DNA of 55,034 nucleotides from Candidatus Altarchaeota archaeon (GTDB lineage: Archaea; SpSt-1190). The stretch is taken from the NCBI GenBank assembly GCA_018220935.1, contig JAAOXU010000001.1, positions 1 through 55,034 of the forward strand. Reading direction: 5' to 3'. Positions 1 to 55,034 of the stretch are shown piece after piece. Position numbers and translations under genes: made by a program. The notes below the pieces were generated by a model. That model made no database searches. It saw only the letters and a program-made list of their open reading frames with translations, and had not been told where the DNA came from. How positions within the stretch are numbered: position 1 is the first letter of the stretch; every line of letters starts with the position of its first letter.

Positions 1-1675
1 CCCCCCACCTACAGAGTCATAATCAATATCCCCCGCATTAATTACTAAATTATCGAGGCTTAGTTGTTTTTGAATTTTTGAGAAGGCATTAATTGAACTC
101 TCGGGTGGATTGTCTTTATTTGATGCATGTCCATGCAGCAAAAGTATTGGATATGGAGTCTCTTCACAAGTTGTGCAAACCCCATAAACACAACATTTAG
201 ACGCAGGAAGCCCCAGTTTTTGGGTGGGAAGCACATCTAAATTAGGTGTAAAGAACACTTGACCCGTTATGAATGAGTTTGAATACAAAGTCTCTTTAGT
301 CTCACAATAATCAAATTTTTCAATTGATACGTAACCCATTAATTCACTAAGACTTTTACCAGAATCATTTGGAATACTAGTAGTTCCGATTAAATGAGTT
401 GCATTAGAAGAAAGTTTGGGGAGTGAAGTATTGATAAAATTAAGGTATGTGTCTAGAGAAACATCATACGTTATTAGGTTTTGATTGTGAGTAGTTATTT
501 TGTCATTAATAGTTTCAACATCAAGACATAGTTCACCATTTAGAGTCACATTCAAATTTAGTAAAGAATAGATAGATGATAAATCAATTCGTAGTTCATT
601 TTCAAAATCTGTTTTTTTAGTATCATAGTCTTGTGTTAGATTAATTAGATTTAATTTTATTTGACTTAAACCTGAAAGTTTTACAATTTCTTCAAAACTA
701 CTTTTTGGTGAATTATCAAAAAAGGTGTAAAGGGTTTTCATTTGAGTCGCACGAAGTGTATCAGTCTTTTGATAAAAGGAATATGTTTCATCAAAAGAGT
801 TGTTTAACAAAAATCTCAAAATTTGTACATTTTGATTATATTGAAAGAGTTGGTTGTTGTTAGCAATCCATTCACTTTCCATATTTGGAATATAAATTTT
901 ATCAAGTAAGGACATTGCACCAACAAAGTCTTGGTCACCGTATTTGTCTTTTGCTTGATTTAATAAGTAAAATTGACTATTCACTAAGTCAGTTGTTTCT
1001 AGAGTTGTTGGTACTACTGTTTTTATGTTAGTAATTAATTGATTGGAATTATTTTCAAAAATTAGCTGTTTATTTAGATCAGTAGATAGAGCTTCAATTC
1101 TAGCTTTTACAGCACCCAAAAGCGTTAGTTTTTCAGAAGAATAGGTATAATTAACAGTTACTAATGCACTGCGAGTTCTAATTTTCTCATCAGTTTTACA
1201 CAGCAAACTCTTTTGATTATTACAAGAGACCTCAAAATAATACATGGATTGCCCTTCACCAGTTAGTTCAGGTTCATTACTGTAAGTTTTTTTGATGGGG
1301 AGGTTTGATAAAAATTCAAGACTTGTTGTCTCAATAATTTCCATAGTATTCGCATTAGTCAAAGTTAGTGTACACATAGGCTTACAAAATTGAAAGCTTT
1401 TAACGCCAACATCAAAAGCTAAAGATATATTGCCGCCACCATGGATAATAACTGATTGACGTGGATCTATGTTAATTTGCAGATCATCTGAAATGAAAAA
1501 TTTTAGTTGAACCCATAAATTTAGTAAACCCAGTACTAAAATTAAACCAAGCGTAGGGAGAACAAAACGTTTCCAATTTTTTTTCTTGGTTTCAGGTTTC
1601 TTTGAGAGTTTTCTTGTCTTCCCATCAGGTGTAACCTCACGAGATTTTGTAGATTTTTTCTTTACGATATGTATA
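1..1675 (-). CDS. Membrane-anchored extracytoplasmic protein, C-terminus running off the left edge; start codon uncertain
   Basis: Open minus-strand frame not in the ORF track: KKKSTKSREVTPDGKTRKLSKKPETKKKNWKRFVLPTLGLILVLGLLNLWVQ (basic stretch plus TM) through to ...ETPYPILLLHGHASNKDNPPESS, an alpha/beta-hydrolase-like LLLHGH segment. No in-frame ATG near the N-terminus. Confidence 0.55.
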
Positions 1676-1703
1676 CTCGGTTCAGGAATTTATAAGAGGG
1701 TTT

Positions 1704-2072
1704 CTATTTGCTTCGAAAAACCAAAAAGGCGAGTAGAAAATACATAGCATGGAGCAAAAGGTCAGTTGGCGTGGTATTAAAGACATAAAGTTCATGAGTA
1801 TTAATTATTGCTGATGGATTTACTGCCACCCCCCACAAAAGTGCGAAGCCAAGAAAAACAAGGGTTGCGATTGAAGTTTGTTTCACATGTGTATTTGTCA
1901 AAAACAAAGTTCCAATAATTAATTCAAAAGGAATTAGAAGATACGACAAAAAGGTTGGTAAACCAAGATCAATCATTTCTTGGGTTGCGTTTGCAGAAAA
2001 TATGATTCGATATGAACCAGCCAAGACAAAAACCACACCTAAAACTAAAGTAATGAGTCGTTTATTATCCAT
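1704..2072 (-). CDS. Small 4-TM membrane protein, DoxX-like
   Basis: 122 aa hydrophobic ORF, MDNKRLITLVLGVVFVLAGSYRIIF... Confidence 0.55.
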   Translation of the reverse strand: MDNKRLITLVLGVVFVLAGSYRIIFSANATQEMIDLGLPTFLSYLLIPFELIIGTLFLTNTHVKQTSIATLVFLGFALLWGVAVNPSAIINTHELYVFNTTPTDLLLHAMYFLLAFLVFRSK

Positions 2073-2139
2073 AAAGTAAATCAGTTGAGGGGTATTTAAG
2101 AAAAAAAAGGCATTAATATTGTCCTTGTTAATTTTGTCT

Positions 2140-3573
2140 ATGAAACTACAAGCACTTTTGACTGCTATGATACTGCTTGCACCTATTGTTGCAGACAGTC
2201 ATGAAGTAGTCAGTGGAATAAACCCTGATTCGATTCTTTGGGGACTTGACGTTGCTCTTGACAAGATTTCATTGGCCCTAACAGCAAATCCAGAAAAGAA
2301 AGCTGAAAAAGCCTTGGAAATAGCCCAAGAACGACTAATGGAAGTAAAAGCCATGGCCGAAGCTAATAAGTTTGAAGCTATAGCTAAAGCTGAAAAGGAG
2401 CACAAATCAACTTTACTTAAGGTTGAAGAAAGTATAAATGATCTTTCAGAAGATGATCCTGAAGTACAAATCGAAAAAGAGCTTGAGTTGGAAGTAAAGC
2501 TAAAGGAACACAAAGAGAGTGTGGAAAGAGTAAAGACTGAACTAAAAGTGAAAATACAAGTTGAGGGTGAATTAACGGTTGAGCAACAAGCTCGCCTTGA
2601 TGAATTCTTGGCCTCACTTAGTGAAAATACAGAAAACGCACAAATACAAATACAAAACAAAAAAGACGACACCAAAATAAAAATAAAAATAAAAACTGGT
2701 GAGACTGAAATCGAAGTTGAACAGAGGATTGAAAAACTAGAAATTGAACACGGACTACTGGAAGAAAAAATAGAAGTTCGCGGGAAAGTATATGGTAATA
2801 AAACCTATGTGAAACTTGAACTAGAATACGACACAAATAAGACAGTGCTAAACGAAGTATTGGATGAGTTTTTACAGAAGCTATACCTTGATACCAACAA
2901 GGCAGATGCATTACTTGAAATGGAAAGCGGAGACGAAATAATTGAAGACTTGTTCAGAGTTAAAGTTGAAATTGAAGACGATGGTTCTGAAATTGAAGCA
3001 AGATTGAGATTTGTAGTTGATGCTACAGAAAGAAATCAAGTAGTTGATGCTATTGTTAGTAAAACCAATATGGAACTTTCAGACATCGGAGACGCTCTAG
3101 AAGTAAAACAAGATACTGAAGACGAAGAAGATGACGAGATCGAAATTGAGGTTGAAGTTAAAGGTAATCAGGCAAGAGTCAAGCTTAAGTTTGGTGATGA
3201 AAAAACCAGACTAGAACTTGAGACTGGAGACCACGCAGAAATTCTGGCAGCTATTGCAACTCAACTAGGTTTAAGTGTTGAAGAGATTGAGGAATTCGTA
3301 AAGTTCGAAGACGAAGACGGCAACGAAATCGAAGATGAATCAGAAGTTGAAGAAGAATCCGAAACTGAAAGTGAAGAAGAGGATGAAGCTGAAACTGAAG
3401 ATGACGAGGAAGACGACGATGAGGATGAATCATCTGACACAGGTAACAATGATAACGACAATGACGACGACGAATCTGACTTGGGAAGCGACAATGATGA
3501 GGACGACGAGTCTAATTCAGACAGCGGAAACGATGATGACGACTCAAACTCAACTAACGAAAACTCGGGTTAG
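2140..3573 (+). CDS. Secreted highly acidic coiled-coil protein (DUF5667-like N-terminal region)
   Basis: Signal peptide MKLQALLTAMILLAPIVADS; 'PDSILWGLDVALDKISLALTANPEKKAEKALEIAQERL' resembles DUF5667; C-terminal Asp/Glu/Ser/Asn low complexity. ATG at 2140 preferred over the track start 2119. Confidence 0.7.
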   Translation: MKLQALLTAMILLAPIVADSHEVVSGINPDSILWGLDVALDKISLALTANPEKKAEKALEIAQERLMEVKAMAEANKFEAIAKAEKEHKSTLLKVEESINDLSEDDPEVQIEKELELEVKLKEHKESVERVKTELKVKIQVEGELTVEQQARLDEFLASLSENTENAQIQIQNKKDDTKIKIKIKTGETEIEVEQRIEKLEIEHGLLEEKIEVRGKVYGNKTYVKLELEYDTNKTVLNEVLDEFLQKLYLDTNKADALLEMESGDEIIEDLFRVKVEIEDDGSEIEARLRFVVDATERNQVVDAIVSKTNMELSDIGDALEVKQDTEDEEDDEIEIEVEVKGNQARVKLKFGDEKTRLELETGDHAEILAAIATQLGLSVEEIEEFVKFEDEDGNEIEDESEVEEESETESEEEDEAETEDDEEDDDEDESSDTGNNDNDNDDDESDLGSDNDEDDESNSDSGNDDDDSNSTNENSG

Positions 3574-3656
3574 AGCCCGCTTTTTTCTTTTATTTTTTTA
3601 TCCAATAAAACGTAGTTCTGTTGAGTGAAACGAAACGGACAAAGTATCAACGCCTG

Positions 3657-3672
3657 ACCCGTCAGGACGGGT
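3657..3672. repeat. Perfect hairpin ACCCGTC-AG-GACGGGT, 3' of tRNA-Thr
   Basis: 7-bp stem read directly. Confidence 0.8.
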
Positions 3673-3684
3673 GATTTCAGTTGA

Positions 3685-3756
3685 AGCCCCAGGCGAGAAT
3701 CGAACTCGCGACTTGCTGTTTACGAAACAGCCGCTCTACCACTGAGCCACTGGGGC
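3685..3756 (-). tRNA. tRNA-Thr(CGT)
   Basis: Acceptor GCCCCAG/CTGGGGC, anticodon stem-loop GCTGT-TTCGTAA-ACAGC, T-arm GCGAGTTCGATTCTCGC. Confidence 0.93.
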
Positions 3757-3837
3757 ACTAATAGTTTGATACTTTTTTGGTTTATAATATACACTCGACA
3801 ATAGTTAATACTTAAAAATTGCAACAGTATAGATTAT

Positions 3838-4428
3838 ATGTCGAGATTTTTGAACTGGTTTAGAAAAAAGGACAACAATACACTAAATGAAGAAATAATG
3901 GTGGAGACTAAAGCACAAGAAACTTATTCAGAACAAACTGAAATAGAAGAAAAAACAGTTTCTTGGCAAGATAGGTTAAAGTTAATGAATGACTTTCCCG
4001 AAAATTTTAATAATGCATATGGAGTCATGCCAGAAGATTCTAACAAAAACTATGTGAGTTTTTATGCAAAAGGTGACAGACCTTTTCTTACAGGAATCGC
4101 GGAGTTTGACAGAAAAGCAAACGATCAATACACTTTTGACAGTGACCTTGATACAATAATGCAAAGTTTAGATCCAACTAATTCATCTAGCTATAGCGGA
4201 CTTGGTGAACTTGTAAAGTATGCACACGGCGCAATTATTGGAGGACAAGTTGAACATGAAGAAGGCGTTAGAATTGTTGTGAGGGCCGTTAAAATTTTAC
4301 AAAAAATAAACGAGGAATTAGGACCGCTAAAAGAAGGAGAGTCGCCACATTCAAGATCATACAAACCCTGGATGAGTAAAATACTCGAGAATCCAGACAC
4401 ATATAGAGAATTAGTTAGCATAGAATGA
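3838..4428 (+). CDS. Hypothetical protein
   Basis: 196 aa ORF; weak similarity to the next ORF. Confidence 0.6.
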   Translation: MSRFLNWFRKKDNNTLNEEIMVETKAQETYSEQTEIEEKTVSWQDRLKLMNDFPENFNNAYGVMPEDSNKNYVSFYAKGDRPFLTGIAEFDRKANDQYTFDSDLDTIMQSLDPTNSSSYSGLGELVKYAHGAIIGGQVEHEEGVRIVVRAVKILQKINEELGPLKEGESPHSRSYKPWMSKILENPDTYRELVSIE

Positions 4429-4438
4429 GGTGATATAA

Positions 4439-5077
4439 ATGGGAATAACTGAGACATGGAACAACTATAAAAAAAGACGAACAGAAAAGGCATATATAAA
4501 AAAGGAAAGAGAAGAACTTGAAATACAAAATAGGGAAAAAGCCCAGCAAAACGCCATACGGAGTAAAGATCCATGGGGTCAAAGGTTTACGCTTTTCAAA
4601 GCTGAATTAAACCATGGATATGATTTTATTGATGATGGTGATCCACAATGGGGCGGATTTTATTCAAATAAACCATATGCAGACTCAAAAGTCGACGAAG
4701 TCTCAAAAAGAGAATTTACGTTAGACCTTTTTGAAGGTGAATCTAACTTGTTTCAAAATGGAAAGTACCTACCACTCTTTATCGCAAATGGTGAAGTTGA
4801 TACATATGCAAAAAGAAATGGTTTAACCACCGAAGAAGTTGTTACAAAAATTGTAAAACTAATGCAAAAAAGTAATATCAAAGAATACGATAGGCCAGAT
4901 GGGACAAAACAACCTTACTTTGGATATCAAGGACTAAATCGTATACGAGACAATCCCGAAATTTTCCTTGAAATTGCAAGAGCAATTTATACAGTTGATA
5001 GTTATGACGGAAAAACGACTACATATAGACCTCTAGACGAAGTTAAAGTAGATATGACACATCTTACACAAAACTGA
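4439..5077 (+). CDS. Hypothetical protein, possible paralog of the preceding ORF
   Basis: 212 aa ORF; RBS-like aggtgat upstream. Confidence 0.6.
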   Translation: MGITETWNNYKKRRTEKAYIKKEREELEIQNREKAQQNAIRSKDPWGQRFTLFKAELNHGYDFIDDGDPQWGGFYSNKPYADSKVDEVSKREFTLDLFEGESNLFQNGKYLPLFIANGEVDTYAKRNGLTTEEVVTKIVKLMQKSNIKEYDRPDGTKQPYFGYQGLNRIRDNPEIFLEIARAIYTVDSYDGKTTTYRPLDEVKVDMTHLTQN

Positions 5078-5098
5078 AAGCCTCGGCTTTCTTTTTTT
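5076..5098 (+). terminator. Hairpin plus T-tract between convergent genes
   Basis: GAAAGCC-TC-GGCTTTC followed by TTTTTTT. Confidence 0.6.
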
Positions 5099-6191
5099 AT
5101 TTTTTTGTTAAAACAACAGAATATTGATCTGTCCACTTTGAGACCACGTCAGATATTTCATCGACGTTTTTTAGATAGTCTCCATGTGCTAAGAAGTGTT
5201 TTCCACCAATCCCCAATTCATCAGAACCCCAGATAAATTTTTCACCAAGACGAGTTAATCCACTAAAATCCCAATCATTTGCAAAACATCCCTCACCAAC
5301 AAATTTAGAACCGTATACTGCAAACCTACCAAAAACATCATTTTTTTCAATTTGATCCCAAGCATCGCTGCCCTTATATTGTCTAATTGGATTTGCAGAA
5401 CTTAATGGTATTGAAGGTACATCAATAAAGTTACCAGGAAAAAGATCTTCATTAACAGACAAGGGATATTGTATTTCTAACGCAACATCTTTTGATACAG
5501 GAACAAGATGTCTTCCACCCATATAATTTAGTGGGTGTTGTTTTAGTTCAGCAGAAGGCGCAAAGTTATCAGGTCCATTAAGATAGTCAACTGGGTAGAA
5601 ACGTTCAGACAGCACATCCCACGCATCTTCAGGATTAAGATATGAATTATTTGTCGTTAAACCCCTAGAGCCACCATCTTGAACACCAACTAAAGTTGGA
5701 AAACGTATTACAAAAGAACCATCTTTCACACCATCACTTAAATTACGAAGTTCATAATTTATACTGGCTTCAAGCTGAGGGGGTGGAGTCATACCATCAT
5801 CTAAAACCAAGATATGATATTGTTCACCAAGACCAGTTAAAGCTTGAGTTCCTAAGTTTCTAGAAGGACCAATTTGTAATGGACTTATATCTCCATCAAA
5901 AACATCAGAATAAGAACCCATAATTGTTTTAGCATAAACTTCATCAGTTAGTGCTTCAAGATCAATTATTGAGACATCAGAATTTTTTAGGTCAAAAGAA
6001 TCCAAATGATTTCTTAGAAGTTCAACTTCCTTCTCAAAAACTGCTGAACCAGAAGCACTACCAATCAAAACTTTTGGAGTTTGTGTGGCACCAATTATTG
6101 AAGAACCAACAACATCTAAATTACCAGCTAGATTAGATTCGTCGTTAAACGCATGAGAAGTGAGAATATATGTTGCATTAATTTTGACCAC
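5097..6191 (-). CDS. Hypothetical protein, possibly GT-A glycosyltransferase-like
   Basis: 364 aa; 'GPSRNLGTQALTGLGEQYHILVLDDG' is reminiscent of GT-A folds, weak evidence. Confidence 0.5.
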   Translation of the reverse strand: MVKINATYILTSHAFNDESNLAGNLDVVGSSIIGATQTPKVLIGSASGSAVFEKEVELLRNHLDSFDLKNSDVSIIDLEALTDEVYAKTIMGSYSDVFDGDISPLQIGPSRNLGTQALTGLGEQYHILVLDDGMTPPPQLEASINYELRNLSDGVKDGSFVIRFPTLVGVQDGGSRGLTTNNSYLNPEDAWDVLSERFYPVDYLNGPDNFAPSAELKQHPLNYMGGRHLVPVSKDVALEIQYPLSVNEDLFPGNFIDVPSIPLSSANPIRQYKGSDAWDQIEKNDVFGRFAVYGSKFVGEGCFANDWDFSGLTRLGEKFIWGSDELGIGGKHFLAHGDYLKNVDEISDVVSKWTDQYSVVLTKK

Positions 6192-6267
6192 GAAATGTAT
6201 TTGTCATTTTTCAGTTATAAATGTTGTCAGGGTTATTTTTGGTCGAGGTTTTTCATAAAAAAGCTCG

Positions 6268-6290
6268 AGTGGACTGGGAGGGAGTCAAAC
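6268..6290 (-). repeat. Duplicate of tRNA-Ala 3' tail (half T-arm plus acceptor 3' strand)
   Basis: agtggactgggagggagtcaaac versus agtggactgggagggagtcgaac at 6367-6389 (22/23 identical). Confidence 0.85.
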
Positions 6291-6366
6291 TGACCTTTTA
6301 CAAAAGGTCAATCAAAAGGTGGCTCCCTTGGAGCCACTACAAAGGTAAAGGAACTGTAGTTCCTTA
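6291..6366. repeat. Cluster of three hairpins between tRNA-Ala tail copies
   Basis: TGACCTTTT-AC-AAAAGGTCA (6291-6310), GTGGCTCC-CTT-GGAGCCAC (6319-6337), AAGGAA..TTCCTT (6348-6366). Confidence 0.8.
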
Positions 6367-6368
6367 GT

Positions 6369-6440
6369 GGACTGGGAGGGAGTCGAACCCCCGACCTCTG
6401 CCATGCCAAGGCAGTGTCATTCCACTAGACTACCAGCCCA
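6369..6440 (-). tRNA. tRNA-Ala(GGC)
   Basis: Acceptor GGGCTGG/CCAGTCC with G3:U70, anticodon CTGCC-TTGGCAT-GGCAG. Confidence 0.92.
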
Positions 6441-6479
6441 CGTGTTAACAAATTAAAGAATCCATTTATCATTTTTAAA

Positions 6480-6938
6480 TCAGTTGTTTTCCATAAATTC
6501 AAAGAACAATTTATTGATAAAAACTAGTAGTAGACCCCCGAAAAAGGCAGCATAAAAGCTAGTATCAAGCCACCAATCGATTCCCCAGCTAGTTAGACCT
6601 AAAATAACTGCACCCATAACGGATAGAGCCACAGTAAATAGCGCAAAGTGCTTAGATTTGGTCAAATATTTGTAAACTTTGTTTTCATTCACTTTCTTAG
6701 CCTTTAGAAACACCTTAGCTTCTTTTAGAGGGAAAAGAAGTCCAAAAATAGCTAAAAGCATCAAAATTGAAGGTAGAACGCCTGAACCAAAGTAGATGTA
6801 ACCCCATACGTCAAGGTGATTATACCCATCCCGGTAGTAATATCCTCCAAAATCACTCAAAAATATGAGAATTGAAGCTAAAATACCCACAATAACTTGA
6901 GCCATAAAATATGGCTTTAGGTCCTTTGGTTTTATCAC
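6480..6938 (-). CDS. Multi-TM membrane protein, hypothetical
   Basis: Track ORF overlaps the tRNA-Asp gene; more likely start is GTG 6938 or ATG 6905. Four hydrophobic segments. Confidence 0.6.
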   Translation of the reverse strand: MIKPKDLKPYFMAQVIVGILASILIFLSDFGGYYYRDGYNHLDVWGYIYFGSGVLPSILMLLAIFGLLFPLKEAKVFLKAKKVNENKVYKYLTKSKHFALFTVALSVMGAVILGLTSWGIDWWLDTSFYAAFFGGLLLVFINKLFFEFMENN

Positions 6939-7051
6939 AGAGAAGCAACACAATAGAAGTATTTGGTGTTTTTGGTCACTCTTTTGGTCAAGGTTTTGAA
7001 GCGCCCGCCCCGGCGGGCCGGGGAGCGAAGCGAGTGAGAAAAGTTTTTGAG

Positions 7052-7124
7052 CGCCCCTGCCGGGATTCGAACCCGAGTCGCGGGAGTGACAGTCCCGAAT
7101 GATAACCAACTACACTACAAGGGC
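7052..7124 (-). tRNA. tRNA-Asp(GTC)
   Basis: Acceptor GCCCTTG/CAGGGGC, discriminator G, anticodon CGGGA-CTGTCAC-TCCCG. Confidence 0.93.
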
Positions 7125-7177
7125 AGCGTATCTACTTGGACTATATCAGTTAAAAAGGATTTCGTTATCTAGAATCC

Positions 7178-7396
7178 ATGGAAATGAATAAGGACGAGAC
7201 TATCGGTTTTCACAAAGGGTCACTGACCACTCTGTTAAAAGAGAGACAAGAACTTGCAAGGATGATTCAAATTGTTGATCAATTAATCACAGCTCATGCT
7301 AAAAGTTTGGAACAAATGGGTGTCAAATTAGACAAAGCCCCAGCAAAGAAAGAAAATATGGATGAAAAATTAGAAGACATCCTTGATAGTAGTTAA
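7178..7396 (+). CDS. Small helical hypothetical protein
   Basis: 72 aa ORF between tRNA genes. Confidence 0.5.
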   Translation: MEMNKDETIGFHKGSLTTLLKERQELARMIQIVDQLITAHAKSLEQMGVKLDKAPAKKENMDEKLEDILDSS

Positions 7397-7451
7397 TTTA
7401 AAAACAAAAAACATATTTTTTGGTCAAGCTTTTTTAGAAAAAAGTTTGCGG

Positions 7452-7525
7452 GGGACCGTAGTCTAGCTTGGTATGATACTGCCTTGGGGTGGCAGTGGTC
7501 GTGGGTTCAAATCCCATCGGTCCCA
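7452..7525 (+). tRNA. tRNA-Pro(GGG)
   Basis: Acceptor GGGACCG/CGGTCCC, anticodon CTGCC-TTGGGGT-GGCAG, T-arm GTGGGTTCAAATCCCAT. Confidence 0.92.
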
Positions 7526-7526
7526 T

Positions 7527-7710
7527 AAAGGACTACAGTCCTTTTAACCTTGATGCGACCCTGGAGGGTCGCTGTGGGGATACAAGGGGCGAAGCCCCTG
7601 TAGGGTGTCAAATCCCCTCAGTCACATTCGAACTTCAATAAGTTCGATCACTTATGCCACCCTTTCGGGGTGGCTGTTGGGTGCAGGGACGAAGTCCCGC
7701 ATCGGTCCCA
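7527..7710 (+). repeat. Array of six hairpins with two extra partial copies of the tRNA-Pro 3' tail
   Basis: Hairpins 7527-7544, 7555-7572, 7585-7599, 7628-7647, 7656-7674, 7686-7698; tail-like TCAAATCCCcTCaGTCaCA at 7608-7626 and CATCGGTCCCA at 7700-7710. Confidence 0.85.
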
Positions 7711-7759
7711 TTTTTTTATCTTACCATCACAGTTATATCATTCAGCATCATATCCAAAT

Positions 7760-8434
7760 ATGACAAGTGAAGTCGAAATTTATGATGAAAAAATTCAGGT
7801 CTTTGATCTTGAAGGTAAGCTTTTAGGAATAGAAAATAAATCAAAGTTTTATGAAAAGCTAAGAAAAGACTACAAGAAAACAGGAAAGGTAACAAAACAA
7901 GTCCACACGGTAAGAGTTTTTGTTATGAATGCTAACGGTGGGATTTATTTAGCTAAAAGGAGTCGACTAAAAAAAGAAAATACGCTTTTGTATGACAAAA
8001 CTATAGGTGCACATATCAGGGGCACAGAATCGCCAGTATACACAGTTTTACGGGAAGCTGCAGAAGAATTAGGGTTTCCCGCAGCAGCATTGTCCGACTC
8101 AGAATTTATTAGCGCAATAGCAGAAACAGATCTTCGCACTATAGGGGTGTTTAAGGAAATAGAAACACTAAATCACTTTGTAACAAAATATAAGTACAAA
8201 GATGGAACAATTTCAAAATTTCCACAAATAACAACGATTTTTGCAGGTATTTTTGATGGGCCCGTTAAGTTTAAGGACGATGAAACTAGTGGAATTGAAA
8301 TTTATTATCTTGATGAGATTTTAGATGAAATAAAAAAACATCCCAATAAGTATACAGAAGATGTCAAAATCTTGGTTCCAAAATACTTTGAAGTTTTCAA
8401 AAAAATAGCCAAGATGTCAAAAAAAGGCGATTGA
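7760..8434 (+). CDS. NUDIX-family hydrolase
   Basis: REAAEELGF Nudix-type motif; ATG 7760 preferred because the track start lies in the hairpin array. Confidence 0.75.
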   Translation: MTSEVEIYDEKIQVFDLEGKLLGIENKSKFYEKLRKDYKKTGKVTKQVHTVRVFVMNANGGIYLAKRSRLKKENTLLYDKTIGAHIRGTESPVYTVLREAAEELGFPAAALSDSEFISAIAETDLRTIGVFKEIETLNHFVTKYKYKDGTISKFPQITTIFAGIFDGPVKFKDDETSGIEIYYLDEILDEIKKHPNKYTEDVKILVPKYFEVFKKIAKMSKKGD

Positions 8435-8435
8435 A

Positions 8436-8711
8436 ATGAAAAAACCAATACTCATAGTTGGTTTACTACTCACAGTTTTACTGGTAGGTCTTACTGTTTA
8501 CTATAATGTTTCAAGTCCAAAAAAAACAGAACAAGATTCAAAAAATAGTTCATCAGCATACATTGCAATTTGGGTACCACTTCTCACAGTTTTTATTGTC
8601 AATAAGAACAAAGCAAGAAATCGCAATTTGACAAAAAACGAAAAACTCGTTGTGATTGGAGCCGTTGCACTAACAGTTGTGCTTCTTGTAGCCACAATTC
8701 TCTTAAGGTAA
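8436..8711 (+). CDS. Small membrane protein
   Basis: 91 aa, three hydrophobic segments. Confidence 0.5.
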   Translation: MKKPILIVGLLLTVLLVGLTVYYNVSSPKKTEQDSKNSSSAYIAIWVPLLTVFIVNKNKARNRNLTKNEKLVVIGAVALTVVLLVATILLR

Positions 8712-8741
8712 ATGATTTATTCAAACACCAATAACTAAAAC

Positions 8742-9482
8742 GTGGAGTTAGTTCATGCTGTGGTTTTAGGCGCGATTCAAGGTATGTTTGAATGGCTCCC
8801 AATCAGCAGTCAAGGAAACTTAACCCTTTTTATGGTAGGAATACTTGGAACCTCAATAGAGGATGCCGTTAATTTATCGTTATGGCTTCATATTGGAACA
8901 CTCCTTAGCGTTTTAGTTTATTTTAGACGCGATCTTATTTCACTAAAGCTTCAAGAGTGGAAGTGGCTACTACGTGCAACTTTTTTTAGTTTTTTAGTTG
9001 GTGGCCCACTCTATATATTTGTTAGAAGCTTTCCAATTCAAAGCGGAGCCAGAGTAATCGCGTTTATTGGTATACTCCTAATTATTACAGGTATAACCCA
9101 ACTAAAGGTTAAAGAAAGGGGTAATAGACACCAAGATACTAAGTCTTCAGTTGTAACAGGCATACTTCAAGGTTTTAGTGCACTCCCTGGAATCAGTAGG
9201 AGTGGTACTACAACTAGTGCACTCATGTTGCAAGGTTTTAGTGGTGAAGAATCATTAAGGCTCAGTTTTCTTCTTAGTGTACCTTTAGTTTTTGGAGTTG
9301 AAATCGTATTAGCAATCATTAATCCAAGTGTGATTACTCAAAATAGTTTAATTGGAGCAGGTGTTGCATTTGTAGTTGGTCTTCTCAGTATTGATCTATT
9401 TTTACGACTCGCAAAAAAAATAAAATTTGCATACTTTGCAATTATTCTTGGGCTTTTGTCATTCATACCACTTTTCGTCTAA
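8742..9482 (+). CDS. uppP: Undecaprenyl-diphosphatase (UppP/BacA) family
   Basis: GAIQGMFEWLPISSQGN and LPGISRSGTTTSALM motifs; GTG start. Confidence 0.88.
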   Translation: MELVHAVVLGAIQGMFEWLPISSQGNLTLFMVGILGTSIEDAVNLSLWLHIGTLLSVLVYFRRDLISLKLQEWKWLLRATFFSFLVGGPLYIFVRSFPIQSGARVIAFIGILLIITGITQLKVKERGNRHQDTKSSVVTGILQGFSALPGISRSGTTTSALMLQGFSGEESLRLSFLLSVPLVFGVEIVLAIINPSVITQNSLIGAGVAFVVGLLSIDLFLRLAKKIKFAYFAIILGLLSFIPLFV

Positions 9483-9927
9483 TTTTCCCACCCATGTATT
9501 CTAGTTCATATGCTAAGACATCATCCACCATTATTTTTTCAGTTCCCTTAAATTCAGAGATATCCCCCTCAAACTCGTTCATATACTCATAACTTCCATC
9601 ACCAAAGCTTCTAGGTCCTCTAAATGGGCCACCTAACGGTACTTTCTGTAAGGCCTTTTTTAGAAAGTCGTAGACTTTGTCCGAATCACCATTAATCAAT
9701 TTACCTCGGTAACTCATACCCCACATAGGCTTATTGTCAAAGAGCACGACTTCGGTGCCCTGAAAAGGATTGAATCCATAGTAAGTATCAAGGTATATGA
9801 AATTATCTTTGTAAAATTTGTATTGACTACCCCCATCACTAAGTTTTATTTGAGTAAGATCACCAAGTTTAGCATACCCTGCACGCTTTGCTTCAACTAA
9901 AAATTTGGAGAGGTCTTTTAGATCCAT
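9463..9927 (-). CDS. DUF5680-like protein
   Basis: KFLVEAKRAGYAKLG...YLDTYYGFNPFQGTEVVLFDNKPMWGMSYRG; ATG at 9927. Confidence 0.6.
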   Translation of the reverse strand: MDLKDLSKFLVEAKRAGYAKLGDLTQIKLSDGGSQYKFYKDNFIYLDTYYGFNPFQGTEVVLFDNKPMWGMSYRGKLINGDSDKVYDFLKKALQKVPLGGPFRGPRSFGDGSYEYMNEFEGDISEFKGTEKIMVDDVLAYELEYMGGKIRRKVV

Positions 9928-9964
9928 AAGAAAAAACGTCACGCAAATATTTGTAGTTGTTGGT

Positions 9965-10447
9965 TCAGTCAAAACCAACGTATTTTAGTGCGAGTTGGTC
10001 TGCGATTGCATGCACCAGTGCATATTGGTGTAAACAATCTTTTATCTCAGTTGACATTTTAGTATTGAAAACTTCAGTTAAGTAACTAGATATTTCAACC
10101 TCACGAGGCTTACTCATAGTTTTAAGTTCCCCTTTAGTCAAAGATGGGTTGCTTTTTTTTAGTCTATTCAAATTTTGTAGTTTTAATTTTTCAATGGTTT
10201 TATTCGTAAAAGCTTTATGACCAAAATAATCTGGATGAGAAATTATGTTTTCGTATTGTTGAATGACTTCATCCACAAGAGTTATTACTTGTTTTAATTC
10301 CTGATTTTTTGAAGTCGAATAATTAAAAATTCGTTCACTAGCACTATACACTAAATCAGGGGTCAAGTCATCATCATGCTTGACTGCGAGAACTTCAAGA
10401 TTAATATAGGCCCTTACAAGCCCAGGAACGGGTTTTTTCTCATCCAT
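9965..10447 (-). CDS. Hypothetical protein
   Basis: 160 aa ORF. Confidence 0.55.
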   Translation of the reverse strand: MDEKKPVPGLVRAYINLEVLAVKHDDDLTPDLVYSASERIFNYSTSKNQELKQVITLVDEVIQQYENIISHPDYFGHKAFTNKTIEKLKLQNLNRLKKSNPSLTKGELKTMSKPREVEISSYLTEVFNTKMSTEIKDCLHQYALVHAIADQLALKYVGFD

Positions 10448-10526
10448 CGCACATTGTCAATTTTCTAGTTTATATAAGTTTTGAAGTCAAGTAAGTCGTT
10501 ATATACCAAACAAGAACACAAAAACC

Positions 10527-11705
10527 GTGGAAAAATTTCAAAAAAAACAATTAGAGGCTAACATCTGGAAGTACTACCTCTTCGTTTTTACCATGATGTT
10601 TTTTCTTTTTGAACCCATATTTTTTGCATACCTTGAGAATGCATTAGGTCTAAATCTCACAGAAATGATGATTATTTCTGCCAGTTTTTTAGTGACCCTG
10701 ACCATTTTTTTGATACCAGCAGGCGTTCTTGGAGACAAACTTGGCTATAAAAAAACTATGAGTTTAGGATCAGGTTTAGTCTTTTTAGGCGTCTTCATGT
10801 GGAGTATTACTAAAAGTTTTACTGGAATTATGTTTGCAGAAATTATCTGGGGTATTGGCTGGGCGCTGCGGATGGGCGTTCAAGATTCATTTTTATATGA
10901 GACTTTATCCAACTTAAAAAGGGAAGATGAATTCAAAAAAATTATTGGACGAACTGCTGCATTTTTTTGGGCAGGTCTAGCAACAAGTGCTTTAATTGGA
11001 AGTCTCCTATCAAAAATAAGCCCATGGCTCCCCATACAAGTTGGTTTTATACCAATTTCACTCTCATTTTTTATCTCACTCACTTTTACTGAACCCGCAG
11101 TGAAGAAAAAAGACACCTCTTACGTTAAGCACACAGTTGATGCATTAAGATATATTGTTACAAGTAAGCGATTGTTATTTTTTGCAGTCTATATTATCAT
11201 AACCGCCGCAATCATTGAACTATCGTATAAGTTTGTTCAGCAACTTATGGGTAGCGTAGGTATTGACATCGCATTATTTGGAATAATCTTTTCAATAAGT
11301 TACATTGTTTCTGGTGTCGGTTCGTTTGTAAGTCATAAAATTGATAACTTTTTAGGAGAGAAGAAAATGTTATTTTTCACGTATTTTGCTCTCATTGGAA
11401 TTTTTGCAGGTTTGAGTATCATAAATTCACAGTGGGTCGTCATTGCCATTGTACTACTCTTTGTAGTTGATGGAATTAAGGGACCTGCAACCATTGATTA
11501 CTTGAATAAACACACAAAAAGTCACAACAGGGCCACAGTGAACTCAAGTACCAATATGATTAAGTCACTTCTTGTGGCATTATTTGGCATTATGTTTGGT
11601 TGGTTTGGAGACATTTATGGGCTCAAAATAGTCTTTTTCTTTGAATTAATGCTTTTAGTTGCCTTATTCTTCCCATTAATGAAGTTGTATAAACTTTCAG
11701 TTTGA
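10527..11705 (+). CDS. MFS transporter
   Basis: 12-TM-like 392 aa protein with GVLGDKLGYKKTMSLG loop; GTG start. Confidence 0.85.
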   Translation: MEKFQKKQLEANIWKYYLFVFTMMFFLFEPIFFAYLENALGLNLTEMMIISASFLVTLTIFLIPAGVLGDKLGYKKTMSLGSGLVFLGVFMWSITKSFTGIMFAEIIWGIGWALRMGVQDSFLYETLSNLKREDEFKKIIGRTAAFFWAGLATSALIGSLLSKISPWLPIQVGFIPISLSFFISLTFTEPAVKKKDTSYVKHTVDALRYIVTSKRLLFFAVYIIITAAIIELSYKFVQQLMGSVGIDIALFGIIFSISYIVSGVGSFVSHKIDNFLGEKKMLFFTYFALIGIFAGLSIINSQWVVIAIVLLFVVDGIKGPATIDYLNKHTKSHNRATVNSSTNMIKSLLVALFGIMFGWFGDIYGLKIVFFFELMLLVALFFPLMKLYKLSV

Positions 11706-11808
11706 TTTTTTTTAAATTTTGATCAAGGTTTTGGAACAATTTAGAAAAGCTTCGCAAGGCTGTTTTGATTAAACTTTTTTGAAAAACTCGTCCCGAATCG
11801 GGAGTTTA

Positions 11809-11892
11809 TGCGGGGGAAGGGATTTGAACCCTCGAACCACTAAGGACAGGATCCTAAGTCCTGCGCGTTTGACCAGACTTCGCTACCCCCGC
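11809..11892 (-). tRNA. tRNA-Leu(TAG)
   Basis: Class II tRNA, acceptor GCGGGGG/CCCCCGC, anticodon CAGGA-CTTAGGA-TCCTG. Confidence 0.92.
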
Positions 11893-12005
11893 AACGTTAC
11901 TGGTTTTGGTCAAGCTTTTTCTAAAAGCTTGGGGTTTTATCATTTTTAAAATCATGTAAACGGTAATTCATTAAAGTTTTAAACATCGTTAACCTGTTCA
12001 GTTTA

Positions 12006-12755
12006 ATGAATAATTTTTGGCTACTCATTTTTCTAATTTTTATAGGGCAAACTCTTGGAGCACTAATTGGAATCATAAGAAAACCAAGTAAAGCAATACT
12101 ACAGTGGTCGCTTGCTTTTGCAGCTTCAATGATGATTTCAATTACATTTTTGAATCTAATTCCAGAAGCACTTATTTTCACGACACCACTCATAATAGTA
12201 CTCTCTTTTGTTTTTGGTGTATTAACCCTAGTTTTGGCCGAAAAAATTCTACCACATTTTCACCCAGAACTTTTCAATAATCCAGACAATTCTATGGCAA
12301 AGAGTATCGCCATGCTGGTAGTTGGCATGGGGTTACACAATATCCCCGAGGGCTTAGCAGTTGGAGCCGGTTTTGCTGCTAGTTCTAGTTTGGGAATAGC
12401 CATTGCAATTAGCATGACCATCCAAGATGTACCTGAGAATATAGCAGTAATTATTCCAATTTACAATTATCTTAAGAATAGATTAACTTCATTTTTACTA
12501 GTTGCAGGAACTGTACTTTTTCAACTCTTCGGCTTTTTATTTGGATTTTTCGTGTTAAAGGATGCAAATCCAGCGTTTATTGGTATGGCTTTAGCAGCTG
12601 CAGGTGGTTTTATGTTTCACATCTCAATTGATGAACTTATACCAGCAGCAAAGATTAATGAAAACAAAAAATTGGGTTGGTTTGGCCTAATTTCTGGATT
12701 TTTGGTAGTTTTGATAGTTACGTTGTTAACTAGTCAAAATCTTTATAAAATATAA
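12006..12755 (+). CDS. ZIP-family metal transporter
   Basis: GLHNIPEGLAVG and QDVPENIAV signature. Confidence 0.9.
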   Translation: MNNFWLLIFLIFIGQTLGALIGIIRKPSKAILQWSLAFAASMMISITFLNLIPEALIFTTPLIIVLSFVFGVLTLVLAEKILPHFHPELFNNPDNSMAKSIAMLVVGMGLHNIPEGLAVGAGFAASSSLGIAIAISMTIQDVPENIAVIIPIYNYLKNRLTSFLLVAGTVLFQLFGFLFGFFVLKDANPAFIGMALAAAGGFMFHISIDELIPAAKINENKKLGWFGLISGFLVVLIVTLLTSQNLYKI

Positions 12756-12782
12756 GCCAGTAAGGGTTATAGGTGAATTAAA

Positions 12783-12839
12783 ATGTGTGGAACTTGCGGA
12801 TGCAACAAAGATGAAAAACACGGCGACGGATGTTGCTAA
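12783..12839 (+). CDS. Candidate 18-aa Cys-rich microprotein MCGTCGCNKDEKHGDGCC
   Basis: ATG...TAA preceded by AGGTGA SD-like sequence and followed by a CCCCGCA-GTT-TGCGGGG hairpin; not in the ORF track because of size. Confidence 0.5.
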   Translation: MCGTCGCNKDEKHGDGCC

Positions 12840-12973
12840 ATAGACCATCCCCGCAGTTTGCGGGGTTGAAATTTTATTATAAAAACCATTAAAAGCAAAG
12901 AAATACAGATTTAACTGTCAAGTCCTGCCGAGCGAAGCGAGGTGGGACCTTTAGTCAACTTTTGTTAAAAGTT

Positions 12974-13055
12974 GCTGGGATGGCCGAATTGGTAAGGCGC
13001 TGGCCTTGAAAGCCAGTTCACTCTGTGTTTGGGAGTTCGAGTCTCCCTCCCAGCG
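12974..13055 (+). tRNA. tRNA-Ser(TGA)
   Basis: Class II tRNA, acceptor GCTGGGA/TCCCAGC, anticodon CTGGC-CTTGAAA-GCCAG, discriminator G. Confidence 0.92.
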
Positions 13056-13121
13056 CTAAAGCTATATTAATTTTATCTATAATTTCACCAAAGGCGATTT
13101 GGTTTTTATTATTTCTCGTGC

Positions 13122-13622
13122 TCAAATAAAACCGTCATTAGAGTCAGCATACCTTGACTCGTGTTCAAAGCTTAATTTTAAGTTCTCAATTTCACTTTTT
13201 GGAAAATACAAAGGCATATTTTTTGGACTAGCTAAAAAGGTGTACCTAAGTTCTGCATCTTCACCCATATCTTGAAGTATATTGTAAAGATCACCAGCAC
13301 CTTGGTAAAGAAAACTAAGTCCATCAACAAAATTCCTAAGAGTTTTACTCTCCAAAATATCTTCAACGTGTTGGTTAACAAGAGCTCCACCCCGTGGAAT
13401 GTCCCTTGCAGCATTCATTAACAAAAGATGGTCTTTGATTTTATAATTCTCTGAAACTTCGGCCAGAACACCAATTGAAAAATCGTATAAAGACATTTCA
13501 AACTTCTTTTGTGAAACTTCTCTATATTGATCTACGGACGTTTTAGTATCTGGAAAATTAGGAAAATGCCTAAAAACATATTCAGTGTCCTTCTTTTCCG
13601 ATATTGTTAAATTATCAATCAT
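13122..13622 (-). CDS. Hypothetical protein
   Basis: MIDNLTISEKKDTEYVF...; start trimmed to ATG 13622. Confidence 0.55.
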   Translation of the reverse strand: MIDNLTISEKKDTEYVFRHFPNFPDTKTSVDQYREVSQKKFEMSLYDFSIGVLAEVSENYKIKDHLLLMNAARDIPRGGALVNQHVEDILESKTLRNFVDGLSFLYQGAGDLYNILQDMGEDAELRYTFLASPKNMPLYFPKSEIENLKLSFEHESRYADSNDGFI

Positions 13623-13707
13623 TTTAACCCCAACAAAGTATAACTGCAAATTTATCCTTTATAACAACTCCCAAGTGAAGAAATATAAACAGAATAAGAG
13701 ATATATT

Positions 13708-14640
13708 ATGGTGGGGATAAAAAATCAGATCAGTCAAGCAGCTTCATTTAGACCTCTTTTAGAGCTTGTTGATAGTATTGTTGACAAAGAAGGCGGTGCA
13801 TATGTTGTATATGGAGATAGCTCACTAAACGCATTAGATCACATAAAGACTGGAAACAAGAAGTTTGACGCTTTTACAGAATTAAGTGATATGGATATTT
13901 TGATTGTAACAAAGGATGGACCAAGGACGCCAGATTCAATATATCACGAGATGATTTATGAAAATATACCCGAGACTAAAAGAAATTCACCAATTGAAAT
14001 AATTGATAATACAAGTTATCAAACAGGAATAACCTTTCCAAATTCCAATGGGAGTAGAAAAGATCATTATAATGAAGGTTTTTGGAACCCAAAAAGAATT
14101 AGTTCTGAAACTATTGAGAGTAAACATACAGAACTTACTAAATTTGAGAAACGAATCCAAGAAATAAGAACCTACGCATTAAATTTAGAACCACATTCAC
14201 TCACAGCAAGGGAATTAAAACGCCTAGTAAAAACTACAAGGCGTGCATATGGGAATCTAAATTATCTGCGATACGGGATTTTTGAAGAGGTTGGAGGTCA
14301 GGTCTCAGAAGAATCAGGAAACGCTCAAGATGTAGCTGTATTGTATGTTGTAGAAAAGGGAATAGAACAACTAGAAAATAAAGTAGCATTTGATTCAAGT
14401 CAAGAATTAGTAAATTATGTTTTATATCTAAAGAATCTTGCAGAAGACGCACTTTGTTATTTTTATGACAATATTAACGAAATTAATGAATTTTGGAAAA
14501 AACAAGGTGTTTCGTTATACCAAAGATTAGAACCACAAACTAATGAAACGATTTTAAATTTAGATATGAATATAGAAACAGAACGACTCCCAGAAAGCAT
14601 TGATGAGAGGGCGTCTAAATATGTGTCTTTAGACGTCTAA
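13708..14640 (+). CDS. Hypothetical protein, nucleotidyltransferase-like N-terminus
   Basis: YVVYGDSSLNAL...SDMDILIVTKDG suggests a NTase GS/DxD motif; ATG 13708 preferred. Confidence 0.5.
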   Translation: MVGIKNQISQAASFRPLLELVDSIVDKEGGAYVVYGDSSLNALDHIKTGNKKFDAFTELSDMDILIVTKDGPRTPDSIYHEMIYENIPETKRNSPIEIIDNTSYQTGITFPNSNGSRKDHYNEGFWNPKRISSETIESKHTELTKFEKRIQEIRTYALNLEPHSLTARELKRLVKTTRRAYGNLNYLRYGIFEEVGGQVSEESGNAQDVAVLYVVEKGIEQLENKVAFDSSQELVNYVLYLKNLAEDALCYFYDNINEINEFWKKQGVSLYQRLEPQTNETILNLDMNIETERLPESIDERASKYVSLDV

Positions 14641-14676
14641 ACCCAAATGATATAAGCATGTAAGGGGGAAAAATCT

Positions 14677-15720
14677 GTGAATAGTATATCTGACGTCATT
14701 TTGATCGGGGTATTATCTTTATTAATTATTTCAACAGCAAATTTTACGTTAACAACTAATAGATATTTTGATTTAGTTAATGCGGACACATCTGCCAGTA
14801 TTACTATAACACTTTTAGAATCAGGATGTGAAAAGTGTGAAGTATTAGATGATGTTATTACTTCAATTAAATCTGAAGACATCAAAGTAAAGGTTGAAGT
14901 CAAAGAACCATTTGGCTCAATTAAGTCACGTCAATATGTAAGTGATTTTGAAATATCAAGACTCCCCGCAATTATAATTGAAGGTGAAATTGATAAATTG
15001 ACTTTAGAGGGATTCATAGAAAAAAATGAAGCACTAATTTTTGAGACACCAATTGCACCATACTTTGAAGTTTCAAGTGAAGAGGTTAAAGGTAAAGTTA
15101 CTATAATTAATATTAAGGCTAGCAGTTGTACGGATTGCTCAGACCTTTCAGTTGCTTTGAGCTTTTTAGATCAAAACGGAGTTTATGTAGAAGGCGGTAT
15201 TGATATTGAATACGAAAACGCAAGTGAATACATAACTCAATATGAAGTTACAAGAGTACCATCACTAATTATTTTAGGGGATATTGCAGAATACGGATCA
15301 ATTTACCAAACACTTCAGAGTGTATCAAAAGAGGGCACAGGATACATAGTAGTTCAACCAGCAGCCCCATATTTTGAATTAAAAACTAAGGTAACTAGAG
15401 GACTAGTAGATATTACGTACTTAGGTGATTTAGCCTGTACTGAGTGTTATGATGTTTCAATTCACGATACAGCACTTGGCAATCTTGGTATTTACCTCAG
15501 TGATAAAACTACATATGATATTAGTGATTCAGAAGGTATTGAGTTAATTGAAAAGTATAATATAACTAAAGTTCCAACGGTTATTTTGACGGGTGACCTA
15601 GCAGCATATGATGGTTTTGAAAGTATTTGGGCTGATGTTGGCACAGTTGAGAGTGACGGTACTTATATTTTTAGAGAAATGGATCAAATTACTGGGGCAG
15701 TTTTTAACGAACTTGAATGA
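14677..15720 (+). CDS. Membrane-anchored protein with three thioredoxin-like domains
   Basis: N-terminal TM; CEKC, CTDC, CTEC motifs each followed by RLPAII / RVPSLI / KVPTVI cis-Pro-like segments. Confidence 0.7.
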   Translation: MNSISDVILIGVLSLLIISTANFTLTTNRYFDLVNADTSASITITLLESGCEKCEVLDDVITSIKSEDIKVKVEVKEPFGSIKSRQYVSDFEISRLPAIIIEGEIDKLTLEGFIEKNEALIFETPIAPYFEVSSEEVKGKVTIINIKASSCTDCSDLSVALSFLDQNGVYVEGGIDIEYENASEYITQYEVTRVPSLIILGDIAEYGSIYQTLQSVSKEGTGYIVVQPAAPYFELKTKVTRGLVDITYLGDLACTECYDVSIHDTALGNLGIYLSDKTTYDISDSEGIELIEKYNITKVPTVILTGDLAAYDGFESIWADVGTVESDGTYIFREMDQITGAVFNELE

Positions 15721-15724
15721 AGCG

Positions 15725-16285
15725 TCAAAAATCTAGATCTGATAAATTACTGAAAAGTTTAGCTTGATACCCCAGACTTGTTAATTTTTCTATGTTCTCA
15801 ACCCTATCATCAAAAAAGAAAATGTCTTGTTTTTTGACACCTAAACGATCTAAAATTTTTTTGTAGAAACGTGGACTTGGTTTTTTTATTCCAATATTAC
15901 AACTTGCAATAACATCATCAAACAAGTCTCCACCCAAAAGATCAAGTAAACGAGTAAGCCTGTACTTTTCTTGATTTGTTGCCAGTACAATTTGGTAACC
16001 TTTTAATTTTAAGTTTCTCAAATTTTCTATGACTTCCTCATTTTTAGTATCAAGAGACGCCCAAAAATCAAAAATTTCGTCAGAAGACACCCCCCATTTT
16101 TGAGAATATTTAGATTCAAAAAGATCTTTTAAATCAAGTTTACCCAACTGACACTTCGAAAAATCCCCACTAATAAAAAGTTCAGAAACCATCTCACTTG
16201 GAATGTCTTTTGATTTTGGAAATTCTTCACTAAATTTTTTTGATAATATTAGCATACCATCCAAATCAGGAACGATCACTTTCAT
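15725..16285 (-). CDS. HAD-superfamily hydrolase
   Basis: VPDLDGMLI, LATNQE, KKPSPRFY, FFDDRVENI motifs. Confidence 0.85.
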   Translation of the reverse strand: MKVIVPDLDGMLILSKKFSEEFPKSKDIPSEMVSELFISGDFSKCQLGKLDLKDLFESKYSQKWGVSSDEIFDFWASLDTKNEEVIENLRNLKLKGYQIVLATNQEKYRLTRLLDLLGGDLFDDVIASCNIGIKKPSPRFYKKILDRLGVKKQDIFFFDDRVENIEKLTSLGYQAKLFSNLSDLDF

Positions 16286-16315
16286 AAAAAGTAATAGGAA
16301 TTAAAGATAAAATAA

Positions 16316-17257
16316 TTAACTAATATCTCTTTTTACAAATACAAGAAGCCCTAGTAACGTTAAGATTCCAGGAAGTACTATTAATTTTATTAGTGAAACT
16401 ACAGGAGAACGATACTTCAGTCTCTCAAGGCTTGGTTTAATTATACCATGATCATAGTCAACATCAACAAATTCATCAGGAACGTCATATACACCAGTAA
16501 AAGTACCAAGTACACCTTGCATTAAAGGAATAAACCGTACGCCACCAGCTTCAAGAATTGAAATGTATAGGTTACCAAAGTCATAACCCACATCAGTAAA
16601 GCTAAGCACACCCTCATACGCACCCATATCCCTACTAACATCCCTAATTTGTATGAATACAAAAAAAGCAACAATTACTAAGAGTACTGAAGGTATGATA
16701 CTTTTGAGTTTACTAGAAGACAGAGCTGAAATAGCAGCACTAATACTCCCAAAGAAAAGAGCCACAAATACAGAGTATATGAAAAAATATGGAATCTTTG
16801 AAACAAAAACCATAAGAGATGCAAGATCTAATTCAAATACTGAAGCCCAAATATAAACTGAAAGGAAAAGTGAAAGTGCGGAGTAAATTAAAATTGAAAC
16901 TAAAAATGCCAAAAATTTCGACATGAAAATTGATGCACGACTTACTGGCTTTGTTACTAGTAATAGAATAGTTCTGTCACTCACCTCCTCAGCAATCATT
17001 GAAGAACAAAAGTATGCGGAGAGTAAACTTATTGCCACACCACTAACCCATACATATGAAAGAACAGAAAAGAATCCAAAAAGATACTCAACCATTAAGT
17101 CTAGACTAGTAACATTAAAGAAATTAGCTTCAAGTGCAATTTGAGAAAATATGACTAAAGGTACTGCCAAAAAGACAGAATAGACTAAGATAGTTTTTAA
17201 TCTAAAGAAATCCTTAAACGTCTTTTCAAATATGGCTTTATTTATCATTTTTTTCAC
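16316..17257 (-). CDS. ABC-2 type permease
   Basis: Multi-TM; 'SDRTILLLVTKPVSRASIFMSKFLA'. Confidence 0.85.
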   Translation of the reverse strand: MKKMINKAIFEKTFKDFFRLKTILVYSVFLAVPLVIFSQIALEANFFNVTSLDLMVEYLFGFFSVLSYVWVSGVAISLLSAYFCSSMIAEEVSDRTILLLVTKPVSRASIFMSKFLAFLVSILIYSALSLFLSVYIWASVFELDLASLMVFVSKIPYFFIYSVFVALFFGSISAAISALSSSKLKSIIPSVLLVIVAFFVFIQIRDVSRDMGAYEGVLSFTDVGYDFGNLYISILEAGGVRFIPLMQGVLGTFTGVYDVPDEFVDVDYDHGIIKPSLERLKYRSPVVSLIKLIVLPGILTLLGLLVFVKRDIS

Positions 17258-18218
17258 CTAGAGTACTGACTGTTTTCTGCTCATTATTTTTTAAGTCGCT
17301 TTTGTCACCTAACACATTCATGAAGATATTTTCTAATGACATTTTTAGTGGATAAAATCCACCTAAGTTTTTTGTATCATTTTTAAACATTGTAAAAATT
17401 GCAGACTTAAACCGTTCAGGATTTTTTACCTCAACTTCAATGTTCCCGTCTGGATTTAGTTTAGCAGGACCGAGTTTAGATATGCGCTTCAAATACGCGG
17501 GGTTATTAGCAGTCTCAACAATGTATTTATTACTCGCAAATTTATTTTTAAGTGAATGGATATCACTTTGTAAAACGGTATGACCTTTGTTAATGATTGT
17601 AACATGGTCAACTACTTTTTCTAATTCATCTAAGATGTGACTACTAACTAAAATTGTTTTACCTTCCTTTTTTGCTAGATCCTTAATTTTCGTTAAAACA
17701 TCAAATCTACCAATAGGATCAAGGTTTGCAGTTGGTTCATCTAAAATTAAAACATCGGGATCATGGATTAAGGATTGAAGAAGTCCAAGTTTTTGTTTCA
17801 TACCCGCACTAAAGCCCCTAGCATTACGATTTTTAAAGTCAGTTAAACCCATCCAATCTAGTAAATTGTTTGCTCTCTCTTTAGCCTCACTTGGTTCAAC
17901 ACCACAGATTCTAGCATTATATACTAAAAAGTCAAAGGCAGATTGAGAATAAAAGTTAGGGTGCTCAGGAGAATAGCCAATTCGGGCTTTTGCCTCATTT
18001 TTACCTGCTTCTTCCCCAAACACTTGCGCAGATCCATTTGTTGGACTAATTGCACCCGTAATCATCTTTATTGTAGTTGTTTTTCCAGCACCATTAGGAC
18101 CAATAAAACCATGAACGGTACCCTTCTCTATTTTCATTGAAAGATTATTTACCGCAGTTAGTCTTTTGACTAGGCCAAAAGTCTTAGTCAATTCAGTAGT
18201 TTCTATTGCGATTTCCAT
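17238..18218 (-). CDS. ABC transporter ATP-binding protein
   Basis: Walker A GPNGAGKTT, signature GFSAGMKQKLGL, Walker B VLILDEPT. Confidence 0.95.
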   Translation of the reverse strand: MEIAIETTELTKTFGLVKRLTAVNNLSMKIEKGTVHGFIGPNGAGKTTTIKMITGAISPTNGSAQVFGEEAGKNEAKARIGYSPEHPNFYSQSAFDFLVYNARICGVEPSEAKERANNLLDWMGLTDFKNRNARGFSAGMKQKLGLLQSLIHDPDVLILDEPTANLDPIGRFDVLTKIKDLAKKEGKTILVSSHILDELEKVVDHVTIINKGHTVLQSDIHSLKNKFASNKYIVETANNPAYLKRISKLGPAKLNPDGNIEVEVKNPERFKSAIFTMFKNDTKNLGGFYPLKMSLENIFMNVLGDKSDLKNNEQKTVSTLGEKNDK

Positions 18219-21200
18219 TTTTTAAACACCTTAAATCCTCCAAATAAAATTAAAATTGCAATTAGTGTATTGTTTAGAAAACTTAAACTTGTTGAAGTGA
18301 ACGTATCAACTTCATATGAGAAAAGTTTCTCAAAGCCATCTTCATCAAGTAAAGACACTATCACTTCATGATCCCCATTAGGGAGTCTCATACTAAACTG
18401 TGTTTTTCTTCCCGACCCTGCAATTCCACCATCAACATAAATCATAGTGTAATAATCTTCACTAGACTGAACACTAACAGACGCACCTTTAGACGAAACA
18501 GAAGGTTTTAGAAAATCAACTTGGTTTAATATGAAAATTTCACCACCCTTACCAAGCAATATAATTTCATCCCCATAACTTACTGCACTTTTAACATCAT
18601 GATTAAAGTATGCCACCATTTCTCTTGAAGTTAGGTTATATACGCCAAATCTCCCTTCAGACATTCTGCCACCCCCACCTTCTTGACCTGGAATAACTAA
18701 AGTTAATAGATCACCAAATCTTTGTATTTCAGGAAAATATTGCCATTCATTCTCATCTAAATCCCTTCCTTGCTTCCCATCAAGGTAAATAGTTTCAATT
18801 AGGTTTTTTGTCGCTCCACTGTAAACCATTAAAATATTTGCCGGTTCACCCCATTTTCTAGAAGCACCAATTAGAATGTCATTGTGATTATCATCATCAT
18901 AATCAGGAATAATTTCAACAGGCAATACTTTTCCATATTCACTCCAAGTATTCCAAGAATCTCTAATTCCAGAATACTCAAATTTGTATGTTGGTGAAAA
19001 GACACTCAAAAATGATTCTTCAGAAGAGTAAATGAGAAAGTTTTCATTTTTTCCATCCCCATCAACGTCAGCAGAATTAGTATCATAAAAAATATTATAC
19101 GCAGAAAAAATAGCTCGTTGCCTACCATTTACCGTGCTCAAGAAAAATACGTCATTTGGCTTGTCTTGGACCCATTTTTGAGCCAAGATATCATTTATTC
19201 CATCACCATCAACATCTTCAATTATTCTTAATTGATCTGATTGAAGATTTTTATATTCAGCACTCCACAAAACTTTATCAGTTATAACACTTAAATTTCC
19301 AGACCAAGTACCAAAAATAAATTCACCAACCCCGTCTCCTGAAAAGTCATCAAGACAAAGTACATAACCCCCACCACTATACCAAGGTGCAGTGTATTTT
19401 TCAGTTTGATTCGAAGAATATCTATGAGCTTGTTGATCTTTAAAAATTAATTCAGTTAAATTTTTCCCACTAAGAATAGTAAAGTATGAATCCCCAACAA
19501 CAAGTAAATCATTAGTTCCATCAGAATCATAATCACAAGAACTAAATGAATTGAGTCGAGAAGATATCCTCAAATCATCTATGTTATTACCACTGTTTTT
19601 TATCTGTTCCATTAATTCAACTGGCATGGGGAGTGCACTCAAAATATTAGTCCAATAAAGAACTGACAAGGGTTCATAGTCATTAATGTCATAACCAGTA
19701 CTATACTTTACCTCATACGGAATTTGATCAAGAACCTCATATGAATAATTTTCAACTTGAGCTAGTATGGTGGCATTTTTTAGATACTCATCAAAATCCC
19801 CAATATAACTTCTAGAAGTTCCATTTCTAAAGTAAGAAGTACCATCTTTATTGACAACGACTAATCCATCAAAGTCATCATCATGGTTGTATAGTGCAAC
19901 TGCAGTGTCACCTAAAACTTTTATGTCAGTTAGTGAACCATTTCTTGCCAAGTCGTCAGAGAGTGAATAAGTCCATAAAACTCCTGCCTCATAACCTATC
20001 ATAGAATAAAATGAAGGTCTATTTTGTTGAGAACGTTCATTGTCTGTGAAAAACACTCGTATCTCATCACTTATTGAACCAACTTTTGAAGAAGTTGGAA
20101 GATACCACAAAGTTTTGGATGTTTTTGAATCAACTAATTTTGTTTCACAACTACCTGCAATAACAACTAAATCACCCCCAAAAATTTTATAATTTTGTCC
20201 ACTACAGTCAAGACCTTTAGTCTCAATGGTTTTGATCAAAGTGCCCCCATCTAAATTATATATTTTAGTGGTCTCAAGCCCACTCCTACTAATACTTAAA
20301 GTGTATAATTTTCCACCACTTATATCTACATCACTTACAGTCTCACTCAAGTCAAAAGCAGGTACACCATTCTTAAAGACCATAATACCATCACTAGCAT
20401 AGGCCACATCATAATCCTCAAAGGTTTTGAGTTTTAGATTCTGAAAAAATGGTGATCCATATCCAGATTCACGCTTAGCTTCTTTGTATACTGAACGAAG
20501 CTGACTTGCCGTAAACTCCTTCACCTCAAATTTTCTGTTCTGATTAAAAAAGTGAATAAACCCATCTTCACAAACTGCTGCATTTTCTGAAATGAACCAA
20601 ATCGAACGAGGATACTCACCTTCAGTTCTGTTTGATATTTCATCAAATAATATGTAAGGTTCACATAGTACTTCCTTTTTTACGAAGTTCAAATCAGAGT
20701 CTAGAAAATAAACTGCACCCTCTTGGGTTGCCAAATAATATTTTTGATCCCCTTGTGCGAAGTCCCAGATGTCTGATTCAGCAGTAAAGTTAGCATATAT
20801 CTCACCTGTTTTTGAGAAGAAGTAAAAAGAATATCCAGATGCTACACCAAACCCATCACCCACAGGTTTTACTCTCCAACTTCTAGTTTGTTTTTTGTCC
20901 CAAATTAAGGCCATATCAAATACATCAATAGTTGGTTCAAAATTCCACAGGGGTTCAAGGTTTGGAAAGCTATATGCCCTGATATTTGGAAAATCTTGAG
21001 TAACTAAAGTCACTACCAAAATCTCATCAATTATTGAAAAATCTGAAATACCCGCCAAATTAAGTTGGTCAACTAAACCTAACGTATCAAAGATGTAGAG
21101 TGTGTTTGAAGTTGAAATAATATAATAATCATCATGAGTTTGTATCCCAGTTGGTACCCCACCAACCCACGGATTAATTTGTGCACCAAAGGTTGGAATA

Positions 21201-21238
21201 AGTAATAGGGCTAATACCAAATACCGCACAGAGATCAA
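18203..21238 (-). CDS. Secreted FG-GAP/VCBS-type beta-propeller protein with C-terminal TM
   Basis: Signal peptide; DYDSDGTNDLLVVGD, DVDGDGINDILAQ, DYDDDNHNDILIGA Ca-binding-type repeats; TM then basic tail. Confidence 0.8.
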   Translation of the reverse strand: MISVRYLVLALLLIPTFGAQINPWVGGVPTGIQTHDDYYIISTSNTLYIFDTLGLVDQLNLAGISDFSIIDEILVVTLVTQDFPNIRAYSFPNLEPLWNFEPTIDVFDMALIWDKKQTRSWRVKPVGDGFGVASGYSFYFFSKTGEIYANFTAESDIWDFAQGDQKYYLATQEGAVYFLDSDLNFVKKEVLCEPYILFDEISNRTEGEYPRSIWFISENAAVCEDGFIHFFNQNRKFEVKEFTASQLRSVYKEAKRESGYGSPFFQNLKLKTFEDYDVAYASDGIMVFKNGVPAFDLSETVSDVDISGGKLYTLSISRSGLETTKIYNLDGGTLIKTIETKGLDCSGQNYKIFGGDLVVIAGSCETKLVDSKTSKTLWYLPTSSKVGSISDEIRVFFTDNERSQQNRPSFYSMIGYEAGVLWTYSLSDDLARNGSLTDIKVLGDTAVALYNHDDDFDGLVVVNKDGTSYFRNGTSRSYIGDFDEYLKNATILAQVENYSYEVLDQIPYEVKYSTGYDINDYEPLSVLYWTNILSALPMPVELMEQIKNSGNNIDDLRISSRLNSFSSCDYDSDGTNDLLVVGDSYFTILSGKNLTELIFKDQQAHRYSSNQTEKYTAPWYSGGGYVLCLDDFSGDGVGEFIFGTWSGNLSVITDKVLWSAEYKNLQSDQLRIIEDVDGDGINDILAQKWVQDKPNDVFFLSTVNGRQRAIFSAYNIFYDTNSADVDGDGKNENFLIYSSEESFLSVFSPTYKFEYSGIRDSWNTWSEYGKVLPVEIIPDYDDDNHNDILIGASRKWGEPANILMVYSGATKNLIETIYLDGKQGRDLDENEWQYFPEIQRFGDLLTLVIPGQEGGGGRMSEGRFGVYNLTSREMVAYFNHDVKSAVSYGDEIILLGKGGEIFILNQVDFLKPSVSSKGASVSVQSSEDYYTMIYVDGGIAGSGRKTQFSMRLPNGDHEVIVSLLDEDGFEKLFSYEVDTFTSTSLSFLNNTLIAILILFGGFKVFKKWKSQ

Positions 21239-21300
21239 TAATCAGGAAGTATAAATGTGTTAGAATAGAGCTTAAATATTAAAAATGTGCGAAAAAACTT

Positions 21301-21834
21301 ATGCGAGTCTATGGTGCTTTAATTATGGTTTCACTGCTTGCAGGCTGTGTTTTCATGGGTTATGATTTTAATGCAAAGGACGTGGTGGAGTCGACATTAT
21401 TAGACCTCCCCAGTGGATGGGAGTAGGAAATGCAACCAACCGAATTGGATGAAAGATCGATAGGATCAGAACTAAAAGACGGTTTTAAGAGTGGAAGTGA
21501 AGGACGAGTACTGAGGTATGTTGATGAAACTCGTGTTGGCTACGATAGATTAATTTTAAGTGTAATTTCTTTTAAAGATAATAATTGGATGGAAAATTTT
21601 AAGGAGCCCGCAATTGAGTCACTAAAACAAGGTGGAGAAATCCAAGACAAGACACCTCAGATGGAAGGACTAGATTGTGAAGGCTTCATCAAGGACAGGG
21701 ACGTAAACCAACAAAAGATTTTAGTTTGTTCAGACAAAAATGTATTTGTACTTTTAATGAGTCAAAGTGAGGATGGAAGCTTTTACGATATCGAAAGTAT
21801 GATGACTGAAGTTTGGGATAAAATTAAAGAATAA
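21301..21834 (+). CDS. Putative lipoprotein, ORF interrupted by one in-frame TAG (21424-21426)
   Basis: MRVYGALIMVSLLAGCVFMG (lipobox LAGC) ...DLPSGWE*EMQPTELDERSIGS...; both parts in the same frame. Track lists only 21430..21834. Confidence 0.5.
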
Positions 21835-21867
21835 TAAAATCTTTAAACTCATGTTTAGGACTAGTTT

Positions 21868-22146
21868 GTGGATGATAAAGGAATTACAATAGGTCAAGTT
21901 TACAGTAAAAAAGAGCTAAAAGACAAAGGATATTTTCCAGTTTGTGGGTTTGGAATAACTTTGTCCGTTTATGCTAAAGAAGATAGTCTTGAAAGGATAT
22001 CACTAAAAAAAGTTGACAAAAATGGTAATACCCCAAGGGAAGGAGAAGCACCCTTTAGAAAAGCGTATATGAGTTATCAAGTATCAAATAAACCAAGAAC
22101 TAACATTAATTTCATAGAAAATGATTTTGTTTATAGTTTGGAATAA
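21868..22146 (+). CDS. Hypothetical protein
   Basis: 92 aa ORF, GTG start. Confidence 0.5.
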   Translation: MDDKGITIGQVYSKKELKDKGYFPVCGFGITLSVYAKEDSLERISLKKVDKNGNTPREGEAPFRKAYMSYQVSNKPRTNINFIENDFVYSLE

Positions 22147-22197
22147 CAACACAAAGGAAAGTTTAACAAGCCCCCTCCCCCTTTGGAGACGCATAAA

Positions 22198-23196
22198 TCA
22201 TTTAGAGATTATTTCGACTTCAGGGTGTTTCTTAGAAATTCCAAATTTCCACTCATCATAATATCGAGGTGTTGTTTGTAAGTCAAACAAAACTACCACC
22301 ACGTGGTCAAAGTGTTGAGGATATCTAAGAAGTTTGTCTGCAATGGTTCTAAGACCCTCTGACGTTGTAGGCCCTTTTATTTCAATAGCAATGCTATCCA
22401 CGATCACATCAGGTCTTGAAGATCCTCTTTGATACTCTATTTTTGTTTGTGAAAATTCACTTTTCATCCATTGAGCCAAGCCAGCTTGGTATTTTTCTTC
22501 TTGGTCGTATTTTTTAAACGGCTCAAATCGTTTTATTCTATTAACAACTCGAGTAAATAATAACCCATCATCAACTGCCTTTTGATCGGCATCTATGATT
22601 GTTTTGAGTTTTTCGGGTTTTTCCCAAATCTCAACACCATTCCTGTCGACGTATTGGACAAGTCCTTTATTTATTTGCGTTTGAACAAATTCTTTTCGTT
22701 TTTCCTTTCTTTTTTTATGTACAAACCAGAAAATTATGAGACTCATCGTGAAAACAATTCCAATAGTCAATAACAGAGTAGTAACCACACTCGAATTTGA
22801 TTTCATCCAAGTGATAGCAGGTTGAATAAAGAGAGCCCATATGACTATTAACACTAGAGAAGCACCGATAACTAACTGAATCTCAGGTGGTAAATCACCC
22901 CAACTTAGATCACTTTGATTATGAGTATATCTGCGCCTACGTGAAACTCTTGATTTTGTTTTTGGTCTCGTTTTAGGTCTATATTTGTTTTGGTCCCTCA
23001 TGCAAAGCGATTTGCCAAATTTGTTAAGAGAATACTCAAATACCTTCTTCGTCACTTTAGTTCTACACTCCGAACAGTAGTATTGCTTCCGTTTTGATGC
23101 ACTTTTTTTATGGGATTTATTCGACCTACCTGATTTATCTACCCAAAAGGGATTTCCAAAATCTAACGAACCAAAAGGCCCATTCACCACACTCAA
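22198..23196 (-). CDS. Membrane protein with Cys-rich N-terminus and PD-(D/E)XK-like nuclease domain
   Basis: YYCSECRTKVTKKVF..., two TMs, then RPDVIVDSIAIEIKGPT. Confidence 0.65.
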   Translation of the reverse strand: MSVVNGPFGSLDFGNPFWVDKSGRSNKSHKKSASKRKQYYCSECRTKVTKKVFEYSLNKFGKSLCMRDQNKYRPKTRPKTKSRVSRRRRYTHNQSDLSWGDLPPEIQLVIGASLVLIVIWALFIQPAITWMKSNSSVVTTLLLTIGIVFTMSLIIFWFVHKKRKEKRKEFVQTQINKGLVQYVDRNGVEIWEKPEKLKTIIDADQKAVDDGLLFTRVVNRIKRFEPFKKYDQEEKYQAGLAQWMKSEFSQTKIEYQRGSSRPDVIVDSIAIEIKGPTTSEGLRTIADKLLRYPQHFDHVVVVLFDLQTTPRYYDEWKFGISKKHPEVEIISK

Positions 23197-23283
23197 AAGT
23201 TATACCTAAACTTAAATTGCTATCTGATAAGTTATATTTCAAATAAATTTTTGAAAAACAGCCACGCGAAGCGTGGCACAAAT

Positions 23284-23305
23284 GATCAAACTTTTTGAAG
23301 TTTGA
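23284..23305. repeat. GATC-type hairpin at tRNA-Glu 3' end
   Basis: GATCAAACTT-TTTG-AAGTTTGA; second hairpin GCCACGC-GAA-GCGTGGC just beyond. Confidence 0.8.
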
Positions 23306-23306
23306 A

Positions 23307-23381
23307 CGCCCCAAGCGGGATTTGAACCCGCGTCTCAGGCTTGAAAGGCCCGAATCCTTGGCCGGGCTAGACGATTGGGGC
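23307..23381 (-). tRNA. tRNA-Glu(TTC)
   Basis: Acceptor GCCCCAA/TTGGGGC, discriminator G, anticodon CGGGC-CTTTCAA-GCCTG. Confidence 0.9.
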
Positions 23382-23448
23382 ATCTAGGTATGACCTGAAA
23401 AAATACAGGAATTTAGCAGTTAAAAACTTTCCCCTGTTTGCAGTGGAT

Positions 23449-23640
23449 TTACTCTTTTTTCTGCTTAAAAAGTGTCGTTATGTAGCCAGCAACCATATTT
23501 CTCATGCGCTTACTTGGAAAAATCAATAGGTCTGAGACTGCCTTTTTATTCTGATCGAAGTCTTTAGTAATTCTTTCTGGATACTTCTTAAGCGTCCTTC
23601 TTGCAGTCCTCTTGATTAATGTTGAGCGTACTTTTCCCAT
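23449..23640 (-). CDS. rps17e: 30S ribosomal protein S17e
   Basis: MGKVRSTLIKRTARRTLKKYPERITKDFDQNKKAVSDLLIFPSKRMRNMVAGYIT. Confidence 0.93.
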   Translation of the reverse strand: MGKVRSTLIKRTARRTLKKYPERITKDFDQNKKAVSDLLIFPSKRMRNMVAGYITTLFKQKKE

Positions 23641-23687
23641 TATTTAAGCTCAATTCTGCAGTTTAAAGACTTTTGGATTGTTATTAA

Positions 23688-25658
23688 TTAAACAGGTACA
23701 ACAGTCAACCCAACATCCCCATCTGCCACATAAAGATACCCATCAGAAAATACCATTTGATTTACCGTTACTTGGGTGTTTATTTGGTTAAGTAACAAAG
23801 GACTAAGGGGGTTGGTATTGTCAAAGACCTTTATGACGCCAGAATCAACCAGATACATTCGGTTTTCTGATAATGCAAGGGTACCAATAGAATATCCTTC
23901 AAAAAAGTTAGTGGAAAAGGTTAGCGAACCAGTCGGTCCTATCTCAAAGATATCTAAGCCCTTAGGACCTTGCGCAACATAAAGATAACCACCATTTAAT
24001 CGAATATTCCATGCAGCTTCGTCAAAGATAACTGAATCAGTCACTACTGGATTTTGTGAATTTGAGATATCAAGTAAAGTGGTGGCAAAAGGTTTATTTG
24101 AAACCGCAGCAACCCAATTTTCATTTAAGGTTAGATCTCGCGGCATACCTAAAAAGTCAGTTCGAGAAACCTCTTTCGGGTTAGTAGGATTGGTGACATC
24201 ATATACAATAAGGCCAATTTCACCAATAACTGTGTAAAAATAATTACCACTTACTGCGACACCATCAGCTGCCATATATTTCTCATTAAGCTGTATTGGA
24301 TTATAGGGATCAGACAAATCATATATTTGCACTGTCATCTCACCATTAAAGTACGCTTTTTTGTCTCGTATGACAATACCAGTAAATTGACTACTCGTGT
24401 CGTATCGTTTTGAGTATGCAAGTATTGGGTTATCAGGGTCACTAATATCTGCAACATTGAAAAATTTCTGCTCCACGCTGACATAAATTACGCCACCATT
24501 GCTAGATATTGTAGTTGCTCTTCCATGTAAGTCAAAATCTTTTAGATAAACGGGATCTAGTGGATTAGTTATATCAATTATTTTTAGTCCCAAAACGGAG
24601 TCGATGATATACGCATACTCATTATGAGTGATTATACCTTGAAGATCAGCAGTTCCAGAAATAATATCACTTGAAATATTTTCAATTTCTAAGTTACTAG
24701 GTGAACTTATGTCAACAACGGTGAATCTATGTGGGTGGGATCCAGTAAGGTATGCATAATTCCCACTCACACTCAAACCCTTTAGATTGGTCGGAACGGA
24801 AATCGAGTCAACTAATATTGGTGATGATGGTATTGAGAGATCATACACCTCAAACACTGAATCAAAGAGGTATCCTACATTATTGTCTGCGGTCTGAACG
24901 GACATGATGCGAGACAAATACAAGTAATCCCCTTTTATTTCAAAATTTAGTATATGTGATTCAAAGGGGATGAAATTCACGACGACTGGATTTTTTGAAT
25001 CTCGGACATCTACAATATTTAATCCTCCGATACCAAAGCCAACATATGCATATCCCTCATATAACTTCACAGTGCCGCCACCAATACCAACAATAGGAAC
25101 ACTCGATACTGCAACAGGACGGGCAATATCTTCAAGAGAATATATTGCTAGTACTTTATCCATGATAAAATATGCATAGTTATTCGCAACAGCAATAGAC
25201 TTTGGAAACATATCACTTGTAAAATCTAAAGTTCCTACCGGTTCACCAAAGGGATCTGAAACGGGTGTAATTCTTAAACCCGTTCCATCTATCAAATATA
25301 GATACATACCATCTTGGTAGGTTGACTCAGAGTATCCACTCGTTATTAGGGTCCCAACAACTGATGGTGAAACAGCATCAACAAGACTTACCACCTGAAT
25401 ATTTTTATCATTAGAAAGCCAAACGGCCACATCATCAGCAGCATCAACCAATTCGGCACGTCCTGCAGCTTTCACACTTTTTCCAACAACGTTGTGATTC
25501 GGATTTGTAAAGCTTGAACCGTGTATGACTTCATCATTTAGTGGTTGAGTGTTATTTTCCTGAAGATAGTCGTTTTTCTCTTGAAGTGAAGTGTAAATAC
25601 CAATGTAAAAGACAGCAGCCAAAACAACAAAGAAAATAAGGATTTTTCCTTTTCCCAT
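23688..25658 (-). CDS. Membrane-anchored LVIVD-repeat beta-propeller protein
   Basis: N-terminal TM and repeats such as GLNIVDVRDSKNPVVV, GLKIIDITNPLDPVYL, GLIVYDVTNPTNPKEV. Confidence 0.85.
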   Translation of the reverse strand: MGKGKILIFFVVLAAVFYIGIYTSLQEKNDYLQENNTQPLNDEVIHGSSFTNPNHNVVGKSVKAAGRAELVDAADDVAVWLSNDKNIQVVSLVDAVSPSVVGTLITSGYSESTYQDGMYLYLIDGTGLRITPVSDPFGEPVGTLDFTSDMFPKSIAVANNYAYFIMDKVLAIYSLEDIARPVAVSSVPIVGIGGGTVKLYEGYAYVGFGIGGLNIVDVRDSKNPVVVNFIPFESHILNFEIKGDYLYLSRIMSVQTADNNVGYLFDSVFEVYDLSIPSSPILVDSISVPTNLKGLSVSGNYAYLTGSHPHRFTVVDISSPSNLEIENISSDIISGTADLQGIITHNEYAYIIDSVLGLKIIDITNPLDPVYLKDFDLHGRATTISSNGGVIYVSVEQKFFNVADISDPDNPILAYSKRYDTSSQFTGIVIRDKKAYFNGEMTVQIYDLSDPYNPIQLNEKYMAADGVAVSGNYFYTVIGEIGLIVYDVTNPTNPKEVSRTDFLGMPRDLTLNENWVAAVSNKPFATTLLDISNSQNPVVTDSVIFDEAAWNIRLNGGYLYVAQGPKGLDIFEIGPTGSLTFSTNFFEGYSIGTLALSENRMYLVDSGVIKVFDNTNPLSPLLLNQINTQVTVNQMVFSDGYLYVADGDVGLTVVPV

Positions 25659-25745
25659 TATAACAATAGTTTAAGAGTCGTATAAAAGAGGTTGTAATAA
25701 GTGGATAAAGCCACCTCTGATACCTTTATAAATTGTCTAAAATTG

Positions 25746-25976
25746 ATGTTAATGATGACAGATTTAAGTCCATTTGCACAGAAAATCTTTGACGCACTAG
25801 AAAGTTTTGGAGCAACAAGTCCTGAAAAGACCAAGAGTGCAGATCAGGTCATGGAAAAAGTAAAAATGGGTAAAGGCCAGATTAATTCGATATTATCGGA
25901 ACTACAAAAGAAAGGTATAATCAAGCGAATAGCAAAGTCTAAAAGGGCGGGCTATTACATTATCAAAGGGGTCTAA
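25746..25976 (+). CDS. Winged-helix/HTH DNA-binding protein
   Basis: KSADQVMEKVKMGKGQINSILSELQKKGIIKR; TATA-like ctttataaat upstream; start 25746, 25752 or 25755. Confidence 0.6.
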   Translation: MLMMTDLSPFAQKIFDALESFGATSPEKTKSADQVMEKVKMGKGQINSILSELQKKGIIKRIAKSKRAGYYIIKGV

Positions 25977-25978
25977 AC

Positions 25979-27292
25979 ATGAAATTGAAGTGGGTCATGA
26001 CGTTAGTGCTTGTATTGTCACTTGGTTTTTCCATTGATGTTAGTGGGAATTTTCGTCCAAGCTCAATTGAAACTGAGTATGGAACGGGTCAGACCATTAA
26101 TTTGACTATAACTAATAATGAAGTGGATGAAATTCTCAATTTAAACGTTGAACTAACAGGTATCCCAACTTGGATGCGTGTAATCCCAAGTAGTTTTGAA
26201 CTTTTTGGTGGTCAAACTAAAACACTAAAGTTTTTCTTTAGTAATCAAGCACCACCCGCATCATATATTTACACAGCAAGAATCAAAAGTAATAATACGA
26301 TAGTCTGGGATGGCAATATCATAATTGGTGTAACAGGAGAAGGAGTAAACATCCCAACACCACCACAAGATCAAAAATATATTTACATTCATACACAAAA
26401 AGACGCTAACCCAGGAGAGACTATAATCATAACACTAGACGTCTCAAGTAATTTAGTACCAAGTGATGCAGATATAACACTTCTAAAAGACGGAGACGAA
26501 GTTGTTAAAGTATCTGAAACACTAGATAAAACACAAAAAAGTTTTACATTAACAGTTCCAAATGGAGAACAAGCAGGTCAATACATGATTCAAGCATACT
26601 TGGCAGGTAAAGAAATATCCAATCAGACTCGAATTGACGTCACAGAATTAAACAAGGTTGAGATTAGTAAAGAGACTAAGAAAAAATTACTCGGAAAGGA
26701 AGTAGTTTTGATTGCAAAAAATATTGGTAATACGTTTAAGGAAGGTGAAGTCACAGCACAAATTTCTGTATTTGATAGGCCTTTACTTAATGCAGAACCA
26801 GCACCTGAAGTTGAAAGGGACGGTTTCTCATATACTCTAAAATGGGATTATAAGATTGCACCTGGGGACGAGAGAATTGTAGCCTCATATACAGTAGATT
26901 ATATTCCGTATAGTATAATTGGTGTACTTGTCATAATTGCAATTTTACTCATGCTTCAAAGACCTGAAGCAGTTGAAGTAAAGAAAAGCTTTGAGCAGAC
27001 CAAGGGTCATGAGAAAGCAGGAATAAAAGTAACTTTAACGCTAATTAACAGTTCAGATGAAACAGTTGAGGGCGTTGTAGTTGAAGACTTGGTTCCAGGA
27101 ATTGCAAGGGTGAAGAAAGCTTTTATTGTAAAACCAAAAGCTAAGAAAGAGAGAGCAGGAACTAATCTTATTTGGGACATAGGTAAATTAGCACCAGGGG
27201 AAGAGAGAATTCTCTCATATGAAGCAGAACTTAGTTTTGGTATTATTGGAAAACTGGAATTGCCCAAACCAAAAGTTAATTGGCATCAATAA
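25979..27292 (+). CDS. Secreted/membrane Ig-like-domain protein
   Basis: Signal peptide, NEW3-like 'TINLTITNNEVDEILNLNVELTGIPTWM', internal TM, DUF11-like C-terminus. Confidence 0.65.
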   Translation: MKLKWVMTLVLVLSLGFSIDVSGNFRPSSIETEYGTGQTINLTITNNEVDEILNLNVELTGIPTWMRVIPSSFELFGGQTKTLKFFFSNQAPPASYIYTARIKSNNTIVWDGNIIIGVTGEGVNIPTPPQDQKYIYIHTQKDANPGETIIITLDVSSNLVPSDADITLLKDGDEVVKVSETLDKTQKSFTLTVPNGEQAGQYMIQAYLAGKEISNQTRIDVTELNKVEISKETKKKLLGKEVVLIAKNIGNTFKEGEVTAQISVFDRPLLNAEPAPEVERDGFSYTLKWDYKIAPGDERIVASYTVDYIPYSIIGVLVIIAILLMLQRPEAVEVKKSFEQTKGHEKAGIKVTLTLINSSDETVEGVVVEDLVPGIARVKKAFIVKPKAKKERAGTNLIWDIGKLAPGEERILSYEAELSFGIIGKLELPKPKVNWHQ

Positions 27293-27297
27293 ATCAC

Positions 27298-27789
27298 TCA
27301 TTTGCGAGCGATAAACTTTAGAATGGGTTTTAGATCTAGAGTTTCTTTGTATTTTTTACCCAATTTAGTAATATTTGGATAAACATGTTTAAGATAACTA
27401 AGAAATTGAGTAACATTCCCGTGACCTTTTTTTGTACGCTCAAAATCAATCAACCTGACTCCGTCTTTAGTAAGAAAAAAATGTTTATGAGGTCTATGAC
27501 TCTCCTCTTTCATAAGATCTAATTTATCTAATTGGTGTAAAGCCAAAAGGAAGTCCTTTGCACTTAATTTTACCTCATCTGGTGTGAAGTCTTTAATCAC
27601 ACGACCATTAATTTTTGACATCGCAATTAGTCGCCCAATTCTAAAGTAAGGAGTTGGTGCAAGTTTGTATTTTTTTAGAATACGAAGAGATTTGTATTCT
27701 TTTTTCGCGTTGAGTAAAAACCCTTTATTAAAAATTTTAAATGCCAGAGGGCCTAAAAACCAGACTTTTGAGTGTTTTCCACGCTTCAT
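27298..27789 (-). CDS. Protein-kinase-like fold protein (archaeal predicted Ser/Thr kinase)
   Basis: HRPHKHFFLTKDGVRLIDFERTKKGHGNVTQF. Confidence 0.75.
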   Translation of the reverse strand: MKRGKHSKVWFLGPLAFKIFNKGFLLNAKKEYKSLRILKKYKLAPTPYFRIGRLIAMSKINGRVIKDFTPDEVKLSAKDFLLALHQLDKLDLMKEESHRPHKHFFLTKDGVRLIDFERTKKGHGNVTQFLSYLKHVYPNITKLGKKYKETLDLKPILKFIARK

Positions 27790-27818
27790 ATGTATATTGT
27801 AATTGTTCTAAATAAAAA

Positions 27819-27856
27819 CCCCGTATGTCGGGGAAAATCCCATATGTTAGGGAAAA
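27819..27856. repeat. Two tandem 19-nt hairpin units with shared TATGT loop
   Basis: ccccgTATGTcggggaaaa / tcccaTATGTtagggaaaa between divergent genes. Confidence 0.7.
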
Positions 27857-27907
27857 CATAGGTTATAGTGCGGATATGCTTAAGTATAAACTTAGCGTTT
27901 TTGTTTT

Positions 27908-28333
27908 ATGGCTGAAGACAGCATCTTTAGTAAGATTATTAGTGGTGAGGTCAAAGGCTGGAAAATTTATGAAGACGAATTGGCTTGTGCATTTTTAGAT
28001 GCATTTCCAGTTACTGAAGGTCACGTGATTGTGGCGTATAAGGGTAAGGAAAAAGACATTTTTGAATTAACAGACAAAAACTTCATACACCTGGCAAAGA
28101 TATCTAGAGATGTTGCAAAAGCGATGAAGAAAAAACTTAATGCAAATTTTGTAAATATTTTAACAGCTCAAAGCATGATAAAACACGCGTTTATACACGT
28201 AGTACCCCGGTTTGATTATGATTTAATGGGTGTTGTGCCCGACATGGAAAATAAACGACAAATTGAAAAAGGCACAATGAATGAATTACAAAAGAAACTA
28301 GAAGGTGAAATCGATGTTAGCAAAAAAGTTTGA
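27908..28333 (+). CDS. HIT-family protein with altered histidine triad
   Basis: SIFSKIISGEVKGWKIYEDELACAFLDAFPVTEGHVIV; triad region reads KHAFIHVVPR. Confidence 0.85.
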   Translation: MAEDSIFSKIISGEVKGWKIYEDELACAFLDAFPVTEGHVIVAYKGKEKDIFELTDKNFIHLAKISRDVAKAMKKKLNANFVNILTAQSMIKHAFIHVVPRFDYDLMGVVPDMENKRQIEKGTMNELQKKLEGEIDVSKKV

Positions 28334-28871
28334 AGGAAATCTCGCAAAAACTGTAATTGAGCCAGACAAAGCCTTCGCGTATGCAGAGGCGGAAGGAGTG
28401 ATTTTAAGTTCGTCTTCTAGTTGGCACCGGACAATTGAAAAGGACGAAGTAGTTGATATGGCAGAATTCATGTTTCTTGTGAGCCATGGTGGAAAACCAA
28501 CTCAAGTGGAGGTCACGTATGAGAAGGGTGAATTTGTAAGAAAGCTAACTGATTTGTCTAAAGAGATGGGTGAAACTAGTGAAGAAGAGGAATTTTTGAA
28601 TACTCTAAGATTTCCAAGTGATGGAGATATATTAGCCACGCTTGAAAAGGACGAGAGAGTACAAAATGCACTAAAGAAAGCTAAGCACTTAAGACTGTAC
28701 TCAATGGATTTTGTAATCTTTGATGATACTCATGGTGGTCCAGTCTGGCACATACTACTAAAAAATTGGCCGCTAACTAATTATTTTAAGCGTGAAAAAC
28801 CAATGACAGTTGAAGCTGTAGTTGATGGCATTAAAGGTAAGGTCAAAAAACTAGCAGTATATCGCACGTGA
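28314..28871 (+). CDS. Hypothetical protein
   Basis: MLAKKFEGNLAKTV...; ATG 28314 overlaps the HIT gene end. Confidence 0.55.
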   Translation: MLAKKFEGNLAKTVIEPDKAFAYAEAEGVILSSSSSWHRTIEKDEVVDMAEFMFLVSHGGKPTQVEVTYEKGEFVRKLTDLSKEMGETSEEEEFLNTLRFPSDGDILATLEKDERVQNALKKAKHLRLYSMDFVIFDDTHGGPVWHILLKNWPLTNYFKREKPMTVEAVVDGIKGKVKKLAVYRT

Positions 28872-29566
28872 TTGGTTTGAAATTTTTAGAAGTTGATGGC
28901 GTAAACGTTCCCTACTACGTAGAGAACCGAAAAATTCGTAACCCAAGGGTTGAAGTGACAGACCGAATTACTGTAATTTTGCCAAAATCCCGTTTTGATG
29001 GGGTAAAAAACATCAGTGAAGATGTAATTGTAGCTAAATTCTCCAAATGGATGTTAAAACAGTATTTAGAGTTAAAAGACTCATTATTGAAGATGCCAGA
29101 GCAAGGAATTGAAATATTTGGCAGTAATTGGGAGTGGTTTAAGGGGAATAAATTTTCAATTAATTCAGAGAAGAAAACACTACATTTAGACCCAAAGGAT
29201 AAAACTCAGGTCAAATTATTCAAAAAGGAGCTTAAAAGAAAGCTATTAATCAAAATTAATGGATTTTGTAAAGAATACGCCACGAAATATGACTTTAAGT
29301 ATGGAACTATCTCAATACGCAACGCTAAGTCAAGATGGGGGAGTTGTACACCCGAGAATAACTTGAATTTCAGCCTAAGACTTTTTGTTCTAAATGATAA
29401 ATTAATTAGAAGTGTTGTATATCACGAATTGATTCACACTATCCATAAAAATCATAAAAAACATTTTCATAGCTGGTTGAAAAGGGAAGTCCCAATAAAT
29501 CTCAATAAAGAGCTGCATGATGGGTGGATTTATGCTGAAGTTTTATTTAGGAAGTTGAGTCTGTAG
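28868..29566 (+). CDS. YgjP/DUF45-like zinc metallopeptidase
   Basis: SRWGSCTPENNLNFS and VVYHELIHTIHKNHKKHFHSWL. Confidence 0.88.
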   Translation: MIGLKFLEVDGVNVPYYVENRKIRNPRVEVTDRITVILPKSRFDGVKNISEDVIVAKFSKWMLKQYLELKDSLLKMPEQGIEIFGSNWEWFKGNKFSINSEKKTLHLDPKDKTQVKLFKKELKRKLLIKINGFCKEYATKYDFKYGTISIRNAKSRWGSCTPENNLNFSLRLFVLNDKLIRSVVYHELIHTIHKNHKKHFHSWLKREVPINLNKELHDGWIYAEVLFRKLSL

Positions 29567-29569
29567 TTT

Positions 29570-30244
29570 GTGAAGACTTGGAATACTACGTTTTCAAAAG
29601 AGGATTTAGAAGTAGGGTGGGATGGAATATTTCCCCTTGAACTTGCAAAAAAAGTAATTAAAACTTTTTCAAAAGAAAATGAGACAGTTCTTGATCCATT
29701 TTGTGGTACGGGTACTACTTTAGTTGCCGCTAAAGAGCTACATAGAAAAGGTGTTGGAATTGATTTATCACAAAAAATAATAGACATTGCAAAAACCAGA
29801 GGGGTTAATCCAAAAGTGGGTAGTGTTTTTAGTTTAAGTGAGTTAGTGACAAAAGATTCAATTGACTTAGTCTTTACTTCACCCCCATATTGGACACACC
29901 TCACAAAATATACAGACTACATACCTCAAAAAGATGAAGACGTGGGTAAAATTCAGAGTTACACTAGTTTTTTACACGATTTAAAACGTGCATTTTCACA
30001 GGTGTTTTTAGTACTAAAACAAGGGGGTAAGTGCGCCGTATTAGTAACTGATCTTTCTGACGACAAAGTAAGGGCACTACCAACAGACTTAATAAAAATA
30101 TTAACTGAAATTGGGCTAAAGTACCAAGAAACCATAGTATGGGACAAAAGAACTGAGATTTCAAGAAAGCTAAAACGAGAGTTAAGTGAAATTCCAGAGA
30201 GCTTAAATGAAAAAATACTGGTGTTTTCTAAGGAACTTATTTAA
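29570..30244 (+). CDS. DNA methyltransferase (N4-cytosine/N6-adenine type)
   Basis: LDPFCGTGTTLVAAKELHRKGVGID and DLVFTSPPYW. Confidence 0.85.
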   Translation: MKTWNTTFSKEDLEVGWDGIFPLELAKKVIKTFSKENETVLDPFCGTGTTLVAAKELHRKGVGIDLSQKIIDIAKTRGVNPKVGSVFSLSELVTKDSIDLVFTSPPYWTHLTKYTDYIPQKDEDVGKIQSYTSFLHDLKRAFSQVFLVLKQGGKCAVLVTDLSDDKVRALPTDLIKILTEIGLKYQETIVWDKRTEISRKLKRELSEIPESLNEKILVFSKELI

Positions 30245-30280
30245 ATCACTCAGGCCAACCACTCTAGTTTTGGTGATCAA

Positions 30281-30877
30281 GTGGACATTGAAAAACAATT
30301 AAAAACAGGAACTACAACTTTAGGATTATTATACAAGGATGGGGTAATTTTAGCTGCAGACTCGCAAAGTACATCAAGTTATGTTGAGAGTAGGTATGAG
30401 AAAAAAGTACACCCAGTAAACAAGAAGATGGCACTAACTACTGCAGGTGTAGTTGCTGATTTACAGTATGTCCTCAGACTCATGAGAGTTGAGTCAAGAC
30501 TTCATGAAATGGGAAACGGAAATGTTACAACTAAAGCACTTGTAACTTTACTTAGTAATGTATTACACTCAAATAGGTATTTTCCTTACATTGCAGCCAT
30601 GGTAATTGGTGGCTACGACAAGGAAGGACCACATTTATTCTCAATGGACCCATATGGGGGTATTGGACGCGGTGAAAATTTCTTTTCAACAGGTTCAGGT
30701 TCACCTCTTGCAATGGGTGTATTAGAGAGTCAATATACAGAAGGGCTAAGTGAAAATGAAGCCATTGAACTAGCAAAAACCGCAGTGAACGCCGCAATTC
30801 AACGCGACGTATACAGTGGTGGTAAGAAGCTAACTATTGCTGTCATCGACAAAAACGGTTACAGAGAAATAGAATAA
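30281..30877 (+). CDS. psmB: Proteasome beta subunit
   Basis: Short propeptide MDIEKQLKTG then TTTLGLLYKDGVILAADSQST; GTG start. Confidence 0.95.
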   Translation: MDIEKQLKTGTTTLGLLYKDGVILAADSQSTSSYVESRYEKKVHPVNKKMALTTAGVVADLQYVLRLMRVESRLHEMGNGNVTTKALVTLLSNVLHSNRYFPYIAAMVIGGYDKEGPHLFSMDPYGGIGRGENFFSTGSGSPLAMGVLESQYTEGLSENEAIELAKTAVNAAIQRDVYSGGKKLTIAVIDKNGYREIE

Positions 30878-30890
30878 ACAGTTGATTGTA

Positions 30891-32771
30891 ATGAGTGGAG
30901 AAGAAGTTTTAACTAGAGTACTCTCTCTCCTGCCAAGTAAAGCAGATATTGGAGAGAGTAGATTTGAAGCAGCCAATGTAGTCATATTTAGCAAGAATTT
31001 TGACTTCTTTATGAATGCACACGAAGTATTGCGTGAAGTTGCTAAAGAGGTTAAACTTAGAATTGAAGCTAGAGCAGACAGAAGCCTACTTATGCCTGCT
31101 GAAGATGCTGAGAGTGAAATTAGAAAAATAATCAAAGACGCAGGAGTTACTGATATTTTCTTTGATACATATGGATCTAAAGTAATCATTGAAGTTGAAA
31201 AACCAAGTGAAGTTTTAGGAAATGGTAATAATAAAATTACTGAGATAAAGAAAAAAACAGCATGGACCCCAGTAATTCAAAGAAAGCCCCCACTAAAGTC
31301 AGACATCATTAATACAATTAGAAGAATCTGGACTCAAAACAGTAAAGACAGATCAAACTTCCTTCACGGTGTTGGAAAACGAATTTATGAAGATTTCAAA
31401 GAGACTGAGTGGACAAGAGTTAGTTTTTTGGGTGCCGCAAGAGAAGTTGGAAGAAGCTCAATGTTACTTCAAACCAACGGTTCACGAGTTCTAATGGACT
31501 GCGGTATTAATGTCGCGAATAAAGATAAGGCATTTCCAGTACTAGATGCTCCAGAATTTCAAATTGAAAGGTTAGATGCAGTTGTAATTTCACACTCTCA
31601 CTTAGATCACGTCGGTTTTACTCCGTTTCTTTACAAATACGGATTTAAGGGTCCAGTCTACATGACACCCCCAAGTTTGCCACTAGCAGTACTATTATCT
31701 CTAGACGCCATGGAGATTGCTCATAAAGACGGAGGCAATGCCCCATATTCTAGTAAAGAAATTGAGCAGATGGTACTTCATACTATCCCACTCCCATATG
31801 AAGAAGTAACTAACATTACACCAGACGTCAGATTAACCTTATACAATGCAGGTCACATTTTAGGCAGCTCAATTATTCATTTTCACATAGGTGAGGGCTT
31901 CTACAACTTAGTCTACACGGGAGATATGAAATACGGCCCAACCAAGATGCACGATTCAGCAGTAAATAAATTCCCAAGAGTTGAAGCTGTCATGATTGAG
32001 AGTACATATGGTAGCCCAAGAGATTTACTACCTTCACTAAAGGATGCTCAAGATTCACTTGTTAAAGAAATAAATGAAGTTATTGATAATAAGGGTAAAA
32101 TTTTAATTCCAACTGCAGGAGTTGGCAGAGTACAAGAAGTTATGCTCACAGTTGAAGAAGCAGTTAGAAACGGAACTTTACCAGAAATTCCAATTTATAT
32201 TGACGGTATGGTATGGGATGCAACAGCAATTTACACGACATACCCAGAATATTTAAGAAAAAACATTAGAAAACTAGTCTTTTCAAATGAAGAGAATCCA
32301 TTGTTAAATCCACTTTTTAAGAGAGTTGGTGGACAAAAGGACCGAAAATCCATTGTAGATGCAGATGAATCTAGTATCATTATGGCAACTAGTGGTATGT
32401 TAAACGGTGGACCCAGTGTATTTTATCTCAGCCAACTTGCACCATATGAAAAAAATAAATTAATTTTTGTCACGTATCAGGGCAGGGGTACTTTAGGTGA
32501 AACTGTAATGCATCAACCTAAAGACATTCTAATCAATCAAAGAGATAGAATTCCACTCAATATGAAAGTCGTAAAGGCGGAAGGTTTCTCAGCCCACAGT
32601 GATAGAAAACAACTTCTTAGTTATCTAAAAAATATGGAACCACGACCAGGACTAATCATGCCAGTTCACGGAGACCCTGCTAAGTTGCCAGAGTTTGCCT
32701 CAACTATTAGAAACACCTTAAGGATGTCCACTAAAATACCCAATATTTTGGACTCAATAAGGCTAAAGTAA
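30891..32771 (+). CDS. aCPSF1, KH-domain beta-CASP ribonuclease
   Basis: KH-like N-terminus, SHSHLDHVGF metallo-beta-lactamase motif, beta-CASP region, GFSAHSDRKQL. Start MSGEEVLTRV at 30891. Confidence 0.93.
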   Translation: MSGEEVLTRVLSLLPSKADIGESRFEAANVVIFSKNFDFFMNAHEVLREVAKEVKLRIEARADRSLLMPAEDAESEIRKIIKDAGVTDIFFDTYGSKVIIEVEKPSEVLGNGNNKITEIKKKTAWTPVIQRKPPLKSDIINTIRRIWTQNSKDRSNFLHGVGKRIYEDFKETEWTRVSFLGAAREVGRSSMLLQTNGSRVLMDCGINVANKDKAFPVLDAPEFQIERLDAVVISHSHLDHVGFTPFLYKYGFKGPVYMTPPSLPLAVLLSLDAMEIAHKDGGNAPYSSKEIEQMVLHTIPLPYEEVTNITPDVRLTLYNAGHILGSSIIHFHIGEGFYNLVYTGDMKYGPTKMHDSAVNKFPRVEAVMIESTYGSPRDLLPSLKDAQDSLVKEINEVIDNKGKILIPTAGVGRVQEVMLTVEEAVRNGTLPEIPIYIDGMVWDATAIYTTYPEYLRKNIRKLVFSNEENPLLNPLFKRVGGQKDRKSIVDADESSIIMATSGMLNGGPSVFYLSQLAPYEKNKLIFVTYQGRGTLGETVMHQPKDILINQRDRIPLNMKVVKAEGFSAHSDRKQLLSYLKNMEPRPGLIMPVHGDPAKLPEFASTIRNTLRMSTKIPNILDSIRLK

Positions 32772-32790
32772 AAAAGCAACTAATGTGTAA

Positions 32791-33345
32791 GTGAAGTATA
32801 TGGATCTAAAAGGTTTTGATGTCTATTCATTCCCAAGTAAGCCAGAAGTTTTGTATGCAATAAGAGACTATGAAATCAAGATTAAGGATAGTTATTTCAA
32901 ATTTGTAATTGAGCTTTTTATTAGGCAAAATTGTCCTCGCATTTTAATCAAACAAGGTAATTCTAGAAACCCACAATTCTTGATTAGAAATATGTCTGAA
33001 GGTTTACTTCGTCCAATTGGTGCTGGTGTTGCAAGAGAGATTAGAAAAATAATTTTTCAAAGACCCGTTGGAGATATTTTTGAGGGTTGTGTTGAAGCCA
33101 TTGCTGACATTGGTAGTGTATTTGGTTCTATGCCCTTGCCAGGTGGCTCAGTCGTAGTAAGGATTCCAGTAATTTTAGCAAATCATGTTGAATTTGAAAA
33201 TAAAACCAAGAATAGACGACAAGCTAAACGCGTAGTGTTTGAACTAAAGCCTCAAGGGTTTGGTTATATGATTGCAACTCAAAAAGGTCTTGAGATCATG
33301 ATTGATAAAATTGACAAAGGCATTAAGGTCTTTTCGCCAGAATAA
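32791..33345 (+). CDS. Hypothetical protein
   Basis: 184 aa ORF following aCPSF1. Confidence 0.6.
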   Translation: MKYMDLKGFDVYSFPSKPEVLYAIRDYEIKIKDSYFKFVIELFIRQNCPRILIKQGNSRNPQFLIRNMSEGLLRPIGAGVAREIRKIIFQRPVGDIFEGCVEAIADIGSVFGSMPLPGGSVVVRIPVILANHVEFENKTKNRRQAKRVVFELKPQGFGYMIATQKGLEIMIDKIDKGIKVFSPE

Positions 33346-33700
33346 TGGCTTTTTGCCAATCTGTCATATCACTTGGAGACACCCAATCAAGAGACAAAAA
33401 TTCATGATCAATTTCACTCCCCAATTTTTCTTCTCCGCCAATTATGTTACATTTAAAAAATAAAACTACATTCTCTCCGCCCTTAGGGTGATTAAATTTA
33501 TTAGCATGAAAGAAGGTACCGACTTCAATTTGCAGTCCCGTTTCTTCTTTTACCTCACGAATCACCGCATTTTCTAAGCTTTCCTTCTCTTCAACTAAAC
33601 CACCAGGAAACATATAGCCCCCTCGACTAGTTTTTATCATTAAAAATTTCCCATCCTTCTCAATTAAAGCCTTAGTTGAAACTGGGTGTTTTGGAATCAT
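33323..33700 (-). CDS. NUDIX hydrolase
   Basis: GGLVEEKESLENAVIREVKEETGL is a complete Nudix box. Confidence 0.93.
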   Translation of the reverse strand: MIPKHPVSTKALIEKDGKFLMIKTSRGGYMFPGGLVEEKESLENAVIREVKEETGLQIEVGTFFHANKFNHPKGGENVVLFFKCNIIGGEEKLGSEIDHEFLSLDWVSPSDMTDWQKAIILAKRP

Positions 33701-33704
33701 ACAA

Positions 33705-34925
33705 TTACTTGATAAAGTGATTAATAACTTTTAGTCCTTCGTCAAGTAGGTCTTTTGCTACACCTTTAGATTCAGATTCAACTGCGAGTCTTACCATCCC
33801 TTTCATAGGTTTTAGCCAAATCCACCCTTCTTCTTTAAGAATTTTAACACCGTCACGAAGGTCAAGTTCATGACTCGAATATGCTTTTTCAAATTCATCT
33901 AAGACTATTGAAACATCACTCACTCTCACAGTTTCAGCCATCTCATAATTATCGGGGAGTTGACTGTTTAATGACTCAATTGTTTCCCCTTGATGGCTTG
34001 CCGCATTCATTAGTTCAAGACTAAGTATCAATGCATCTGGTGCATAACTCCATTCAGAAAATGCCACACCCATAGTACCGCCACCAATCTCAAATCCTTT
34101 CGAGTGTAATTTTTCTGCCACCTTTACTTCGCTAGCTGGGACTCGTTCAACTACACCAACTAAATCAAGTAAGGACGTTGCACCAAAGTCAGCAACTGCT
34201 CTATCGTATCCGCCAAATTTCATAAGAAGTGCCATAGCCCTACCGGCACTAATATGACCTGTTCTTATCACAAAACTAGCTTTACCCCCAGAGCCATCAA
34301 AAGCTATACCAACATCAGCACGCTTTTTTCTTACAATAAATTCAAGATCACGGGTATTTTTGTAGGAAGGTTCATAGTTTCTTGAAGGAATAGGACTCAA
34401 AGATGAATTCATCTCCATAACTTGCATACCCATTGAACGCAAAATTGAAGGAACAATTCGCCCAGTAGGTCCATTAGCAGAATCAATTACCACACTAAGG
34501 GGCTCAATTTCATATTTCGCAATTAATTCACTCATATAGTTTGGAACTAAATCAATATCCCCTAGTCGTCCAACACCCCGTCTACCATTAGGCTCAATTT
34601 TACCATCCCAAGGCTTACCACTAGGATCATACACGCGTAATCCTACATAATCAGCAGGATATGGATCTGCAGACACACTGATGCCCCAAACTCGCTCTTG
34701 TCTAGCTATTCTTGCTAAAACAGGGGCAGGAACATATCCAATATCAGCAACATTGCACCCAGAAGAGAGTAAACCTGAAGATACCGCTAATTTCATAGGT
34801 AAAGAACCATAGCGTGCGTCTGAACCAATAATAAATGGTTCGTTAATCATAGAACCAAAATTAATACCAAAATCAGATGCATTTGACACATTAACATCTT
34901 CATTGAAAACCCCAAGGAGTCGCAT
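33705..34925 (-). CDS. Phosphoglucomutase/phosphomannomutase family
   Basis: GVGRLGDIDLVPNYMSELI, VDSANGPTGRIVPSILRSMG, DVGIAFDGSGGKASFV. Confidence 0.8.
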   Translation of the reverse strand: MRLLGVFNEDVNVSNASDFGINFGSMINEPFIIGSDARYGSLPMKLAVSSGLLSSGCNVADIGYVPAPVLARIARQERVWGISVSADPYPADYVGLRVYDPSGKPWDGKIEPNGRRGVGRLGDIDLVPNYMSELIAKYEIEPLSVVIDSANGPTGRIVPSILRSMGMQVMEMNSSLSPIPSRNYEPSYKNTRDLEFIVRKKRADVGIAFDGSGGKASFVIRTGHISAGRAMALLMKFGGYDRAVADFGATSLLDLVGVVERVPASEVKVAEKLHSKGFEIGGGTMGVAFSEWSYAPDALILSLELMNAASHQGETIESLNSQLPDNYEMAETVRVSDVSIVLDEFEKAYSSHELDLRDGVKILKEEGWIWLKPMKGMVRLAVESESKGVAKDLLDEGLKVINHFIK

Positions 34926-35036
34926 TGGGTCATTACTATTCCATGATTATAAGTTTTGTTATCTTTGAGTCTAGACATCATTTATCGGCTTAAAACCGGC
35001 TTAAAAGTTATAAACTGATACTACAACTTAGTAGTA

Positions 35037-36452
35037 ATGAGTCCAGATCCACCTGAAAGGCCAGAGGAACCCGAAGAAATAGCGCCATACCGAGTTATGG
35101 GAGAGGGTGAGGATTTTAACACATATATCGCTGAAGCTATTGAAGCAGGTGTACTTGACAATACGGATGTCGCCGCATTTTATGATGTTCTACCAGAAGT
35201 TGCACCAGAGAGTAGATGGACACAAAGAAGACGAAGGGCAGGAGAATTAACACAGGTTGGTTTTCAAAAGACAAAAAGTTTAGCTTCAGGTGGTTATAAT
35301 CTTACAAAGGGTAGTTTAGTTTTTGGTGGAAAAATAGTTTTTGACGGTACTAAATACACGTTAAATTCAGCAAAAAATATAGTTGGGGATGTTAGTAAAA
35401 AAGTAGGTAAAGCAAGTTATGACGCAACGATTGGTAAATTTGAAACTTTGACTTTTGATGACAAAATAATGCATGATTTAGTTAATGATTACCGAGATGA
35501 TTCATTAAGGTACCATGAATTTGAAGACCTTGTATCTAAGATGTCTATTGAAGAGCGTAATAAAGTAACTAAAGTAAAAAAAATGACAGAGTATCAAGAT
35601 ATTTTAAGTTCACTAAGTGATTACTCAACTAAATTTTCAAACGATGGTTGGAAATTTAATATGGGTGAATTTACTTTAGATTTTTGGTTAGAAGGCGTAG
35701 ATAATGGAACACTAGTAGATTCAAATTCGATTCAAGAAGTTTATGACGCAGTAATAAGGAGAAAAAAAACAGTCAAAGTAAATCATAGAGGACGTGCAAA
35801 AGATATTAGAGAAAAGGGATACGGAGACAAAAGAGGGTGGGGAGCTCGTTTCTTTGGAGGGGGATACAAAGACGTCAAGATGACAATAAATGAACAATTA
35901 TTATATTTACTTAAAGAAAAAAATGAGGAATTTAGAAATGAGTTTAGAGAAAAGGCCAGAAATTACATTGATTTGAGTCACTTAAATTTTATTGAAAATT
36001 CAATTTTGGGTAAGAAAAAATCAGGTGAAATTGAAACTGAGATAAGAAACGTTGCAAAAAAAATTGTAGCTAAAACAAAAGGTGTACTAAACACTAGTTA
36101 CTCAGAAAATCCAGACAACATAACAAATAAAACAGATAAAAAATATGATCTCAATTTAGATGAAATTTACAAAGAAGTAATTGAACCAATAACTGCAAAG
36201 AACCTTTATGGAGATGATGTTGAAGGCGCAGCAAGAGTTGGACTAAACCTTGCACTAAACCCACTATGTTATCTCCCCTTTGTAGGACAAGCTTATGTTG
36301 GATATAAATTAGCCAAGGCAGGTTACAGAAAGACTAAACAAAAAGTAATGAGTGACGTTAGTACTCAAGACTTACTAAAACTTAAGAACACAGCTAATAT
36401 ACTCTACAATGAATTTAACCATAGGGCTGGCTTGGAAGCAGTTGCCCGATAA
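35037..36452 (+). CDS. Hypothetical protein with amphipathic repeat-like region and C-terminal hydrophobic segment
   Basis: 471 aa; YNLTKGSLVFGGKIVFDGTKYTLNSAKNIVGDVSKKVGKASYDATIGK. Confidence 0.6.
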   Translation: MSPDPPERPEEPEEIAPYRVMGEGEDFNTYIAEAIEAGVLDNTDVAAFYDVLPEVAPESRWTQRRRRAGELTQVGFQKTKSLASGGYNLTKGSLVFGGKIVFDGTKYTLNSAKNIVGDVSKKVGKASYDATIGKFETLTFDDKIMHDLVNDYRDDSLRYHEFEDLVSKMSIEERNKVTKVKKMTEYQDILSSLSDYSTKFSNDGWKFNMGEFTLDFWLEGVDNGTLVDSNSIQEVYDAVIRRKKTVKVNHRGRAKDIREKGYGDKRGWGARFFGGGYKDVKMTINEQLLYLLKEKNEEFRNEFREKARNYIDLSHLNFIENSILGKKKSGEIETEIRNVAKKIVAKTKGVLNTSYSENPDNITNKTDKKYDLNLDEIYKEVIEPITAKNLYGDDVEGAARVGLNLALNPLCYLPFVGQAYVGYKLAKAGYRKTKQKVMSDVSTQDLLKLKNTANILYNEFNHRAGLEAVAR

Positions 36453-36879
36453 TTTAGAAGTTGGTATAATTTCAAGTGGGGGAAAAATTCTTTTCTCAGC
36501 ATTTTCTTTTAATAAAAAAGTGAATGAAAGGCTAAGTGAACACATAAAAAAACAAAATTTTACCCATAGTAAAAATCTTGATGCAAACTCTAGTGAATTA
36601 TTAGATTATGCACTAAAAGGAGAAGACGTATTTGACTGGTCAATTTTAAGTAAAGCACAATTTAAGGTGTTAAATAAGTTGTATAAAACACGAAAAGTAA
36701 CAACATACGGAGAACTCGCAAAATCGTGTAATACGGGCCCTAGAGCCGTTGGAAAAATTATGAACACCAACCCTTTTGCTTATTTTGTCCCATGTCACAG
36801 AGTCCTTGCAAAAAACGGAGTGGGTGGCTTTGCACACGATTTAAGTGAAAAACTAAAATTACTACAGATTGAAAGTTAA
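36409..36879 (+). CDS. ogt: Methylated-DNA-protein cysteine methyltransferase
   Basis: NTNPFAYFVPCHRVLAKNGVGGFAHD; N-terminus overlaps the previous ORF, start uncertain. Confidence 0.88.
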   Translation: MNLTIGLAWKQLPDNLEVGIISSGGKILFSAFSFNKKVNERLSEHIKKQNFTHSKNLDANSSELLDYALKGEDVFDWSILSKAQFKVLNKLYKTRKVTTYGELAKSCNTGPRAVGKIMNTNPFAYFVPCHRVLAKNGVGGFAHDLSEKLKLLQIES

Positions 36880-39071
36880 AGACTTTCAAGTTTTGTTGGC
36901 TCTTCTTTTTCTTTATTTCTAAACAACCTATATGCAAAACCCGTTGAAGCTTTTTCCATCCGTTCTTCATGGGTTATGATAAGTACTTGTTCAAGAACAT
37001 TAGGCATACCTTCTCGTAAAATATCAGAGAGTCTGTCAACCCCACCTTCATCTAAATTATGTGTTGGTTCATCTAGTAGGAGTAATCCCATTTTACTAAG
37101 TGATCTTGCAAAAGCAACCCTCAAAGCAAGAGACGCAATACTTCTTTCCCCACCACTAGCAAAACCATCAACATTAACCCACCCTTGCTTTTCACGAAGC
37201 TGCAAAATATAGTCCCCTGTACTTTTTCCTTCTTGTTCAACAAAAATTCGTAAAGAATAGTAGTCTCCATAAGGATAAAGTTGAGACCAAATATCTCCAA
37301 GAAGCTCGTTTACTAGTTCAACAAAACCCTGTCTTACTAAAACTTGCACATCAAAAATTGAATTTACTAAAATTGAAAGTTTTTCTAAATTTTTTTCAAT
37401 CTTTTTTGATTCAACTCTTGCAAGATTTACTTCATTAACTTCTCGCGATAATGCTGCCACCTCACTTTCTTTAGCATCAATTAAATTTGGGATAACTTGC
37501 ATTCTTGAAGTTGCACGACTTGATTTGTCTACATATACCTCAACATCAATTCGTAATTTTGAATAAATCTCTTCATTAAATCCAAGAGACGCAACGGATG
37601 ACTGAAGCGAAGTAATCTTCTCATGAAGCAAATTAAGTTTTTCTTGACTCTCTTCCCTTTGACTAGCTTTAGTTAATTTCTCTTTTTTTAATTCTAATTC
37701 ACTAACTAATTCTTTTTGTTTCTCATATTTTTTAGTTAATTCTAACGGATTTAATGAATCAAATTCAATTTGTAAATTTGGTAAATTTTGAATCATTAGT
37801 TTAGCCCTTTGGACATCTAATTTTATTTTATCATTTTCGTCTTGCTTTTGCTTTAAGATATGGATTTCATCTTGAGTAGTAGTAACTTTAATTTTAAGTT
37901 CTAAACTAGCTTTTAAATGTCTAGAAATGTGCTTTTGTGGATCGTCTAAGTCGTGATCACATACAGGGCATTTAGCATCTGCAGAATTTAATTGTTCAAT
38001 TGACGAGTGATGAGAATCTAATTTTGCAACTAGTTTGGATAATTCTGTTTTTTTAGTGTCAAGTTTTGGAGCAAAATCTTCAAATTTTTGATTTGCCTTT
38101 TGTTCATATATTTTTAATTCTAAAATTCGAGAATCTAGCATTTGTTTCTTGCTTTTTACTTGTGATAATTCACTAAGAAACAAACGTTCTTTTGATTTCA
38201 TTTCATTTAGTCGTAATACTGTACTTTCTAACTTATCTTTTGCACTGTCAATTTTGGGGAGTTTAGTTAAAAGTTCATCAAGAGAATTTGCTTCCCCACT
38301 AAACTTATTTAGTGTTGACTTTAGCTCATCTCTTTTTTTCCTTTTTTCATCAAGCTTATCAAATTGAAGTCGCCTTAAGTCAAGCTTTTCTTTAATTGAT
38401 GATGTCTCCATTTGAAGTTCAGTAAATTCATCTTTGAGGTCTGAAATTTTTTTATTTGAAATTTCAATAATTTCTTCTACCTCAGTCACATCTTTTTTTG
38501 CTTTAACCTTTAATTCATCAAGTCTACCCTTAACTCCATTATGAAAGCTTCGTAGTTTTTTTCGAGAAGCATCTAACCTATCAATTTTTAGTAAACTGTC
38601 AATTAGTTTTACTCTATTTGTTTTTCCATATCGCAAAAAATTATCAATATTATTTTGTCTAGCATAAACTACATTAGTAAAAGTTTCGAAGTCAGTACCA
38701 AACAGTTCAGTAATTTTAGCAGTCACCCTTTTTTGTCCAACCTCTAAGACCTTACCTTCAACAAAGAGTTTAGCATCAACACCTTTACTAGTTAGCTTTC
38801 GAATTACTTTGTAAATTTTATCTCCAGAATCAAACTCAACTTGTACCTCAGCACTTTCAAGTCTTCTTGGTTTTCTCATGATAAGTTCATTAGCACTCAA
38901 TTTTCTACTCCTAACTTCGGGTATTTCACCATATAAGCCAAAAGTAATACCTTGAAGGATCGAACTTTTTCCACTACCCATAATTCCAAGTAGTACGTTT
39001 GTACCACGAGAAAGCTCCAAAACCGTATCTTCGTGACTTTTGAAACCCTGAAGTTTTAGTTTTCTAATCAT
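36876..39071 (-). CDS. rad50: Rad50 SMC-like ATPase
   Basis: MIRKLKLQGFKSH, GIMGSGKSSI, zinc hook CPVC, signature SGGERSIASLALR, LLLDEPTHNLD. Confidence 0.93.
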   Translation of the reverse strand: MIRKLKLQGFKSHEDTVLELSRGTNVLLGIMGSGKSSILQGITFGLYGEIPEVRSRKLSANELIMRKPRRLESAEVQVEFDSGDKIYKVIRKLTSKGVDAKLFVEGKVLEVGQKRVTAKITELFGTDFETFTNVVYARQNNIDNFLRYGKTNRVKLIDSLLKIDRLDASRKKLRSFHNGVKGRLDELKVKAKKDVTEVEEIIEISNKKISDLKDEFTELQMETSSIKEKLDLRRLQFDKLDEKRKKRDELKSTLNKFSGEANSLDELLTKLPKIDSAKDKLESTVLRLNEMKSKERLFLSELSQVKSKKQMLDSRILELKIYEQKANQKFEDFAPKLDTKKTELSKLVAKLDSHHSSIEQLNSADAKCPVCDHDLDDPQKHISRHLKASLELKIKVTTTQDEIHILKQKQDENDKIKLDVQRAKLMIQNLPNLQIEFDSLNPLELTKKYEKQKELVSELELKKEKLTKASQREESQEKLNLLHEKITSLQSSVASLGFNEEIYSKLRIDVEVYVDKSSRATSRMQVIPNLIDAKESEVAALSREVNEVNLARVESKKIEKNLEKLSILVNSIFDVQVLVRQGFVELVNELLGDIWSQLYPYGDYYSLRIFVEQEGKSTGDYILQLREKQGWVNVDGFASGGERSIASLALRVAFARSLSKMGLLLLDEPTHNLDEGGVDRLSDILREGMPNVLEQVLIITHEERMEKASTGFAYRLFRNKEKEEPTKLESL

Positions 39072-40174
39072 TGTGATTCCTCCAAAAGTTTCCACACCCT
39101 AGATTCATCCCCGCTAAGAAGATAATTGTAGAGTTTTAGTGCATCAAGATTTAGTTGTCTTTCCCCTAAAACTTTTTTTAGCATTGAGATTGCTAAGTCG
39201 TCAAGATTCATTTGTTTTAGGTCAACTTCAGACAAAGCTCCACCCTCAAGATTTTTGTTAAAACTAACAATTAAGTCAGTCTCATTTTGAAAAATTAAAT
39301 CTGAAGACCTAAAACCATCTTGAAGTTTTCCCACTACTTTAATTCTCACCATTGGTTCTTCATTACCGCTTGGAATTTTTGAGAGTGTATTTTCAATCTC
39401 ATGTAAAATTTCAGACGGGCTTCTAGAATTAGCATCAACTTTTAGGTAATGAAGTGGTCTACTAGGAATTGAAACTTTCTCAAATCCTTGATCCCAAACC
39501 CAAACAAATTTTTCAGCCTCATCGGGTTTCATCTGAGTAACAACCGTACTACCCACCACAAGTTGATTTTTGGTTAACTTTGGTGCATGGATATGTCCAT
39601 TAATGTAATAAGTAAACCCATAAGGCAGATCAGACCATTTTAGTCGCGAGAAGGGAATTTGTGGAACTATGTCTTGATGAAAAATGAAAAAGGATCGTTC
39701 ACCAAATGGTTTTGCATCTAGATTTGCAAACATTTTTGTTGAGTAACTTTCTGGAACTGAACCCACACCAAAAAATCCAGTGTCCCCAATAAGCACACCA
39801 TCGTTGTGAAGATAAATTAAAGGTCTCATTATATCCATTAATTGAGTCGGGTTCACGTCCCCTTTTACTCGCCTATCATGATTTCCGTGAATTGCAACGA
39901 TAGGAACACCATTAACATCAGGTGAGTCTCGCCCATACCCTTTTATTGGAAAATTATTTTTTTTTGATTTCGTGAGTCTAAAAACTTGAGCGGCATCTCT
40001 AAAAACTTCAGGTCTTGGAACGGGAGTATCAAAAACATCTCCAGCTAAAACTATGACATCAACATCTTGACTCATAAGCTCTTTGAAGGCACGCTTAGCT
40101 TGAATTGTCGCGTCTTGTTTTCTTTTACCCGTACCAAAACCAAGATGCAAGTCACTAGCAAAACCAATTCTCAC
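39068..40174 (-). CDS. mre11: Mre11 nuclease
   Basis: RIGFASDLHLGF, VIVLAGDVFDTP, VAIHGNHDRR, YYINGHIHAP. Confidence 0.93.
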   Translation of the reverse strand: MRIGFASDLHLGFGTGKRKQDATIQAKRAFKELMSQDVDVIVLAGDVFDTPVPRPEVFRDAAQVFRLTKSKKNNFPIKGYGRDSPDVNGVPIVAIHGNHDRRVKGDVNPTQLMDIMRPLIYLHNDGVLIGDTGFFGVGSVPESYSTKMFANLDAKPFGERSFFIFHQDIVPQIPFSRLKWSDLPYGFTYYINGHIHAPKLTKNQLVVGSTVVTQMKPDEAEKFVWVWDQGFEKVSIPSRPLHYLKVDANSRSPSEILHEIENTLSKIPSGNEEPMVRIKVVGKLQDGFRSSDLIFQNETDLIVSFNKNLEGGALSEVDLKQMNLDDLAISMLKKVLGERQLNLDALKLYNYLLSGDESRVWKLLEESQ

Positions 40175-40324
40175 TATAGTATCTAAAGTTTTTCTTTAAA
40201 AACAAAAAGGGGTATATTGCCATTGGAAACCCTAAAAATTCGAGAACTAAGACGAGTGGATTAATCAACACTCTTAAGTAGCAAGATTTACTAAGTTTTA
40301 TAAGGAATCTTAAAGGAGTCTAGT

Positions 40325-40735
40325 ATGGTTTCAGGCCCAGATGTAATGAGGATAGTTGAACAAATAGATCAAGAGATATCAAATTATAGAGAAAAAATTT
40401 TGGACACAATGTATAAGTTACCCACACATTTTAAGAATATTATCAAAGGAGAACTGCATCATGGAGGTCGCGACGTTCATGCAATTTTATACCTTGACGA
40501 TAAGAAAAGAGCAGTACACATCCAAGCATATCCTGGCTTTAGTGACAAAGAAGGCATGTATGTAAATGCGAGAATTATGGATGTTCAAAAACTTGAAGAT
40601 ATTAGAAAAACTACAGGTGTCTCTCCGGGAAACGAGCACGAATCAGCAGGACCATGGATTGCACCTTTAGGCAGAGGGGATAAGATTGAATATAATCCAG
40701 AAATCATCTCAAACATAATTTACAAGAGTCTTTAA
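40325..40735 (+). CDS. Hypothetical protein
   Basis: 136 aa ORF. Confidence 0.6.
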   Translation: MVSGPDVMRIVEQIDQEISNYREKILDTMYKLPTHFKNIIKGELHHGGRDVHAILYLDDKKRAVHIQAYPGFSDKEGMYVNARIMDVQKLEDIRKTTGVSPGNEHESAGPWIAPLGRGDKIEYNPEIISNIIYKSL

Positions 40736-40811
40736 GACTAAAGAAAACCTTATAAGCCAAGAAGAGGGGAAGTCTAAGTCCGAATTACCACTTTGGTGGG
40801 AGGAAGAAACA

Positions 40812-41444
40812 ATGAAATTTAAAGAAGCAATAAAAAAGGCAAGAGAGGCGAGTAAAGAACGTAAGTTCGATCAGACCCTCGAATTGATTATTAATTTAAA
40901 AAGTATTGATACTAAAAGTTACAGCTTAAACGACACAATTAAGCTCCCAGAAGGTCGTGGTAAAGACTTTGTAATTTGTGTAGTTGGAACTGGAGATTTT
41001 GTAATTAAGGGTAGAAAATGTTCAGAAAAAACTATTGATAAAAATGAATTTAGTGATTACAAAGACAAGAAGAAAGTTAAGAAATTTGTAAGTGATGTTG
41101 ATTATTTTGTAGTTGAAGCTACAGTGATGGCAGATTTTGCAAAAACTTTTGGTCAAGTATTAGGACCAATTGGCAAGATGCCACTACCTCACCACATTGT
41201 ACCACCAGGTGGGGATCCATGTCCTCGAGCAACAGATCTAAGAAAGACCGTTAGAGTCAAGGCCAAAAAGACTGCAGTAGTTCAAGTACCTGTAGGGACT
41301 GAAAAAATGAGTGATGAAGACTTAGAAAAAAATCTAAAAGCAGTGTATGAATTTATTTTACATAAACAAGAACACGGCAAAGAAAACATTCGAAACTTAA
41401 TTATTAAGTTCACAATGGGGAAAGGAGTTAAGGTCAATGGTTAA
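40812..41444 (+). CDS. rpl1: 50S ribosomal protein L1
   Basis: GRGKDFVICVVG..., LGPIGKMPLPHHIVPPGGDP. Confidence 0.93.
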   Translation: MKFKEAIKKAREASKERKFDQTLELIINLKSIDTKSYSLNDTIKLPEGRGKDFVICVVGTGDFVIKGRKCSEKTIDKNEFSDYKDKKKVKKFVSDVDYFVVEATVMADFAKTFGQVLGPIGKMPLPHHIVPPGGDPCPRATDLRKTVRVKAKKTAVVQVPVGTEKMSDEDLEKNLKAVYEFILHKQEHGKENIRNLIIKFTMGKGVKVNG

Positions 41445-42285
41445 GGAATGGAAAGTTAGTTTTGTTGATGAAATTGCTAATAGGATGACTAAGGCTAAAG
41501 TATTAGGATTAGCCGATTTCGGCAGACTCCCAAGTAAACAAGTTCAAATTATACGACAAGCACTCCGTGGAAAAGGTGAAATTAAGTGTGTAAAAAGGGC
41601 TTTAGTAGAAAAAGCACTCGAGAAAACAAAAATACCACTAAGTGATAATCTTCCAGATAGTGTAGCTGTAATTACAAGTGACCTTAATGCATTTGAATTA
41701 TTTAGAATTATTAAATCCAAAAGAAGTAAAGCAAGTGCTAAACCTGGAATGATTTGTGAAAAAGATATAGTGATTCCAAAGGGTGGAACTGGATTACCTC
41801 CCGGTCAAGCTATAGCAGACTTGCAAAACGCAGGTATCCCAAGTAAAATTGCAAAGGGACAAATTGAAGTAATTAAAGATCATTTATTGCTCAAAACAGG
41901 GGAAGTTGTAACACCACAGATTGCAATAGCCCTAAACGCGTTAGATATCAAGCCATTTGAATTTGGTCTTGAAATATCTGCAATACTAGAAGACGGTGTA
42001 GTCTTTACAAAAGACGTACTCGATGTTGATATTGATGCGATTCGCGGTCAATTTTCAACAGCAGGTGCAGAAGCATTCAACCTAGCAATTGAAACAGTAT
42101 ATCCAACAAAAGAAGTTGTTGAGATCTTACTTAGTAGATTAGCAGGGCAAGCCAAGTCGCTAGCTCTAAAAATGGATTGGATAAGTAAAGACACAGTAAA
42201 TCAAGTATTAGGCAAAGCTAATGCACACGCAATATGTTTAGATAAGAAAATCCCCTGGAATGGGGATAAAATTGGAGGAAGTTGA
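41437..42285 (+). CDS. rplP0: 50S ribosomal protein L10 (P0)
   Basis: VLGLADFGRLPSKQVQIIRQALRGKGEIKCVKRALVEKAL. Confidence 0.93.
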   Translation: MVKEWKVSFVDEIANRMTKAKVLGLADFGRLPSKQVQIIRQALRGKGEIKCVKRALVEKALEKTKIPLSDNLPDSVAVITSDLNAFELFRIIKSKRSKASAKPGMICEKDIVIPKGGTGLPPGQAIADLQNAGIPSKIAKGQIEVIKDHLLLKTGEVVTPQIAIALNALDIKPFEFGLEISAILEDGVVFTKDVLDVDIDAIRGQFSTAGAEAFNLAIETVYPTKEVVEILLSRLAGQAKSLALKMDWISKDTVNQVLGKANAHAICLDKKIPWNGDKIGGS

Positions 42286-42596
42286 AAATGGAATATATAC
42301 ATGCAGCTCTTCTGCTGCACAAGGCGGGTAAGGACATAAAAGAAAATTCCTTAAAAAAAGTGCTTGAGGCTGCTGGCGTCAAAGTTGAAGACGGCAAGCT
42401 AAAAGCTCTCGTTAGCGCTCTAAAGGATGTTAAAATTGAAGAAGCAATAAGCACACCTGTTGCTGTTGCCGCTGCTCCCGCTGGAGCTGCTCCACAAGGT
42501 GGGGAAGCTAAGCCTGCAGAAGAAAAAGTAGAGGAAGAAGACGAAGGAAAGAAAGACGAGGATGCTGGTGCAGGTCTCGCTGCTTTGTTCGGCTAA
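42282..42596 (+). CDS. rpl12: 50S ribosomal protein L12 (P1)
   Basis: MEYIHAALLLHKAGKDI... with acidic tail AGAGLAALFG. Confidence 0.95.
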   Translation: MKMEYIHAALLLHKAGKDIKENSLKKVLEAAGVKVEDGKLKALVSALKDVKIEEAISTPVAVAAAPAGAAPQGGEAKPAEEKVEEEDEGKKDEDAGAGLAALFG

Positions 42597-42638
42597 TCAT
42601 CCAAATGGACACAAATCCCGGCCCAGTGTCGGGTATAA

Positions 42639-42655
42639 CCCCGCTTAAGGCGGGG
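42639..42655 (+). terminator. Hairpin CCCCGC-TTAAG-GCGGGG after the L1-L10-L12 operon
   Basis: Perfect 6-bp stem followed by T-rich sequence. Confidence 0.5.
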
Positions 42656-42660
42656 AATTC

Positions 42661-42670
42661 TTTTATATTA
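42661..42670 (+). promoter_or_regulatory. Putative TATA box of a leaderless gene
   Basis: TTTTATATTA about 24 nt upstream of GTG 42689. Confidence 0.55.
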
Positions 42671-42688
42671 TCAGTATTTGCTACTTAT

Positions 42689-45600
42689 GTGAGAAAATCA
42701 TTGGTATTAATCTTATTGTTATTGCCAGTTTTATCTCTAAATATAACGGTCCAGTGTGATTCAAACTGTTATACGTATATTCCTGTAAATGGCTATGGAT
42801 ACATTAATTATACTGTAAACGGCAGTCTCTTAGAGGATGTTTACAGGTCTGCAACCCTCATAAACGTAACAGGAACTAATCTTTCAACCCTTATGATTTT
42901 CAACCTAGCAGATTATGGGTGTAGCAACCCATCAGACTTGTTTCTTAATCAAAGTCCAGTTGAAGCTGCATTCTTTGAGGATTTATTAGTAGCAGAATAC
43001 GATTTAGACGGGGTCAATACCACATTTAAACTATTTTGTGACGGAAGTAATGATTTGAGAAGTCAAGCAAGCTGGTATAACAAAATCAGTGTAACTTCAA
43101 TTTTTAGTCAAGATAATTTGACTTTTATTGATGGAAAATATGTTTTAACTGGATTAACGTTAGATGCTTCAGTTGAATTTTCAGGACCAGTTAGAGCAAT
43201 TGAGAGAACATATGGTAATGTAACAATTGGTGAAGTTGAGCTTTCAGTATTAAACATAAGTTCATATGACAATTCACTTGTCTGGCAAGACAATATTGAA
43301 CTGCCGTATTCAGATTATGTTTATTTGGACTTCGCAAATTTGACAGGGGATGATGAGCGGTTCTTTGTAGTGAGTCACGGAAATGTAACTTGGGGAAATA
43401 TTACCATATTAAATGAAGATTTAGACATCAACGCTTCACTTGGATTTAATCTAACTAAGGGTGTGGCAATAACTGATTATGATGGGGACAGTGAGAACGA
43501 AATTGTAGCTTGTATTAACAAAACCACCACATTTAATCTCACAACTTTTGAATTTATTGGAACGTGGGCTAATACAACATCAAACATTAATTGTGAAAGT
43601 TTTGGTTCGTTTGACCCCATAAGTTATCCAGACACTAATGGAAGTATTGTAACTTATAACTCAACTTCATTAATTTGGATCGTCTTTAACACCACCACAA
43701 CAGTTTATACTAAAAGTTGGGCAAATATCAAAGATGTTGCAAGTATAGATCTTGATGCAGACACATATTCAGAAATTTTAATCACAACAACAGATGGAGA
43801 AGTTAATGCATATGAGGTTACAGATTTATTCACAACTCAACACTTAGATTATTTTGGGAAGCACAAAAATGATTTTATTGATGCAAGTAGTGATATTTTA
43901 ACTTACAACGGTTCACTCAACCTTTATTCAGGAAATTATCTTACAAATAAAGGTGAATTAAATTATACTCAAACCAGTATTTTAGCACCCATAAAAATTA
44001 GTCTAAACTTTAGTGTTGGGGGTAGTGGGGATGCGACTTTGAGTACGGCACTTTGGGAGTCAACAGGCGAGAATTATTGGTATTTTAGTCAGACATATAC
44101 TCAAGGATTTCACCAAGTTGAATTATATCCACAGCAAAACGGAAGTTTAACTATTAATTTTACACTCTCGGGAGTGAACGCAAGTTATGATTCATGGATT
44201 AAAGTGGATTCACTTCTTGTTCACAATGTAAGTTTAGACTTTGTTAATTTTAGTGATTACCAAAATTATACTTTGAGTGCAATCCCAATTAATACTACAA
44301 TTTTGTCAGACAATCTAAATATAGTTGGAGCAAACTTTAGTGACTCATACTACCTTAATTATATTGTTGCATTCTTTGGTATTGGAAACCATAGCGTCCA
44401 GCTTGATGCACCCGAGTACTCAATTAGTTTATCAAAACCAAGTTTAGGAGTCTCAAGTGCAAGTTACTTTGTTAATGCAACTAGTGCAATTCAACCAAGT
44501 CAAAGTGAGGGAAATTTTTCTAGTATTGCTGGGTTTAGTAATATACTTCGTTTGGTTACTCAAGGTGTTAGTGTATCAACATATGGTACAGTAAATGATT
44601 ATTGTTCATTTGGAAAATACTTAGTTTATACCTATGGTAATGCAACACTTCTTAGTTGGAATGGTCAAGTTGATGAAGTTGGAAATCTAACAGGCAATTT
44701 CACCGGATGTTGGCTAAATGATGACCGGATTTATCTTGTGAATTCAACAGGAGGTATTGATATTTTTGATTTTTCACTCGTAAGAGTTGGAAACTTTTCA
44801 AATTCAAGTTTTATTGTACAAGATATTGTAGTAATTAATGATATTTATGGGTGGAATGGAACTCACACTGCAAGATTAGAGTACAATTCAAGTTTTGATT
44901 CAAAAAACCTTTGGAGTGATAATATTTATGGGCTACAACACAAATATCACAGTCTAAACACCACAGGCATAAGTGATAAACCTGGATTTGATCTTGCTCT
45001 TGATGGATTATGGGACTTTGTATCATCAGGGGTATATTCAGCCATTAGTAATTTTATTAGAATATTCACAACACCAATAAGTATAGTAACTGGTTTTAAC
45101 TCAGAAATTATGGCGTTCTTTGACAATGGTACCATTGAAGCCTCAGTACTCAATTTAAGTAAACCAACAATTGGTACATTTAATTTTACACCAAATGTTA
45201 CATATGACGTTCCAGGTAACTGGATATCTTTTGATAGTGCGGGTTATTATCTTATTAATCTTAGTGCTGATGGTTATTTTGAAGATGAAACAGATACTTT
45301 GAGTAGCTTTTCAATGACGTGTAAAAATTCAACATATGAGAAAGAGATGTTTTTTGCAAAAGAATCAAACCACACTTTTATTTTGATAAATAACAGTTTT
45401 TCAGGAAAGTATGAATGTAATCTCATACCCACATGGGAAGTTAGTCTCCCAACAACTTTTACGTCTAAGACTTTTACTGCATACTCTGATTCAGATACCC
45501 CAGTAATTAATAATGCAACTTCAACAATTTATATTTCAGAAGATCAGGCATTTAACATGACACTAAATGTTACTGAAGACTCAGAAATAAAATTAATTAC

Positions 45601-47416
45601 AGTTTACGCAATACAAGGTCCAGCTTCAGCATCAATAATTGATTCAGATTTAAGTGGAGAATTCCAAATTTATAATTTAAGCGTCACATTTTATCCTACA
45701 CCAAACATACCCCCTGTAATAGAGAGTAATTTCACTTTGGGTGTTGAAGACTATACAGGAAAAGTTAGTGCTAATTTTACAACACAAAACTTTACAGTAT
45801 ATGACAGTACACCCCCAGTAATTACTATTATTGATAGTTTACCAGGAAACAATATTCAAGACTTTAGTGATGTGCCATTAAATTTGAGCATTCAAGTTTC
45901 TTCAGGCGATGCCAATATTAGTTGGATAAATGTTACTCTTTGGGATGCAGGGGTTTTACTTAATTATACAAATATTACGGACGTGAATAATGATACACAT
46001 ATATTATGGTTAAATCAATCTTTAACAGCACAGCAAGATAATTATGAAGTAAGAGTTACTACAGCAGATATTGCAGATACACTTAGGTCTGCAACGTTTG
46101 ATATAACAAGATATGGGAAAAACTCAAGAACGTTAGACGGAAAGTGGTATAGTGATGTAAAATTAGTTGAGTATTACTGGACTAATGAATTAAGTTCACA
46201 AAATGTAGATGATATTGATACTATAAGAGAAACGAATACAAGTTCAGTTTTTGAAATCGAAATAGACGCACCCGACAGACCAGTTGATGAGTGGTGGGTA
46301 TTTGCAAATCAATCAGATGGAACAGGTCTAAAATCAATAAAAATGAAGTATGGGGGCTCAGAAGTCTCAAGTGTAACTCAAGACCTCACGTCTACACTAT
46401 ACTTATTTGGTGTAAATACAAGTGATGCACCAGACACAATTATACTTGATGCACAAAGGACTGTTGGAGCTGCCGAAAAAATGTGTCTTATGATTTGTAA
46501 TGACTTTGATGTCGCAGAGAGTACATGTGGTAGTACTTGGGCAGAAAAAACATGCGCTGCTGCTGATGATGATGAAAATATTTTTACAGTTGCAGGTGGG
46601 GACCCATTAATAGTTGATATTGATAGTGGTGGTGTTGGGTTTAGAATTGATAGTGTTGCAATAACAAGTGGTGATGATGGTGACAGTAGTTCTAGTTCAA
46701 GTGGGGACGATACAACGGTAGTAACATCAACTGCAGGTTCAGCAGTAGTTACAATCAGTGCACCCTCATCAAAAACTGTTGATGTTGGTTCTTGTGTTGA
46801 TGTTGAATATTCAATTGCAAATACAGGTTCAGTCTCAGGTTCAATTTCAGGAATTTCAGTATTAAACGTTGATACGGATGAAATTACTTTCACAGTTCTT
46901 TCAGACATTTCATATCCGTATAATTTAGGTGTATCTAAAATTTTAAAGACGATTTTAAGTTTCTGCCCACTTAAACCTGGAGATTATAATCCACGAGTTT
47001 GTGCTAAAATTGGAACTACTAATAAATGTATTAGTGTCAAGATTACAGGAGAAGGGGATGAAGTAACTATACCAACAGGTCCACTTGAAATGGAAGTTAG
47101 TGTTGAGACCTTTGATGATGAATATATAATATTTGTAAACTCAACAATTGGACCAATTGAAGGCGCAACAGTTACAGTAGTATACACAGACGGCACTAAT
47201 GAAACTTTCACTACTAATGTTTTTGGAAAAGTGAATTTTGAACCAAAAATAAAAGATTTTACAGTCACAGTAGATTATGGTGAGGATTCAATTACTAAGG
47301 AAGTTGAAGAAATACTAGAAAAAGTTGGTTTTACAGTTTGGAGAATTTTACTTAGTTTCTTAATTGTTGGTGCGTTAATCGGATTTGGCGTAGTTTTAGA
47401 CGAGAAAATGATGTAG
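42689..47416 (+). CDS. Giant sequon-rich extracellular protein with C-terminal TM (surface/S-layer-like)
   Basis: Start revised to GTG 42689 (VRKSLVLILLLLPVLSL signal peptide); the track N-terminus reads through a hairpin. C-terminal TM VGFTVWRILLSFLIVGALIGFGVVL. Confidence 0.75.
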   Translation: MRKSLVLILLLLPVLSLNITVQCDSNCYTYIPVNGYGYINYTVNGSLLEDVYRSATLINVTGTNLSTLMIFNLADYGCSNPSDLFLNQSPVEAAFFEDLLVAEYDLDGVNTTFKLFCDGSNDLRSQASWYNKISVTSIFSQDNLTFIDGKYVLTGLTLDASVEFSGPVRAIERTYGNVTIGEVELSVLNISSYDNSLVWQDNIELPYSDYVYLDFANLTGDDERFFVVSHGNVTWGNITILNEDLDINASLGFNLTKGVAITDYDGDSENEIVACINKTTTFNLTTFEFIGTWANTTSNINCESFGSFDPISYPDTNGSIVTYNSTSLIWIVFNTTTTVYTKSWANIKDVASIDLDADTYSEILITTTDGEVNAYEVTDLFTTQHLDYFGKHKNDFIDASSDILTYNGSLNLYSGNYLTNKGELNYTQTSILAPIKISLNFSVGGSGDATLSTALWESTGENYWYFSQTYTQGFHQVELYPQQNGSLTINFTLSGVNASYDSWIKVDSLLVHNVSLDFVNFSDYQNYTLSAIPINTTILSDNLNIVGANFSDSYYLNYIVAFFGIGNHSVQLDAPEYSISLSKPSLGVSSASYFVNATSAIQPSQSEGNFSSIAGFSNILRLVTQGVSVSTYGTVNDYCSFGKYLVYTYGNATLLSWNGQVDEVGNLTGNFTGCWLNDDRIYLVNSTGGIDIFDFSLVRVGNFSNSSFIVQDIVVINDIYGWNGTHTARLEYNSSFDSKNLWSDNIYGLQHKYHSLNTTGISDKPGFDLALDGLWDFVSSGVYSAISNFIRIFTTPISIVTGFNSEIMAFFDNGTIEASVLNLSKPTIGTFNFTPNVTYDVPGNWISFDSAGYYLINLSADGYFEDETDTLSSFSMTCKNSTYEKEMFFAKESNHTFILINNSFSGKYECNLIPTWEVSLPTTFTSKTFTAYSDSDTPVINNATSTIYISEDQAFNMTLNVTEDSEIKLITVYAIQGPASASIIDSDLSGEFQIYNLSVTFYPTPNIPPVIESNFTLGVEDYTGKVSANFTTQNFTVYDSTPPVITIIDSLPGNNIQDFSDVPLNLSIQVSSGDANISWINVTLWDAGVLLNYTNITDVNNDTHILWLNQSLTAQQDNYEVRVTTADIADTLRSATFDITRYGKNSRTLDGKWYSDVKLVEYYWTNELSSQNVDDIDTIRETNTSSVFEIEIDAPDRPVDEWWVFANQSDGTGLKSIKMKYGGSEVSSVTQDLTSTLYLFGVNTSDAPDTIILDAQRTVGAAEKMCLMICNDFDVAESTCGSTWAEKTCAAADDDENIFTVAGGDPLIVDIDSGGVGFRIDSVAITSGDDGDSSSSSSGDDTTVVTSTAGSAVVTISAPSSKTVDVGSCVDVEYSIANTGSVSGSISGISVLNVDTDEITFTVLSDISYPYNLGVSKILKTILSFCPLKPGDYNPRVCAKIGTTNKCISVKITGEGDEVTIPTGPLEMEVSVETFDDEYIIFVNSTIGPIEGATVTVVYTDGTNETFTTNVFGKVNFEPKIKDFTVTVDYGEDSITKEVEEILEKVGFTVWRILLSFLIVGALIGFGVVLDEKMM

Positions 47417-48916
47417 TCATTTTACGGGTTTAACTTTTTCAAAACCAAATAATTTTACATAGTCACCAAAGAAACCAGGACAGTTAGGTTTTAGTGAACA
47501 GTTAAAGCAATCCCATTCATAAACTCTTGTGTCAGATGTAAGCCTCTCTGCAAAATCTCTTTTTTTAGGATTTAACTTTTTGTCAAAATCATCTAAATTT
47601 ATCCCATATTGACGTTTTTGGCCACTAAACATACAAAGGGGAACGTTTTTCCACTCACCCTCTAAATTCATTTTTGAGAAAGGAAGTATGGAGTCACTAG
47701 TATCAACTAGGTAATTACTTTTATCAAAAAAATACTTAACGTGTTTATACGGATTAGTTGGTGAAAAAATAATTGGATGCTTGTCGAATTTTTTAGTAAA
47801 GGCTTCGGATTTTTTATTCACTTGAAATTCAATATGATAGTTAACACCTTTAGCTTTTGCTTTTTCAGCTAATTTTAAAGTGTCTTCAAAATTATTAAAG
47901 CCGTCAAAATAAATTATAAAAAAGGGTTCAAAATCGAAGAGTTTAACCACATCAAAGTCTTCAAGTTTTTCAATTTTAAAGTTATTAGACAACTCACGAG
48001 CAAGTTTTAATTTTTCTTTTGTAGGAGTACCCGTAATATAGTTTAAGTTTTTTTCTTTAATTTTTAAAACTAAGTCTTGAGTTGGTCTGCAGTATGGTTG
48101 AACCTCACAATACTCACATTTTTTACTCTCACATTTTTTTGGATGTATCCAAACCATATCCCACATCGCAACCATTTCGTGAGCTATAACTTCCCAAGGT
48201 TCTTTATGGTGCTCATAACCTTTTGGAAAATCTTGAATTGGCGTTCTTGTAACCCACATAACAATATTGTTTTTTTGTGCATATTCACAAACTTCCCTTA
48301 AACTTTGTTTAAGTTTATCATGATCGGGCATAAGTTTTAGATCCCATGTCCCACCACTAGGTGCAGTTCCAATAAGGTCATAATCATATTTTGAAAATCC
48401 CAGTTTTTTGTGAATATATTCTAAAATATTTTTAAGTTCTAGTACATTCAAACTACTAATGGCCGTGTTAAAACTTAAGTGAATATTAGCCTCCTCACAA
48501 TTTTTTGCTGCAATTGATGCTTGTTTAAAACTTCCAGGAGTTCTTGTTAAGCCATCGTGTTTTTCTGCCGTTGCTGCATGTAAACTAATTGTAGTTTCAG
48601 TTAGTCCAGCAAGCGCGACTTTTTTTACGAAACTTTTTATTGAAAACATTCGTCCATTACTAATTGTCTGTATTCTTTCATAACCAATTTTTTTTGCAAA
48701 ACTAACAAATTCAACAAAATCTGGGTGAATTGAGGCCTCCCCACCAGTTAAAACTAGCCAATTAGCGCCCCTATTGCGCCCCTCTACAATTTCTTTAAAT
48801 ATGTTTTTAGAACTAAAAAATGAAGGATTTCTTGCGGTTTGTAGACAAAAAATACAGTTACTATTACACCCGAGTCCGGTAAGAACAATATTTTTTTTGA
48901 TAAATTTTTCTTCCAT
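47417..48916 (-). CDS. Radical SAM protein (1), with extra C-terminal Cys clusters
   Basis: CNSNCIFC, TGGEASIHP, CEYCEVQPYC, CFNCSLKPNCPG. Confidence 0.88.
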   Translation of the reverse strand: MEEKFIKKNIVLTGLGCNSNCIFCLQTARNPSFFSSKNIFKEIVEGRNRGANWLVLTGGEASIHPDFVEFVSFAKKIGYERIQTISNGRMFSIKSFVKKVALAGLTETTISLHAATAEKHDGLTRTPGSFKQASIAAKNCEEANIHLSFNTAISSLNVLELKNILEYIHKKLGFSKYDYDLIGTAPSGGTWDLKLMPDHDKLKQSLREVCEYAQKNNIVMWVTRTPIQDFPKGYEHHKEPWEVIAHEMVAMWDMVWIHPKKCESKKCEYCEVQPYCRPTQDLVLKIKEKNLNYITGTPTKEKLKLARELSNNFKIEKLEDFDVVKLFDFEPFFIIYFDGFNNFEDTLKLAEKAKAKGVNYHIEFQVNKKSEAFTKKFDKHPIIFSPTNPYKHVKYFFDKSNYLVDTSDSILPFSKMNLEGEWKNVPLCMFSGQKRQYGINLDDFDKKLNPKKRDFAERLTSDTRVYEWDCFNCSLKPNCPGFFGDYVKLFGFEKVKPVK

Positions 48917-49854
48917 TAGTCCGCACCAGACCTTTCAATTATTCTTAAAGGATCAACAAAGATTGGGTAAATTTCACGCACACCATGAATTTTCACATAG
49001 TCCTTATCGACCCCAGGACAAATTGGGTTAAGAGTACAAGCCTCACAAGCCTCACCCTTTTCGTATTCAACTTCAAAATATTTTTTATCGTAACTAATAC
49101 TTTCAATAGATCTATTCACTTTATTTTGTTCATCAGTTATAATTCTTCTAAGTTCCGTATTATTTTCTGCAAATTCAAGGGCATAGCACAAGGGGATTCG
49201 CTCAAACCTAAAACTCTTTTTAGCATTGGTTAAAATTGCAAAACTTTGATTAACAGATAATTCAGCATCGCTATACTTTGGCACAACGTCTTTATTGTTT
49301 TTTGAAGAACCAATGGCATCAACATAGTTTATAGTGTAGTGATTTATTTGAGGATACTCTTTTGTCATAAATTTAAAAAATTCAGGTAATTCTAAATAAT
49401 TATTTTGTATTACGAGTGTTGTTATATTTACATCAAGACCTTCATTAATTGCGTTTTTTATCCCAGCTAATTGTTTTTCTAAAATACCTTTTCCTTTCAT
49501 AACTAAGTCAACAGTCTCAGGTACATGAGAATGAACTGAAAAAATAGCTTGACCTAGTCCAGCATCCTTTAGTTTTTTTGCAACATCTTTAGTAAAAAGA
49601 GTTCCACCAGTTTGAAGTGCGACATCACCAAAGCCTAAATCCTTTGCGTATTTTACAAATTCAATGACATCAGGGTGAAGCAAAGGTTCACCCCCCGTAA
49701 TTAGGAGTTTTCCAAATCCCTGTGTTGAATAGGTTTTGATAAGTTCTTTCATTTTCTTAGAGTCTTCTGGACCTGTTCTTTCCCTTAAGCCCTGTGAACA
49801 AAAAATACAGTTTAGAGGACACTTAAGCAAAATTTCAAGATAAACACTCTTCAT
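48916..49854 (-). CDS. Radical SAM protein (2)
   Basis: CPLNCIFC, ITGGEPLLHP, CEACTLNPICPG. Confidence 0.9.
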   Translation of the reverse strand: MKSVYLEILLKCPLNCIFCSQGLRERTGPEDSKKMKELIKTYSTQGFGKLLITGGEPLLHPDVIEFVKYAKDLGFGDVALQTGGTLFTKDVAKKLKDAGLGQAIFSVHSHVPETVDLVMKGKGILEKQLAGIKNAINEGLDVNITTLVIQNNYLELPEFFKFMTKEYPQINHYTINYVDAIGSSKNNKDVVPKYSDAELSVNQSFAILTNAKKSFRFERIPLCYALEFAENNTELRRIITDEQNKVNRSIESISYDKKYFEVEYEKGEACEACTLNPICPGVDKDYVKIHGVREIYPIFVDPLRIIERSGAD

Positions 49855-49890
49855 CGAAAGAGTTATTTATTGATGTAATATAAGGTTAAT

Positions 49891-50316
49891 GTGAAACTCA
49901 TCAAAAAAGATTATATTTTCGTCGGTTTGATTATTATAGCACTTATTGGTGGTTTTATTTGGGGACTAAAGCCATGGGAGACAACTAAAAGCCCAAAGGA
50001 ACACTTAGCAGGGATTTATGGTAAACTCGAAGTTGATGGCATAAAATTGTATCAAGTTGAGAGATTAACTGAAAACTGTGCAATTGGTCATTTTTATGTT
50101 GATACAGAACCAAAAGGCGTAGTAGTTTGTTTAAAGGACGTAACATTAGATGAAATCAAAGTATTTGGTGGAGAAGAAGCAAGTATGCCTCCTTTTATTG
50201 GTAGAATTTTTGATTATGCGCAATTTAGTTTAAGTTTTGGTGATGAATCAACAGAAGTTGACAGAATTCGCATAGGACAAATTGTAGGAAGGGTCATTAA
50301 TTACGTTGAGAATTAA
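49891..50316 (+). CDS. Small membrane-anchored protein inside the radical SAM cluster
   Basis: N-terminal TM FVGLIIIALIGGFIWGL; convergent with and overlapping radical SAM (3); GTG start. Confidence 0.6.
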   Translation: MKLIKKDYIFVGLIIIALIGGFIWGLKPWETTKSPKEHLAGIYGKLEVDGIKLYQVERLTENCAIGHFYVDTEPKGVVVCLKDVTLDEIKVFGGEEASMPPFIGRIFDYAQFSLSFGDESTEVDRIRIGQIVGRVINYVEN

Positions 50317-51241
50317 GGTCATCAAAAGTAACTTTGGTTCCAGAAATTGGTTTAAATTCACTTGACCCTCGTTTTTTCACATATTCAATCCAAGGACCCT
50401 CACATACATTATAGAATGCACAAGGTTTACACGTGTCCCCTTTCCATTTACCCTCATTAATTCTCCATTTTTCCCACTCTCTGACTTTCACACCACTCTC
50501 ATAAACATCGGATGGAGGAATTTGAAGTTCTGAAACATAAATTTCATAGCCACTCATATGACAATACGGCATAGCTTCTGCCATAACTTTTAGACCATTG
50601 TCTATTCCAACTTGTAGTCCCTTGTGTATATGAGGTGCTGCTAAACTCACATAAGGCACAATTGAATCAAAATTTGTCCACGACCTACCAGCTGGATGTA
50701 CGAAAGCTAATTGGTATTGATTGACTTTTAGTTTCACCAACAGTGAAGTTATTTGATTAAGATACCTATAATTTGGTTTAGTAACTACTGTGTTAGTTAG
50801 TATTGGGATATCAGATAAATTTCTCACATTTTTAATACCTTGAACTGTTTGTTTAAAAGCACCAGGAGATCGAAGTAAAAAATCATGAAGTTCAGGAACA
50901 TGACCATTTAATGCAGGTGCAAATTCATTCACCCCAGCATCTAACATCTTTTTAGTGAACGTTTTAGAAGCAAATCGTCTCCCATTAGTCTGAACCTGAA
51001 TCAAGTGATAGTCTAAGTCTTTAGCCAAACTAACCCAACTAGCTAATTCATCCCGTATAGTTGGTTCTCCACCCGTAAAAACAATGTCTTTTATACCCCT
51101 AGAGCGTGCTTCCTTGATTTCTGCCTTTATTTGTTCACTAGGTTTATCTTTTTCATTATATCTTTTATCACCCTGAACACAGTGTCTACAAAGACTATTG
51201 CACGTAAATCCAACCTTAATATCAAGCTTTCTCAAAATCAT
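50297..51241 (-). CDS. Radical SAM protein (3)
   Basis: CNSLCRHC, FTGGEPTIRD, CKPCAFYNVCEG. Confidence 0.9.
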   Translation of the reverse strand: MILRKLDIKVGFTCNSLCRHCVQGDKRYNEKDKPSEQIKAEIKEARSRGIKDIVFTGGEPTIRDELASWVSLAKDLDYHLIQVQTNGRRFASKTFTKKMLDAGVNEFAPALNGHVPELHDFLLRSPGAFKQTVQGIKNVRNLSDIPILTNTVVTKPNYRYLNQITSLLVKLKVNQYQLAFVHPAGRSWTNFDSIVPYVSLAAPHIHKGLQVGIDNGLKVMAEAMPYCHMSGYEIYVSELQIPPSDVYESGVKVREWEKWRINEGKWKGDTCKPCAFYNVCEGPWIEYVKKRGSSEFKPISGTKVTFDDLNSQRN

Positions 51242-51912
51242 ACACCCTTAGCATTCAAAGAAGCATAAGCTCTGTAATAACAAAAGAAATCATCAGCACT
51301 TGTTATTTCTAAATCAGAAATTAAACGTAGCGAACTAACATCATTAGTACAAATATTATTCAACACAGCATCAAAAAATTTATCACAAACTGTTACAGGT
51401 TCATTAGTTTCAAGAAACGAGGCATATTCACTACATAAAACAGGAAGACTATAGGACTCACCTGTGTCAGAAAAGGTAAGAAGTTCTAAGTACCCAAAGT
51501 AGAGAGAAAACGATTTAAAATCATCAATTTTCACCTCGCGTATATTGTCAATTACAGTTTTTACATCTTCCCCAGCAATAAACCTCAAATAATGACACCT
51601 TAATCCGTGTGAATTGTCATAAGTATTACAATCAAAATCCATACTTCCCTGTTCGGTGGAAAAGGACATATGATATGCATAGTTTAGTCCATCAAGATCA
51701 CCTTCTGATTTTTTTACACTAAATTCTTTTTCTTTTAGTTTGTAAACAGGAATATAAAATAATTTGTCTGAAGGGATAACCCCCCCTAATTGATCAAAAT
51801 ACGTGTCCCCCACACTTGAGATTTTAGATTCAAACGTTTTAAGTTCATTATTTTGCATAAAAAATAAAGGTAGTAATAAAAAAACGCCAAGAACAGGGAG
51901 ATATTTTTTCAT
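51238..51912 (-). CDS. Secreted or membrane-anchored Cys-containing protein in the radical SAM cluster
   Basis: N-terminal MKKYLPVLGVFLLLPLFFM; overlaps the start of radical SAM (3). Confidence 0.6.
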   Translation of the reverse strand: MKKYLPVLGVFLLLPLFFMQNNELKTFESKISSVGDTYFDQLGGVIPSDKLFYIPVYKLKEKEFSVKKSEGDLDGLNYAYHMSFSTEQGSMDFDCNTYDNSHGLRCHYLRFIAGEDVKTVIDNIREVKIDDFKSFSLYFGYLELLTFSDTGESYSLPVLCSEYASFLETNEPVTVCDKFFDAVLNNICTNDVSSLRLISDLEITSADDFFCYYRAYASLNAKGV

Positions 51913-51933
51913 ATATAGCTATGACTTCAGTTT

Positions 51934-52962
51934 TTATAAGGTTAAACCCGCAGCCTTAAAGACACGTACATTAGCCTTTTGAAACTCGCAGTAGTCTTTC
52001 TTAAATTTAGTTGGGTCTTTTATGGTTCTCCCCAAGGGACACCCATCACACAGTTCATTTGCAGTACAGCTTTTACATGAAGTTGGAACCTGTTCTGCGA
52101 AGTCTTTAAAGGCCTTAGCACGCGTTTTATCAAAATAAACCTCATCAGACACCTCACCTAGCGCAAATATTTCCCTACCCATTAAGTCTTTTGATGAAAT
52201 TAAATTAGGGCACGCAACAATTTTACTGTCAACTGTTAGAGCCAATAGTTTCTCACCTGCCTTACACGCGAACCGTTCACCTTTGGTTGGCACAAATTTT
52301 AGCATAGAACTTAATCCTTTGTCTGAAAATTCCCTGTAAAAATCAGGTGCATATGCAATACAGTAAAGTGGATCTGCATTCTCATATGTTTTACCACGAC
52401 CAAGTTTAGTAAGGTACGCTGAAGATACACGTTTAACACCAAGAGATAATAAAAATTCAGTAATTTCCTTGTGCTTTCCTACTTTATTTTTTGATATATT
52501 AAATCTGACCATTAACTTATTTGGGTCTACTTCACATATTTTTTTAATATTTTCAATAACAATTTTTGAAGTTCCTCCACCATCATGAAACGGTCGCTCA
52601 AAATCCTGTATTTCTGGAAGGCCTTCAAAAGTCATATAAAAATTAACTTTAAGTTCAAGCAAATCATCTAAGAGTTTTTCTGATAAAACACCATTAGTGT
52701 TTATCATTATAGTCGGGTCCAAAAACTCCTCTTTTATGATTTTTATTAAGGGTAATAGTTTAGGATATAGTGTTGGTTCCCCACCAGTAAGATTAACAAC
52801 GGCTCTTGGACGAACCCGGGGGGCAATATATTCTATAAATTTTACCGCATGATCAAAATTAATTTGGTCTCCTTTGTTTTTAATATCAAGAAAGCAGTAC
52901 TTACAATTAATATTACAGTAATCAACAAGTGACAGAGCGAGCCTCGTAATTGCGGGTTTCAT
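51934..52962 (-). CDS. Radical SAM/SPASM-like protein (4), directly downstream of the His-Xaa-Ser protein
   Basis: CNINCKYC, LTGGEPTLYP, CKSCTANELCDGCPLG...DYC. Confidence 0.88.
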   Translation of the reverse strand: MKPAITRLALSLVDYCNINCKYCFLDIKNKGDQINFDHAVKFIEYIAPRVRPRAVVNLTGGEPTLYPKLLPLIKIIKEEFLDPTIMINTNGVLSEKLLDDLLELKVNFYMTFEGLPEIQDFERPFHDGGGTSKIVIENIKKICEVDPNKLMVRFNISKNKVGKHKEITEFLLSLGVKRVSSAYLTKLGRGKTYENADPLYCIAYAPDFYREFSDKGLSSMLKFVPTKGERFACKAGEKLLALTVDSKIVACPNLISSKDLMGREIFALGEVSDEVYFDKTRAKAFKDFAEQVPTSCKSCTANELCDGCPLGRTIKDPTKFKKDYCEFQKANVRVFKAAGLTL

Positions 52963-52983
52963 AATAAATAATCACCAGTTAAA

Positions 52984-53373
52984 TTAACAAATTCCTATGT
53001 CAAGAAAGCAAGTTAGTTTACCACAGTTACTGTGACTTGAGTGACTTGCATGGCTTGAGTGAGATGCATGGCTTGAGTGAGATGCATGGCTTGAGTGAGA
53101 TGCATGACTTGAGTGAGATGCATGGCTTCCGTGACTTGCATGACTCGCATGGCTTGCATGGCTTCCGTGACTTGAATGACTCCCATGGCTTGAATGTGTT
53201 GCTTGAACTTTACTACTAGAATACGTCTCACCCGAAATAGTTGCATGAGAGGGTGCCATTGCTGCTGAAGCTGCCGCAATTAATGCAGTAGCAGTAACAA
53301 GTTTATTCTTATCAAAAAATGCACTTTCATCTTTTAGTAAATTCCTAAATTTCTTTTTCTTGGCTTTCACCAT
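52984..53373 (-). CDS. His-Xaa-Ser repeat protein, candidate RiPP precursor (HxsA-like)
   Basis: MVKAKKKKFRNLLKDESAFFDKNKLVTATALIAAASAAMAPSHATISGETYSSSKVQAT-(HXS)18-HSN-CGKLTCFLDIGIC. Start revised from the track's 53445. Confidence 0.8.
   Translation of the reverse strand: MVKAKKKKFRNLLKDESAFFDKNKLVTATALIAAASAAMAPSHATISGETYSSSKVQATHSSHGSHSSHGSHASHASHASHGSHASHSSHASHSSHASHSSHASHSSHASHSSHSNCGKLTCFLDIGIC
53033..53206 (-). repeat. 9/18-bp tandem repeat encoding HXS triplets
   Basis: On the plus strand gcttgagtgagatgcatg recurs, most regular at 53051-53125. Confidence 0.8.
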
Positions 53374-53395
53374 TATAATTAGGATAGTATAATCG

Positions 53396-53403
53396 TATAT
53401 AAA
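53396..53403 (-). promoter_or_regulatory. Putative TATA box for a leaderless precursor transcript
   Basis: Minus strand TTTATATA about 26 nt upstream of ATG 53373. Confidence 0.55.
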
Positions 53404-53404
53404 G

Positions 53405-54835
53405 TTATTTTTGGGGTGATTTAGCAAGTAAGTTTCTAGGATCAAGTGGTTTAGTCCAAGAAATTAACATTTTTTTGAATTTTAAGTCTTTTTCAGATCG
53501 TTTAATCAAATACCTTATCATCTCACTGTGAATCGCGTGTCTCCTATCAAAAACAATTTTACTTTGAACATCTCCTTGCTGTCTATATGACTCAACAGGA
53601 CAAACACCACAGAATGGCTTTAATTCACAGTGATCACATATATTAAAGAATCCACTTGACGCCATTAAGATATTGCTTAAAGTTGCATTTTTTAGAACTT
53701 TTGAATATTTTTGAGTCACATCACCCAACCTAAACTCTTCAAACATCCTACCCTCATCACAAGTATAGATTCCCCCGTCTGGCGCATATGCAATCTGATT
53801 TAGCCCAGCACCACAAGGCATCTGAAGCTCACAGTACCCAGGATCAATAACGTTAAAGAGTTTTTCAGAAATAACTTCTGCTATTCCCTCTCGCACATGA
53901 ACACCTCTTTTATTCAATTCAAACATATATTCAATAACATCTTTCCATGCAACGAGAAATTCCTCAGGACCATATCCTATCTCACCCCAGAGTTCTGATG
54001 CTCTGCCGAAATATCCAAGATACTTAAAACGTAAAGTTCTAAACCCATAAGACAAATACTCGTCAACTAATTCTCTGCCACGAGAAAGTGTATATTTTGT
54101 GACTACAGGGAGTGCCTGAAGACCCGGATATCCTTCACTCCTAATTTTCTTAATCCACTTAGTAATATAGTCATATGTGCCTCCACCAGTCCTAAAGGGT
54201 CTGTGTTTATCATGAAGATCTTTTGGTCCGTCAAGTGAAAAACAAATACCAATATTATGTTCTCTAAAAAATTTGAGTTTCTCATCAGTCCAACTACTCC
54301 CATTATTAATTATTGCAAAGCCAACACGTTTTTTTAGTTTTTTAGCCATCTTTTTTGATTCAAGAACTACAGTCTTTAGAGCTGGAAAATTGAGTAAAGG
54401 TTCCCCACCACTAAATTCAATAACTATGGTTTTTGCAGGGGATTTCATAATAAATTCTGATACTTTTTTAGCCGTTTCATCACTCATATGACGCTCCACC
54501 CCCCCTTCAGCATAACAATACTTACATGCAAAATTACAAACCCCTGTTACTGCTACTACATGTAAAGAAGGCCCATTTCCAAGATGCCATAAACGTTTTT
54601 TTAGTCTATCACTTGCAAGGGGAAGTTCACTCTCAATTACAATTATACCAGCAGTCCTTAGTGTAGAAAAAAGTAAAGAGTCATCTTCAACCAGGTTAGA
54701 TTGTAATAAATTAAATTGATCTTTATTCAAAACAGCCCACCCACCAGAATCGGTAGTGACTAAAAAATCACTGTTCAGTCTACCTACGTTATAAGGTAAA
54801 ATAACATATTTATCTTTCAATAAAGGACCAGTCAA
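53405..54835 (-). CDS. Radical SAM/SPASM maturase, HxsB-like
   Basis: CNFACKYC, IEFSGGEPLLNF, CDHCELKPFCGVCPVE; N-terminal layout matches what I recall of HxsB. TTG start overlaps the upstream stop. Confidence 0.82.
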   Translation of the reverse strand: MTGPLLKDKYVILPYNVGRLNSDFLVTTDSGGWAVLNKDQFNLLQSNLVEDDSLLFSTLRTAGIIVIESELPLASDRLKKRLWHLGNGPSLHVVAVTGVCNFACKYCYAEGGVERHMSDETAKKVSEFIMKSPAKTIVIEFSGGEPLLNFPALKTVVLESKKMAKKLKKRVGFAIINNGSSWTDEKLKFFREHNIGICFSLDGPKDLHDKHRPFRTGGGTYDYITKWIKKIRSEGYPGLQALPVVTKYTLSRGRELVDEYLSYGFRTLRFKYLGYFGRASELWGEIGYGPEEFLVAWKDVIEYMFELNKRGVHVREGIAEVISEKLFNVIDPGYCELQMPCGAGLNQIAYAPDGGIYTCDEGRMFEEFRLGDVTQKYSKVLKNATLSNILMASSGFFNICDHCELKPFCGVCPVESYRQQGDVQSKIVFDRRHAIHSEMIRYLIKRSEKDLKFKKMLISWTKPLDPRNLLAKSPQK

Positions 54836-55034
54836 ACCAACACCTCCAAGAGTTCTCTAAATTTTTCATAAATTTCATTCTCACTTAAATCAGATTCATA
54901 AAGCAAGTATTCGTCAAATTCTTTACCCATTCCAAAAGTTAGTTCAACCAACTTTTTTGGATATATGTGAGTATTTACTCTAAAAATGGATTTATTATTT
55001 CGTCTTTTTATCCCCTTCACGACTTTCACCAAAC
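54832..55034 (-). CDS. Small HxsD-like protein, 5' end truncated by the window edge
   Basis: ...NNKSIFRVNTHIYPKKLVELTFGMGKEFDEYLLYESDLSENEIYEKFRELLEVLV; assignment rests mainly on position and size. Confidence 0.5.
   Translation of the reverse strand, partial: LVKVVKGIKRRNNKSIFRVNTHIYPKKLVELTFGMGKEFDEYLLYESDLSENEIYEKFRELLEVLV

Follow-up and report, generated by a model that had tools for sequence, protein, structure and literature searches.

A divergent Hxs system with a long His-Xaa-Ser array in a Candidatus Altarchaeota genome

Genes of the locus

The window analyzed here, a stretch of 55,034 nucleotides from a Candidatus Altarchaeota archaeon, contains a gene for an HxsA-like precursor (52984..53373, minus strand) that starts with ATG and encodes 129 amino acids. 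The product has a Lys-rich N-terminus and is laid out as a leader (residues 1-24), an Ala-rich hydrophobic export segment (approximately residues 25-44), a linker and an H-X-S array (residues 60-113). The array consists of 18 uninterrupted H-[S/G/A]-S triplets and is followed by HSN and the three-Cys tail CGKLTCFLDIGIC; the Lys-rich N-terminus, the hydrophobic segment, the triplets, HSN and the tail had already been described in a sequence-only reading of this DNA and were found again as described. When the C-terminal part of the precursor was shuffled 20,000 times, the run of H-x-S triplets never exceeded five. An alternative reading from a TTG start would yield 153 amino acids; the relatives begin near the same Met as the 129-residue form. 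Cys residues behind the array are common to five members of the family, where they occur as SNCGKLTC, TNCC, SNCGC, NTCSCGC and SSCDLC. The precursor scored slightly below the cut-off of the NCBIfam model HxsA4 (NF038313; 51 bits, E 2e-13, cut-off 55), and a comparison with Pfam yielded nothing above the curated cut-offs.

On either side of hxsA a radical SAM protein is encoded whose Cys residues are arranged as in SPASM proteins, as the sequence-only reading had stated. The two neighbors are not an HxsB/HxsC pair. The upstream gene (53405..54835, minus strand; 476 amino acids from a TTG start) encodes an HxsB-like maturase according to both profile and tree, with 349 bits (E 3.8e-104) to TIGR03978, whose cut-off is 370. 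The downstream gene (51934..52962, minus strand; 342 amino acids) is PapB-like, its best NCBIfam match being PapB at 85.6 bits (cut-off 340); its assignment as HxsC was rejected, since its best matches were PapB-like and no HxsC model was among the matches listed. Genes related to HxsC are located further along. A 314-residue radical SAM protein (50297..51241, minus strand) matched HxsC4 (NF038332) with 155 bits (cut-off 500) and HxsC (TIGR03977) with 93 bits (cut-off 268), a second one of 312 residues (48916..49854, minus strand) reached 89 bits to TIGR03977, and a third one of 499 residues (47417..48916, minus strand), which carries a second CxxCx5C in a C-terminal extension, scored 111 bits to HxsC4. 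As the three together ranged from 89 to 93 bits for TIGR03977 and from 74 to 155 bits for HxsC4, far under the respective cut-offs, they are by their profile scores related to HxsC and not equivalogs of it. In total, the cluster thus comprises five radical SAM genes, namely those for HxsB, the PapB-like SPASM protein and the three HxsC-like proteins.

The minus-strand genes form a compact unit. A gene for a small HxsD-like protein (54832..55034, minus strand), truncated at its 5′-end by the end of the contig, overlaps the start of hxsB by 4 bases; gaps of 31 bases between hxsB and hxsA, 21 between hxsA and the 342-residue SPASM gene and 21 between the latter and a gene for a 224-residue protein follow, and this last gene overlaps that of the 314-residue HxsC-like protein by 4 bases. 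The 224-residue protein (sec224; 51238..51912, minus strand) has an N-terminal signal or anchor and homologs in three related loci (L037, L038, L039). Between the first and the two further HxsC-like genes lies, in divergent orientation, the gene for a membrane-anchored protein of 141 residues (p141; 49891..50316, plus strand) with a weak homolog in L038 only. Neither sec224 nor p141 matched a family in NCBIfam or, at curated cut-offs, in Pfam. Converging with the cluster is a gene for a membrane-anchored surface protein of 1603 residues (42605-47416, plus strand), whose homologs in L039 and L037 (30-37% identity) occupy the corresponding position; this shared position makes it a possible partner for the Hxs product.

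Relation to known Hxs systems

The Hxs system was reported by Haft and Basu (as cited in PMC9062424), and variants of it are already known to annotation in the form of the NCBIfam models HxsA3, HxsA4, HxsC4 and HxsD-like. With the bacterial cassette (HxsA/HxsA2-HxsB-HxsC-HxsD) the window shares an exported H-x-S protein, a SPASM enzyme of the HxsB type, HxsC-type radical SAM proteins, a small HxsD and a compact arrangement. It differs in its Cys tail, its five radical SAM genes and a leader of about 24 residues before the export segment, as well as in the length of the array: in the bacterial HxsA and HxsA2 proteins examined, approximately 4-8 consecutive triplets are found behind an ordinary N-terminal signal peptide and a linker, which agrees with the earlier notion that the 18 triplets of the window are the longer repeat. 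In the family relative G002, a pair of HxsD-like ORFs and a gene for an A24 peptidase are further differences from the bacterial cassette. Of the annotated variants, HxsA4 matches the precursor and HxsC4 the 314-residue radical SAM protein, whereas the window scores under every cut-off.

The earlier proposal that an Hxs-type system is present in an archaeon is supported by the E-values of HxsB and of the HxsA4 match, the placement of HxsB in the tree and the neighborhood in other genera. The models HxsA to HxsD, which had been suggested for a search of the locus, gave a mixed picture, with matches of HxsB and HxsA4 that were both under the cut-off, HxsC far under it and no match for the HxsD fragment. 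Since HxsB falls just below its cut-off and the HxsC-like proteins far below theirs, the locus is best described as belonging to an archaeal branch that has diverged within the Hxs system and not as a canonical bacterial cassette; on the basis of the sequence comparisons, we regard its archaeal Hxs identity as very probable.

In HxsB of the window, TIGR03978 covers residues 13-461 and is the best NCBIfam model by 190 bits, followed by PapB with 159 bits; HxsB of G002, a member of the same family, exceeds the cut-off with 370.5 bits. According to the alignment, the cluster Cys residues are C100, C104 and C107 and the auxiliary ones C341, C359, C400, C403, C409 and C412. At residue ~433, the position of the last, nearly invariant Cys of SPASM domains, the window has His (DRRHAIH) where its family relatives have Cys (DRRCKIH), possibly a change of an auxiliary-cluster ligand. 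In a maximum-likelihood tree whose bootstrap is not fully settled, HxsB of the window groups with its own family (100/100) within a clade of archaeal and bacterial HxsB of the H-type, i.e., with H-x-S/T precursors (89/100). Three further archaeal phyla contained matches to HxsB with E ≤ 1e-50, in 20 of 87, 22 of 34 and 4 of 29 genomes, with 16 of these genomes exceeding the curated cut-off.

The expectation that the neighborhood would be conserved in relatives was confirmed by three other genera, in which the order from hxsB and hxsA to the HxsC-like genes recurs. In full, the order hxsB-hxsA-rSAM342-sec224-HxsC314-HxsC312 is kept in G003, G004 and G006 (L037-L039), and HxsC499 is next in line in G004 and G006. 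The protein identities amount to 61-68% for HxsC314 and 49-50% for HxsC312 (L037, L038 and L039), to 52-53% for HxsC499 (L037 and L039) and to 35-45% for the 342-residue SPASM protein, whose homologs occur in four other genera and, the window included, in five of the seven genomes of the family. In G002, the order is A24 peptidase-hxsD-hxsD-hxsB-hxsA. In five genomes of the family, contigs break in or beside hxsD, hxsB or hxsA (at the start in L037, L038 and L039, at the end in L044, and in the window), as if this region were subject to poor assembly or strain variation.

The HxsD-like fragment of the window, which, truncated by the contig end, had no model match of its own, is 45% identical over 65 residues to the second HxsD-like ORF of G002 (L044, 1635-1871). 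Among the relatives, the HxsD model TIGR03976 yielded 47.6 bits for L032 (cut-off 50) and 21.6 bits for L044, and the HxsD-like model NF038315 yielded 56.4 bits for L031, above its cut-off of 41; the archaeal relative G089 passes the HxsD-like model. Against Pfam, the HxsD-like proteins gave nothing above curated cut-offs. Many archaeal loci contain two HxsD-like ORFs, and it is conceivable from the modeling that such a pair forms a heterodimer. A functional assignment from the predicted structure (L044, 1292-1702; pLDDT 80) was set aside, the marginal PDB matches being RNA polymerase subunits of the Rpb11/RpoL type (E 0.007-0.06).

Leaders, A24 peptidases and Trp-repeat sister cassettes

Archaeal H-type precursors mostly carry 3-21 consecutive H-x-S/T triplets, the longest array being that of G003. 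A frameshift had been suspected in this hxsA and was rejected, as a different frame gives an intact precursor with 21 triplets. Among the precursors linked to HxsB, a few are poor in triplets or lack them, G227 being without any H-x-S triplet. Ahead of the hydrophobic segment, the H-type precursors share a leader of roughly the form K-x-P-x-I-K-K-x-I-x-[SN][FL][LI]-x-[DE]E-x-[GA]-x-[IFL]-x-K. The candidate cleavage position is occupied by Gly or Ala in all 18 aligned leaders, and this residue is plausible as a site cut by an A24 (type IV leader) peptidase. Unlike in typical pilins, several polar residues stand between the Gly/Ala and the helix, and a Sec-type, signal-peptidase-like A-x-A is present after the hydrophobic segment as well.

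Genes for such peptidases were indeed encountered at archaeal Hxs loci. Five proteins encoded beside hxsB in archaeal H-type loci were compared with Pfam, and all of them exceed the cut-off of Peptidase_A24 (L044, 552-1256; L032, 7533-8657; L035, 7164-8189; L031, 5171-6307; L033, 13347-14417). A profile built from these neighbors found a neighbor match in 18 of 44 mapped loci; these 44 include duplicates, loci at contig edges and 14 W-type loci without A24. In 15 of 16 H-type genomes, which were picked after the loci had been seen, a match lies less than ~6 kb from hxsB; since only 45 matches occur over these 16 genomes, chance proximity would amount to a few per cent per locus. The genomes without a nearby match include G007, G202, G204 and G173, along with G192 and G227, where contig ends limit the view. 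No A24 gene was found in the genome of the window, whose assembly is 88% complete and whose contig ends inside hxsD, or in the other genomes of its family apart from G002, the contigs ending there too. Surface display of the product with processing by an A24 peptidase is put forward as a tentative possibility that we consider doubtful at present. Should the association with A24 peptidases prove real, RiPP maturation would be tied to the processing pathway of type IV pili, a connection of which we have seen no description, and this would suggest how DPANN archaea build their surfaces.

A second group of cassettes, here called W-type, was found in the phylum of G022 (L040-L042 and L138-L148), usually in the order HxsD-like protein, precursor, HxsC-like protein, HxsB-like protein. 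In their precursors (e.g., L040, 7803-8090, plus strand; L041, 11609-11905, minus strand; L138-L148), H-x-S/T is replaced by W-x-N/D, W-x-W or W-D-H, and the cores are rich in Trp, for instance EWGNWSDWTNSWNNWSDWTNWSDWSDWEHWGNWGNWGNWGNGD (L143), NEWSNWIEWADWKEWCEWGKWGNGG (L040), CWNWSWCWCWSWGWGWG (L140) and CWWDHCWWDHWDHWDHWD (L148). Over 13 precursors, the repeats are W-x-N/D/E/K, W-x-W or W-D-H. In the W-type, residue +1 is mostly small and +2 is N, D, E or K in most repeats, and in the H-type +1 is small and +2 is Ser or Thr in most triplets, counts that are not independent since the sequences are related. Five W-type precursors searched against NCBIfam gave no match. Their HxsB-like enzymes score approximately 250-320 bits to TIGR03978, which is the best model for the one protein run against all NCBIfam models; in the tree they are positioned outside the H-type clade, and a single W-type clade is unsupported. 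The gene after W-type hxsB codes for a membrane protein that has its C-terminal domain in common with the A24 proteins (HHalign probability 99.3%, 109 columns), with the A24 catalytic part outside the alignment. On both sides of the W-type cassette (L040-L042), runs of small genes have N-termini that by eye are like those of type IV pilins (e.g., KKGFSFSISTIAVIFLVV, KKGGLSYTQVFSAMIIIV); compared with Pfam, these neighbors yielded nothing above the cut-off. Neither the association with A24 peptidases nor the Trp-repeat cassettes appear to have been described before in the literature and libraries searched.

The period-2 Trp precursors (L140, 2151-2441; L142; L144; CWNWSWCWCWSWGWGWG) look like several copies of the darobactin core (WNWSKSF) in a row, the L140 repeat being reminiscent of its W-x-W and W-x-K elements. 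This resemblance is by eye only, and darobactin differs in the radical SAM family of its enzyme (DarE) and in lacking the long array of the W-type.

Proposed chemistry and alternative explanations

No report on the chemistry, product or function of Hxs was found in the literature searched, and the structure of HxsB offers limited guidance. A model of the protein (pLDDT 81) has a predicted strand-rich N-terminal domain ahead of the barrel, which is compatible with an RRE-like, leader-binding function. The nearest PDB folds were CteB, TigE (8VPO), anSME and ChlB, with a target-normalized TM of ~0.8 for anSME, to which HxsB is also similar in sequence (E 4e-45). As the nearest folds do not discriminate, the fold search was rejected as a guide to the chemistry; CteB, TigE and anSME have chemistries other than cyclophane formation. 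By sequence, too, HxsB is nearer to PapB, CteB and anSME than to the cyclophane-forming families, so that homology gives no prediction of cyclophanes, and against the models of FxsB, GrrM/OscB and YhhB it reached only 63-77 bits (cut-offs 310-445), which places it outside the characterized families of three-residue cyclophane-forming radical SAM enzymes (3-CyFEs).

TigE and TvgB are similar to HxsB in being SPASM radical SAM enzymes that act on tandem-repeat precursors. TigE modifies one aliphatic residue per repeat, with no aromatic residue involved. The same applies to TvgB (PMC11002830), and in this both are unlike Hxs. In the substrates of the 3-CyFEs, on the other hand, the beta-carbon of residue i+2 becomes bonded to an aromatic residue at position i, the pairs being W to N/D/R, F to N/S, Y to D/R and His C2 to Ala/Arg (PMC11002830). 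Their products, the triceptides (of XncB, OscB, MscB, YxdB, HaaB and YhhB), are cross-linked in this way by SPASM radical SAM enzymes within F-x-S (MscB), H-x-A and H-x-R (HaaB, YhhB) or W-x-N/D (OscB) (PMC11002830), and their tandem aromatic-x-X motif is present here as H-x-S/T in the H-type and as W-x-N/D/E/K in the W-type. The Hxs system differs from them by its two types of radical SAM proteins, its HxsD and arrays of up to 21 motifs. Across the H- and W-types, the aromatic residue and the residue at +2 change together (H with S/T to W with N/D), which points to a bond between i and i+2. This pattern suggests that Hxs enzymes might form an i/i+2 cross-link between His and Ser/Thr, giving a tandem-cyclophane rod, and we see an even chance that they do; should the W-type enzymes not be true HxsB, the argument from the exchange of His for Trp would weaken, and the HxsB-linked precursor of G227, with no H-x-S triplet, speaks against the proposal.

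In such a scheme, the conserved leader would dock on HxsB, perhaps with the help of HxsD, and HxsB together with the HxsC-like enzymes would abstract a beta-hydrogen from the Ser or Thr (i+2) of each H-x-S/T triplet, whose beta-carbon would then be bonded to the imidazole of the His (i). The outcome would be up to 18 three-residue rings in a row, a triceptide-like rod. Export of the modified precursor would proceed via its hydrophobic segment. The leader would, in most of the archaeal relatives, be cut off behind the conserved Gly/Ala by an A24 peptidase dedicated to this task, and what ends up on the cell surface would be the stiff rod and its Cys tail. A broader generalization would regard Hxs enzymes as array-type synthases of three-residue cyclophanes with two natural classes of substrate, (H-x-S/T)n on the one hand and (W-x-N/D)n or (W-x-W)n on the other, whose product is a surface-displayed rod processed by a dedicated prepilin-type peptidase in several archaeal phyla; we consider this rather unlikely as a whole. 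If true, archaea would possess a previously unrecognized kind of surface appendage, rigid and cross-linked, comparable to a pilin-anchored spike.

Other explanations of the array have to be weighed against this cross-link. It might be an exported protein binding Zn, Ni or Cu for metal capture or homeostasis, which the radical SAM enzymes tune or protect. The 18 regularly spaced His, the Cys behind the array in the window and four family relatives, and a weak match of the precursor to the zinc-uptake protein ZrgA, driven by His-rich composition, are in line with this. However, the Trp-repeat sisters, unable to bind metal in this manner, retain genes like those for HxsB, HxsC and HxsD, the loci examined showed neither a transporter nor a regulator for metals, and the paired change of the aromatic and +2 residues would be left unexplained; we therefore judge metal binding to be unlikely. 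The paired change is likewise not accounted for if HxsB oxidizes Ser alone, in the manner of an anaerobic sulfatase maturase, to a formylglycine-like, reactive or metal-chelating repeat free of cross-links. anSME, which is among the closest solved structures, oxidizes the beta-carbon of Ser or Cys. Still, Thr freely swaps for Ser in close relatives and Asn or Asp take this place in the W-type, residues from which formylglycine is impossible, and the constant aromatic first residue would be left without explanation, making Ser-only oxidation a quite improbable reading.

With respect to function, the product might instead be a secreted, bacteriocin-like RiPP that is released by signal peptidase and directed against neighbors or a host. 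The A-x-A behind the hydrophobic segment would fit, and some RiPPs with aromatic cross-links made by radical SAM enzymes are antibacterial, e.g., darobactin (PMC9055067). Nevertheless, the cluster shows no evident gene for a dedicated ABC exporter or for immunity, and the conserved neighbors are membrane-anchored and large surface proteins and an A24 peptidase, all of which leaves this possibility with small prospects. Most likely, the product would serve at the surface in a structural or adhesive capacity and not as a bacteriocin that diffuses freely. At the level of DNA, finally, the array is partly a tandem repeat with periods of 9, 18 and 36 bp, as would be expected of a non-functional, low-complexity tract that arose by slippage beside unrelated radical SAM genes. 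Yet the codons are mixed (CAT and CAC for His; AGC, AGT and TCT for Ser) while the H-x-S register holds, and other genera keep this register despite different X residues and exchanges of Ser and Thr. The use of two His and three Ser codons and the register kept across genera argue against a fresh duplication. Since, moreover, a homologous leader and repeat lie beside HxsB in several archaeal phyla and the repeat lies beside HxsB in bacteria, comparative sequence data effectively refute this scarcely credible reading.

Annotations of the Hxs system exist for many bacteria, conjugative plasmids among them. The archaeal branch offers a natural experiment on the chemistry of the system. Complete bacterial Hxs cassettes were also observed on contigs classed as viral (L169-L181), and matches to HxsB occur in 322 Klebsiella plasmid records, both of which indicate that the system is mobile.
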